Shown here: positions 1 through 64,000 of the stretch, piece by piece
How the letters are laid out: every line of letters begins with the position of its first letter
Position numbering within the stretch: position 1 is the stretch's first letter
Assembly: GCA_905250025.1 (NCBI GenBank)
Contig: CAJNOJ010000021.1
Span: 434,001 to 498,000, forward strand
DNA length: 64,000 bases
Direction: 5' to 3'
Origin: Adineta ricciae
Lineage: Eukaryota > Rotifera > Eurotatoria > Adinetida > Adinetidae
Program-made: the position numbers and the translations under genes
Notes under the pieces: generated by a model
Databases searched by the model: none
Told to the model about the DNA's origin: nothing
Seen by the model: the letters and a program-made list of their open reading frames with translations, nothing else

Positions 1-34
1 TGCAAAAAAAAGAGTCTTCACAGCATTGTTTCAG

Positions 35-3000
35 ATGATCGTCCGACAATGTCTGTCCGATCGTTTTCGTCAAATAATTCGTTTATCATTGAATCATTTT
101 CGTTTTCAATCGACTCGTCGAACGAATCCTTTAGGTATTCAAATGTTGAGTACACAGTTACATCAACAGTTATTTCCATCTAATCGAGAACCGACATTTC
201 CAGATGAAATCATTCAAATAGCAGAAAATCATTTGAAACAATTCGAACTCGGTTCACAGAACACTGAAGTACTTGAAGACATTGACTTTACTTTACCTAA
301 CTTGGAAAGTGAAGATCTGAATGAACATTTTAAAGTTATCGCAAAGAAGCAATCAGCACCCTATGTGAAGCTGATTAAAGAATTGATGGAAGCTAAAATA
401 CCAGCTCAGCCAACGGAATGGATTTATGCGAAAGGATGGACAAAGTTTGTGTTCGGATCCGAAAAGACGAAAGTTATTCAATGATGTTTCTATTTGAAGA
501 TATTTCAATAATGGCCAACAACCAGTTTCTGTGCCGTACCCTGAGGAAAAGGTGATGGTGTTTGATGTGGAAACACTAGTTTCTGAAGGCAATTTCGCCG
601 TGTTAGCAATCGCTCTTTCATCTAAACATTGGTACGTGATTTCAATCATACATTTCTCGACATACTTTTTCTTCTATTCACAGGTATTCTTGGTGTAGTT
701 CACGTCTAATCGACGAAGAATTTCGTTTCAAGTCAAACGTCGAACTGAATGATATGATACCCATGGAATCCGATCCATCAAAACCATCGTTAGTCATCGG
801 ACATAATGTCGCATTTGACCGTACATATATTAAAGAGCAGTATCAAATTCAAGTAAGGCCCACGATTTGTTTCCGTTGGTAACTGAAACGATTTGATTAG
901 AAAACAGGCATGTGTTTTCTTGATACGATGAGTTTACATATCATGTGTTCGGGATTTACACATGCACAGCGAATGCAATACCAAGCCTTCGAAAAAGGTG
1001 CTACGGCAAGAAATAGTGACAAAGAAGAGATTGTTGAAGGAGTCGTCGATGAGCAGAATCTAGAGATCTTACTGGAAGCCGAAAAAGAAAAAGATTTCAA
1101 AGCATACGCAAAAATGCGGTCTCTTCAGGTAGGACAAGCCATTAAATGATTTCTTTATGTCATGTTTAATCACAGAATCTTCGATGGAGACTGGAAAGTA
1201 GTTTGAACAATCTCGTCGCTGTACATAAACTTTACTGTAAACCAAAGAAACCATTGAGCAAAGCAATGCAACAAGTGTTTATCGATGGTAATATGTCAGA
1301 TGTTCGTAAAAACTTTCACGTAAGTTCTCCATTCTCTATTGTAAGAGAGAATCTCATCCGGATGATTTCCTCCAGAATTTAATGACTTATTGTGCGAATG
1401 ATGTTCAAGCAACATTTGAAGTTTTTCAAAAGCTGTACCCCATGTTCGAAGAACGGTAATCAACTCCATTTACTCTTCTATGTTTCATAGAACTCTGAAT
1501 GACCCTAGATTTCCGCACCCGGTAACTTTCAGTGGCATGCTGGAAATGAGTCGAATGTTTTTACCAATTAACAAGAATTGGTCAAGGTTTATCAATGAAG
1601 CTGAACGAACGTATGAAAGCATCAATTCAGACATTCAGCATGTACTCATGCAGATTGCTAATGAAGCATGCCAACAAATCACTGATGAAAAGTACGATAT
1701 CGATCACTTTTTTTCATATGTGTATTCGATGCGATGTTAGATATAAGAACGATCCGTGGTTGTGGGATCTGGATTGGAATACTCAATCCGTCCGCTTTCT
1801 CAAATCGACGAAAGCTAAAGCGACGAAAAAGACAATTGAACAAGAGAAAGCAGAAGATAATCCAATTTTTAAAATTGCCGGAAATCAATGGCAGACAAAA
1901 ACAATGATCGACGATGATCCACAGTTGAAGCCTAGTCCAGCTGTGCAAAACGTTTTGAATACATATTCGTCATTGTCGAAAATTCAGCCACATATGCCCG
2001 GATATCCAAGGTAAACCATTTGGTCGTTTGGATTAAAGAAATTTCATACATTAGGTTCTAGTTGGTATCGTGATCTATGCATGAAACTGCCAAAGAACGA
2101 TGCGAGTGAGGAAGAGCAATCAGCATGGAAACCTGGACCGCAATTAATCTCAACAAAAATGCGAGTTGTACCGAAACTGCTGCGTCTAACCTGGCTCGGC
2201 TATCCTTTACATTATGACGAAAATCATGGGTGGGGTTATCTTGTCCCAGATATGGATACTGAAGAAGAAAGGACAGCCGATTTTCCATACGAGTAAGTCG
2301 CCTTTGATAAGCCTTCTTACTTGTCAATGCATTATGCGATAGAGCAATCAAAGAGGTTTGTCGCGATACTAGACCGATGGAACGCAATGCTGCAAATATG
2401 GCTTTACAAGAAATCGATGATCGCTTGAAAAAGATTTCGGAAGAGATCGAAGACATAGAGACACAGAAAAACGCAGTTCTTGTGGTTGAAAAATTGATAA
2501 AAGAACAGCAAAAGTTAATTGAAAGTGTAATTTATTGATTTCATTAGTCTTGGCTTTCTCCTGAAAATCACGTTTGAATTTTTACAGCGTAAGAAACTAT
2601 TACGAACAAATACATCATCATGTACAATTCATCAAGGCAACGGCCCATATGAGGTGGAAAATGTACCTGGCTGTTGGTTTTTCAAAATACCGCACAAAGT
2701 GAGGTGAAACACATTGTTCTATCTCCTTCTGATAAAACTCGATCATATAGGATGGCAATGAGAAGAATGTTGGTAATCCTCTAGCAAAAACGTTCAGTTC
2801 AAAAATAGCTGATGGCACATTACGTGCCCATGGCTCAACAGCTGCAAAATGGTTACTCGAATGGAGCAAAATGCTTAGCTACTGGGAGAATAATGAAAAA
2901 CGAATCAAGTAAGGTTTGTTCTTTACACAGTCGAATGTGATTCAACTGGAACATTCCATTAGATCTCAGATGGCTGTGCAAATCGATAATGATCAGACGG

Positions 3001-4533
3001 GCATAATTTTACCTCGTGTTGTCGTTGCTGGTACGGTAACAAGACGGGCAGTTGAACCGACGTGGTTAACTGCATCGAACGCTCAGGTAATGCTGATGTT
3101 TTCAATGCATGAAGAGTCATCGCTCGTTTTAGGGAGATCGTATTGGAAGCGAATTGAAAGCTATGGTACAAGCACCAGAAGGATACTGCTTCGTTGGTGC
3201 TGATGTCGATAGTCAAGAGCTATGGATTGCTTCTATTCTGGCCGATGCACAATTTGCAGGAATGCATGGTAAATGGAAAGAGAGGAAGATGTAGAAATGT
3301 CTTTTTTGCTGGTTTAGGTTCAACGGCATTCGGTTGGATGAACTTGCAAGGCAAAAAGAAAGATGGCACGGATCTTCATAGTAAAGTTGCTGCTCTCGTC
3401 GGTATTAGTCGTGATCAAGCTAAGGTGAGTGTTTATCTAGTTGAAATCCGGGTAGTTGTTCTACGAATTACGAAACGTTGATGCTATTCAGGTGTTCAAC
3501 TATGGACGAATGTATGGAGCAGGAAAAACTTTTGCAGAAAAGTTACTGATGCAATTCAATCACAATTTGAGTGTTGACGAAGCAAAAGCAAAAGCAGATC
3601 TGATGTATTCGAAAACGAAAGGAACGAAGTAAAAAACCATCTTGAGATATTCTTCTCCTTTCGCCAATAGATATTTTACTTTAGAAGCCGCGTCTCGCAA
3701 AAATGGGAAGGTGGTTCCGAGTCCGAAGTATTCAATAGTTTAGAAGACGTCGCTCGTAGCTCACAACCCCAAACACCCGTATTACAATGTCGAATCAGTC
3801 GAGCCCTAGAACCACAGAATGTCGGCGAAGCTGTAAGTATAATTCAATGAAAAATGATATTCACAATCGTCTCTTTGACTAGTATATGACGAGTCGCATC
3901 AATTGGGTTGTGCAAAGTTCGGCTGTGGATTATCTTCATCTGATGCTTGTCTGTATGAGATGGCTCATTGAGAAATATGACATACACTGTCGATTTGCTA
4001 TCAGTAAGAGTAGTTATTTTTATTCACAACGATCTTCGCTTTGCTTTTTTCAGGCATTCACGATGAAGTTCGATATTTATGTCATGTAGATGACCGGTAA
4101 AAGAATATTGATCAGTAGCATCAAGTTAGTTTTTTGTTTCAGGTATCGAGCGGCTCTTGCTTTACAAATTACAAACTTATTAACGCGAGCGATGTTCGCT
4201 AAGCAATTGAAAATGAATGATTTACCAGCGGTAAATAGTTTCTGCTGAATGAAGACAAGCTATTTGAAACTTTCGGCCGTTTTAGTCTGTGGCGTTCTTC
4301 AGTTCCGTCGATGTAGATAAGTGTTTACGAAAAGAGCCGTACCTCGACTGTAAAACACCAAGTAACCCGTTAGGTCTTGAAGCTGCGTGCGACATTCCAA
4401 AAGGTATATGGTTCCTTTTATAATATTCTCGCTAGGTTTGTTTTCTTTCGTATTTACAGGTGAATCGCTGACAATTTCTGATATACTCAAGGTGACTAAC
4501 AAGACATTAGAAAAAGAAAAGAAAGAGAAATAA
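35..4533 (+). CDS. POLG: DNA polymerase gamma catalytic subunit (mitochondrial replicase), multi-exon
   Basis: Family A DNA polymerase that replicates mitochondrial DNA. The first ATG (35) opens a basic, Ser/Arg-rich stretch typical of a mitochondrial presequence, followed by the POLG-specific [17 protein letters not shown]. The 3'-5' exonuclease motifs are visible in order: VFDVET near 560, [16 protein letters not shown] near 800-840, and [13 protein letters not shown] near 1390. The polymerase motifs follow: A ([15 protein letters not shown], near 3200), B ([16 protein letters not shown], near 3495-3545) and C (HDEVRYLC, near 4060-4085). The C-terminus ([22 protein letters not shown]) matches the vertebrate tail. 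The gene is broken by roughly 16-20 short introns; I joined them by eye, so individual edges may be off. The stop is TAA at 4531-4533. A tttcag tract ends exactly at the base before the ATG. No catalytic residue appears lost. It converges with the ART-TPR gene about 90 bp downstream. Confidence 0.95.
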
Positions 4534-4546
4534 ATGTAGTTTTTGT

Positions 4547-4552
4547 AATAAA
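4547..4552 (+). terminator. AATAAA polyadenylation signal of POLG
   Basis: An AATAAA hexamer lies 14 bp after the POLG stop codon, in the short gap before the convergent gene. Confidence 0.6.
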
Positions 4553-4624
4553 CCATTTGATACATAGTTTTGACAAAAAAATCATTATAGTTACGATTTC
4601 TTTCTCATAGTCTTGAGAAGTTTC

Positions 4625-6715
4625 TTACACGCCTGCACATGCGGGTAATGATTGATCGATAATATTGACTGCACGTTCATAATATTCTTGTGCTTTCGAA
4701 TGATCACCCATCCTTTCATAGATCATGCCCATGTTCTTGTATGAAATGCCTAAATCGGGATGATTCGGAGGAAGAACGTGTGTACTAATTTGAAGATCTT
4801 TCTCAAAATACGGAAGTGCTATTTCATATTCACCCATCTGGCCGTACAGCGAACCAATGTTGTTGTACGACATCGCTAAGTCGGGATGATCTGGAGGAAG
4901 TGATTTCCGTCGAATTTTAAGCGATTTTTCATAATATGGAAGTGCTTTCGTATAATTACCCATCTTGAGATAGATTGAACCAATATTGTCGTAAGAGCCA
5001 CCGAGATCAGGATGAGCCGACGGCAATGATTTTTGACGAATTTGAAGTGCTTTCTCATGATAAATCAATGCTTTTGAATAATCACCCATTTCACCGCAAA
5101 TTATGCCAATATTATTATAAGAGCTCGCCAGATCGGGATGGTCTGAAGGAAGCGATTGTTCTTGAATATTAAGGCTTTCGTCGTACCAGCAGAGAGCGTC
5201 GGAATAAGCTGTCATCTTGCGATAGACTTCACCAATATTGTTGTAGGAGGCAGCAAAGCTTAGATGATTCGATGGAAACATTTTCTGATCGATTTCCAGT
5301 GCTTTTTCGTAAAATTTGATCGCTTTCAAATATCTTCCTTGTTGATCTTTGATGCAGCCAAGTTGATGATAGATGGGTCCTTTTTCTTCATCAGTCGTGG
5401 AACGTTCGAGTAAAACTTGACATACGTCTTCTGCTTTGTTGAATTGGCCCATCTTGCTCAGCACCACACTTAACTGAAACCACCCGGAACGTCCATCGGA
5501 ATCTTCTTGAATCCGTTCTGTAAGTATTCGAAGATCTCTATCATTGTCACTAGTTAGTATCAGTTCGACTTCGTAAAGACGATTGTTCTCGTCGATGGAT
5601 CTGAGATCTCGAATTCGAAAGACGCTATGCATCGAGAAAAGTATTTCACTCTCTGTTTGGAAACAGCCCATATTTTCGACGGCAGCAAATGGTGTTGTTG
5701 ATTGATTTGAATCAACATTCATCACAAATAGGATGCCAATCATGTCAGAATTCGATAGACATTGATACGCGTAATTTAACGATATATCTCGCCTCTCACT
5801 ACAGGATAGAAAGCTATTGAATGCTATCAATCCACCTTGCGTATTTGTCAACTGTTGAAAGTCAGCTTTTGATAAACCTTGTCCACGATACAATCGAAGT
5901 TGCCCACAAGAATCGTGTTGATTGAATTGTTTTCGATGTAGCTGCTGAATTTGACGATGAAGATCAACGATATAGAAACCGATGTTAATAACCACGGTGA
6001 TATCCATGATTCGAAGCGCGCGATTTAACATCGGATAGAGAAAAGATTCTTTCGTATACCACCATATCGGTGTGTGATCATGATACTCTTGGTGAAATTT
6101 CTCAATATTGTTCAGTTCGTATTTATTTGCAGCAAACTGTTTTCGACAATAATCGATGAATTGCTCGAAATGCTCTTGCTCAAAGCTAATTTTCAGTAGA
6201 ATCTCTTTGATGATTTGAGTGTACATAAATGAACAGTCCAGTTCGTCTAACTTTTTCTCCACGGTGATGGTATCTGCGTTCAAAAAACTAATCGAGAGAG
6301 AATTATGTTCACATTGATTGGCAACTTGCTTGATTGCGTCGCAAATCGGAGTGATACACGTGAACGTACCTTTAATTTTGGACCATTCGTTCGTCCACAT
6401 CAAGTGACGCTTCCTATCAGCAGGGAAAATAAAAATCGAATCGACTTGAGGTAGATGATGTATTCGAGGTACAACTTTTTCACCAAATTCGCTTGAAGTG
6501 ATCATACAAATTCTCTCGTCGTGAACGTTTTCAATGAACCGAACGCATACATCGACACTAATAAACGCGTTAACGTTACCAATAGACGATTGCAATTTTG
6601 CGATAGTCCTCTGACATTCGTTGTTGTCCTCGTCGATATTATCAGCAAGCCAGACCAGAAGAACATGCTGTACAATCCGTCCGGTAGATGCAGATCTTGA
6701 CTTCGTTGCACTCAT
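4625..6715 (-). CDS. Intronless ADP-ribosyltransferase-TPR protein (bdelloid-type ART / kinesin-light-chain-like repeats)
   Basis: A single 696-residue frame without introns. Residues about 15-125 form an alpha/beta-looking N-terminal domain (hydrophobic strands HVLLVWLADN, ICMITSS, SIFIFPAD) that I cannot assign; it resembles a receiver- or TIR-like fold only in pattern. Residues about 215-395 match an arginine-specific mono-ADP-ribosyltransferase with the R-S-E triad: Arg277 in LYRGQGLSK, Ser in AFNSFLSCS (301-304), and ExE at Glu355/Glu357 in QTESEILF. Residues about 440-690 hold six 42-residue TPR units of kinesin-light-chain type, each with an SLP..HPDL linker and SYNNIG helix start. No signal peptide is seen, so the protein is probably cytosolic. 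Predicted role: NAD-dependent ADP-ribosylation of protein arginine, with the TPRs binding targets. The triad is complete, so activity is plausible. The physiological role is unknown. The lack of introns contrasts with nearly every neighbour. Confidence 0.85.
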   Translation of the reverse strand: MSATKSRSASTGRIVQHVLLVWLADNIDEDNNECQRTIAKLQSSIGNVNAFISVDVCVRFIENVHDERICMITSSEFGEKVVPRIHHLPQVDSIFIFPADRKRHLMWTNEWSKIKGTFTCITPICDAIKQVANQCEHNSLSISFLNADTITVEKKLDELDCSFMYTQIIKEILLKISFEQEHFEQFIDYCRKQFAANKYELNNIEKFHQEYHDHTPIWWYTKESFLYPMLNRALRIMDITVVINIGFYIVDLHRQIQQLHRKQFNQHDSCGQLRLYRGQGLSKADFQQLTNTQGGLIAFNSFLSCSERRDISLNYAYQCLSNSDMIGILFVMNVDSNQSTTPFAAVENMGCFQTESEILFSMHSVFRIRDLRSIDENNRLYEVELILTSDNDRDLRILTERIQEDSDGRSGWFQLSVVLSKMGQFNKAEDVCQVLLERSTTDEEKGPIYHQLGCIKDQQGRYLKAIKFYEKALEIDQKMFPSNHLSFAASYNNIGEVYRKMTAYSDALCWYDESLNIQEQSLPSDHPDLASSYNNIGIICGEMGDYSKALIYHEKALQIRQKSLPSAHPDLGGSYDNIGSIYLKMGNYTKALPYYEKSLKIRRKSLPPDHPDLAMSYNNIGSLYGQMGEYEIALPYFEKDLQISTHVLPPNHPDLGISYKNMGMIYERMGDHSKAQEYYERAVNIIDQSLPACAGV

Positions 6716-7101
6716 GTACTGCGTAACTTTGAAGTTGCTAATAGAAATACAAATGGAAGTGAGAAAGTAAAGTTTATATTTATCGAATCTTGAAACTTCT
6801 TTTTTGCCTTTCCTTCAGTCGAGTTTTACTATCGTTCTGCAACTATAAAAGACTGAAAAAACGATCGACATCAGCAAGCGATGGTGACATATTGCTTGTC
6901 GTGATTATGAGTAATACCGAGAGAGAGAGAGAGAGTACAGAGAATTGACTGGAAGCAACAACGAACTTTACGAGTGACCCATTGTCCAATTTCTTCGTCG
7001 AAATGGCAAAATCGACGCTGCAATCTTTATTCTCTTTTTGAAATGAAAAATACTATGACTATATCGATTACGTCCAAGAAAAAAATCGATCGTTGCAGAG
7101 C
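6716..7101. other. Intergenic, no gene seen; short GA microsatellite at about 6919-6934
   Basis: This AT-rich stretch holds the probable promoter/5' UTR of the ART-TPR gene and the 3' UTR of the dehydratase gene. A short pure (GA)n run lies at about 6919-6934. No open frame with family resemblance was found. Confidence 0.5.
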
Positions 7102-8488
7102 CTATTCGTTTGACTTATCGGCTCTCGGATAGGGCCGTCGAAGGTGCGTTTTTTTCAATGTTACACCAAAGCCCGGTTTGTTTGGATCTAAATCAACCCA
7201 TCCATTTTTCGGCAATGGTTCATCATCGAAAAGTTGCCCAAAATACGGCGAAATACTGGCACCATCGGCTGCAAGTAGAATGAATTCACTCATAGGCAAA
7301 TTAGGAAATGCATATTGTAGATGGTAGGAGTAAATCGATGAACCATGCGGAATAATGGGAATGTCATAGGCAGACGCCAGAGCAACAATACGACGAGCTT
7401 CGGTAATCCCACCGCACCAAGTTACATCCGGTTGAAGGAGATCGGCACATTCTTGGTCGAGTAATAACTTGAAACCCCATCTTGTGTATTCGTGTTCACC
7501 GCAAGTTAATAAAGCAGTTGATGGATTACGTTTCTTCACTTCGGTATAGCCGGCGTACTGATCTGGTGGTAAATGTTCTTCGACCCTAGATAAATCAAAT
7601 GAATAATACCTATTATATATATACAAAACGTGTTTATACCATTTGATATTGTATGGTTTGATCAATTCAAGCAATTTTAATGTATAACCAACTGTTAGCG
7701 CCATGTAGCAATCCTAATAATGATAACATCTCGTGGGAACTATCGTTCTTCATTGCAGGCAAATAACTTACGATCATTAGTGGAAAATCAGGTCCAACAG
7801 CTTCCCGAATCTCTTTTACACGTTGAATGTTTTTTCTCATTCCTTCGTCTCCGTCAGCTGGTCCAAATGGTAACGGAAATTTCGCACCTTTGAATCCTAA
7901 ATTTTTTGCTGCTAACGGATCATAACACGTCGCATAGCAAGGCAAACTTCCTTTGGTTTTGCCTCCCAATAGTTTATACACAGGTTCGTTACGCAATTTT
8001 CCAGCACAGTCCCAAAGTGCCAGATCAATTGCTGATATTGCCTGAACAGTTAAACCTTTTCGACCATAGTTCATCGACGAACGCCACATAACATCCCATA
8101 GAAATTCGATGTTTAACGGGTCTTGTCCTTCGAGAAATCGACTAAAATGATTTTCGATGAGAAAGCACGCAGGTTCACCCCCGATTGACACACCTACGCC
8201 AGTCATTCCGTTTGTTAATTCAATTTCAACAATAACCGAACCGAGTGCATCGATGCCCCACGTAGATCGACGAGCTTTGTATTTTTCATAGAATGACATG
8301 GGATTCGCGATAGGCCATTGGTCTGTTCCAAGAATCCAGTGACCTTCAGCTTGAGAATGACAATCAGCGAAACCACCGCCTTCTTCTTCAGCTTTTTTCG
8401 ATGCTATAACATACGCTCGAACATTCAAGATCGTCACAGCATTTGCATCTGGTTTAACATCCGGAAGGACGGTCAAAATCAACGACAT
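7102..8488 (-). CDS. L-rhamnonate dehydratase (enolase superfamily, mandelate racemase subgroup), 3 exons
   Basis: Predicted to dehydrate L-rhamnonate to 2-keto-3-deoxy-L-rhamnonate in non-phosphorylative rhamnose breakdown. The N-terminal half carries family hallmarks: SQAEGHWILG, ARRSTWGIDALGSVIVEIE, GGEPACFLIENHFSRFLEG, NYGRKGLTVQAISAIDLALWD. The barrel carries metal ligands in order: Asp of DCYM, Glu of WVEEHLPPDQY and Glu of CGEHEYTRWGF. These are followed by QPDVTWCGGITEARRI and the catalytic His region IIPHGSSIYSYH. Two short GT-AG introns (about 7719-7771 and about 7588-7641) rejoin the frame exactly at LMI/DCYM and IKW/VEE, so the gene looks intact and adapted to the host. The start MSLILTVLPD is the first ATG of the frame. 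The enzyme is known from bacteria and fungi and is not a standard animal gene, so horizontal acquisition is likely. A related sugar-acid dehydratase specificity cannot be excluded. Confidence 0.88.
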
Positions 8489-9070
8489 GATGAGTTCTTC
8501 TACTTAAACTAATAAAAGCTGCGTCTTTCTTATGAGAGAACCTAACAAATATGATTATACTTTAGATAAGAGCAGACGACGTTTCTCCGCCTTAAATTAC
8601 ATTTCAAACTTGTTTGTTCGTCCTTTTTATTGATAAAACAACAGATCATCGAGCTGTTATCAGCTTCTTAATCTTCGCTATCATAACACAAAATAAAACA
8701 TGTTTGAGTCAAGTTAACGAAGATAAATTCAATATTCGACGTGTGCTTTTTCAGAAAGATGCATCGCAAGTCGTTTTTGAAACTGTAAGCATTCGCTGCA
8801 CGAAAGAAATAGTGAAAGTCATGAAAAGAACTTCTTCGCCTTGCTTTCCTTTCCTTTATTTAAAACGCCTTCTACAACGTACTACTGATATACTGCGACA
8901 TCTCATATAAAACTATGACACATTATTTAATGGTTATATTTTTCTTTTCGTTTACGACTCAGAACAGATCTGCTTATTTCACGCACGAGAAGATTTGGCT
9001 TTGATGATATGATCCCTTTTCTTGAAAATAAAATTTCGATTTTCTAGACTGATATTTCCGAATCGAATCG
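8489..9070. other. Divergent intergenic region between dehydratase (-) and flippase (+)
   Basis: A head-to-head promoter region. A tttctag acceptor-like tract ends about 23 bp before the flippase ATG. Open frames here show no recognisable domain and I do not call a gene. Confidence 0.5.
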
Positions 9071-12000
9071 ATGGGACAAAACTCGTCGATCACACAAACA
9101 TTTCAACGAATACGAAACTCTTTTAGTAGAAATGGAAATCTACCATCAACAGATGCGAACGATAGACGTCTAATAACAATCAACAGTGGACCTCAAACTA
9201 CAAAATTCATATCAAATGATATCAGTACGAGTAAATACTCGCTAATCACATTCTTACCAAAGTTTCTCTTTGAACAATTTCGTAAATATTCGAATATATT
9301 CTTCCTCTGTATCGTCATCTTTCAAGTAAATATTGACACATCATCATCGTAAATACATACCCAGATTTCGTTTCTTTTTAGCAAATTCCGGGTGTATCCC
9401 CAACGGGTAGATATACGACTGCAGTTCCTTTGTCATTCATTCTATGCTGTGCAGCTATCAAAGAAATTATAGAAGACGTGGTCAGTTGAATCTCTCTCGA
9501 TTTGATTTTGTCTGAATGTTTCATGTAGAAACGACACATACAAGACGATGCAGTCAATCGTCGAAAAGTTCTGAGTATGTTGAAATAATTTAATATGGCA
9601 AGAAGAAATGATTATCTGTTGATTTAGTCTATCGGGAAGGAAATTGGATTTACACATCTTGGTCCAAAGTCAAAGTCGGTGATATTGTTAAAGTTATCGA
9701 CAAAGAATACTTTCCAGCCGATCTGGTGCTAATCTCTTCCGGGTAGGTTCGATTTCATTGTAATATCATCTGATTAGACGTTTTTAGCGAGCCTAATTCG
9801 ATATGTTACATACAAACATCAAATCTCGATGGAGAAACCAATTTAAAAGTTCGACAAGTATGTTCGATTTACGAACTTTCGTGTCAAAATCAGCTATGAT
9901 ATACAATAGGGTTTACCGCAAACAGCGCACGTTCTATCCAGCATGCAACTGAAGGATTTGCAAGGCACGGTCGAATGTGAATTGCCCAACCGAAACCTAT
10001 ACGAATTTGCCGGAACATTGAAAATCAACAGTGCTGCTTTTCCAATCCCGCTAGGCGCAGATCAGATTCTTTTACGCGGTTCTCAACTAAAGAATACAGC
10101 TTGGATCTATGGAATTGTTATCTATAGCGGACACGACACAAAACTAATGATGGTTCGTTCTGAAAGCTTTGTGGACGTGATGGTAATCATGATTTGTATT
10201 TAGAATTCATCATCCGTTCCATTGAAACGAACAAATGTTGAACAGGTTACGAATAAACAAGTGAATATCGAATGATTGCTTTTATGTTATTATAACTTTA
10301 TTTAAATCGTAGATTCTATTTCTTTTGATCATACTCATCGTCTTGTGCTTGTTCAGCACTATTGCCGGCGAAGTTTGGAGCTATCGAAACAAAGATACAC
10401 ATTGGTATTTAGGTTACAATCTTGATGAAGATCGAGAAAGTAATGACAGAGAGAGGGGAAAGAGAGAATACGAATTATTGATTGACAGTGTTCGCTTCTA
10501 GCTTGGCGTCATATTGGCTTTACATTTTTAACATTTTTTATTCTATTCAATAATTTGATTCCAATTTCATTGCAAATTACCGTCGATCTCGTAAAATTCA
10601 TTCAGGCATATTTTATCAATTGGGTAAAACATTTAAATAGCGTTGCAGTTCAATATGATCTGCGTTTCTTTCTGTTCAGGATAAAGATATGTATGATTCC
10701 GAAACAGATACTCCAGCGAATGCTAGAACATCGAATTTGAATGAAGAATTGGGCCAAGTAAAATATATTTTCTCAGATAAAACAGGTACTTTAACAAAGA
10801 ATGAAATGATATTCAAACAATGTTCGATATCTGGTATTATGTATGGGTAAGTTCCCAAGAAAAATACTTTTTGCAAATGTTTTTATTCGTACTTTGATAG
10901 GTCAGGAAATTTAGCCGAGTTTAACAATTATGAACTACTGAAAAATCTCGAACAACATGTAAGTTCGTCTTTTGGTAGTGTAAAGTTCAGAGGTGCTATT
11001 TTCGGTTTGTTGCTAGGAAACACGAGATGAAATTCGCGAGTTCTTGACACTGTTGGCAACATGTCACACTGTTGTACCAGAAAATAAAGCTTATACAGAA
11101 TTGCCAACGGAAGTAGCGTACCAAGCATCATCACCAGGTAGTCCAAGGCCATCGAAAACATCAATCATTCTATGAGATGCTCCTTTAGATGAATTCGCAT
11201 TGGTCACAGCTATGAAATTATTGGGCATTGTGTTTTACAGTCGAACGCCAGATAGTGTTACAATCAATTTCGTAAGTCAGCATAGATATTCATGGAATTT
11301 CGTTTCAACGTGTTTCGTTTGTAGCGAGGTGAAAAAGAAGAATATAAGATTCTAAATGTCTTGGAATTCAGCAGGTATCTCATGCCGTCACATTATTTTT
11401 GCGAAGATAGTTCCATTCTCTCGTCTTCTAGCGATCGGAAACGAATGAGCGTCATTATTCGAACGCCAAGGAATGAAATCAAATTGTACTGCAAAGGCGC
11501 TGTACGACCAAATCATCTTCTCAAACTTCCGAGTACAGTTTATTTCTATTCAGGATAGTGTCATTCTGGAACGTCTTGCTGCGGACGATCAACACGTCAA
11601 GGAGACAGGTGAACACCTAGAAAATTTTGCTAATTCTGGTCTTCGAACATTATGTCTTGGCTATCGGACTTTAACAAACGAAGAATACAATGTAAATAAG
11701 CACGCTTCATATCTTACTTGAAAGATCATTTCTCTTTTGATAGATATGGTCCACTAAATATCGTGAAGCATCAACTGCAATTAACAACCGAAATGAATTA
11801 GTCGCAGAAGTTGCCAATCAAATTGAATGCAATCTGAAACTATTAGGTGCTACTGGTATCGAAGATAAACTGCAAGATGTGGGTAGTTCTCAATCATTGA
11901 TAAATATTCACTTATCTTTCTTTTTTGTCTTCTAGCAAGTTTCAGAAAGTCTGACGATGTTGCACAAAGCTGGAATAAAGGTAACTATCAACAATAATGA

Positions 12001-14388
12001 AATGTGATTTCTATTTGAATACCTTCTAGATATGGGTACTAACTGGTGACAAAAAAGAAACGGCTATCAATATTGGATATTCGTGTAAGCTACTCTCCAA
12101 TCAAATGCTCAATCTGACATTGGACGAAGCAAATCTTGAAGTAAGCTGATACCAATTGAGACTTTTTGAGAGACACTCTGAGAAATTAGGATACACAACG
12201 GCAATTACGACAACATTGCCAACAATTTGGCGATTCTTTGCGAAAAGAAAATCCAGCTTCATTAGTTATCGAAGGGCAAACGTTGAAGTATGCATTGCAA
12301 GCTCCATGCCGACAGGACTTTCTCGATTTGGCGATCTCTTGTAAAACAGTGATCTGTTGTCGGTAACAGAAATTGTTCGAACTCACAAGACTAACAAATA
12401 GTGATGTTACTCAAATTTTAGAGTAAGCCCAAAACAGAAAGCAGAAGTGGTTGAGTTAGTCAAACGATCCGTGGACGCCATCACCTTGGCGATTGGCGAC
12501 GGAGCAAATGACGTTGGTATGATTCAGGTAAGATTGACATTATAAATGGTCATCCGTTGCTCTATGCTATATTTTGTATTCTAGGCAGCACATGTTGGTG
12601 TTGGTATAATGGGCCGTGAAGGTGTTCAAGCTGCATGTGCATCGGATTATACTATTGGCCAATTCCGCTTTTTGACTAAGCTTTTATTCGTTCATGGCGT
12701 ATGGAGCTATCGTCGACTGTGTAAAGTGCTACTCTATTCTTTCTATAAAAACATATGCCTCTACGTTATGGAGGTTAGTTGATTCTAAAGAGTCATGATA
12801 AATCATGAAGAGAGAGTTTTCGTTCTTGTAGCTTTGGTTTGCGTTTCATAACGGATTTTCTGGTCAAATTTTGTTTGAACGATGGACAATTGGTATTTAC
12901 AATGTGATATTTACTGCTGCACCACCGATGGCATTGGGTTTGCTCGACCGTTCATGCAATGCAGCAACCATGATGGAATATCCAGCGATCTATCGAATGT
13001 CACAGAATCGAACGGATTTCAATATCAAAGTAAATCAATTTTGTTGATCATTTGTCCAGGAAGAACAGGTTATTTTTCCTAGATCTTTTGGACTTGGTGC
13101 CTCAATGCAGTTTACCATTCGATCATTCTCTACTTTATGTCCTATCGAATGCTTCGACATGGTACGTTGAACTTTTCATCACGATTCTCAAACTCCGAAA
13201 GACAAATGAGCACGAGCAAAATGATTCATATAATTTAGATATTGTTCATGATAGTGGAATCGTTCTCGGATCTCATTTATATCTCGGCAACCTAATTTAT
13301 ACTGTAAATTGAAAGATTCTTGCCTCTACTAACCGTTTCGACACGTTTTCCCTAACACTTCCTCTGTATCCTTTGCATGAACTCACTAGCATGTTCTTCT
13401 ATAACGTGTTTCTCTTTCCTTACATCAATAGACGTTGCCTTTCGCGACGGACAACTGGGTGATTCCCTCTTCTTAGGCAACATGATCTATACGGTATGTC
13501 TTGCTTGCTATCACCTCAAATTACTAATTGTTTATTATTGTTGATCAAAAAAGAGAAATAAACGAGCCTTTTCTGTTCTTTGTTTAGTACGTCGTTTTCG
13601 TCGTTTGTCTCAAAGCAGGACTTGAAAGTGATTCATGGACATTGGTAAGTAGACGAAATCTATACTCTGTTCAATGCAAAACTTCTCTTCATAGTTAACA
13701 CATATTGCTATTTGGGGCAGTATTGCTTCATGGTTTATCTTTTTCGCTATATACAGTTACGTATGGCCAACGTTTCCTGTAGCACCCGAAATGCGTGGGA
13801 TGGTAAGTAGAACATCAAATATGTTTTATGCAATGACATCTCTTTTGACTCGATCAATTGAACACGTAAACATTATTTCGTTTAGGCAAAATATGTGTTC
13901 TCCAGTCCATCTTTTTGGTTTGGCTTGTTGTTAATTCCTATCACCGCTTTACTAGCTGACTTCATCTATAATTGGTAAATGAAAATTTCAAGGATGAAGA
14001 GTTTGAAATACTCCTCATTCATTTCGTTTTAGTATTCAAAGGACTTTTTACAAAACCTTAATGCAAGAAGTGCAGGAGAAGGAAGTGAAGCATCAAGATC
14101 TTTCCGATCTAGTCGCATCACGACAAACACCAGCTGCACCGCGCGCTACTGAACGATTAGCTCTCCTGAAGAGTGTCTTTACACGCACAAGAACACCACG
14201 AGAAGTTGGAATCATCGATAGACCTTACCGTAAGTTATTCTTAATGCAGGACACAATGCTTGATCTCGATCATCACTCCTTTCTATTCAGATGGATTCGC
14301 CTTTTCTCAAGAAGAAAATGGTGTCGTACCACAAGATCAGTTAATCCGAACCTATGACACAAATATCGAAAAACCACCGGGATATTGA
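9071..14388 (+). CDS. P4-ATPase phospholipid flippase (ATP8A1/2-like), many exons
   Basis: Flips aminophospholipids to the cytosolic leaflet, normally with a CDC50 partner in plasma or Golgi/endosomal membranes. The start is ATG 9071 ([12 protein letters not shown]). Ordered motifs: [19 protein letters not shown] before TM1; [14 protein letters not shown] in the actuator domain (about 9830); the P4-specific [16 protein letters not shown] in TM4 (about 10550); [12 protein letters not shown] with the phosphorylated Asp (about 10770-10805); and [11 protein letters not shown] in the hinge (about 12495-12527). The C-terminal [10 protein letters not shown] tail is typical of ATP8A. The final exon is reached from RPY through an intron ending at about 14290; the stop is TGA 14386-14388. 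More than 20 short introns interrupt the frame, and some inner junctions (about 11500-12400) are approximate. One exon coding part of a luminal loop near TM7-TM8 is present in two tandem copies (separate entries). Confidence 0.92.
13239..13303 (+). other. Alternative flippase exon, copy A (65 nt)
   Basis: This segment is bounded by taatttag on the left and a gtaaat donor on the right. It enters in the same phase as copy B after the exon ending YRMLRH. It reads [22 protein letters not shown] (first residue split), clearly homologous to copy B, and it joins in frame to the next exon [11 protein letters not shown]. Its length is 2 mod 3, like copy B. Confidence 0.8.
13432..13493 (+). other. Alternative flippase exon, copy B (62 nt)
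   Basis: This segment is bounded by atcaatag and a gtatgt donor. It reads [21 protein letters not shown] (first residue split) and fits the same upstream and downstream exons as copy A. Including both copies would add 127 nt and break the frame, so at most one can be used per message. Confidence 0.8.
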
Positions 14389-14685
14389 AACGTCTGCGAT
14401 AATCATTCTGGTCATCGAGATAATTCGTGATTCATTTGTTTTTTCTTTCCATAGTCATCATTGTTTTTTTTTCGTATCATCATCAGCCGCGGTTTAATTG
14501 TACCTTACGATTCACATACATATTTATATTTTTGTTTATATACTATTCATTATATTTAACATATCAAATCAGATTTCAAACTGAAAGAAATCGCTTTTTT
14601 CTTGAGATGTCTGTCATAGATGCGCGTATTGAACGTGGACGGAAGACGTACGTGTAAAGAGAGAACTATCAAGCACAAATAAGAG

Positions 14686-15361
14686 TTATGTCACTTGACT
14701 CACGCTTGTAGAATATCGTTCGGAGAAGAAGACCAGTAAGGCGAGACACATGAACGATGTTATTGGCAAACTGAGAATTCTCTTTGCGGAATTATGATTG
14801 TCATCTATCATGGAAATAGGATATTTGTGGATTGATGAAAGCAAGTATTGATTCAACTTACGAATAAATAGATCGACACCTGCATAAAAGCCACTTGTTT
14901 GATCGAGGCACATGTAAGTTCCACTGTCGTTGTAATGAACAGGTTTAATCTGTAGAAAGTGTCGAAATTGATCGGGCGAATACGCTATATAACGATGAAT
15001 ATTTGAGCGGCCACGTTGCCAAATGACGCGCGGTGGCCGCGAAGCGTCTCGACTTTGGAAATACCAGTCAAGTTTATGGTGAGGAACACGCTCGGGCGTG
15101 GAACAATTGATAACAGCAAAATAATCATTTACAGATACAGAAACTACTAAGACCAAAGAATTAACCACTGTTGTTTGATTACTTTGATAGTCGTTTTCAG
15201 TCGACGAGCGACGAAATGTGCCGCTGACCACACGCACTGAAACAAAGAACTTTTTTTTCTAAATCAATGAACGAAAAAACGACGAACGATCATTTACTTA
15301 AGTCAAATAATGGAAAAAGAATTAATTTGATCAGTATGAGTAATCGATAAGAGCCTAACAT
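14686..15361 (-). CDS. Small secreted single-Ig-domain protein, 3 exons
   Basis: Exon 1 (15298-15361) codes a signal peptide, MLGSYRLLILIKLILFPLFDL. The intron splits an ATG codon (A|TG) and exon 2 starts at 15236. Exon 2 carries one V-set-like immunoglobulin domain: the first Cys is in FAVINCSTPE, the Trp in KLDWYFQS, and the conserved DSGTYMC closes the fold. A gtaagt donor after VDLFI opens a probable 57-nt intron that keeps the frame whether or not it is removed. The last part (ITSFMCLALLVFF) is hydrophobic and could be a membrane or GPI-type tail. Predicted role: cell-surface or secreted recognition molecule. The family is not identified further. Confidence 0.65.
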
Positions 15362-17920
15362 GATGTACCAAGTAATGATACGTTCATTCAACAGTAGGAT
15401 ACAAATGACCTGTTTTGTTTACTCGAAGATCAACACCACATGATGACGATGATATTAACGATTGCTAGATAAATAATAGAATAAGAAATGGACGGGGAAA
15501 AAATGTTTTGTCATGAACTAATATATCTCATTCTTTCTCTTTTTCTTCTTTTCTTTCATTATGTATGAAAAGACGAAGCAATGCTTCAACGATTAGTCTA
15601 CAGAGTAGCTATAGAGAAAAAAAAAGAAAACAGAAGAGCAGTTTGATTAGAATGAGTGCCTATTCCTTCGAGACAAAACGCATCTCATCTCTAAATACAC
15701 TATCTTTCTCTTGTTCTCTTGTTCTCTTCTCTTCTCTTTCTGTCGATCATATCCATTTCGAAGTTAATTTACCATAACTGATTTGTGATGTTTCTATTCG
15801 AAGAAATCATACTCCATCGTTCTAGCCTTGACATTCAGAAAAGCTCTTAATTCAGGTGTCCTTCTCGACGTTCGTCAGATAGAAAGATCGATTGGCAAAA
15901 CGTTTCACTCGTCGAACAATTAGTTAGCGATGGTTGGCATAGGACTTTGTTTTATGACTTCCGTACTTTTTCCTTTCCAGACGAGCTTCCATTGTCGTTT
16001 GAATAAGGCTTTTCTTTCTCGTTCGCTTTTACGTAATCTACAGTTCAATTCACAACTTACTTTAACAAATGTTTGCTCGCTTTACTTACTAATATTGTAG
16101 CACAGATGTGTTATATTTAGCAGACACTCTTTTATTCTCATCTAACCAAAGAAATACTACTTAGGCGAAATTATGTTGAACAACCTTGATACTATGCTGC
16201 TTCTTCATAACTGATGATTACAAGAACATAATTATTACTATTACAAGAATACAGTGACCGAGTGAGGGAGAGACAAACCTTCTCTTCATATTTGAGTCTT
16301 CTGACTAGTACACATTGATCTAATCTTCAGAACACTTCATTAGTAAATGTACAGAACTTCCGTTTTGCTTTCTAAGTAAAGCTCAAATCAAGCGTGCTTA
16401 TTACAGATGAAGAAAAGAGAAGAAGAGAGATCGAATGAGTTCTAGTCCGGCTAAAAAAAGAAAAAGAAAGAATTGTCTGCTTCGCCTCCGTATATGCGTG
16501 TGTTGGTCAGGCTATCACTACCCACGGGGAAGCGACATACAATATATCGATCGATACTACTAATACAATTGCTTCTTCACATATTTCATGTTCAACTCAA
16601 AGAGTCTCTGAAGAATTGAATATTTTTAATATCTAATTGATCGCGATCGTTTAAGATTGGTAATAGATTAGGAAACTGTTAGTTAACTTAGCGAGTGAAT
16701 AGACAAAGTCTAATCCTATTACCTCTCATTTGTTTAATCAGTTTACAATATGCATGCAAACATATGCAAAAGATGATACTTCTTATTCTGCTCGATTACG
16801 CTTGTCGTGATCTCGGTCTACTGATTGAAGAAAGGCTGATAATTCGCAAGAAATCACGAGCTGAACGAATGAGAACGATGACAAATGGTCTCCTACTGAA
16901 AAGGAGAAGACATTGATAGAGATTGTACCAGCGGCGTCAATGCGCATGCGTACAACATTGAACGTACAAAAAGAGGAAATGCGATAAGAGCCGTGCGGAA
17001 TAAAAAAAACTCGCCCAAGAGGCAACATACATATGTAATTCATCTCATCGCGTTTTTCTTCTTTTTTGTTTTATTCTCCTGTCAAAAAAGAAAAACAAAG
17101 TTTACATTGTTATAGTTATGAACAATTAACTTGATGACTAGTGTTAAGATAATACTGACGCGAAGCATTAATCTTGCGAGGTGTCTTCCACATCTGACGA
17201 TGAGCAAGAATGTTGAGAGTCAATTAATGAGCGATTCAGTTGTTCTTCTTTTCAAAACCATTAAGTATCGATTGTTAAAAGAAGATGATGAGTGCGAAAA
17301 CGAGTGATCTCGTTCTTGTCTGAATGACAAGTGCTTTTGTAAAAGGGTATTGATCGATCAATTAGTATGCAGAAACTTTCAATCAACAGTTCAAATCGTC
17401 GCGTTGAAAAGAAAAAGAAGCTATTGATCGAACTCGTTATTCAATCTCATGCAAATATTCAGAACATAATGCTCAAAGTGACAACGTGTCATATAAGTAG
17501 AAAAAAAAGCATCACAGGAATCTCGTTCTTCTTTTCGTAGAGATAAATCCTTTATTATTCACATTTGAAAAACAAATAAACCACTGTGTGTATAAATATC
17601 TATGGATACAGAAACAATTCTCAATCGATCATTCATACTCCTGATGACGTTTAGGAATCACGTTTGGTTACACACAAATATGCACAAAGCCGAAAAAAAA
17701 CAAGTGATGGTCTTGTAGGTAGGTAGAAGAAGAAAAAGAAACACAAGAGCTAGGCATGCACGCAAAGTGAACCGAATAAAAATACCTAAAGGAAAGAAAA
17801 TATCGCTTGGTTGCTTAGAATTTTGTCTTCATGAATATTGCAATCGAAATACTGAACAAACAAACAAAAAAATATATAAATAAAGTCTAAATCGAGTCTC
17901 ATTGAACTGCTTGAACGTAT
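15362..17920. other. Long intergenic region, no gene seen
   Basis: About 2.5 kb of AT-rich sequence with purine/pyrimidine-rich runs. Frames longer than 60 codons are low-complexity or show no family pattern. The right edge contains the probable 3' UTR of the phosphatidylinositol transfer protein gene. No tRNA-like cloverleaf and no terminal inverted repeat was recognised by eye. Confidence 0.45.
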
Positions 17921-18794
17921 TTATTCTTCGGTAGTGAGGCCCCTCTTCTCACCGGTTGCTCGTTCATCGTCTAATTCTTTCGCAGCACGTGCTTCTAACT
18001 CTCGAATGTCGTTCATTGTTAAACCGTACCATTCATCTGTGCAACAGAACAATTGTCGATGAAAATTTCGAAATAAACGTTCCTCTTGAGTCATGATCAA
18101 ATTTTCCACGCGAGTTTGAAGACCAAACCATTTAAATTTCTCGCGAACTAGTTTGTAACAACACCTAAAAGAACAAAACCGATTACAAAAACACACTCTG
18201 CTCTCCCGACGCATCTTACATGTATGGCTGACATGTTTGCTGCCATTTTTCATTGGCTAGTAATGGTCCACGACCGGTTTTAGCTGATTTATACTTCTCC
18301 GGATCATCAGCTTCTTTATAATCAGCTCGGCTGACTGGATCTGCGATGTTTATATAGACAATATTTCGTTTTTTTAATTCATCACCGGTCAATTGATGAA
18401 CGTTTTCGGATTCGCCTCGGTCAGCTACATGCAACGTTGATATGTCGATAATCATATTATCCTTCATGTACGGATTGGTTAAGACTGTTTTACAGTATGG
18501 ATAAGCGTTCCAAGCTTCTTCGTGCATAGATAAACTTGAATCGGAAAACAATAAGCGTACAAAGCCTGGCACGCGTGAGCCGAGATGATAGATTTTCTTG
18601 GTGTATTGACCTGTACGATATTTGCCGAGAAAGGCTTCCGACATGGGCTTTTCGAACGGTTGATTGGCTAAAATTTCAACACCTTCGCCACCACCGGTAT
18701 TTTGTTTGGACATTTTTGCAGTTGCAAACAGTTGCGCCACTTGATATTCTTCAACTGTCACAGGCAAAATAATTCGAAATTCCGTGATAAGCAT
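17921..18794 (-). CDS. Phosphatidylinositol transfer protein, class I (PITP alpha/beta-like), 2 exons
   Basis: A soluble lipid carrier that exchanges phosphatidylinositol and phosphatidylcholine between membranes and supplies phosphoinositide kinases. The START-like fold is recognised along its whole length: MLITEFRIILPVTVEEYQVAQL at the start, then TGGGEGVEILANQPFEK, YTKKIYHLGSRVPGFVR, HEEAWNAYPYCKTVLTNPYMK, and the KTGRGPL element. One intron (about 18165-18219) joins CQPYM to CCYKLVREKFKWFGLQTRVE. Exon 2 ends with RLFRNFHRQLFCCTDEW and the acidic regulatory tail GLTTEE. Total length is close to the usual 270 residues. An acceptor-like tttctag lies 8 bp before the ATG. No defect is seen. 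It shares strand with the ribosomal protein gene about 600 bp upstream. Confidence 0.95.
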
Positions 18795-19399
18795 TGTTTC
18801 GTCTAGAAATCAATAATCTAGAATAGAAGAAGAAGAAGAAATCGTTTTATTCCGTCCTAAACTAATATTTGTATTGACATGTATGGATAGGGATGTTTTT
18901 TTAACCAACTTGATATATGTTGATATTAAATCATTTGCGAAGGAGAAGACTCGCGAGTTGGCGACATATGTGGACATGTGTGTTTTGAGGTAGTAGTGAT
19001 AAAAAAAAATGAAAAAAGAAGTACTGAAAGACGTGTTATATATTTTCTTTCGACTCTTCGTTCTCCTCTCGTTTCTTCTTTTCTTTTTGTTCGTTTTAGA
19101 TATGATCCTCTCCTGCCTTTCTCTGTCTCGCATTCCTTTCTTACACGTCTGTAAACGGATGACTCAGTCAGTTCAAACATGTGACCTCTACAGTCCCTGA
19201 TATAATATTCTTCGGCGATTTAATCTTATTTAAACGTTATCTAGATTCTTTTGTTTTATTAAATTTCAGCCCAAAAAACATAGTACTGTTTAATTACTAC
19301 TACTTTCGTATTTGTTGTTGTTATTTATTCGTAGTAATCGAATTCTTTTTCTTATGTCAGGCTTTATCATGCTTAGGAAAAACAAATGATTTAGTGAAA
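18795..19399. other. Intergenic, no gene seen
   Basis: Promoter side of the lipid transfer gene and 3' UTR of the ribosomal protein gene. It is rich in pyrimidine and A runs, and its open frames are low-complexity. Confidence 0.45.
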
Positions 19400-20505
19400 T
19401 CACCAGGCAGTTGTGCCAGTATTTACTGCAGATGATGGATTCCAGCTGCTTTCGCCACCAGCTGCGGGAGCGCCGGTTCCCCATTCTTCGGTGGCAGATG
19501 CACCCCAGTTTTCTTGATGACCTGCGTAGTTTTCAGACGAAGGCATCATTGATGGGCCCTCATCGTAATAGCCTTGATCAGCATTTTGTTGACCGTCACG
19601 AACTTGACCAGTGACAGCTGTTTGATCTTCTTTCTCGGTCTGGAAATAAATCAAAGAGAAATGTGATGAGAATAAATCCTATGCTCAGAGTCATACTTCT
19701 TCTGGATCGCGATAGAAGAATAAGTCGACCATAACTTCCCATGGTGCTTGACGACTAATTTTTCCACGTAATCGGAGAACTTCACGTGTCAAAAACCACC
19801 ACATAAGACCGATTGATTTGTTAGCCTAAAAGAAGATATTTCAGTAAACTAACATTCGCTCCTCTATCTAATTTAACCTTATTGTTAGCTGGAATAGCAA
19901 TATCGATGTATCGAAGTGATGTTGATGGATCACAAAAGCCGATAACGGGAATATTGACAAATGAAGCTTCGCTAACAGCTTGATGATCAACGTTTGGATT
20001 GGTTATGATGATAAGACGTGGTTCTTTGAATGCAGCTTGAATTTGATTGGTAAATGAACCAGGTGTGAAACGACCAGCTACATAAGAATGGAAATCGCAT
20101 GTTTTTTATTCATTTTATCCAAGAGTATTTGTCATACTTACCAATAGCGGTAGCACCTGTGTATTTTGCGAATTTCAAAACGGCACGTTGACCTGAAAAA
20201 TTCAACATCAGAGCATTTATTTCCTTGTTTTTTTTTCAAATCAATTTCGTACCTTGTGGTTGACATGAGATGGCACAAACATCAGCTGGATTTTCCACAG
20301 CAACAATAGCTCGAGCAGCAAGCACGAGTTTTTCCCAAAATTTGCGGACATTGATTATGGATGCAGCTTCATTTCGTGGTTTTTTCTTCCATACATACGT
20401 ATCCATTTGATAGTTAACATCCTTCGAACCAACATGAAGTTGAGCAGCAAGGATTTTAAGAACATCGTCGTCTTTTAACTGAAGTGTTGAATAACCAGAT
20501 GTCAT
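19400..20505 (-). CDS. RPSA: 40S ribosomal protein SA (uS2, laminin receptor homologue)
   Basis: Small-subunit ribosomal protein of the uS2 family. The start is [24 protein letters not shown], followed by the eukaryotic hallmark region with [18 protein letters not shown]. Later exons contain [49 protein letters not shown], and [18 protein letters not shown]. The acidic C-terminal extension ends with repeated tryptophan motifs (EEWG, SSWNPSS, GTTAW) as in animal RPSA. About four short introns interrupt the gene. The stop is TGA read at 19402-19400. A ttttag acceptor-like site lies about 20 bp before the ATG. Full length and apparently intact. Confidence 0.95.
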
Positions 20506-20956
20506 CTTGGTTTTTGTTTGATGATCTAAAATACACACAGAGAACACGAATCACACGAAAGCCTATCAATCAGAATATGGAACAGAACTTCATTTCAAAC
20601 CAACAATCGTGTAGCGTTTCCTTAACAAAATAAGTAGAAAAACCGTAAACAATTTAGATTCATTCTGATTGGAGAACAAATTTCAACATGATCATTAGTC
20701 TTCGAATTCGATTTAGATAATCATTCTCAGTTGAAAACAAATTTATTTACAAGATAAACTCCTCCTCATTTAGTTTTCTGTATTTACTCCGCGTATAGAT
20801 GACGCTAGAAAACAACCCGACAGTATCAATGACTCACACGTTCTCCACAAGTGACATTGACGGCAATAAGCAAAGATTATCACAATGTTCTACTTATTTT
20901 CATGAATAGTTTATTTTCAACTAAAAGTAATACTGACAAAAAAACATCCATCTCGG
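20506..20956. other. Intergenic, no gene seen
   Basis: Upstream region of the ribosomal protein gene and 3' flank of the RhoGEF-like gene. No recognisable element was found. Confidence 0.4.
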
Positions 20957-22329
20957 TTAAATAATGAGTTCATTGGTTTTCGACCAACTTTGATCCTTGG
21001 CATCTTGAACAGCATTTCGTAAATAATCCAACCAAATGTGATAGTCACTTCCATTGTCAAAGCGTACATAGATGCGTTTGATTTTCAACGACGAATATCG
21101 CGTTGGCGTTTTCAGATTCGATGCAAGCAATAGGCATAATTCTTCGTTCGATGCGTCTTGTTCAATGTGAATCACATTGGATAAAGAGACACTTGTGCTC
21201 ATCGGCACTGATTGATCAATTTGAGTGAAAGACAGTTTCCATTGAGATAATTCAAGTTGCTTCTGAAATCAACAAACCAGTCGTGATATGTCGCAGAGTG
21301 AACGTTGGATCTTACCGATTCCCATGGTTCAGTATCTGTACGCTGAAAAACCATGATGCGTGACATTTCTGATTGTGACGTTGAATCCAATATCGAGTTC
21401 TCTCCATGGAATGAGTACTGGAGAACATATCTGGCTTGATTCGATAAGAAATTGATAGCTATAAATACATAATTATATGATTATTTAGAATTCATACACC
21501 CGAGGGCATACCTTCGAGTATATCCCCAGCATTTGCGTTTTGCAACAAATCATTCAAGACACGGATATGTCGAAGTGGAAGGTAGACAAAGCTGGTAAGT
21601 TCTCGAATAACAACATCAGTCGGAATCTATCAGAAGAAAGAAATGTTAAATACCAGATGAATTCATTTCTGAACTACGAACTTGACGGAAATATGCGATT
21701 TTATCACAGCATTGCTTTATCATTCGAAGGGCTTTCGTACTTCTAGATATGTACACATTGTACGAATCAATCATAACGCCAAACTAGAATGAAAGATGTT
21801 TCGAAAGGACTTGAGAATTGTATCCGACTCACCGATGATTGATAAATCTTTCCTATTGATGTGTGAGAAATGTCTTGTTCGTCAAGTAATTTTTCGCACT
21901 GACGAACGATGGACTTTGACACATTGAAAATCTACAACAAGATTCTGTATGAAATACACTTTCATCGTCAACACTAGAAATTACTTTTTCGATATTTTGA
22001 AAGAGATCGACGATTTCGGTAGGACTCAGATAGCGTCGCAACGGTCGAGAATATTTCGTGATGTATTCTTTCAAATGCTCACAGTAAGTTCGCTCGACGA
22101 AAAGAATCTGTTCGAAATGTGAGCACGGCTGAATAATGGATGATGTTTCCGAAAAACCACTATCTGATTTCTGAGCGGGTAGAGATGAAATCGAAGCATA
22201 AGAAGCCGACGATGAGAATGAAGCATTGTCTTTGGGCAAAGATTTCTACAAACCAAAGGAAAAGAAGATTAGGTTTTCCGTAGGTGACATTCATCTTACA
22301 CGTTGTGAGCTGGCACACCAGAATTTCAT
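20957..22329 (-). CDS. Compact DH-PH RhoGEF-like protein, about 6-7 exons
   Basis: A putative guanine-nucleotide exchange factor for Rho-family GTPases. The best start is the ATG at 22329 (MKFWCASSQR, then an intron, then KSLPKDNASF); an in-frame stop lies upstream. After a Ser-rich stretch the first DH-type helix reads FEQILFVERTYCEHLKEYITKYSRPLRR, followed by IVDLFQNIEK. Later exons give the rest of the helical domain, ending with VYLPLRHIRVLNDLLQN, which corresponds to the usual LPLQR..RY..LL core. The last exon is PH-like: QWKLSFTQIDQS, IKRIYVRFDNGSDYHIWLDYLRNAVQDA. Total is only about 390 residues, short for this family, with almost no other domain. The DH core diverges from consensus, so activity is uncertain. 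One intron appears to use a gttcgt donor. The family assignment is by pattern only. Confidence 0.68.
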
Positions 22330-23070
22330 TTTTCTTCGATGAATACCAAAACATGGAGTGAAATGACATTATATAAAGTGCGAAGTCAGAATCGAATCAG
22401 CCAATCGCGAGGAGAGAAAGAGAAAAAATTCGTTCCACTCATTAACTTAATTTCTCTTTCAATTGTCCACTGACCAATGGATGTCTCTCTATCTATTAAT
22501 ACTGGTTCTAAATTTCTCTTCAAAATTGTTATGTTAGTGACTGATTGGAATAGACAAGACTGTCAACATTCAAAACCTTTTTGCATGAAACTATCCTACA
22601 ATGACATGTTATTTTCAACAAACAAGAGCAAGAAGCTAGATCTCAGCAATGCTCAAGTCAAATGATTTGTTCATTCATTCATTGATTCAATCATTAATCT
22701 GTGATAGAGCATGACAAAATGTTCATACTCTTACGATCCATTTCCCATATGCATATCGCACGTATAAGAAAGAGAGACGAGGAATGTTCTCTTCGTGAAA
22801 TGAGTGGAACGATGAAATCATTCATTCAGAACGATATGCGTTCAATGAGCTGGAGAGCATAACGATGTGATTAATGCTGACAATGTTATTAATAATCGAT
22901 TGAGGCAGCTAAATAGGTAATATTATCGAATTCAATATTTCTTCTAGCAAAATTATATTGTGATCAACACACAGAGTGTAGAGTTGTATAATGAGTATCA
23001 GCCTCGGATACACTAATCACCCATCTGTGAATAGTCAAAAATGGCATGTGTCTTGTCTCCTGTGCATAAT

Positions 23071-23190
23071 ATGTTATTGATAACAGCAGATATTACATTG
23101 GTAGATCACGTTGAGCTGGATAGATATGGTATTTTTCGTCTTAGTGTAGGTGAAATGAAAACATCACAGCAAATATGTTTTCTCGCATAT
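23071..23190 (+). repeat. Dispersed repeat, copy A
   Basis: Starts around tgataacagcagatattaca and runs through tagatatggtatttt to a ttttctcgcat block. Over a 57-bp core I count 10 differences from copy B, mostly transitions, with similarity continuing more weakly beyond. It lies inside a 51-codon open frame that starts at ATG 23041. Confidence 0.6.
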
Positions 23191-24940
23191 TTTTGATGGT
23201 TGGAATTGATAAAACTTATCATAGACAGGAGCAGAACCGAGAGTAAATTTAGTATGCCCGGCTTCTAATTAGCTTGAAATTTCAACCAAATGAAATTGAA
23301 ATCAACGTATTACGTAGTATTTGGTTTTGCATTTGCAAGCATCGATTTGATTACTGGAACAATAGTAACGCACTACAATAAGAATAAATATGAACGACCA
23401 GAAATAATGGTATACACTGTAAAGATTTTTCTATGAGTAACCAATTAAAACTATAGCCGCGAATTTCTTTCTTTATATCTTCTCATACACAGAAGATACT
23501 CTATGTTGGTATAGAAAGAGTCCAGGTCTGGATCATAACGGGCCCGTGTCAAAAAACAAATGGGCCTGCTGTGACTCCCTAGCTAGTCGAGATGTATCTG
23601 GTACTAATGTTGGAATGGTAGTCGAAGGCAAATAGGCGAATCCATGTCCAAGATATTCTTGAAATGTTATGCTTGTTTCAGTGTATCATATCCCTTCACT
23701 TTAGTTTCCACATAATACAGTAAAGTAAAAACTGATCCTTCTTGTCATATGTATTTCGTACCGTTGTTGACAAAAGAAATAGTAACAATACAAAAAAATC
23801 AAGAGGAAATTATCATATATTTACAAAAAACGATTAAGTGAAATACAGATGAGGAGATAGACAATGTAACGAGCAAGTTTCTACCAAAACACATAAGATA
23901 TATGACAAATATTATTAATTTTCAATTGTCTATGAATTTCATAATCATCATTTCATAAGTATTGTTAATTCAGACGATGTGGAGATTTGGAACTTTCATT
24001 TCAATTATATTCTTCACAATCTTCTAACTTTCGTGTTGATTCGTCCACCTTTTCTTTTCAAAACATCTTCGATTCCTTCATGTTACTTTTTTGCTGGCAT
24101 ATTTGCCCTTTGGTCTTGTATTCTGAAACACACTATTGGCAGCTCTTTCATCTTGATTTTCCTGTAAAACATTTGAACTATTTTCACTCCTCATTGAGAA
24201 TGCAAAACGAATAACAAACAATGGAAGAAATATCTATACCTTTTCGAAACATATTTGCTTTTAATACACGACTTAAATTGTACACTGATTATATAGATGA
24301 TTTTTAAAAATTTGTGATCGTTTCGTCACTTATAACAAAGAGATGAAAATGTGTTTCACAGAAGGCTAAATTATGGGTGTAGAGCAAAAGCCACAAGTAA
24401 AGAACAATGTTAAATTAAAACATTCTGAATTTTCTTTTACTACCATAAAATACAATTAAAGAAATATCGTGATTTTATTGTCACGAATTTCTTCGTTCAC
24501 TAATCCAAGAGAAGGTGCTGATGAGAGATGAGTTTATTTCTTATCCGAATCAAGCACACCCTACTGTACAATCCTCGGTCTTTATATAGTCCTCGGAATG
24601 TACAGTATCACGCCATATGTAATCAACTGATCATCAGCTGTGAGAAAAAGATTAGTACCTGTAAAAGTACAAAGGTGAGTACCGAGCATATGGCTCGATA
24701 TGCTCCAGGTGTAGAAGCTAAGTGCAAAGAGAGTGAGTGCAAAAGTAGATGCTAACTATGAATCGTCACATTTATGAAGCGATATCTGGATTATTTCTGT
24801 CATTGCACTCTCCAGTCGAACGAATACCAGTGCAATTTTAGCATTCTATTACATTTGATTAATACACTAAATACAGCTGACAGAAAGATGATGGAGAAGA
24901 AGGCAGTATGTAAACACGACATTTATATTCTATGTATGAT

Positions 24941-25080
24941 TTATGACTGATAACAGAAGATATTACACTAGTAGGTCGTGTTAACCTAGGTAGATATGGT
25001 ATTTTATTTATCTAGGTAAAGGAAAAAATGGGGGAAAAAAATCAGCAGCAGCTATGCTTTCTCGTAATTTGAATTGAAGG
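24941..25080 (+). repeat. Dispersed repeat, copy B
   Basis: The direct-orientation partner of copy A, about 1.87 kb downstream, sharing the tgataacag, agatattaca and tagatatggtatttt blocks and a later ctttctcg block. The frame open in copy A is interrupted here by stops. Confidence 0.6.
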
Positions 25081-26093
25081 AGTTTACAATTGATTGCGTT
25101 TGATTCACAAAGGAGATTTTCAGTGGTTGGGCGCATAGTTAATTCCATGATCGTTGGAATCACAGACATAAAATATATACTGCTTTCTTTTCGCAAGCTT
25201 TTTTCGTAATTGATGCTTCTATTTGTGGAGCAGGGACTTAATATTTGTCCTTCTTCTGTCTAGGACCGGGAAAATATCGGTCATGTCGTTCTGTTCCACG
25301 CCAAGGTTATCCCGTTCTGTACTTCTCTATAATAGACACTGGGTACTCTGTGCACTTTGATTTAGTACGATTATTTACATAAAGAATAAACTTGTACATC
25401 GTTCATGAACGTTCGGCTGCTTTTGAAGGTGAGAGCGCGAGTGTCGACAACAAAAGTTACACCGTGGTCCTCTGTCACGTCGTCAAGATGGGCATTGAAA
25501 AGAAATCAAATGTGTAATAGTTGTTTGTTAGGACATAATGATCAAGACTGGCTGAAGCTACTGCTCTTGATAATTAAGAAGAATATTTTTCAACAACTTT
25601 CGTGATGGCATGTGTTTTTAAAAAAATATATCAGCACAATCCGGAGTAAGATTACATTGTAAATGCAAATGGCTTACAAGGCACTTCGTGAATCATTATG
25701 ACGTTCGCTCTTCAATATAACAACTCGTGATATTCCTCTTTCGAGTGCAGGTGCATTGAAGTACTTGCATTCGCCCAGTGTCTGTTCAGGACGAATGTTA
25801 ACAGAAAATATCTGAATCTACTACTGAATTTTATCACGATACACGACTTACCCAATCGTATTTCGTTTTGCTACGTATGCGAGAAGAAAAGAAAATATCT
25901 TTCTGCCCATTTTCTTTCTTCTTATCTTTCTGCTGTCAAAGTCTATCTCTTTCTATTATATATTACTGAATGTGCCTGTATATAATGTGAAAGATACGAT
26001 CCTTCGACAGACGAATTCCAGGAAAATACAATATCATGGGCGCTAATACTTCTTGTTTTACTGTACCTCGCCTCATTTTCTTTTCAGATAAAT

Positions 26094-26889
26094 ATGTCTT
26101 TACCAGCTTATGCAGTTGATCCAGATGCTGTTTTAAAAAATGTTCCCGAAGATGTTAAATGGAGAACAGGAATACCAAATTATGCGAGAGCGCACAATTT
26201 TTTTCAAAAACACAAAACAACAAATCACAAGGCTGGATCGTTAGAAGACATCGTGCAAAACCTTGTTAAAAATTGGGAGAAAGGTAAGCAAGTTAATCAT
26301 CAATCAACATGCTCTAGTCTGTTGAAATTTTGTTATTTTAGAAGCAAGTCACAAAACTGATCCGCGTCAATGGGACACAGTTGATCTGGACAATTATCAA
26401 TTCTCTTGTAATGGTCTTAACAAATACAATGGTCAAGAAATGTTAACAAAAGGAACGTACAATGCTTTATTGGGCGAATCGATGTATTACAGTGCATCAT
26501 CGATTTCATTTGAAGATTCACACGATGCGTTTCGGAACGCGTTAGGTGATGGTTTTGCCTGGGAACTTCTCGAAGTCTTCTCAGGTCCACCTCATGTTAC
26601 ATTTACATGGCGTCATTTTGGCACAATGACCAACGAATTTAAATGCACTGGCTTGTCAGGTATACCGTATAACGTCAAACCGAGCAATAAAATGGTTGAA
26701 ATATTTGGAATGTGCAAGGCAACAGTGAATGATCAATTGAAGATCCAAGATCTTCAAGTATTTTATGATCCCAATCAATTATTTGTTCAACTCCTTGAAA
26801 CATGTCCTCATGCTGCCTTTATTGGTATGAAACTCCCTGAATCGGCTAACACAGATCAATCATCGGCTACCACTGAAAAGTCAAATTAA
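26094..26889 (+). CDS. Plant-type 'pathogen-related' protein (SnoaL-like/NTF2-like fold), 2 exons
   Basis: About 247 residues. It matches the cereal pathogen-related protein family by its ordered motifs: EDVKWRTGIPNYARAHNFF near the N-terminus; GSLEDIVQNLVKNWEKEASHKTDPRQW across the intron; NYQFSCNGLNKYNGQEM; FAWELLEVFSGPPHVTFTWRHFG; and a C-terminal FGMCKATVNDQLKIQDLQVFYDP. The fold is an NTF2-like cone seen in SnoaL-type proteins. The biochemical role is not established in any organism I can cite. A 54-nt GT-AG intron at about 26286-26340 joins WEK to EAS. The start is the first ATG after a ttttcag tract. No signal peptide is seen, so the protein is probably cytosolic. Homologues are best known from plants, fungi and some microbes, so foreign origin is likely but unproven. 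Confidence 0.8.
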
Positions 26890-27271
26890 CTTATTCACTG
26901 ACTCTTACCTTTGCTTTCTTTTGTTTTAATAGAAGCTATTAAAATGCTTGATATAGTTAGCTTTGCCATTTCGAAGATGTCAATCTCAATTTTTCGTTTT
27001 GTATTTTCATCAATAAACAGGCGCACTAACAAGCTAACTTGAGAAAACCAGGCGGAGCACAGTGACCGTATCTAATAATAGCAGAAAACGAAAAAAAAAG
27101 CATCTCGTAAGGAAAAACAAACATACAGAACATTAGAAAGTTCATTGCAAAGAAAAAACAAACAAACAGACAATGAAATAAGTAGTGAAGAGGAAAGCCA
27201 TAGTTATCTATGATCAATCGTTCGACATTTGACTAGGAATTAAAAATGATAAGAAGGGGAGAAGAACAGAA
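26890..27271. other. Convergent 3' intergenic region
   Basis: Holds the 3' UTR of the pathogen-related-like gene with an AATAAA at 27012-27017 and the probable 3' UTR of the cramped-like gene on the other strand. No gene is seen. Confidence 0.5.
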
Positions 27272-30200
27272 TTAATTTTGTAATAATAAATTTGTCGTAT
27301 TATTTATGGCGAATAAGGCATCAGACATCGTGTTTTCAGACTAGAAACAGTCAGTGCAACATGTGATAAATAAGAAACCTTACTTACTGCACATTTGTTT
27401 TGTTCGATTGGAGTCGACTGTTCAAAGTTAGTTAACTCACCGGATGATAGATTCGACTCGAGCAGATCTGGAAAACTACCAAACGACAAATCAGACATCT
27501 AGAACAAGGTAATCAGCATGTAATTAGTCGTCTTCAAGGAAAGATAGGAATAAATTTACGTTATCTGGCCAGTCAAGACGTAATCGCGATGTGTTGCTTT
27601 GTAATGCAGCGTTGACAATAGTCGCTAAATAAAAAGCACAAGTGATAACGGAGTGGTCAATATACTGGACATACTGCTCAATGAAACGCTACTCAGATTG
27701 GAATTGTCGTTGAGAAGATCATCTAAATAAACTTCAGGGTCAGAGATCTGTATGTATAGTACATATCTTACTTGGGTTTTCACAGTCACTACGAAACGGA
27801 TTGTTGGAAGTTGTTGAAATATTCAAATTGTTAAAAGTCAAACGTTGGTTTGCGGCAGTTGCTGTCTGCTGAGCGTTGATATTCGCATCTGAGGAAACAA
27901 AATAAATCATACATAGGAATATTTCTACGGTGAAATTTAGATTTACCGAGTAACAGTTGAGTATTCGAAGGACGAGTCGATTGATCACCGTAGCGTAGTG
28001 GACGTCGCACCTATGATTAAACTTCGTCTTTTAACGAGTTCATTTCTTTCTTGAAAACTCCTACTCGTTTGTATCGATAGGATAAAAGATCATATTTATT
28101 TGCGGATGCAGCTTGTTCGGCTGCTAATGACTGAATTAATGGATCATCAATAACTCCATTATTACTACTGAATATGATAGCAGACGATTTCGACTGAGAA
28201 GGAGCCGGAGGAAGTAGTACCGCTGGTGCTGTAGAAACTGCCTCTGGTCCATTCGTCATTGGAAGTAGTAGTGTTAGTAGTGGTGGAAGTTCTGTTGTTG
28301 GAGCTGTTCCATTAGAAGACTTGGTAATCGATGGGTGTGTAGATGCAGGTACTTGAGATTGTTCCAAAGATGTTATCGTTGCTGTGACGTCGGTTGGCCA
28401 AGGAAGAGAATCGAAAATGTCCGATTGTTCGTCGATTCTCGACATTGGCGTTTGTCTACAAACGATCGATTAGAATTAACATGGGATAGATTTATATCTA
28501 CTCACTTGTGTAACTCTCCATCGGAAGTAAGATTTAGATTTTTATTGAAAGAAGTTTGCACTGTTAGTATGTCTTCATTGGAGGATTCTTGAGAAGTTGT
28601 CGCTTGTGGAATTTGTAATAAACTGCATAGATCTGTATTTGGTGAACTTGTCATTTTCGTTGATGGCCGTCTTTGATCCTTGTTACTGAGCTGATGATGT
28701 GCACAGCATGAACAGTAACATTTCGATCGTACCGTTTGTTGCTTTTTTGTATTGATCTTTTTCGCTGTTTTCATTTCTGTTTGTGCCTGTCGTTCAGCAA
28801 GTGAGGTTAAACATTGATTTGCTATTTGTATGACATAGTGAAGAAAAGCATTTGGAGAATCAGTAGTATTTGCACGGGACAAAGGGAGAAAATCGTAGAG
28901 CAGACGAAGTTCCTTCGGACGTTGAAGTAATTTTTGTAGTTCTCCAATGGTTAAATTAGAAAATAAAGAATTCGATCGAGTAATACCTTGAATCAGATCA
29001 GATAAACCAGTCGTTGGATGACTTGTGCTAGTAGATGGTGCTGACGCTGGTAGTGATGTTGCCGTATTACTATCAGGCTCGATTTCATCTTCAGAGGCAC
29101 CCTAAAAGACAAGATGACGATGATTCGTTATCTATAGAAGCTAAAAGATTGATTTTCATACTTCGTCTGTGAAATCAATCGTCTCAAGCCGCTGTTTGAA
29201 TAGACCAGCACTGGTATCCGCTTCATCTTCAACACCATCAACTAATGTAAATCCCGAACTATCATAGTTATTAGTATTGCATATAGCTCGTTTCGCCGCT
29301 GATAGCATAGCTGTTCGTGCAAGATTTGGTTTATTCGACGCTGCTGGCGGTGATATCGTTGCTGAGTCATTGCTTCCATCGGTCTCCGATACATTATTTC
29401 TTTTACGAATTCCACTCGACGAAGTATCTGTCAGTGGTTCAGACGACTGTTCCGAATCGGATCGTGAACGTGCTGATTCATTGTTGTTCACTGTAGATTC
29501 CATCGACGTCAGATACGATCCATGGGGGTATAAAACTAACTGTTCCGAAGATAACTCATCTTTGAATAACTAAACAGAAACATTTATCGTCAGTCTTTCA
29601 TCACCAACTTCGTCGATATATCGTTACTTACACACTGAGCATGATTATGTAATTGCCAATATTGAGTCAATTTATCGATTAATTCATGTAAGGTCGCTGA
29701 GCGTGACAGAAGAACTTCGACATGAGGATAACGACAGGATAAAGCAACACGCATGTATGCATTTGATGAGACAGGGCTTAATAGAATCTTCACATGTTTA
29801 GATAATGTTCGGTCTGTTTGCTTGGATGAGCCTGAAAGCGTGTCGTGTTTATTTTCGTTGAAAAGGAAAATCTTGATAATTACCAAGTGCACTAGCTGTT
29901 TTCGGTGGTTTCAATGCTTTGCCAATGATTGAGACATGCTCTCTTTGTCCTTTGACACGTAAAAAGGCACTTCCGTTTCGTATCAGCTGGTGCAAAACAG
30001 TAATCGTCGGCTTTTTATCAAAATCTAGTGCATCACATTGTGTCATTCATCGAAATTCATTCAATATAGAAGAACACTTACATTTCACTTTAGGTTTCAA
30101 ACACAGATAGGCCAAAACAGAGCGTAACTCCAAAGAATCGACATTTGCTTTTTCTTCTTCAGTAAACGTACATAATTTGGAAACTGTTCGAAATGATCGA

Positions 30201-30662
30201 TAGTAAAAACACCGTATTTGCCCGAATGTGCGTTTCTGCGCTTCAGGATTGACGTTTCGTCGTCGTGTGTTGAAAAATTGACCGAGTGCTTCGAAATTCT
30301 TGCCGTACTAAGTTTTTCAAAATAAATCAAGATCTTAAAAATACCATTCGCGTCACTTACTATTCGAAGCGCACCAAAGAATTGCTTCTGTTCTTCTAAC
30401 GACCATTTAGTTTTGTCTGGTAATTTGGGTGCGACCTCTTTGGCTTTCTTAACTTTCGGCGCGGGCAGTTGAATTTGAACAGCTAAATGAACGAATTGCC
30501 AATGATAAGAAAACAAACATTTTCGAATTTCTTACGTGGACTACGCTCACGTTTAGGTCTTTTGGTAATTTCCTTCGTCCGTGATGCAATTGAATCTTCG
30601 ACAAGATTTGTTATTGGTGGAGGTACAAGTTCGATTTTATTATCATCTGTTGTTTCACTCAT
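27272..30662 (-). CDS. Cramped-like chromatin protein with SANT/Myb domain (CRAMP1 family), about 10 exons
   Basis: A nuclear DNA/chromatin-binding protein of the family that regulates histone H1 genes and Polycomb-type silencing in animals. The start is ATG 30662 (MSETTDDNKIELVPPP). A Lys/Pro-rich stretch precedes the SANT domain, which spans two introns: TKWSLEEQKQFFGALR, then YGKNFEALGQFF, then FGQIRCFYYRSFRTVSKL. The next exons carry a conserved second region: LHQLIRNGSAFLRVKGQREH, then KILLSPVSSNAYMRVALS and HELIDKLTQYW. The C-terminal half is Ser/Thr/Pro-rich and acidic (EDEADTSAGLFKQRLETIDF) with poor conservation. The last exon, ending at a TAA at 27272-27274, is inferred from a gtaagt donor near 27390; an alternative end lies at about 27304. 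Inner junctions between 27500 and 28010 are uncertain. Confidence 0.78.
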
Positions 30663-31156
30663 GACATTGATTATCTTGAATAAACCTGAAAATTCATCGC
30701 TGATTGCAAAATATGACCTTGGGTTTAGGAGAACGAGGTAGAAGTCGACTGGGAATATGAACGATCGATAATGGCGAAAAAGAAAGAAATAGACGATCTG
30801 TCAAAATGCAATACTCTCGTTTGCTTTCTTCCTCGGCCAGTCAGAAGCGAGCGCAACCGTTCGTCTTTTTCCTTCGCGCAAGTGTGGGTGTATACACGCG
30901 CGCTTAGATCAACACTAAAACATGTACCGAATGTTACCAACAAGAGTGTTCTATGCTCGAGTATATAGACTCTGTTTGATATCATTTATTAAAATAGTTT
31001 ACATACAAAAACAAGACACATCTAGTTGCTTCGTTTTTCAACGATCATGCAAGGTAACATGGGTTACTTTGAAAAGCCGAGACTACGATTGAAACAGAAT
31101 ACGAAACTATATATATCTGACTAGAACAAGGGATCCAAAACCATAATAACCGACTG
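30663..31156. other. Intergenic, no gene seen
   Basis: Promoter of the cramped-like gene and 3' flank of the peptide-precursor gene. A ttttcag acceptor-like tract lies about 24 bp before the cramped-like ATG. Confidence 0.45.
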
Positions 31157-31595
31157 TCAACCACTGGAACAAAACAAGACAAATGAATATTTAATTACAG
31201 ATCAAAGAATGAACTTACATCACTGCAGGATCATTGTGCCGAGAATAAGGATACCGTTTGACATTTCTTGCTGCTAACATTGCCAGCAACTGTTCAATAT
31301 TGATAGGTCCTTCAACAGGCCGGAGTTCAGATGGATATTCATAAGATTTCGTACGAAGGTCTACTGTTCTATGACGATGATTTTGTTCTGAATGAAGCTG
31401 TCGGTATAATCGATCGGTCAGTTGCCAATTCATCAGTTCAATACTTTTCGTTTGACGTACGTTCGAATCACTACGCTTTGAAGTTATTCTTTTCATAAAA
31501 CCAATTCGAATTTCTTACCTCACAGAATGTTCAACCGGATAGGCAGTAGTAAATAGAATTAAAAGTGTAAAGAGAATCAATCGCTGCATGATCAT
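31157..31595 (-). CDS. Secreted peptide-hormone-like precursor (111 aa, 3 exons), possible CRF/DH44-type
   Basis: Exon 1 (31519-31595) codes a clean signal peptide, MIMQRLILFTLLILFTTAYP. A short intron leads to exon 2 (31219-31470): first an amphipathic stretch (IELMNWQLTDRLYRQLHSEQ), then EGPINIEQLLAMLAARNV, a Lys-Arg pair, and YPYSRHNDPAV. A gtaagt donor and a ttccag acceptor add a last exon coding Ile-Gly-stop, so the chain ends in Gly, the signal for C-terminal amidation. The segment from EGPINIEQLL to Ile-Gly recalls the CRF/sauvagine/DH44 pattern (P-I-S-[IL]-D, LL, Ile-amide end), but it is shorter and has an internal dibasic site. If the last intron is not removed, the protein ends PAVM. 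The secreted nature is well supported; the hormone family is an inference. Confidence 0.6.
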
Positions 31596-32265
31596 TTTCC
31601 AAAACGAACAAATGTATCTACAAATGCAAAAATGAAAGCTTCTAACGCATTTGTCAGCATATTCATATCTGTGAATATGTTGGGCGTACAGATACATTTC
31701 TTTGCTTAAGATTATTCTCTCGCTTGTTATCAAACAGCGAAAAGAACCATCCAAGTACGCTAATGAATCAGATATATAAGCTTTTTCTATCAATATGTTT
31801 ATAAGAAAATATTTGCAAGTTTTTCGCTATTGAATATTTTCAGCTTTTGTTATGTCATGCAAACGATTTCACAGCAAGAACATCGTTGCTGAAATAACGA
31901 TGAGTAATCGTATATACTATACAGAACAGGAATGTGGGTTTGGTTGAATACTTTCGTGTTCTGTTATTATTGTTACATAAAGACATTTGTTTTTCAAAGG
32001 AATCACTTTTGTTGCATTATATGAATACATTTACTTTGAGTCAATAGTGCACCATTATAATTGTTGACAATTGTAGCCGGAAGAAAAAACGAAACGAACT
32101 AATCGTTTGAGCCTCTGTTTATTTTATGCATCGGACACGAACTCATCGTTACCTTTTTGTCTTGTCCGAGAACGAATTTTCATGACGATCAATCATGATC
32201 CTATTCTCTCCTTCTCCTTCTCCATCTCTTTCATGACTGATATTCGCATTATCACGTAGTTAACA
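31596..32265. other. Divergent intergenic region, no gene seen
   Basis: Head-to-head promoter space between the peptide-precursor gene (-) and the chitinase-like gene (+). Open frames are not family-like. Confidence 0.45.
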
Positions 32266-33992
32266 ATGCTTTTTACACTAGTCTTAGTGAGTATAGTTAT
32301 TCCATTGGTAAACTGCAACTGTGACGAAGAATTCAAAATTGTTTGCTATTTTTCCTCGTGGACTGGTATTCATCCTGATGCGAAGAATTGCACTCATATT
32401 GTTTACACATTTGCGCGTATTGAAGATGATAATACTCTGACGGGTATTGAATTTTCCGAAGAATATCGAAAAGAGAACAGACATCCACTCGTTTTTTTAG
32501 GTGTATGGAACAATCCACTGAAAGATTTTAAGAACAGTAAAGATCCTCAATTGAAAATTCTAGTAGCTATTGGTGGGCAAGATTATGCCATTCGCCGGGC
32601 AAACGATATGATGTCCAAAGATGAATATCGACAAAAGTTCGTTATTTCAACAACAAAACTTTTACGAACACATGAATTCGATGGATTGGATTTAAATTTT
32701 GAGCCAAGTGAAGCACTGGGACCGCCATCAACATCAACACCACAATTAATCGAAGACAAGAAACGATTGTCAACGCTCTGTAAAGTAGAATCTAGACCCA
32801 CATTTCTGTTAGAGAACATCTTAACTCATAACATTTTCAAATAGGATCTTCAAGAAGAGTATGCCGAGGAAGCTGGTCGAACAGGACGTGCACGTTTACT
32901 ACTGACTGTAACTATTTCTGGAATCAAGAAAGAACTCGAATCGCGTTACGATTTAGCAGAGCTCGCGAAGTCAGTTAGAAGTCTACATCGGATTTTCCTC
33001 ATAGATCATTTCGTACTATAGGTGCGCTGACTGGCTCAATGTTCAAACGTATGACTATCGAGGTTCACGAGATAAAATAGCTGAGCATCATAGTCCCCTG
33101 ATGCCAGCAACACATGTAGAAGGTCGTGATAAAGATTTGAATCAGGTTTGTAAAAGTCGAGTATTGATTTTGGCTTTAGAGCAATTATGTGAGTTTATTA
33201 GGATACAAGCATCAAATATTTGATCAGTAATGGTGTTGAACCGTCAAAAATCTTGGTAGGTCTTCCAGCATTTGGAAAGAAATTTCGTCTAACCAGCGAT
33301 CTGCACGATCTCGGTAGTCCCGCCACATTTGTTGGAAGTGTGCCTTATACTGAGGTAAAATTTGTGTAGTAAAGTATCGAAAAATTGATGAAATATTATT
33401 TAGTTGTGTCGAAATATGATGTCTGGTTGGCAACGCGTATTTCTCGATGATCGTAAAGTTCCAATCATGATCAAAGGTTTGAAACGACTTCCGTTGATTA
33501 GAATGAGCCTTTCTTTCGATTTCAGGCGACGAAGTGATTGGTTACGATGATTTACAAAGTATGGAATTAAAGGTAAGAGAAAAGATTGTCGAAATGTTTG
33601 AGCGAGAAAAGTGTTGGTTTATGTAGATCAACTATGCTAAAGAACAACGTCTTGCTGGAATGTTTATTTATCCAGTGAACTTTGATGATAGCTCAGGTCA
33701 ATCGTGTAATCAAGGAAAATTTCCAATTGTTTCTCTCATTAAACGGTTAACATCGAACTATACTGTTTCATGTACACCGGCAACTACACCGCCTTTAACT
33801 ACAACAGTCGCACCAAAAAACCGTACAAAAATCATTACTCCACGATGGAAATCATCGCGTATAGACCATTTCATTCCAGGCGGAGGTCTCATCAGAGATC
33901 ATCGAAGACTACATAATGCAAGTTATTCTGTAACATCAACACATCTGACTGTATATATCTACTCAATCTTTTTATTCCTTTTTCTTCTATGA
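32266..33992 (+). CDS. GH18 chitinase-like protein, secreted and probably GPI-anchored, with altered active site; about 7 exons
   Basis: A glycoside hydrolase family 18 barrel. The signal peptide MLFTLVLVSIVIPLVNC is followed by FKIVCYFSSWTG (strand 1), CTHIVYTFARI (strand 2) and KILVAIGGQD (strand 3). The strand-4 motif reads FDGLDLNFEPSE where active chitinases have DGxDxDWE, so the second-shell Asp is Asn while the catalytic Glu is kept. Strand 8 reads AGMFIYPVNFDD where the family usually has a Trp in place of this Tyr. Later segments include ILVGLPAFGKKFRL and GYDDLQSMELK. A Thr/Pro-rich linker and a terminal hydrophobic tail (YIYSIFLFLFLL) suggest a GPI anchor. It may bind chitin or glycans as a lectin rather than cleave them. 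It ends 71 bp from the convergent RNase gene. Confidence 0.85.
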
Positions 33993-34063
33993 TTAAATCT
34001 GTTAAGGAGAAAGAAAACATGTTTCCTTCAAGATTGTTTCGTGGCAAATGAAGTTCTGCTATA

Positions 34064-34869
34064 CTATTGATAACAACTGGTATAGCGAAAGTAAAGATCA
34101 TAACAGAAGCGAACTTCAATCAGTTGACCTTGGCTATCCGTACGAACATAAATAGCAGAGGCGAACAAATCCGGTGAATTCAGTTTCAAAAATGCACTTT
34201 TGATGGATTGATATGTCGGATTTTTCATTGCTTGAATGTCCGGAATAGTCAATTGGTTATAAAGATATTCTATTTTAGTGAAATAATCCGTAGGTGTTTT
34301 AAAGTAACACGTGCCTAAAGAAAAATATTCTTTCATAGAAATGGATTGTAAGAGATTTGTCGTGTCAAACCATGCTTTTCCCATTCTGCTTGCATGAGAT
34401 CTTCGTCAGGCATAAGACAATAAAATCTTTTGATCAGTGAGATTGGAAGTTGCTGATCATTTCGACAATTTCGAGGCATGTCAAGAGGCGATTTAGGATC
34501 GAATTTCGATGGCCAAAGTCCATGAACGATTAAACCAAATTGATCAGCACGTGAACATTGAAATTCTCGATTACGTGCCGAATCCGAAAGGGTTGAACAG
34601 AAAGTGGGCGACCTGAAATGAAAGTCTCACAGCTATTTCACGGTTGCTTTTTTTTCGCTTGTTATTTACCAGGAGAGACTGAATAGGAAATAATCGGGTC
34701 GAGTGTTCGTGTTGCTCCATTCATGATCTTTCGATTGCCAATTATAATCAAAATTAGTTTTGAATTTTGGAGGCATTGGACAAGACTTTTGAGCACTCGA
34801 AACTCCATTTGTATACGAAGCACACGACACGATGACGAGAATTTTGACAAGAAAATATGTTGTCATCAT
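34064..34869 (-). CDS. Ribonuclease T2 (secreted/lysosomal), 3 exons
   Basis: An endoribonuclease of the T2 family acting in lysosomes or outside the cell. The signal peptide is MMTTYFLVKILVIVSCAS; then FDYFVL-type start RPDYFLFSLSW is joined across an intron to SPTFCSTLSDSAR. The two catalytic segments are intact: CAS I FGLIVHGLWPS (about 34520) and CAS II EWEKHGTC, which is split by an intron of about 58 nt (about 34309-34365, gtttga...tttag) between His-Gly and Thr-Cys. The downstream TPTDYFTKIEYLYNQL and IEVRFCYDL match the family. The C-terminus is short. Several Cys are placed as in other T2 enzymes. Activity is expected from the retained residues. Confidence 0.92.
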
Positions 34870-36145
34870 TGGTAGTGTTTGTTAACATAAGGTTGAATCA
34901 GTATTGATATTATTTACCGTCGAAAACAAGACGAAAAATTACCTTGACGAATGGGTATGAGGGCTGTGTAATTTTTTTTCACTGATTCGAGAAATATTTA
35001 TTTAGGTATAATAAATAACAGCGCCGAGCGGAATTTATGACTGCCTGACTAATAATCATGAATGCAGGTTTGCATGTCAAATGTTGGTTCTTGAAAATCA
35101 CAAATAAGTGTTTCGATTTGCTCGATTCTTGAGAAATCTTCTTATTGGCCTGAAAACGGTTGGTATGAATACCATCAGCGAAGTGTGGAGAGTGCATTAC
35201 GACCTATGTATGATTTCCATTTCAATTCAATTCATTCATTTGTCTACGCCATGGTGTGCGCTTTGTCTATTACAGAGTATCCATGAACACTGAAAAATGG
35301 AGAAAAAGTAAGATAAAGACTTCATCTGAGCGTGCTGTCGAAACAAAAGATAGACGGAAACAGTGTGCCATTTCAGTACTTATGCGGTTGATCTCACGTC
35401 CGGACGAATTTTCCAATCTGACAGTTGAAAACTGGCTACAGCGTACCTGCTTTACACTAGAGAATACAAGCATAGATCACCTGATATTGACCAACATTAA
35501 GACAGGATTTTGATGATGAATATTCATTCTTTTCACTTGTCAAGCTGAGAATCGGTAGATTCAATTATCAAATTCTGCCCTACGTATATGATTTGATGGA
35601 ATTCGACAGTAAGACTGAGTGGATTACTGTTATCATCAGTATGGCAAATAATCATACTCAGAAAATGAGCTAAACTTATTGACTCAAGCAATGGTAGTCG
35701 GCAATGAATAGTTCTTGCTCATGCCAAGAACTCAATTGATCGAAAAGATTCATTCTAACCAGCATCAATCAATATGAAATTTTCTTCAATTTTTCCTTTG
35801 TGGATCAACTCAATAACAACAAATAGTACATCTTATTTCCTAGCCATTCGTGCGTACACACATTTTTCTCGATTTGTCAATGTATATATTGTGTATGTTA
35901 GAGCTGCGAGAGTAGCTTTTAGCATATTCACTCGAGCGGTGATAAAACTGTCAACATACACGACAAGTAAACGTATATATATTTTTTTACCCTCTATTGC
36001 GCTAGTTCTTTAAAAACCGTATGTCAAAGTACAAAGCCATCTGCGCAGATATTTGCTCTTTCTTTTATTGTATATATACACATACACATAACAACATATT
36101 TCGATGCAAGAAAAGACGCGTTCTTTTATTCGTTAATTGTACCAT
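34870..36145. other. Intergenic, no gene seen
   Basis: About 1.3 kb. A locally GC-richer block at about 35290-35500 is open in more than one frame but shows no recognisable family. Nothing else stands out. Confidence 0.4.
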
Positions 36146-36967
36146 TTATCTGGCGCGAACGTATGACCGACCATATGAATCGTTAACATCACCAATCAGA
36201 CAATGAATGATTATAATACCAACAAGCTATAAAAGCAAAAAATGTCGATGATTCTATTGACATATGCATGATCTAGACGTACCATAGTCAAACTCATGAA
36301 TAGAGTTAAACCGCCATTCATACCTAATAGAAACTTTTCTTCGTCGTACTAAAAAATCCATGAATTCAATAGAAGTTTTGAGAGAAAAGAAAGAGAAAAA
36401 AAAGCACTAAGCACTTACATTTTTTTCTACTAAGTTTGGATTAGTGATTTTATCCTCTTCCTTGTATCCGTCAACTTGAGCTAAAAGTTCGTGAAGTTTT
36501 ACGTGTAATAAGCAAATCAATCGAACTCAAACTTACAAGCAAATATGATGCCAATGATTCCAATAATTATACCAAGAATCATCAAAATCCATAGACATGA
36601 TGCGTACTAAATCAACAGCGATTCAATTTCTCAATATTTTCACAATTTTCTGCACTTACTGCTCTTAACACCGACACGCGTAGTGTAATTGTCGCAATGA
36701 TGCCGATGATGCTAATGAAAATTCCAAGAGATCCAATGATCACAAGAAGAATACCGAAACCAAGTTCACGTCGATAGATTCGATCCGAGAACGTCAGGAT
36801 ATTTTCGAGTCGTGGTATGCTTAAATGCCATGCGCCAAGTACAATGAATGCAACAGATTCGAGAACCAAAAGAAAGATAAACAAATAGGATATGAAGACA
36901 ATAAACCAATGTAGCGGACGTTCACGAACGCGCGTTCTTGGAGTATAATGAAAATGTTGAGATTCCA
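36146..36967 (-). CDS. Four-transmembrane protein, tetraspanin-like layout, about 5 exons
   Basis: The start MESQHFHYTPRTRVRERP is cytosolic and basic. Four hydrophobic spans follow: HWFIVFISYLFIFLLVLESV (TM1), LGFGILLVIIGSLGIFISII (TM2), CLWILMILGIIIGIIGIIFA (TM3), and, across an intron after MNGGLTLFMSLTM, LVGIIIIHCLIG (TM4). The short TM1-TM2 loop and tight TM2-TM3 turn resemble tetraspanins. The loop between TM3 and TM4 is only about 30 residues (AQVDGYKEEDKITNP...) and lacks the CCG motif, so it is not a classical tetraspanin. The stop is TAA at 36146-36148. An upstream in-frame Met (MHSQMES) is possible. Function unknown; it probably organises membrane partners. Confidence 0.62.
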
Positions 36968-38100
36968 TTTGACTGTGCATGCTAGTCTTGAAAAGAGAAA
37001 TGTTGTCTTGACAAAAAGCAAGTTCAATACACGACAAACTTCATATGCAAATAAGAGTGAAAGAAAAGAAGGAGAGGAAAGAAGAAATACAGAAGCGGTA
37101 AGAATGAGAAAGCTGCGAGTATTACTAATGTCTTAATGTGTGAGCAACCATACTATTAGAAGAAAAGGTATAAGGAATAGAACTTCTTTCTTTCGCCTTG
37201 CACTATTGAGCTCGAAGTCAATTGAATGAGGTGCAAAGAAGGTGGAGAGGAAAGAAAGGAGAGAAGACAGAACAGTGTCATTATATTAACATCAAAATGT
37301 GAACTGGCTCTATACACCTACTTTTAATTGAAGAATAATCGGTTTATATTGTGATTTAACACAGAGCATGACTATTTGTCAATATTTTTGCACGATAAAG
37401 CTGTTGATGAATTTCATCCCATTACTATTCGTATGAAGAGATTTTGATCGCAATTAAATTAGAAGTCATCGTTTTGATATATATTAACGAAAGATTACCG
37501 GCATTGTACGACTGTCCAACATTCCTACTCATTGCTTGAAGTCATACAACCGAATGCATTGATCTCACCAATCACATATGCAAAATATATGATTTTCCTG
37601 TGCGTCGTATCATTAAAGATAGTCTTTTTTTATTGATATTGAGAACAATTGATGTTCCTAGCTGACGAAAAGAAAGCTTAATTACTAACGGAATGTGCGA
37701 TACATATATCTAACAGTATAAAACATATGTACACGAAAAGAAAAACCAAATTGGAATGTAGTGTGAACAGAAAATGTGTTCAGCACACATGTAAGCACAA
37801 CACTCTAAATATTGAAATACAGAACAAAAAAGAAATCAAGTATTTCATGTGTCCAATAGAAAATGGAATGAGAAAATGAACAAAAGTAAGATATCGTGCG
37901 AAATAGTTATAAAAAAAATACAAATACAGACACACGGCGCAGATCTGATTGCAATTGAGAAGATTAAACAGGTATCTATTTAAGTAAACAAAACACCATG
38001 AGTAAGATAAACGCCATACTCAAGGACGGATATGATTTGCTAGACATATTGTGATAAAGCAGACTGGTATCTGGATTGTAGACTAAAAGAAAAGGAATAT
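36968..38100. other. Intergenic, no gene seen
   Basis: AT-rich, with purine-rich tracts around 37040-37280. It includes the promoter of the four-TM gene and the 3' flank of contactin. Confidence 0.4.
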
Positions 38101-41100
38101 TTACATAGAACAAATGATTGTGGCAAGAAAGAAGTACGTACGTATTAACAGTCGTCCGTTGTCATCTATCGAAAGAAGAAGAAAAAAAAGGCATATGTGT
38201 GAAAATAGTTTCAGCATCAGAAATCTTACCGAATCGGAATTCTCTCTCGGGTGATGAATACTTTCCTTCACCACCAAGTGACCAGGCTTGTACACGTAAT
38301 TTATAATTGCGATTCTTATACAAGTTATCGATTGTCACTTTGTATTTCGATCCATCAACGTAATAAATTGAAGCATTTCGAATGGACTGATAATGTTCCC
38401 AAACTTTAACCTAAACAAAAAGGATTTCACTTTGATATCATCTCGAAACAGAACAGAAGTCTTCATACCATGTAGCCTTCTAAAGGCTCTTCATCAGAGG
38501 ATGTAGATATACCTCGCCATTCAACTTCGAGTTTATACATGTAAAGTTCACCAAATAACCTCACGCGTCGATCTTTCTCTCGCACTGGTTGTCGAATAGA
38601 TACATATTGTGGTGGAAGTTGCGGTGGTAGACGGAATGTTCGATGTGAAAATATACTACTTTCAGGCCCATCACCGAATTGTGTGAAAACAGACACACGT
38701 ATGTCATATTCGATATTGGATTCCAGGCCAATTATAATAGCACGAGATCGTTGACCGGGAAAACGACGTTCCCAGTAGTTCTCAAGTTCGTCAATACCTT
38801 TACGCCAATAACGAACATTATAACCTAAACGGCAAAGTATAATTTTGCTTATCAGAATTTGCAATGCTAATTCATTTACCGAGTAGACGACCACGTAAAA
38901 CAGCAAAATCATTTTCATCGATCATATCCCAAGTGACGGTCATCGCCGTACTATTGTATGGGTTGCATTTGACATTGAGAACTTGTCGTGCTGGACGTTC
39001 TTCAGCTGAACGTATAGTGATATTTCCAGAAACAGGTCCTTCGCCAAGGGCATTGACTGCCGAAATACGCACATTGTATGGAAAATAGTAGAGTTTATCC
39101 GAACTATATTAAAGAAAAGAAAAATTAGTAAAAAATGAAACTTTTCAATATGATAAAGGGAAACATTAAAGCTAGAGTAATTATAAAAATAGACTTTTCA
39201 TCTGCTTATAGGATGGACTAAAATTTTTCTATTCTTGCTACGTTTTGTGGAAAAACCTTCAACACCTCAATGTTCATAATCTCACAAATACGAATACACG
39301 TGTGGGCGAGAATAAGCAACAGAATGCAGATTATGATATAGAAGATCGTTTGACCATTACGGTCACTTTTATTTTCTGTGACAGATGTGTTTACTTACAG
39401 ATGTGTAATGAAGAAGTTCCGAAGGGGATCAAGTACAGTATACGTTTGTTGCCGATTTTCTCCTTGTTTTTGTACATAGATTCGATAGGTTAGATTGGGT
39501 CCATTCCAAAAATCCATTGGTAATGGATCCCAAGTAACGCGTAAGTCGCCCACTTTACCACCACCACCATTCAACTGTGCTGGGGCTACACCTGGAACAT
39601 CGGGCTGTGTAACACACGGCGGTGAAACTTCGGATCGTTCACCGGCTCCGTACATATTTGTTCCAAGTATACGGAAACGATAATCTGTAAATGCTGATAA
39701 GCCAGTTAAAGTCATTGTCACAACTTTGTTTGCAGGAATGGGAAGAGTGAAATTTCCATGGAAGACCCACCACGATCGATGATTGGACAACGATTCAACA
39801 GTAAAATGTAAGATCGGAGCACCGTGATCGCTACCCACAACCCAAGATAAGGTCACTTGGCGTTGAAATGGTTGAGTGCACCGTACGCCAGCCATGGGCC
39901 CTGGCGGTCCAAAGACATTCAGTTGATAAGATGAGGACTTTTCATCGACAGTCGTTTGTGCCACGCATGTATATCGTCCTGCATTGCCGTATTGAGCTTG
40001 AACAACGCGTAAATCACCAGGACGATCAGGATTATCTTGTCGGAAACGTCTGTTATCAATATTTAGAATTTCATTATTGAACCGCCAGTAAAATGTCAAA
40101 TCCATCTGGTTCATTGAACGAGCATCGCATGGAATAATGATTGTTTGGTTCACAATGACATCTCGGCCACCTGGTGTGGAAATAATTGTCGTGCCTTCTG
40201 GCATGACATACACAAAGGTACTTTGTTGCGCTTCACCATAGATATTCCTTCCTACACACGAATAGTTACCTGTAATATACAAAAGCAATTAACTATCAAA
40301 TATATTCAAAAGATCTACTTTCTTACCGGCGTCTGGCAATTGAATATTCGTAATTGCTAAATTCCCGTTCGGAAACACTTGTATATTTCCACCCACTGCT
40401 AATGGTACATTATTTTTAAACCATCGTATTTCTGGTCTGGGTGCACCTTCCGGATTACAAATAATGGTGACTAATCCTCCAACAGTTGATCGTAATGTTG
40501 ACACCATTGTATTTTTACCGAATGTGGGCGCTAATGTAATCACGCGTAACTCGGCTGCACTGAAACGTTGAACATTGTTTTGGGTATTTGTTGCTGCACA
40601 TTGATAAATGCCGTTATCAAACGGCTGAACGTTATTAATCATCAGAAGATTATTGGTAATAGTCAAGCGTTGCTGCTGAGCTAAAGTCAAACGATCCCAG
40701 AAGATCTCAGTTCCATTGATGAACCATGAATAACGTAATTGATTTATGTCATTCGGGTACGCTTCGCAATACCATGAGAGAGTTGTGCCAATATCGAGCA
40801 CTTGATCATCAAGTGGTACAACGAAAACTGGATCGATTTGTATTTGTAATGAGACAGATTGATAAACAACAGAACGAGTATTCGATGCTTCACAACGATA
40901 TAAACCTATGTCGTCACGTTGTAAGTTTGGAATGATTAATTCGCGATTGAAATTCATTAGAATTGCTTTGCTTTGTAAAGGATACAAATTACCGAATTCA
41001 TCTTCACGAAACCATCGATAGCTCGGAACAGGATAACCTTCGGCAATGCATTCGATCGATGCATTCTCACCCAATTTGGGCAAACGTGTCGTCGGGAAAA

Positions 41101-42852
41101 CATGTGGAAAGTTCGGAAAGATACGCGGACTGCGTTCTTGGCCAAATGTTGAGCGAACATCTAACTCTGTTCCTTCACTGGTTTGGGATGGCAAGTAGCG
41201 CAGATTGAAATTTTCGGCTTGAACAGCACAGTAGTATTTTCCAGAGTCGCCATCTGTTACACGAGAGAAATATAAATTTCCATTGCGCGATATGAAACGT
41301 TCGGCTGTCTGTTGAACTTTTTGATTGATAGCGCCTTTGAACCATGCGTATCTTAGCTAAAAGAAAGGAAGTTTCACGTGGAGAAATTTTTGTTCGTATG
41401 TAGCTATTTACATCTCCGGTATTGGTATTCTTATATAAACAATCGAGAATTGCATCACGGTGGCCGTCGGCAATGACTTTTGGCCGTTCACGTTTCTCGA
41501 ATTGACCCAATGCTACAATGAAAATAACATAAACAGCGCTTGACTACGTTTATTTTATACATACTGATTTCACGTAAATAAACACGGTTACTAATGGCAG
41601 TGCCAAAGTAATTGTTTGCTTTGCAGAAATATGTACCACTATCATCACTTGTTGGATTATTAATCTAAACGTTCAAATAGTAGTGTACTTTGTTTCGTCA
41701 GCAAAAAATGACTTTACCATTAAATTTCCACCGTGTTGGAAATATCGTGGATCGTTTAGATTGACAAGTACTGCCTCTGATATCGCACCACTGGTCATTC
41801 GAAACCAACTGAAGGAATAAGGAAAATCAGCCAGTTGTTTTACCTTCAATATGCTGATACACTTACTAATAATCCGCAACAGGATAAGCATCAGCTCGGC
41901 ATGTTAGTGTTACAACAATTGATATCGATAACTTGCTGATACCAAATGTACTACCACTACCCAATGTAATTTGATCGATGCGACCAAATTCCTGATCTTG
42001 TGGCTGTTCAAAGAATTTGGGTGCACGAGGAACAAATCGTTGTTCAATGTTCGATGGTAAACCGTATTCTGTAGAAAAAAAAATTCAGCTATGAGCAGTC
42101 GGCGTACACTCATAGAAACTTACCTATGCCTCGATAATTTGTCATAACACCATATGTATCACGTATAGGAACTTCACAAACGAATGGAAGATTCTCCGCT
42201 GGTGAAATATCATAAGGCAACCAACCCCATTGACCACCTATAAAGAAACGAACAATATCACTCCATACTACAATGGACAAGCACGCACTTTGATAAGCAT
42301 AGACTAGAAATGATCGTATGCGTTGTTCTTGTTCCGTTCGTGGTAGCCATCCTTGATCGAATTGAAGATTCAATAAACCTGTAGATTTCACCCATTGCCA
42401 GAATGGTCCATTACGCCGACCACTTGTCATCCAACGTTGTGTTGACGGATCATGGGTATTTAGCCAATCTTGCACGAATAAATGTTCCGGTAACGATTCA
42501 ACACTCAATAGACTTGTCTACAGTGACATTTAATGAGAAAGAAAAAGAACTATTGAATTGAATCAACCAACCTGACAAAGAGCAGCAGCGTTATCATAGT
42601 TGGCTTTCGGATAACGAACAAAACGATAGCATGAAGCCGTGCCGATAAATTCTTTCCACCCGTATGGACATTCTTTTTTATGTTAAGAAAAAAAAACATA
42701 CATATCAATTAGAGAGACAGAGAGAGAGGTCATCACATGCACCGAGCGTTATCATCTGTCAGTTAGAAATTTTTTTTTCACTTACCGAGTACTTGAGCAA
42801 AAGTAAGCGATTGAAGAAAAACAACGAATAAAGAGATGAGATGGAAGATCAT
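38101..42852 (-). CDS. Contactin with N-terminal C-type lectin domain, 6 Ig and 4 fibronectin III domains, GPI-type tail
   Basis: A neuronal/septate-junction cell adhesion protein. The signal peptide exon (42786-42852) reads MIFHLISLFVVFLQSLTFAQVLG. The C-type lectin-like domain follows (CPYGWKEFIGTASCYRF to GGQWGWLPYDISPAENLPFVCEVP, about 42110-42680). Six Ig domains run from about 42110 to 39890, each closed by a D.G.Y.C motif (DSGTYFC, DSGKYYC, DIGLYRC, DNGIYQC, and so on). Four fibronectin III domains run from GPPGPMAGVRC to about 38230 (NALGEGPVSG, RLPPQLPPQYVSI). The last exon ends in a short hydrophobic tail (TYFFLATIICSM, stop at 38101), consistent with GPI anchoring. Lectin-Ig-FN3 order is the architecture of invertebrate contactin (Drosophila Cont). 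An atttcag tract ends at the base before the ATG. More than 12 introns, all short. Confidence 0.92.
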
Positions 42853-43716
42853 CTGAAATGTTCATAGAAAATACACACAATTTCAAATCGCAATGTTCAT
42901 GCCCATTTTCAAACTATCAGTGACCTTGTTCGTTTATTTGTTCTGTTTGAAAGGACACTATGGAAGAGGTGAGAAAGGTATAGGTTGGATGAATTGATCT
43001 TATTTGATAAAAGTAATGGACCGATAGAGGGCGTTCGTGCCCAGGTGAGTTCATTGTGTTCTTCTCTCTGTGTGTACAATTCAATAGATGCACGCAGCGC
43101 AGAGAACACTGATATCGTGCACATTTTCTAGTAACGTTGTCATAAGATTTAATATAAGACAACTTTATTTTCTGGTCAAAATACGTGGATCGGTGATGTA
43201 CAACGTCAGACGCAAAAAAAATCATTGCCCGTTGCTAATATCAATAATTGACTAGTCATTAGCAGAGATTAGTCTTGTTCTTTAATCAATCTGAGTCGAA
43301 TAAGAAACTTTCCTTATGTTGACTCTCGCTTATACTCATCCAAATGAGAAATCAATCTCTATTAATCTTTAACATCGAACACTGTATTATTTGTTCAACT
43401 GCTGCAGACAACAACTGATGAACATAGAAAGGAAAGGACGGGAGAGAGAGAACGATACAAAACAAACTCGTGTCTCTCATCTCTGCATGTATGCATCTAG
43501 AAAAGCCACGAAATTAATTGATGATACGTGTGCAGCCTAATGATTTGTTGGCTATTAGGTGTGGTCTTATTGATCGAACGGATTAAAAGAGTAAGAGAAA
43601 TGTACGACACGAACTATTCAACAGAGACGAAAAAAGAATGACAACGATCACTAGACGTATTCCTTGCCGAAATGTTTAATTTCGAAAACTGATTACGTTT
43701 TGCTAATAAATTTCAA
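42853..43716. other. Divergent intergenic region, no gene seen
   Basis: Promoter space between contactin (-) and class III myosin (+). It includes a GA-rich stretch near 43440-43455 and no recognisable coding frame. Confidence 0.45.
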
Positions 43717-46700
43717 ATGCCGCATTTACTTCATCATTTACCACCGCCACCACCACCACCACAACCTCTTCCACTCGCAGGATCATTCGACCCGATTCCA
43801 CCCATTCCTCCTCGCACCCGCTCACGTCCAGCTTCTCAACAACAAACAGCTTTCACAACACCAAACCATCCCAAGACCAATTTCCTCTGCCTTGATGATC
43901 TTCCGTCACCGGATCGTGAATGGCAACTATTCGAAAATATTGGAGATGGAACATACGGCGAAGTGTTTCGCGTAACTAGATTTCTTGTTCTTGTTCTAAA
44001 AAAATTAGTTTTTCTCTTAGGCAAAAAATATTCGCCATCCGGACTTTAATGCTGCTGTTAAAATTATGCATCCAACCAATGAAGTTCTCGAGGAAATCGA
44101 ACAAGAATACCGTGTTCTTCTTCAACTATCTACTCATGAAAATCTTTGTCGATTCTATGGTGCCTATTTGAAGCGTGCACCCGCGCCACCATTACCACCT
44201 CCACGTACCTCAATAACATCTCCTCCGGCTCCGATCGATAAAATGAGTCTTCTCTCCATCGATACAAATTCTGCCAACAGCTTTGCTAATCCATCTTCTA
44301 CAGTTCAACTTGATCAACTATGGTTAGTTATGGAATTGTGCACAAGTGGTAGCGTTACTGATCTGGCCAAATCAATGCTGAAAGCAAATCAACGTCTGGA
44401 AGAATCTGTTATCGCCTATATCATACGTGAAACATTGAAAGCTCTGCATCATCTTCATTCCAATAATGTTGTTCATCGAGATGTGAAAGGTCACAATATA
44501 TTAATCACCGGAGATGGACATATCAAATTAATTGACTTTGGTGTTAGTGCCTATTTGGATCCAAATCGTGGACGACGGAATACATCCGTTGGTACACCAT
44601 TTTTTATGGCACCCGAAGTTATTGTTTGTGAAAGACAAATGGATTGTGACTATGATACACGCGCTGATGTTTGGTCGACGGGTATTACAGCTATTGAAAT
44701 AGCAGAAGGTAGAGAGAGATTTCTTCCAGTCGCTGTTGGAAACTTGATCAATTGTTTCTTCTATAGGAGAGCCTCCACTTGCTGAAATGCATCCAATGCG
44801 TGCACTAGTTTCTATTCCGCGAAATCCACCTCCATGTTTGCGTCAGCCGCATGAATGGTCGAAAGAATTCAACGATTTTATTCGTCAATGCCTGATTAAA
44901 GATTTCGTTATTCGACCCACTGTTGCACAAATGCTAAATCATCCATTTCTCATTCGAATACCTACAGATAGCACCGAAGCTCGCCGTTCGATTGTTCAAA
45001 TTGTTCAACGTTACAAACGTTGTTATGATTTATGCGTGAAGAAAACCAGCCGTGAGACATGTGGAGTGAAAAACGGGCACATTCGAGGTAAGTCAGAAAC
45101 ATGTTCGTCTGTCGCCATCGAAAATGCAGTTATACACTCACCTGTCCTCGAACCAGCTGCATCTGTATCAAAACGAATGTTACAAATGATTAGTAAACCA
45201 AATGAACATCATAAACGGCCAGCTCCACCACCACCACCGCCGACGTCATCTTCGAATGATAACTGTAAAACCAAACGGAAATCTCAATCTCGTCGACATC
45301 AAAAACAACTTCAAGACGAAAACCGTTCCGCACAGTTCTATATGTACGATAGAGCGTCTGAAGATGCACATGTTCGTCATCCCACCTTGAGTAAAAAATC
45401 GAATAGTAAACATTTTTATAATTCAACCTACGATTGTGCGTATTCGACAACTTATATAACAACCGATGATTTAGCACAATTGGAAACGTTCGATGAACAA
45501 TCTATCATGACACACATGTACAATCGATTCCTGTCGAACCAAATCTATACATACATCGGTGATATACTTGTTGTAAGTCATTCATTCCAGAAACACAATT
45601 CGTCCCTTATCTTTTCCTTCTAGGCCGTTAATCCATTTCATTCATTACCAATCTACAGTAAAGATGTAATGATTCGTTATCGTTCAAGCGTCAAAAGCGA
45701 ACAACCGCCTCACATCTATGCTTTGGCTGATCTTACATACCAAGCCATGTTACATGATTCCGAAAATCAATACATTGTCATATCGGGTGAAAGTGGCTCA
45801 GGCAAAACTCAATCGGCTAATTTTCTTGTTAAGCAATTAACGTTTCTCGGCAATGCACCACATAAAAGTCTGCAAGAGAAAATTCTCCAAATTAATCCGC
45901 TGATCGAAGGATTCGGCAATGCTCGAACAATCATCAATGATAATTCATCACGTTTTGGCAAGTATCTCGAAATGCTATTCACTAAACAAGGCCGTGTTAC
46001 TGGCGCACGTTTATCCGAATATCTCTTAGAGAAAACGCGTGTTGTCAATCAAGGACATGGCGAGAGAAATTTTCATATTTTCTATTATCTGTACCATGGC
46101 TTAGCATCATCGCTGCCGAATGATAAACAGGCATTTTATTTATCAACAAGTCAAACGTATCGTTACATGAAAACCGACTGTGATGATGAACAGCATTATG
46201 CGGAGAACTTCAAAGAAAAGTTTCGCACCATTGAAAAGTGCTTCGAAATTATTGGCTTTCAATCGGATGAAGTGAAATCAATCTATCGAATCTTAGCTGG
46301 CCTATTACATTTAGGAAACATCAATTTTCATCAAAATGAAGGCCATTTCATCGATGGGAAAACTTGTTTGACAGATGGTTATCTACTAAAGATTGTTTGT
46401 GAGTTATTCGGTTTAGACATAGCCGAACTTGATTTAGCGCTAACAACGTGCAATATTGTTACACGAGGTGAAACAATTCAACGTTCAACAACATTACAGG
46501 AATCTCAGTCGACTCGAGACGCGATGGCTAAAGCACGTAAGTTGTTCAGAACGTCATTGATTCATTTAGAACGATCTTCTCTAGTTTACAATCGACTTTT
46601 CTCCTGGATTGTCAATCGCATTTCTGCGCTACTTTCACCATCGACAAACAGTTCGAAGAACGTCTTTCGTCCGATAACCGACGACGATTCGAGTCTCCAG

Positions 46701-49700
46701 TCATATTCGTGTAATAATTACAATAACAACAATAACAATAACCAACAAGATCTAAGCGAAAACGAAGCAGATGACAATTTCGAAGATGAATACGAGACAG
46801 GGAATCCGAATATGGCCGTAATGACATCGTACCCGCCACCAACAGTTATGTGTGCAATGCGTCGAACATTTGATTATCTGGATATGACGCCATCGTCATC
46901 ATCATTTTTACTTCAATTGCAACAATCTGAAGATGATGATGATGATGATGACGGTGATTACGAGCTGTTGAATATGAATAATAATAATAATACGAGCAAT
47001 ACTCCATCACCACCACCGTCACAAAAGTCTAATTCAAGTAAATCTAATCATCAGCGAAAATCGAACTTTATCAATGATCTAAGTAATAAACCGGTTCAGA
47101 ATCTGATTGATAACTGGACAAAAGCAGTTGCTGCTTCGTCGAACTGGATACCACCAGCTGAAAGCAAACACTTCGGACGTTTGAATCTATCTAATCGCGC
47201 AATAAGCGAAACAAATTTATTGCTTCGAAAGAAAACTGTTGAAAACAATGTTAGAAAACACTACCAATCCAGCAATAATCTTTGCAACAACATAAAACAA
47301 TCCACGAACTTCTCATCGAAACAAGATTCTATCTCTGAATCCGCTCAAGATCAAGATGCATTGAAGATTGCCATTCTTGATATATTCGGTTTCGAGAATT
47401 TCTCGACCAATTCATTCGAACAGCTGTGTATTAACATTGCGAACGAGCAAATTCAATACTATTTCAATCAGCACGTATTTGCATGTGAAAGACAAGAGTA
47501 CATCAATGAAAACTTAGCAGTTTTACCATTACCAGCCAAAATGGACTTTACATTTTACGATAATCGACCTTTGTTAGATATGTTTCTCAGTAAACCAGTA
47601 AGTTCAACACATTCGTTGTGATTTTATTAAAAATTGTTCACCTAGGTTGGAATTTTGGCCTTGATTGATGAGGAAAGTCGTTTTCCAAAAGCAACTGACT
47701 TTACACTTGTGGATAAACTGAATGCAAACTTTTCCAATTCACCCCTATACATTCGTTCGAAATCAAGCTTTTCGTCCAGTTCGATCTCGTCGTCTTCCTC
47801 ATCAACGCATCAATCAGTTCCTTCATTTTCGATCATTCATTTCGCTGGACAAGTTCAATACGATGCTCGAAGTTTTCTCGAGAAAAACCGTGATTATCTA
47901 GCACCGGAAATCATACAAATCCTCCGTTCATCACATGTGCAACTAATCAGTTCGCTCTTTCAATTACCTTCGTCGAAAGTAGGCACATTACAAGAATCCG
48001 AGCAGCCTATTACTGATGCCACTCTTGACTTAACAAATACATTGATACCTCTGAGTGCCAATCATAATCGGGTGCAAGCAACAGTTAGCACCTACTTCCG
48101 ATATTCCCTAACTGATTTATTTTCGAAAATGACCTGTGGATCGCCGAAATTTGTTCGCTGCTTCAAACCAAACAACGAACGCATTCCCGGTTGTTTTGAT
48201 ACCCAAACTGTGCTTGAACAATTGAAGTACAGTGGGATCCTAGCAGGTTTGTACACGCGTGAAGTATACAGAAAATTCACATATCGATCTTTTAGCGGCA
48301 AAAATCCGTCGGTTTGGGTATTCACATCGTATTCCCATTGCAACTTTTGTTCAACGTTACGGCATCCTCGTTTATCCTGCGACGGCTGATCTGCCATTAA
48401 CACGAGAAACTTGTGAGAATATACTGCACAAACTGAAGATGCAAAACTGGACAATTGGTTTGTTGTGATTTTTCTTTGAATCATTGAAGGAAAGACTATC
48501 TTTCATCATTTTCATTTAGGAAAAAGTAAAGTTTTCCTGAAATACTATCATGCGGAACAATTAACGCGTCTGTACTCGGAAATACTCCATGCCATTGTTA
48601 CGATCCAATCGTATGTTCGCATGCGCATAACTCGCTCCTACTATAAACATCGGTATTATAAACACTCGAATGATATGATGATTCAAGAACTCCATCGGCA
48701 TCCGAAATTTTCACGCGTTCGTATTTTCTCTAGAAGTTTTCATTCGATGTAAATCGAATTCTTTCTTTTTAGCCGCTTTTTGATGACGAGAAAGCGATTA
48801 TTCTTGTTCAAGCGTATATTCGCGGCTATCTTCAACGACGTCAATTTCAGCAGTCCCTAAAGAAACCTTTAACACCTGAAATCGCAGCAATTCGTATTCA
48901 AAAATCCTATCGAGGTTTTCGATTTCGTAAAGTGTTCCATCTATATGAGCAACGTTTAAACACTCAAATACTTTGTTTTCTTCAACAAATTGAATTAATC
49001 AACAATGATTTTTTCATAAAAATCGTTCGAACCAACTACTGTGTACCGATGAAATCCATTATGACCTCTCAAATCAACAATAAACACTTCTTTCCACCTC
49101 CACCACCTTTGCCTTTACCATCACCGTTGATGCATTCTGACATCCCGATTCCAATTCTTCCGCCACCATCATCATTCGGTATATCTCCAGCACGTTCTCA
49201 TTCGATGTTAACATCTCGTTCCAATCGATCACCATCGCCGGTCGTATTCGGATCCAAATTCGCGCAAGTTCGAGATATATTCGCTCGCGGCGGTGGCGGT
49301 GGTGGTCCAACAACCGCAGCTTATCCGTCCGCTCCGATCAGAGCCTCACTTCCAAGCTTATCGGCAATTCCAAGTTTGGAGCAAACTCGTAGTCCGAAAA
49401 CAGTCACTGTTCTAAATGCTGTGCAAGAATATCAACGACAACATATTAATAATCATCAATCCAACTTAAAACGTTTCACTCAGTTTCATAGTGGCGTTGT
49501 TGCTAATCTAAACCGTTCAGCTACCAATGGCGGACTTCGATCTCGTAACACTGGACTGAATAATAATGCTAATAAATGTCCAGTCAAACAAAATCTGCCA
49601 GCATACGTTACATCATCTCCTAAACAACAACCAAAGCCAATTACACGGGTAATTTGAAATCAACTTTATTCTTTTTCTTTTTCTGAATGTCGAGAAAAGT

Positions 49701-50103
49701 AAACTCTACGTACGGATATCTTTAAACGCCTTTCTTCCTAGACAATAGAAATCATCTGTCAAAAAAGATAATTTCCGTGGGTAAAAAGTTCAAAAGATAC
49801 TCGACGTCATTTGAATTCATTTCAATACTTGGCCTTTTGTTTTGATTTCAGGAACCATCGATGTCCACTCAACCTAAATACGCATTTCATGTTTTACTTC
49901 GTAAGACAGGACAAGATTTAAGCACTGGGCAAACTCTGGCACGACGTCGAACGACAACTGAAACCAAACAAATCGACTTCCGTAGTGTCTTGAAATCACG
50001 TCATACGTTAAATGGAACTACAGACAACGAAATCATCATTCGATCAAACAGTTTTTCTCATCATTTAAGTCCCGATAGTCGAATACGATTGAATGATCTT
50101 TAA
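43717..50103 (+). CDS. Class III unconventional myosin with N-terminal protein kinase (NINAC/MYO3-like)
   Basis: A kinase-motor fusion acting in actin protrusions of sensory cells. A poly-Pro N-terminus precedes a Ste20-like kinase: glycine loop [10 protein letters not shown], Lys in [31 protein letters not shown]. About 50 extra Pro/Ser residues sit before the hinge WLVMELC. A 200-residue linker with a PAPPPPPP tract leads to the motor: GESGSGKT (P-loop), NDNSSRFGK (switch I), [11 protein letters not shown] (switch II), and FVRCFKPN. About 240 residues of Asn/Asp/Ser-rich sequence (46630-47355) interrupt the motor just before switch II. IQ-type helices follow ([35 protein letters not shown]). 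A Pro-rich tail ends with [10 protein letters not shown] and a stop at 50101-50103. Intron checks: [45 protein letters not shown]. Confidence 0.92.
46630..47355 (+). other. Low-complexity insert inside the myosin motor domain
   Basis: Lies between [13 protein letters not shown] and [14 protein letters not shown], where most myosins have roughly 10-20 residues. It holds an Asn run, an Asp run ([10 protein letters not shown]), Ser-rich and PPPSQKSN stretches, and a conserved-looking [10 protein letters not shown] helix. The frame stays open without a splice signal that would neatly remove it. Confidence 0.75.
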
Positions 50104-50844
50104 CGTCTCATAAACTACATAAATACATTGTGGATTTTACTCTCACCTGACAGAAAGAAAAGATCGTGTACTTTTTTCCTATTACGTGTACCAAGAACTC
50201 ATCTATGTATGTGTAGATATTCATTTCAATTATCTTCTTTGATTGTGTTTTTTTTGTGATTAATCCAAGATACCCACAAAATTAATAAAAACTTCTTCCA
50301 TCACTTCTAGGAAATAGGAAAACAACTAATCTAGTCTTATCTCCTAGAATAATATTCTCGACTGTTGGCAAATCTGTAAACACCCATGCATTTCGCGTGA
50401 TATTGATATTGCAAGGAGAGATCCTTTTCTTAACATTGACAAAGGTGGTGATTGATATAGTGCATTACTCATTTTGTATTTCTTTCCGTTTATATCTATA
50501 CAAACGGAAAATAATAGAACATGTATGCGATTAGTATAATATATAGATCTGTGCAATCGAAGTGCAAAACTATTTAGTCTTCTATTCATTTTTTTTTCTC
50601 GTGAGTATTTTCCCTCCAAAAAAAAGAAGTTCTGTATCGCAGTGAGTTTCCGCTTGTTATTCTCATCGTAGTCTTTTTCTTTTCTCCGAGTGAATAGAGC
50701 AGAAGATGTATCGTCTTAGAAAAGCGAACCAGCATAGCGGAAAGAAGAGAGAATATTAGAATCTATCGATACTTTGCACTTCTTCTTAGCGTCTTTTTGT
50801 CTTCGAATAATAGAAAACACAATTATCGTCAATCGAGATAAAAC
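50104..50844. other. Intergenic, no gene seen
   Basis: The 3' flank of the myosin gene and 5' region of the receptor gene on the same strand. AT-rich; no recognisable gene. Confidence 0.4.
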
Positions 50845-53202
50845 ATGGAACGATTACAAGCGATATCAAGAACGTTCGCCTTCAATATTTTCATTGTCAT
50901 TATGGTTTTATTTGGTAGGTAGATCTCGAGAGATCGACTTTCAGATCATCTTCGTTCGTGATTAGTTGCATTCTTCACGTCGAACAAGTTCGTCTTCCTA
51001 TTGTTGACTCAAGTTAGGAGAATGAATTCTTGATAAGATGATTAATCATGCAATTCATACATTAACGAACTTGTCCGATTGCTGACGTTTTGAAAATTAC
51101 ATTTGTCATGTTCGACTTCTTACCTACTGTGTTTTGTCGACAGCTGTTTCGGTAGCCTGTGGCGTAAATGGCTAGATTTGTCACTTGAAACTGTGTGAAG
51201 GCCAGAGATAAGGAGAGATCAAGCAGCTGCATACACATCTCATTACTTGATGATGGCTTGCTATCTCTTGAGGATCAATAAGAATAATACTTGTCGATTT
51301 TCTTCTTGAACAGGTGCGAATAAATGTCAAGATTTTCGATCACCATTTGGTGCTCTGGTTGACTGTGATAATAATCAAACCCAGATTGACTGTTCTGATG
51401 AACAGCGTCTTTTATATTACTTGATGAAGTAAGATCTTTCATATGTATTTCGTAATGTTCATTTTTAATTGCTATTTTACTAGAAACTATTCGAATAGTG
51501 TCCGGCCAGTGAGAAATGCTAGTCAACCAGTACCAGTCAAGTTAGGTTTAACATTGACGCAGATATTCGATATGGTTGGTGTTGAATTCTCGTGATGAAA
51601 ACGATCATCTAGTTTCGATTTAGATTGAAAAAAATCAGATCTTGATTACAAATGTATGGCTAGATCAAGAATGGGTGGATGAATTTCTTCAATGGGACCC
51701 GGACGAATTCAACGGCATTCACCGTCTGAATCTTCCATCAAGACTCATTTGGTTACCTGACATCGTTCTTTACAATGTAAAGTCTTGTAGAATTGGAGAT
51801 CGTTTTCGGAGGTAAATATGAATTTGTTTTAGAATGCCGATGAGTTTTCCAATAGTAACACGATGCAAGCGAACGCGATGATCCTGCACAATGGAACTGT
51901 TTTCTGGCCGATTCCGACTCGCTTGAAAAGTACATGCCAAGTTGACGTCAGTTATTTTCCATACGATGAACAAGAGTGTAAATTGAAGTTTGGCAGTTGG
52001 ACTTATAATGGTTATCAAGTGTCGGTTGAGCAACGCGCTGGTGCAATTGAACTGTCAAGTTATGTTCCGAATGGCGAATGGGATTTATTAGATACATCGT
52101 ATCAAGTGAACATTATCCGATATCCATGTTGTCCAGAACCTTTTCCTGACATCACATTTTACGTTCGTATTCGACGCCGAATTTTATATTATTTATATTC
52201 AGTTGTTTTTCCATGTGTTATGCTGTCAATATTAACTCTTCTTGTCTTCTGTTTGCCGCCTGAATCCGGTGAAAAGATTGCGCTTGGTATTACTGTTTTA
52301 CTCGCTTTTAGTGTCTTCATGTTAGCAATTGCCGAAAGTATGCCTGAAACAAGTGAATACATTCCATTGATTAGTACGTTGAAGTTCTTCAGTACGCCTA
52401 GACGAAAAGGAAAACACTTTTTTTTTCTTTTAAGGCTTGTATCTAACTGCAGTTATGGCAATGACCAGTGTTTCAGTAATGATGACAGTATTTGTATTGA
52501 ATCTTCATTATCGCGGGCCGAAGAAAAATGAAATACCATTTTGGCTTCAGCAAATGTTGAGTTTATCAGTAGCAAATGTTGTTCGATCGTTTCGACAGAA
52601 GAAAAAAACCAAAGTTTCTCATCAAAATCACGAAGAACACACGACTACATGTAGTAATATCAACGAGCGACAAAGTACTTCAGATCGTTCGCCAATGAAC
52701 GGGATCCTCTTATCGTATATGAATGCCAATGAACCCAAAACAAAGACTCGCACAGTACCAGGCGTAAGTGTCACTATGTAGAAAAGTCAGATCTTTAAAG
52801 AAAATATTGATTTTACAGGTACCATCAGTACAAATCGATTATAGCGAACGGCCAAAAACTGAAACTAAACGAATGTATTCATTACGTTTACCACATGAGG
52901 ATAATCGTAGAAAAGGTCGATCGACATCTCGTTCAAGTTCGATTGGTACAATTCATGATGAAATTCAAGACACACTACATAATTTATTACAAAAACAAAA
53001 AGCACTTGAACATGATCAGAAAGTAACCAATGATTGGCGTACATTGGCAACAAAGATTGATAAAATTCTCTTCTATATTTTTCTTCTTCTCACACTTATA
53101 TCGACCGTAGGTCTGCTCGTTGTCGTGCCATTGTCGCGTACGAATAGTCAACAGAAAGCGAAACTATGGCAGGGATCGCGGCGACCTTCATATAGTACAT
53201 AA
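50845..53202 (+). CDS. Nicotinic acetylcholine receptor subunit, alpha type, about 8 exons
   Basis: A pentameric ligand-gated cation channel subunit at synapses. Exon 1 codes a signal peptide ([23 protein letters not shown]). Exon 2 (from 51314) adds a short Cys-containing stretch ([18 protein letters not shown]) before the usual first helix [18 protein letters not shown]. The ligand-binding domain shows [33 protein letters not shown], and a Cys-loop [15 protein letters not shown] with the canonical 13 residues between cysteines. The adjacent Cys pair in YPCCPEP marks an alpha subunit. TM1-TM3 follow ([56 protein letters not shown]). After a long basic intracellular loop, TM4 is [20 protein letters not shown]. 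An intron at about 52765-52818 joins VPG to VPSVQIDY. Subunit subtype is not resolved. Confidence 0.94.
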
Positions 53203-53250
53203 AAACACAAGTACCGTTCAATGTGTTGTTTTCTTTTCTTTTTATATATA

Positions 53251-53256
53251 AATAAA
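53251..53256 (+). terminator. AATAAA polyadenylation signal of the nAChR gene
   Basis: Located about 49 bp after the stop codon, in the 92-bp gap before the convergent gene's stop codon, so the two 3' UTRs probably overlap. Confidence 0.55.
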
Positions 53257-53294
53257 ACATTATTTTCTTCTTATACTTCTTCGTCTTTTCCTTA

Positions 53295-54128
53295 CTATTG
53301 TTGTGCGTGTTCGACGAATGGTGATTGATAGGCGCATTTTGGACATTGAACAATATTCCCCTGGGGAATATATAACGAAATGTGTTTACAAATCGGACAC
53401 ACTTGTTGAGCACCGCTATACGTCGATAACGTGGAAGACAAAACATAGACGCGTTCGTTCACATCCAGTCGGTTCGAACCGATCTTCCATCGAGCTTTTC
53501 GCGATGATGCCGGCAATCGTCGACGTAAGATTGTCGTTCGTGCTGATGGAACATACGCCGTTGGATTCACACGTGTTGATTTCTGATAACGTTGAATAAA
53601 TAGAAAAACGTAAATAAATGCGAATACGATATAAATAATCGCACAGAGAAATTCGCATAAAATGAACGCGCGTTTGAGAAAATTGTAAGTCGTGGTCGAA
53701 AAATAAGTCGATGCTTCCTGAGAACACTGAATACCCAAACATAAACTAAAATTACTAGCAATAATTGCAATCAAAAATGCCAGAACCAATAGAACGACAA
53801 GAATTGAAATCGATTGAAGAATTAAAGCGATGAATGACTTCGTTCGCGTTCTTTTCGTACAAACTAAACTCAAAATTCATTTGCTATTGGAACTAAATAT
53901 CTTCCTCTTACCATAGGCATACGTTGCAAGTACTGCTGCAAGCATGAATGGACACGACCAAAAACCTGAATAGACATTAGCTCGAAATAAATCGACGATT
54001 GCATTGCCAATTTCCATGGCGAGAACGCCCAGTGTCATCAGTAATTGACCTGTTGCTAGTAAACCGATCAACCATGGTTCCCAATAGTCAGAGGATGGAA
54101 TTGAGTAAGAGATTTGGTTTTCATTCAT
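53295..54128 (-). CDS. Four-transmembrane protein with C-terminal zinc-ribbon-like motif, 2 exons
   Basis: I do not recognise the family. The start MNENQISYSIPSSDYWEP is followed by two hydrophobic spans (WLIGLLATGQLLMTLGVLAME; FMLAAVLATYAYG). An intron (about 53873-53922, gtaaga...tttag) joins TYAYG to the next exon, which opens with a basic stretch CTKRTRTK. Two more spans follow: ILVVLLVLAFLIAIIASNFS and ILCEFLCAIIYIVFAFIYVFLF. The layout recalls MS4A/CD20-like four-span proteins. The cytosolic tail contains VCPICKHISLYIP and VQCPKCAYQ, a C-x2-C ... C-x2-C pair that should bind zinc. The combination is unusual. It is convergent with the receptor gene and divergent from the dispanin-like gene. 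Confidence 0.68.
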
Positions 54129-54967
54129 TTGATTTCGATGGAATTTGTGTAGAAGAAGTACGTACTTTGGCCAATGTTATGATTTAAAATCGTAGTAGGA
54201 TGAAAAGAATGTTTATTCATCTGCTGTTTTCTTTTGAAACTTGGCAAGCATTGAAATTCGAGTAGAGACACTCGAATCATGTGTTGATTCTTTTTCCAAA
54301 GAAAAAGCACTGAGTACATTTACTTAAATTGGTATTGAACTTTTCATTTCTTTTGATTTCTATTGGCATCTGCGAGAGTAAACATGTGACTTTCAAGAGT
54401 ATTTTTTCATATCAATGTTCATCATCTTATTTGGCATAACTGAGATTCATACAATGATGGATTGAAGAGAATATTTCCAAGAGTAAAATATCAGAAAAGA
54501 TAAACACAAATATTAGAACGAACGTGTTTTTTTGAGAAGTTCATGAAAGACATGGAAATAATTGATCGTTCTTCATCTTCTTTGACTTTGATCACTCGAC
54601 GGAGAGTATCAAACGAATATAACTTTGAATGTATTCTATCAAGGTGTTAGTGGTAATCTCAACAAAGTCATTTGAAGCCCTCTATGCATTTCTCGCAGCC
54701 GTAATGGATCGATTTCGTGCCAGCCATCTTCCTGACAGCATGCTTTTCACGGCACCATTCCCTGTATGACGCCTTCACTTCGAATCAGATGTTTTCATGA
54801 CTTTTTCTTGTAAATACTTAGATTACATGTAATGATTTAATAAAATTAAAAGCCTGTCAAGAAATAAAGTTAGTTTAGCAAGCATATAAATATGCCAGAC
54901 AGTTCTTTCCTTACTGGAAAAGATCATTTCTCAGCGTTCAACAACTTGACTGATAATCTAGCGTGAA
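54129..54967. other. Divergent intergenic region with one coding-like fragment on the minus strand
   Basis: Promoter space between two small membrane-protein genes. A GC-richer open segment, 54668-54787 on the minus strand, looks coding (SYREWCREKH..., GCEKCIEGFK) but has no start, no clear splice sites and no partner exon. It may be a relic. Confidence 0.4.
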
Positions 54968-55465
54968 ATGGCCACTTCAGACAAAAATGACATCGAAGAA
55001 AAGCAAAGCGAGACGGAAAATGTGGAAGGACATGATCCGGACATTTCCTATCAACTTCCAGCAGCGCCACCACCCTATTCATCAGTCGTATCATCGCATG
55101 ACGAAACGAATCCAACGCCGATGTATATGCATCCAGCGCCGAACTTGTTGGTTATTCGAAGTCGTCACCCGTACCCAATTATGCCACTAGCTGAAAGTGT
55201 CTTGGAAGAAGAAATAGAATATATCGATAGTCACTTGGTATGGTCAAGCATCAGTCTATTCATGGGATGTATTGTACTTGGTGCTACATCACTATCACTT
55301 TCACTACTAATAAAACGATACAAACGAGAACGCAATGTTCGACGTGCTATATGGCTGTCAAAATATGTTTATAGGCTCAACATCTTTATTACATTGGGCT
55401 TCTTGTTATCATCGTTATTTCTGACTATTAGTTTTGTTGCTGTTGCAGGAACGCGAGACGATTGA
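54968..55465 (+). CDS. Dispanin/CD225-like two-span membrane protein with PPPY motif, single exon
   Basis: 165 residues. The cytosolic N-terminus is acidic and contains AAPPPYSSVV, a PPxY site expected to bind WW-domain ubiquitin ligases of the Nedd4 type. The C-terminal half has the dispanin layout: SHLVWSSISLFMGCIVLGATSLSLSLL (membrane span), a short basic loop KRYKRERNVRRAIWLSKYVYRLN, then IFITLGFLLSSLFLTISFVAV. CD225 family members such as IFITM and PRRT proteins act in membrane trafficking and fusion control. Similarity is by pattern, not by a close match. The stop is followed by AATAAA at about 55490. A taatctag acceptor-like tract lies 8 bp before the ATG. A function in defence or trafficking is only inferred. 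Confidence 0.62.
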   Translation: MATSDKNDIEEKQSETENVEGHDPDISYQLPAAPPPYSSVVSSHDETNPTPMYMHPAPNLLVIRSRHPYPIMPLAESVLEEEIEYIDSHLVWSSISLFMGCIVLGATSLSLSLLIKRYKRERNVRRAIWLSKYVYRLNIFITLGFLLSSLFLTISFVAVAGTRDD

Positions 55466-55489
55466 TTCTGATTAAAATGTTACTATAAA

Positions 55490-55495
55490 AATAAA
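55490..55495 (+). terminator. AATAAA polyadenylation signal of the dispanin-like gene
   Basis: About 25 bp after the stop codon. Confidence 0.5.
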
Positions 55496-56042
55496 TTTGA
55501 TGTCTTATGTAATTAATTTTAGTTGAAAAATTGAATCAGTTTGTTCTCATGAAAGAAAAAGAAGTGTCGATGATTAAATCTACACAATATGTTGTGTCAC
55601 TTGTGATGTTTTTACCATTTAACTAGCTTATTGTCTCGATTAGCGTTCATCGATGAGTAGGATGAAAAGAACGCCAAGGATTACGTGTTGTATTGATCCT
55701 TTTCTATGCGCATTATCTTTTCTTCATTGATCGAAAGATTCTTTTATTGATACAGTTTGGTCAATAGAAGTTGACTTGTATGCAAACAATTAGTTTCCGC
55801 CTTCACAATCGCTATCGATCGGTTCGAATGACTTTTGACACGAATCAATTAAGAGAGAAACAGAGAGAGAGTCAACAATTATAATCGTTACATAGATTTG
55901 AAAAAGAGAATTTACATCACGATGATCGAAATCAGTTGAGCAAAGATTCTTAAGACACCGCCAATGACCAAGGGCGGCAGCGGTAAATCAAAAACACTAG
56001 GTACGTAGTGGATTTAACAGGCAAGAAAAGAAATTCAGTTTT
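55496..56042. other. Intergenic, no gene seen
   Basis: The 3' flank of the dispanin-like gene and promoter of the next gene. An aattcag acceptor-like tract ends 4 bp before the downstream ATG. Confidence 0.45.
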
Positions 56043-58428
56043 ATGTCTGTAATTCTCAAAGGTCGTCTGATATTTGGTGAAAAGCGAAAACAGCATGTAT
56101 CACCAGCTCGACATCGTTCATCGACGCGACATGCCAGTAGTACAGCTGACATTCCATCGTCAAACGTTACCACAACGAATAAGAATTCTATCGATCTGCA
56201 TGATTGGGCTATGTGGCGCATGCAGTTGAATGAACAGATGGGCTCTAGTATGAACGAACGACGATCCGATCTCAAGCAAATGCGACAATTTCTACAGTCA
56301 AATCCATTCTATCAGCAACACAGTCGAGATCTATCCAATGGCAGATACAATGGCGTTCGTTTGCTCTTCTCAATCCCACACACTAAACTAAAACCCGAGT
56401 TTCTCAATGAGATACAAGAAACAGCTCCGAGAACGAATGAGATCGGTGATGCGGTTGTGTATGAACAGAAGAAGATTCGTTCAAATAGTGACGATCGAAC
56501 AACTACCAGTGTGAATTCACTTTCAGCAATACAACCAATGATCGTTGATAAAGCAGTTAATCAGTTGTTGCCTAAAGCATGCGTAGGAAACACAGGTGGT
56601 TTTCTTCAAACAAATGAACAGATGATTGCTATGGAGGGCATACGTACCCGGTAAGTGTAGACAAATGTATTTTTCGCATCCAAATCGATATGTTGATTAT
56701 TTAGTCGAACCACTCGAAGTTCATTTACTGCATCGGATCGAATCCATGCGACATTACAAAAAGCAGTCAAAGATGGGAATGTCCTCGAGAAAATCAAAGC
56801 ATTTGAAATGCAAGCTGCTGCTGCGGCACAAGCTGAATCAATTCCAAGATTGAATGGAATCAACTATCGCATGCAAACACTTCAAGCCGTGGCTCAACGA
56901 ACATTAAGTCCAGCAACAATACATCCTATTCAACAAGTCGTGTCTCCTATTCAAATCCAAGAGCAATCTCTTTATCCGAATCAACAATATCGAGATGATT
57001 TACATGGATTAATGCCTGGTCATAAATCTCGCAAAGGTGCACATGTTCTCGAGCCAGCTCATGGCGATATAATTCTCAAACGGCGACCACCTTCACAGAA
57101 AGCTGGTAATGAGGACGAATATTCGGGCATAGCGATTAGTTCCATGGCACTAACAGCCTCTCAAGGACAGCATCGTAATCATCATCATCACCGCCGATCG
57201 AGTGTCTCGCGTTCTCGTCATCGGCAAGAAATAGCATATGACAAACGCACGTCTAGTCGTCATGAAAGTCATTCACGTCGACATTCTTCTAAACAAAAAG
57301 GAACAAGCACACCATCGGCTAAATTATCAACACGTCATCGTTGGCTTAAAGGACGAAAAGAAACACCTGTTGAAACTCCTTCGCGTCAAGGTACTAATCC
57401 CGACATTGCAAATAACCGATCAAACAAAACGAAAAAGAAAACTGTTGAACACGAGAAAGTTTATGTAAAGAAGGCAACAAAAACTGTTGAGAAAGAAAAG
57501 TCTCCTTCGGATAATAATCGCGTCTATGGCGTACCGAATGCCAGCGTTATTGAACATGCCAAAATCGAAGAACAGCTCGTACGAGAGCATGTTGATAGAA
57601 CGAGTACCTTGATAGCGATTAAAGATGACGATACGAGCCAAAATAGGGCATGCGACATCGTTATTCAACAGCGACATACGAAAAACCATCAACAACAAAA
57701 ATTATCTAGTACAGACGGAGATATTTTGAACAAAGTCGATGAAAACCCTCGGTAAGTATACTCATGAATTTCATTTATTCGTTAGCAGTTTTTACATTCA
57801 CAGATCTACACGTTCCAGTGGTTATCGTCATCATCACTCTGAACACGATGGTGACGGCAAGGATGGTCACAGCACCGATGACGATGTTTTTATTGAAGAT
57901 AAGGTAGTTAAACCCAGACCGAATCTTACGCGTCATCAATCTACCATCAATACATCGAAAGCCGACTCTCGTCGCCTTCAACAACAATCATCGAGCGGTT
58001 TTCGTCGACATGCCAGTCAATGTTCAGCGGATGATGCACCTTTATTAAATTCGATGGAGCTTAAGAAACAAAAATCACCGCTGACGTTAATCACTCGCAC
58101 GAATCCGACGAATTGCGATGAAGCTATGACCTATGAAACTCCGCAGTCCGAACAAATTCAACCGCCTGTATGCAACACTCACACAATGAAGAAGAAACGT
58201 CCATTTCATACAATAAATACTGCTGGATGTAGTATAGCAAATAATCAGCAGATGAGCAAACAGATACTTCATGCAATTATGAATTCAATGAACCATAATC
58301 AAGAACCTTTATCAAACACTCCACCGCCAATACCAGCGTCTCCAACGTCTGTTAATGATGATTTTTTTGAAAATGGGCCTCTTACGAATCCTGAAGAAAC
58401 TATTGCGAATATGACACCTTCTTCTTAA
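56043..58428 (+). CDS. Large unrecognised basic protein, 3 exons
   Basis: About 740 residues with no family I can name. Exon 1 opens MSVILKGRLIFGEKRKQH and includes a predicted helix LHDWAMWRMQLNEQMGSS and a compact segment NGVRLLFSIPHTKLKPEFLNEI. A GT-AG intron (about 56652-56704) leads to RTTRSSFTASDRIHATLQKAVKDGN, followed by a helical FEMQAAAAAQAES stretch. The remainder is low-complexity: Gln/Pro-rich, then His/Arg/Ser-rich (HHHHRRSSVSRSRHR), then Lys-rich. A second intron (about 57752-57803) joins NPR to STRSSGYRHHH. The tail is Thr/Asn/Pro-rich and ends at TAA 58426-58428 with AATAAA at 58500. The basic, disordered make-up suggests a nucleic-acid or cytoskeletal scaffold, but this is a guess. 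Confidence 0.7.
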
Positions 58429-58499
58429 CAAATCTTTGTGAAGAGAAAACAAACATTGTTCTTGTAAAAATTAGTTCTATTCCTTCCAGGTTTATGTTT

Positions 58500-58505
58500 A
58501 ATAAA
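58500..58505 (+). terminator. AATAAA polyadenylation signal of the unrecognised basic protein gene
   Basis: Lies about 72 bp after the stop and about 58 bp before the possible upstream start of UXT. Confidence 0.5.
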
Positions 58506-58673
58506 ATATATGTACGAAAATATCTCGGACTCCAAAAGCGACAAGCGACAGTGATCATGATGTCGCCCTATGATAAATCTTATAGATCGGTATGTGCAAC
58601 CAATGATAATACATCAATCAAAATTACACATTACACACGCATTCTAACTCACATTTAGCAAATCGGTTTTCCG

Positions 58674-59162
58674 ATGGCAACGAATACATTAATTCAACGT
58701 AAAGTTCGCGAATACGAAACGTTTCTGAATGATCGTCTTCGTGTTGACTTGCAACGGGCATGGTCGGAACGAGATCGTCTATTTTCCGACATTGCTGAAT
58801 ACGAACGATTACGTGGGACATTGAACACTCTCAATGATTTGTATAAAAGTCGGAAAGAAACAGATATGGATGATCCATTGCAAACGCAAATTGATCTCGG
58901 CTGTTCGTTTTTTGTTCAAGCGGAATGTCCAGTGAATAATCGAATATTTATTTCCGTTGGTTTTGGTCTTTTCTGTGAATTAACGTACGAAGAGGGACGA
59001 ACTTTCATCGAGAATAAACTACCGTATTTACATGAACAAGAAGCTGAATTATCCAAGAAGATTGCACATATCAAAGCGAATATCAAACTGGTTTTAGAAG
59101 CATTGAAAGAAATTCAGACGATCGATGATAAAAAATTGCAAACAACTGTTTCACCTTTTTGA
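58674..59162 (+). CDS. UXT: UXT, prefoldin-alpha-like subunit
   Basis: A small alpha-class prefoldin-like protein that works in the URI/prefoldin-like (R2TP-associated) complex and in transcription co-regulation. The coiled-coil/beta/coiled-coil layout is complete: REYETFLNDRLRVDLQRAWSERD; then QIDLGCSFFVQAECPVNNRI, matching the UXT signature QVDLGCNFFV; FISVGFGLFCELTYEEGRTFIE; and a C-terminal helix IKANIKLVLEALKEIQ. Length of 162 residues is normal. An upstream ATG at 58558 (MSPYDKSYRS-type exon) followed by a gtatgt...tttag intron would extend the N-terminus in frame. That site could instead be a trans-splice acceptor 14 bp before the listed start. Intact. Confidence 0.93.
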   Translation: MATNTLIQRKVREYETFLNDRLRVDLQRAWSERDRLFSDIAEYERLRGTLNTLNDLYKSRKETDMDDPLQTQIDLGCSFFVQAECPVNNRIFISVGFGLFCELTYEEGRTFIENKLPYLHEQEAELSKKIAHIKANIKLVLEALKEIQTIDDKKLQTTVSPF

Positions 59163-59615
59163 TATTCAATATAAATAAAAGATCATTATTTTGTTTGTGT
59201 TTATTTTCATATCTTTTCCTTGCGGAAATAGGATTGAGCTAGTTGTACCACGCGAACAAGAAATGCCTTCTTCTCTTTCACCACCAAAGTTCATTGTCCG
59301 AAGAGCTCAGTTGGACTTTTCGAACGATCAATCAACAATATGAGATACAAACCAGACTTCGTAGTTGACAATGTTAACGGATGAGACTGATCGAGAGAAT
59401 GACTACTCACGAGATAAGTGATCATGTATGTTCGTTCTCTTTTCATTCAATACGATATGTATTAATGTACTTTAACCGAAGAGCAGAACGAGAAAATAAA
59501 AAGCATCGTTTTTCTTTCTTTCTCTCTTTTTATCTTAGTAATATCCTCAAATAATAAACACCTGGCCAATCGATGGTTACTTCGGTAAATTCAAATACAC
59601 AATTGATTTTTTCAG
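59163..59615. other. Intergenic; UXT polyadenylation signal, no gene seen
   Basis: AATAAA at 59174-59179 just after UXT. The right end is a pyrimidine-rich ttttttcag tract that ends directly at the next gene's ATG. Confidence 0.55.
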
Positions 59616-61640
59616 ATGCTTGCAATTCGTCAATTATCCTCTCGTATTTTTCAACGTTTATACTTACCAACTTCTGTACGGTATCAGTCGAGTACTACAA
59701 CTACCGATCTAACGTCAACGTCATCCTCTGATCTGGAACAGAAACCGGCTCAAGATTACACACTGTGGGCAACATCAGAAACTAATCGATTGATTGACTA
59801 CTTATCCATGCGAATCAAGGCAGCCGGACCTATAACTGTCGCTGATTTTATGTATGAAGCATTACTAAATCCTAAATATGTACGTAATTTCTCATTATAT
59901 TCGTACTCTACCTACACAAAAACAGATGCATAAATTGTGACTAAGGATTATTTCGTTTCTCTTTTTTCCCTAGGGTTATAGCAAACGACATGAAGTATTC
60001 GGGAAAAAGGATGATTTATTCGCAACACCCGAAATTAGTCAATTGTTTGCTGAAGTAAAATAAAACGCGTTTATTTCTTTTCTTTACCTTCTATCTAAAA
60101 TCTACACGTGTGCATAGTCGTTAGTAAAATGGATTATACAAGAGCATTCCACAATCGGTGGAAATTTACTACAATTGGTTGAAATGGGAGGGGGACGAGG
60201 GACAATGCTGAAGCGAATCATTTCCGTAAGTGTGATCGGCCGGTAACATACTGATCATCATTCTGCTATTCTAATTTGCAGTTACTACATGAGAACCGGT
60301 ATTCTCACCGGTTTACATTCTTTGCTATCTACGAAACCAATCCGTTGATGCGACGAAGACAAGCACAAACATTACTCGGACGAACGGTATACCTAAAATA
60401 TGTCGACTGTCCAATGACACATCTTGATTGATCTTTAGTTCGATCCATTAATTGCAAATGATTACCGAGTGAAAGATGGAAATTATTCATTAGTGTGGGT
60501 TGATGATTTCAAGCAATTGCTTCCCAACGATACTTATTTTCTTGCTACAGACTTCTTCAATGTTTATCCCATTCATAAATTTCAAGTAAGATTTCTTGTA
60601 ATCGAGATGACTTCAACCAAGTATGTTAAAGAAAACTCCTCAAGGTTGGAAAGAAGTTCTGATTGACTGGAATCCAATATCCAAACGACTTCAATATGTT
60701 CTATCGGTACAACCAACACCGATGATGAGACTCTACCAGAACGTACGCTTGAAATCATGACACGAATTAACATTTTATTCAACTTTGTCGTTTTAGTATC
60801 TAAATCATATCACTGATCGGCAGCATATTGAAATTAGTCCCAAGCGAGCAGCGATGATGCAAGCGATGTGTAAACATTTGACAACATATGGAGGTTCAGC
60901 TTTGGTAGGGGATTATGGTCATTGGAATGAAAAAAGTGATACACTTCGCGTGAGTATAGATTTACATTTTTAAACGACATAGGGAATGCAAAGAGGTTGG
61001 AGCTTATTTTAGTAGATTCGCTGTGTATTATCAACTTTCTTTCACGCATATGCTCGTAGGCAGATTTTTCTATTAGTAGCGTTGAGGAAAGTAGATTAGA
61101 TGTTGAAGTATGCAAAAAAAGTAATCCGTCATGATGAAATCTAATGAGAAGAACATTGGTAATAACTAGGCGTGTAATTTTACATTTCATAGGCCTTCCG
61201 TAAAGATGAATTAGTCGACCCGCTCTCTGATCCGGGTAATGTTGAAATAGTAGCAGATGTGGATTTCAAAGAATTATATGAACGCGGAATGCAAACACAG
61301 AACGGTAAAGTTCCATTAGAACAACGAATACTTTTTCTTATCTCTTTGTTCACATTTAAGTTCAATTCTTTGGTCCAGTCTCGCAAGCAACTTTTCTACA
61401 CTGTTTAGATTTCAACAAACGATTGAATGTAAGTGATGCAGCGTCTATCTCGACGTGAAAATAAAAATTTTGATTTTATAGAAGATTCTACATAACAAAA
61501 CACCCGACGAACAAGAAGATATTTTGAATGACGCAGAAAGATTAATGAGTCCGGAATATAGCGGTGAGCGATATTTGTATATGTGCGCACAACGGACAAA
61601 TAAAATAAATGCACCTGCGGGCTTTACGTCTTCGAACTAA
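59616..61640 (+). CDS. NDUFAF7: NDUFAF7, mitochondrial complex I assembly factor (protein arginine methyltransferase), about 9 exons
   Basis: A mitochondrial SAM-dependent methyltransferase (MidA family) that dimethylates an arginine of NDUFS2 during complex I assembly. The N-terminus (MLAIRQLSSRIFQRLYLPTSVRYQSS) is a mitochondrial presequence. Domain motifs: LIDYLSMRIKAAGPITVADFMYEALLNPKYGY; DDLFATPEISQLFAE; then, after an intron with acceptor gcatag, a SAM-binding LLQLVEMGGGRGTMLKRI. The next exons include YETNPLMRRRQAQTLLG, FLATDFFNVYPIHKFQ, GWKEVLIDW and GGSALVGDYGHW. The C-terminal region reads DPLSDPGNVEIVADVDF, then GERYLYMCAQRTNKINAPAGF before TAA 61638-61640. No loss of key residues was seen. 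No AATAAA follows the stop before the next gene. Confidence 0.92.
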
Positions 61641-61691
61641 AATCGCGAAAATGAATAGGAGAATGGATCGTATTTTTTTCTTATTTTTCAG

Positions 61692-63837
61692 ATGCCCGGA
61701 CATTTTATTAACGAAATAAATTCGTGTGTAGATGATTCATTAGTTGGCTATGTTCGTATGCATAGTCATTTAGAACTCGCTGGTCGAGCGGTTATCACTC
61801 GATCACCGATACCACCTGTAGCTGTCATTAGCGGAAATGGATCAGGTCATGAACCAGCAATGGTAAGATACAAGAAAGTAATTGATGGAAGAAAGTTTTA
61901 GATATTTCATATAGGTTGGTTATGTTGGCCGTGGAATGTTATCTGCTTGTGAGTTTTGTGAAGATGGAACACAAGATATATGACGTCGTCATTTGTTTTT
62001 CTTTCAGCTATTTCTGGTTCAATCTTTGCATCACCACCGTCGTCGGATATCTTTCGATTGATTGTCGATTTGAAACGTCGCGGAGCCAAACAAATCCTGC
62101 TAATTATTCTTAACTACACAGGTGATCGCCTTAATTTCGGTTTAGCTATGGAGCGCGCTCGCGAATTATCAATCGACATTGATATGTTAGTTGTCGCCGA
62201 TGATGCGGCAATGAGCAATTCAATTGGGTAAATAGACGCAAGAAAACATCGGTTTGCTTAGTTCTCGACTTGCTCTTTAGACCTCGTGGATTAGCGGGAG
62301 CTTTGCTAGTTATCAAAGTAGCAGGCGCCCTGGCTGAACAAGGCAAAAACATGAGTGAAATTGTTGACATCTGTCAAAAAGTTCGAGGACACTTACGTAC
62401 AATTGGTCTATCTGCATCTGGCATTCGAGCTCCAGGTCAACACCAATCATTTGAAGTTTGCTTCTGATGTTATTCTAGAATGATTGGAGATTTTGTTCCA
62501 TTTCATTTTAGTTGTTAGATGATGAAATGGAACTTGGCATGGGTATTCACGGCGAAAGTGGTGTTCAAAAGTTAAAACTAGTACCCTGTCGCCAAGCAGT
62601 CGACTTAGCTTTAGGACAATTATTCATCGGACCAGGTATATTGGATCTCAAGCCTGACAATAGTGTGTTACTCTTCGTGAACAATCTAGGTTCGTATTGA
62701 TCTATATGATGGATTCAACATTTGATGTTACTTTTTTATCGTTTAGGTGGCTGCTCAAATCTTGAACTAGGTGTCATTGTTAAGGACGCGATTGAGAATT
62801 TGGAGTGTCGAAAATTACATGTCAAGCGCGTTATTTGTGGTGAAATGATGACGTCATTTAACATGAAAGGCTTTTCATTGACTGTACTCAAACTTGCCTC
62901 GGACTCGAGCACAACGATTTTGGAACTACTGGATTCGCCAACTGATGCATTCTCATGGCCGAAAACAATATCTCCAACACAAGCTTCAAATAGCATTCAA
63001 GCACTATCAGATTCGTTAGAATTCAATGATCAGTTCAGTGCTCAACTTGTCATCAAGTACAGCCTATTTGATTAACAGGAAGAGTGTTTTTTATCATATC
63101 TGTCGTCTAGTGAAACATATGTGACATTCGATACAGCAGTAGCTGAATTAGTAAAACAAGCTTTGCACGCCGTTGTTCGACAACTTCACAACGATGCTGA
63201 CCGGCTCAATCGTTTAGATGCTGTGTTAGGCGATGGTGATACAGGAACGACATTTGCTCGCGCTGCTGACACCATTGCACGTGATCTCACTGTCGGTAAA
63301 CTAACTCTTGATCGACCCTCTTCACTCTTTCGTCGACTTGGTCTCATTGCGGAAAGTCGTATGGGTGGCACATGCGGTGCAAGTAAACGATTGTCTTCTA
63401 AACAATGTCATGCACTTTCGTTTTTCTACGTAGTTTGCGGTCTATTCTTTGCAGCAGCAGCTAAACAGCTGTCTCTATCAAACCGTTCGACGAAAATGAT
63501 CGAAAGTCTTAGTGATGCGTTCGAAGCTGGCATACAATCCGTCGAATCTTACGCACGTGTACAACCAGGTGATAAAAGTTTGCTCGATGCGCTTATTCCC
63601 GTAGTAGATTTTATTAAATCTAAACGTGCACAAAATACTTTCACAATACAAGACTGGAAAGATTTAGCTGGGATTGCTGATCGTGCTGCTCATAGCACCA
63701 AAAATTTCGAGCCAAAAGTTGGACGAGCTTCGTACGTTAAATCCGTTGATACTCATACGCCTGATCCTGGTGCTTGTGCTGTTGCGTTTATTCTTCAAGC
63801 AATTAGCGAAGTGTTCATTAAAGCACATGCTCATTGA
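61692..63837 (+). CDS. TKFC: Triokinase/FMN cyclase-type dihydroxyacetone kinase (DhaK-DhaL fusion), about 8 exons
   Basis: An ATP-dependent kinase for dihydroxyacetone and glyceraldehyde; the animal enzyme also acts as FMN cyclase. The DhaK half starts MPGHFINEINSCVDDSLVGYV and contains SGNGSGHEPAM joined across an intron to VGYVGRGMLSA. It continues with ILNYTGDRLNFGLAMERA, VVADDAA, PRGLAGALLVIKVAGALAE, and MGIHGESGV with the substrate-linking His. The DhaL half, entered through an intron at about 63057-63111, contains LDAVLGDGDTGTTFARAA (metal and ATP binding), and SRMGGTCGA joined across an intron (about 63385-63436) to ICGLFFAAAAKQL. The end is DPGACAVAFILQAISEVF, stop TGA 63835-63837. 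Its ATG sits directly behind ttatttttcag, 51 bp after the NDUFAF7 stop. Confidence 0.93.
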
Positions 63838-63977
63838 ATCTCAGTTACACTACGATCTGACACTGTCTTACTCTTCATCTATATTCGCATTCCCAATCTG
63901 ACGGATGAGTTCTTTTTTCTATAATATGTTTGTGAGCTTTGAAAATCAAAACGTTTTTCTTAACTATTATCGAAGAT

Positions 63978-63983
63978 AATAAA
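63978..63983 (+). terminator. AATAAA polyadenylation signal of the triokinase gene
   Basis: About 140 bp after the stop codon, near the window edge. It is the first good signal after the NDUFAF7-triokinase pair. Confidence 0.5.
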
Positions 63984-64000
63984 CGAATGTTTTATGACAT

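Follow-up and report, generated by a model that had tools for sequence, protein, structure and literature searches.

In the rotifer Adineta ricciae, an ATP8A1-type P4-ATPase (flippase) gene contains two adjacent, homologous exons, A and B. These are very probably protein-coding exons that are used mutually exclusively, with one of them in each productive mRNA. The outcome would be two pumps that are identical save for 21–22 residues, which cover the exoplasmic loop joining TM7 to TM8 together with the beginning of TM8. The gene is located in a stretch of 64,000 nucleotides of genomic DNA (contig CAJNOJ010000021.1, positions 434,001 to 498,000, forward strand), which is referred to as the window. 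Positions are those of the window, and the features of the gene are given in Table 1.

Table 1. Positions of the flippase gene, the exon pair and the intronic motifs in the window
Feature	Positions	Strand	Remarks
ATP8A1-type P4-ATPase gene	9071..14388	+	30 exon positions, position 25 in two versions (A and B)
Constant exon 24, TM7	13083..13161	+	Last base is the first of a codon (ATG/gtacgt)
Alternative exon A (25A)	13239..13303	+	65 nt, 22 residues, weak donor gtaaat
A–B intron	13304..13431	+	128 nt, longest in the window gene
ACTAAC (within TACTAAC)	13328..13333	+	24 nt past the A donor
TGCATG, RBFOX-type element	13374..13379	+	52 nt upstream of the B acceptor
Alternative exon B (25B)	13432..13493	+	62 nt, 21 residues, probably ancestral-like
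Constant exon 26, TM8	13588..13644	+

The exons of the flippase gene were placed by hand and the placement was checked by translation. All 30 introns of the spliced model are of the GT-AG type and there are no internal stops. The A-only and B-only isoforms are both full-length, with 1156 and 1155 amino acids, respectively (stop not counted). Isoform B matches the Pfam families PhoLip_ATPase_N and PhoLip_ATPase_C, and isoform A matches TIGR01652 at 1322 bits. The nearest PDB entry is 6k7g (ATP8A1) at 1410 bits, with Drs2 as the runner-up at 1026 bits, and ATP8A1 ranks ahead of Drs2, ATP8B1, ATP11C, and ATP9 among the solved relatives. The GF/YAFS autoinhibitory motif, described in a section of PMC7773333, is present at the C terminus, at the start of exon 30. 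The gene is a complete ATP8A1-type P4-ATPase. By similarity, its product is predicted to flip phosphatidylserine (PS) with a CDC50 partner, and CDC50 genes have been found in the same genome.

Exons A and B are both entered after one codon base and left at a codon boundary, and they have the same neighbours. The coordinates, the lengths, the 128 nt spacing, the AG/GT borders, and the phase that had been reported for the pair in a sequence-only reading of the window all check out. That reading had also stated that including both exons shifts the frame, which is borne out, as translation of the A + B product stops prematurely after 988 codons. The product with neither exon also stops prematurely, after 964 codons. 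From the luminal-loop motif that had been assigned to both exons, the xLGNxIYT part is common to A and B, while the GxxLGxxLYLG part fits A only. None of 2000 shuffles matches the similarity score of A and B. The exons are adjacent, internal, and homologous, have similar lengths and an identical phase, and are each in frame when used alone, which are the features of a mutually exclusive exon (MXE) pair.

The pairing goes beyond chance, as shown by masking one exon and scanning the introns of the window gene and 1.5 kb flanks for AG..GT segments with a matching phase and a length within 30 nt. With A masked, the scan gives 148 candidates, 14 of them open; A scores +46 against B and all other open candidates score below 0. 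With B masked, it gives 150 candidates, 15 of them open, and B is the sole candidate above 0.

Two further matching loci have been identified in the genome, on contigs C177 and C253. Their coding DNA is 97.4% identical and, for this reason, they are probably alleles; we will use the term “second copy” for both. The second copy shares 75% coding identity with the window gene over exons 10–30, and the genome search returned no near-identical second contig for the window gene. We take this two-copy gene structure to fit the bdelloid origin assumed in the sequence-only reading. In both C177 and C253, exon A has 65 nt and exon B 62 nt, the phases and the AG/GT borders are kept, and there is no indel and no stop. 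Since three separate contigs bear the pair, an assembly artefact is ruled out. According to the sequence-only reading, disruption of A or B in close relatives would mark a dead duplicate, and the opposite has been found. Retention of both intact exons in the second copy strongly supports mutually exclusive use as the probable reading of the pair. In C177 and C253, where A alone was masked, the hidden-exon scan scores above 0 only for A and a truncated A. With A and B both known, no third copy or further duplicated exon scores above 0 in the three gene copies. The intron after exon 11 is 170/174 nt long in the second copy (loci L006 and L007; 174 nt at L007 3323–3496) compared with 58 nt in the window gene, and no duplicate exon has been found within it in the scan.

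Some differences and similarities between the gene copies lie outside the exon pair. In the window gene, an intron separates exons 21 and 22, and it is missing in L006 and L007; by comparison of the copies, this intron was either lost or gained once the gene had been duplicated. Downstream of the flippase gene, on the opposite strand, there is an ORF at 18216–18794 (−), presumably PITP-like. The two other loci that match it best, at 86% and 85%, are on C177 and C253, where they are also downstream and on the opposite strand. Between the flippase stop and this ORF, the window has ~3.8 kb, C177 ~8.6 kb, and C253 ~6.8 kb. Because the best matches of the PITP-like ORF lie downstream of the second flippase copy, the neighbourhood seems to have been duplicated as a block. 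Elsewhere in the window, a long ORF at 4625–6715 (−) presumably encodes, by eye, an ADP-ribosyltransferase-type domain with TPR-like repeats downstream of it. We take two ORFs at 7102–8488 (−), also by eye, to be one split enolase/mandelate-racemase-type enzyme, possibly a foreign gene. The kinase-like and then myosin-motor-like ORFs at 44066–48389 (+) look like a gene of the class III myosin type, an assignment we likewise assume by eye.

The divergence of the two gene copies allows the conservation of the exons to be compared with that of the rest of the gene. Between the window gene and the second copy, pS over exons 10–30 is 0.70, which is near saturation, and pN is 0.11. The copies share 48 of 66 bases in exon A (binomial P of 5e-13) and 47 of 63 bases in exon B (2e-13), relative to a baseline of 0.29 identity at synonymous sites, which was treated as the unconstrained level. 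At the residue level, 14/22 are identical between the two A exons and 15/21 between the two B exons. By comparison, A and B share 11 residues within the window gene and 12 within the second copy. Since the A exons and the B exons are closer to their counterparts than A is to B in either copy, the exon was duplicated before the gene was. Between C177 and C253, exon A is unchanged and exon B has two synonymous changes. On the other hand, the introns beside the pair show large indels between the gene copies. An unused exon would be expected to be scrambled at such divergence, so the intact A and B argue for use. These comparisons indicate that both exons have stayed under selection since the gene duplication.

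B aligns with ATP8A1 residues 956–976 without gaps, while A requires a gap for one extra residue, and the stretch scores 131 bits against ATP8A1 with B and 118 bits with A. Based on this likeness of B to human ATP8A1, B is called the ancestral-like form and A would be the derived one. The order is reversed against ATP11C (39 bits with A, 34 with B), which is a mild counterpoint. In terms of the mechanism, B would provide the default, ancestral-like loop and A a specialised one.

Unused exon duplicates occur in many genomes, and one of the two exons, most likely A, could be a dead duplicate that sits unused in an intron. This explanation draws on the apparently derived state of A, on its weaker donor, and on its evolution being faster than the gene average, with a pN of 0.24 compared with 0.11 (40 of 735 same-length segments of exons 10–30 are as high). 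The pN of exon B is not unusual (154/736 as high). We consider a dead duplicate extremely improbable, as A keeps its length, frame, splice sites, and the 14 identical residues even though synonymous sites are near saturation. In addition, the base identity of A between the copies is far above the unconstrained level, and A remains intact while the flanking introns carry large indels.

The early stops in the products with both or neither exon could also mean that the pair acts as an on/off switch of the poison-exon type. In such a switch, one exon would be productive, inclusion of both or neither would give a decay transcript setting the flippase level, and the second isoform would be minor. 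However, the frame and the loop residues would not need to be kept for this function, yet both exons retain their protein sequence. Also, pN is below pS in each of the exons (0.24 and 0.36 in A, 0.17 and 0.52 in B), the contrast in A being small and measured on 22 codons. A pure switch of this kind is therefore improbable. The pS of A and B together (0.44) is as low in only 17 of 714 same-length segments from the rest of exons 10–30. For A alone, 14/735 segments are as low, and for B alone 84/736, which is not unusual. The low pS of the pair fits the presence of exonic splicing signals.

From the sequences, we infer a splicing pattern in which two layers would keep A and B apart, together with a candidate regulator and a possible effect on CDC50. 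The first layer would be formed by weak sites facing each other across the A–B intron, the A donor in all copies and the B acceptor in the window copy. The second layer would be the reading frame, which forbids double inclusion and double skipping, since such products carry an early stop and would probably be removed by decay. Splice sites were scored with matrices trained on the other introns of the same gene. The A donor is weak, with 13/82 other donors scoring lower in the window and 2/82 in the second copy. The B acceptor is the weakest in the window (0/82 lower) and ordinary in the second copy (25/82 lower). The weakness of the B acceptor is limited to the window copy, and this counts against the weak-site layer. 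The introns around the pair have 77, 128, and 94 nt in the window gene, while the other 27 introns have 45–62 nt, with one exception of 83 nt. In the second copy, the introns around the pair have 93, 169, and 116/117 nt. These longer-than-most introns in both copies have been counted in favour of exclusive splicing.

Exclusivity could instead be physical, with a distant branch point for B (TACTAAC, branch A at ~+29) lying too near the A donor for A and B to be joined. This would lead to the same protein outcome and would replace the enforcing step only, so it is compatible with mutually exclusive use of A and B. A similar arrangement is found in OGDH exons 4a/4b, with a branch-point-like sequence near the donor of the first exon; in the human gene the branch points are 25–41 nt from the donor, according to an excerpt of PMC7969005. 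In Adineta ricciae, all copies have ACTAAC close to the start of the A–B intron (+25 and +42), and the window has a single AG (+85) between ACTAAC and the B acceptor. On the other hand, the second copy has three AGs in this interval (+60, +70, and +90 in C253; +53, +70, and +90 in C177). The AG-free zone of the second-copy acceptor is 77 nt. Unlike what the excerpt describes for OGDH, the AG-free zone here stops short of ACTAAC, with the least reach in the second copy. The absence of an AG expected for an OGDH-type distant branch point is thus not seen in any of the contigs. Also, most introns of the gene have 45–62 nt, hence the steric limit is small. A branch point acting in this way is unlikely.

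The exon could also be selected by RNA structures that compete within the introns on either side, as in Dscam. The region folds better than expected in C253 (z of −2.37, with 0 of 100 shuffles folding as well), while in the window it has a z of 0.09 and 50 of 100 shuffles are as good. No shared pairing was identified in single-sequence folds of the window and C253. Such a mechanism is very improbable, and in the window, where folding equals that of the shuffles, it is unsupported.

For mutually exclusive use, the choice between the exons would most plausibly fall to an RBFOX-type factor acting at the UGCAUG in the A–B intron, favouring A and restraining B. Of the 30 introns in the window gene, the A–B intron alone contains TGCATG, and the motif is also present in the A–B introns of C177 and C253, 42 nt before B. 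Both A–B introns (window and C253) contain it in a fraction of 0.0005 of 4000 dinucleotide shuffles. Both contigs of the second copy also have TGCATG downstream of B, and C177 carries another in intron 10; these extra sites blur the placement rule. The ACTAAC motif, which we take to be either a STAR/Quaking-type site or a distant branch point, recurs at position +42 of the A–B intron in both contigs of the second copy, and both A–B introns (window and C253) contain it in a fraction of 0.00375 of the shuffles. Overall conservation of the A–B intron is not enriched, with 10 shared 6-mers compared with 7.7 expected (P of 0.29). Because the motifs were chosen post hoc and 6-mer sharing is not enriched, the regulator is kept as a lead only. 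RBFOX-like partial-exon matches are found on C36 (64% and 78%) and C4 (68% and 82%), among 38 RRM matches and by similarity only, and Quaking-like coding exons have also been found in the genome. RBFOX proteins follow a position rule in which an upstream UGCAUG restrains the following exon, which here would favour A over B. In C. elegans egl-15, as described in part of PMC3585155, exon 5B is repressed by RBFOX proteins, which act through a UGCAUG within the intron that precedes 5B. Taken together, an RBFOX step in the exon choice has a chance close to, but somewhat below, even.

The pair encodes the TM7–TM8 loop on the exoplasmic side, according to the alignment to 6k7g and to the 10-TM scheme of P4-ATPases taken from an extract of PMC12424579. 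The sequence-only reading had suggested that this loop could touch the CDC50 partner or the substrate exit. In the structural description quoted from PMC9045818, the CDC50A ectodomain covers the extracellular loops of ATP8B1, all but that of TM1–2. The lipid path is formed by TMH1–4 and TMH6, with TM7–10 in a supporting role, in the relevant passage of PMC7773333. Based on the ectodomain cover and the lipid-path helices, an effect on CDC50 contact is more likely than an effect on lipid exit. Therefore, the first half of the suggestion is plausible, with the contact being taken over from ATP8B1, and the second half is less likely. The A loop would most likely alter CDC50 contact or CDC50 choice, and through these the exit, location, or turnover rate of the pump. 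That the A/B choice affects CDC50 at all is a tentative proposal by analogy. Three CDC50-like loci have been observed, L046 (C102), L047 (C145), and L048 (C185). C145 and C185 are 95% alike, C102 has ~67–68% identity to those two at the DNA level, and this two-copy pattern is the pattern of the flippase.

Isoforms of related P4-ATPases have been described before. Ding et al. in 2000 reportedly found four isoforms of ATPase II (ATP8A1) and, judging from the title, the variation is said to affect ATPase activity and phospholipid specificity. The splice isoforms of C. elegans tat-1 diverge in their last five exons and at the C terminus, as stated in an excerpt of PMC2572054. The present gene shares with ATP8A1 and tat-1 the existence of isoforms, which are predicted here, but the variation is at the C terminus in tat-1 and would be in the TM7–TM8 loop here.

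Tandem mutually exclusive exons are known in the PMCA family, ryanodine receptors, and sodium channels (PMC9741552, in part). They are also known, as tandem duplicates, in the C. elegans V-ATPase subunit unc-32 and the FGF receptor egl-15 (section of PMC3585155). As far as these sources describe, neighbouring homologous exons alter one short region in all of these cases, as they would here, while the gene in the window is a P4-ATPase and the swapped region is an exoplasmic loop. The UGCAUG element in a nearby intron is another likeness to egl-15 and unc-32. In egl-15, the element precedes the whole pair, as 5B is the first exon, whereas it lies between A and B here; its placement upstream of the repressed exon 5B is the same as that relative to B. 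In unc-32, it is in intron 7b and not between the two exons, unlike in the window gene. These placements are those given in the cited section.

The claim that no such switch is known in the P4-ATPase family has to be narrowed. Human ATP10B, a P4-ATPase of a different subfamily, is listed with an MXE cluster in PMC5740500, although its position in the protein is absent from the text portion of that paper. What does stand is that no TM7–TM8 loop switch in P4-ATPases is described among the literature matches listed and in the parts of the papers covered. The literature extracts on Drosophila ATPalpha splicing give no exclusive pair for that gene. Mutually exclusive exon pairs are a well-known kind, and the version in the flippase TM7–TM8 loop appears to be undescribed, as we did not find a report of it.

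Within the genome, matches to PF16212 are found in at least 17 places, three of which are the window gene, C177, and C253. In 8 of the 14 other places (C287, C34, C26, two on C105, C107, C55, and C282), tblastn finds the loop once, with no stop, each of the eight loci giving one match better than E 0.01. C23 and C24 give no match in this search. C23, C9, C130, C37, and C75 were judged from the open frame of the PF16212 match alone, and C24 is too broken to be judged. Among these at least 17 places, the pair has been found solely in the window gene and its second copy, as far as the sequences can be read in this way.

Taken as a whole, the pair could be an old, RBFOX-controlled tissue switch that swaps the CDC50-facing TM7–TM8 loop and gives two flippases that differ in the partner they choose, in their location, or in their regulation. 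The loop would then be an unrecognised control point of PS flippases. This full proposal is rather unlikely as it stands; if true, the two gene copies and the two CDC50 types (C102 versus C145/C185) would multiply the combinations. According to an extract of PMC11460456, what TM7–10 contribute to flippases is ‘not very well understood’, and Drs2/Dnf1 chimeras of TM7–10 were misfolded. Two selected loops in an otherwise identical pump are a natural swap experiment for the TM7–10 region. Such a swap bears on whether the TM7–TM8 loop sets CDC50 pairing, ER exit, or activity. The pair also provides a case of an exon pair that has been retained in parallel in two old gene copies.
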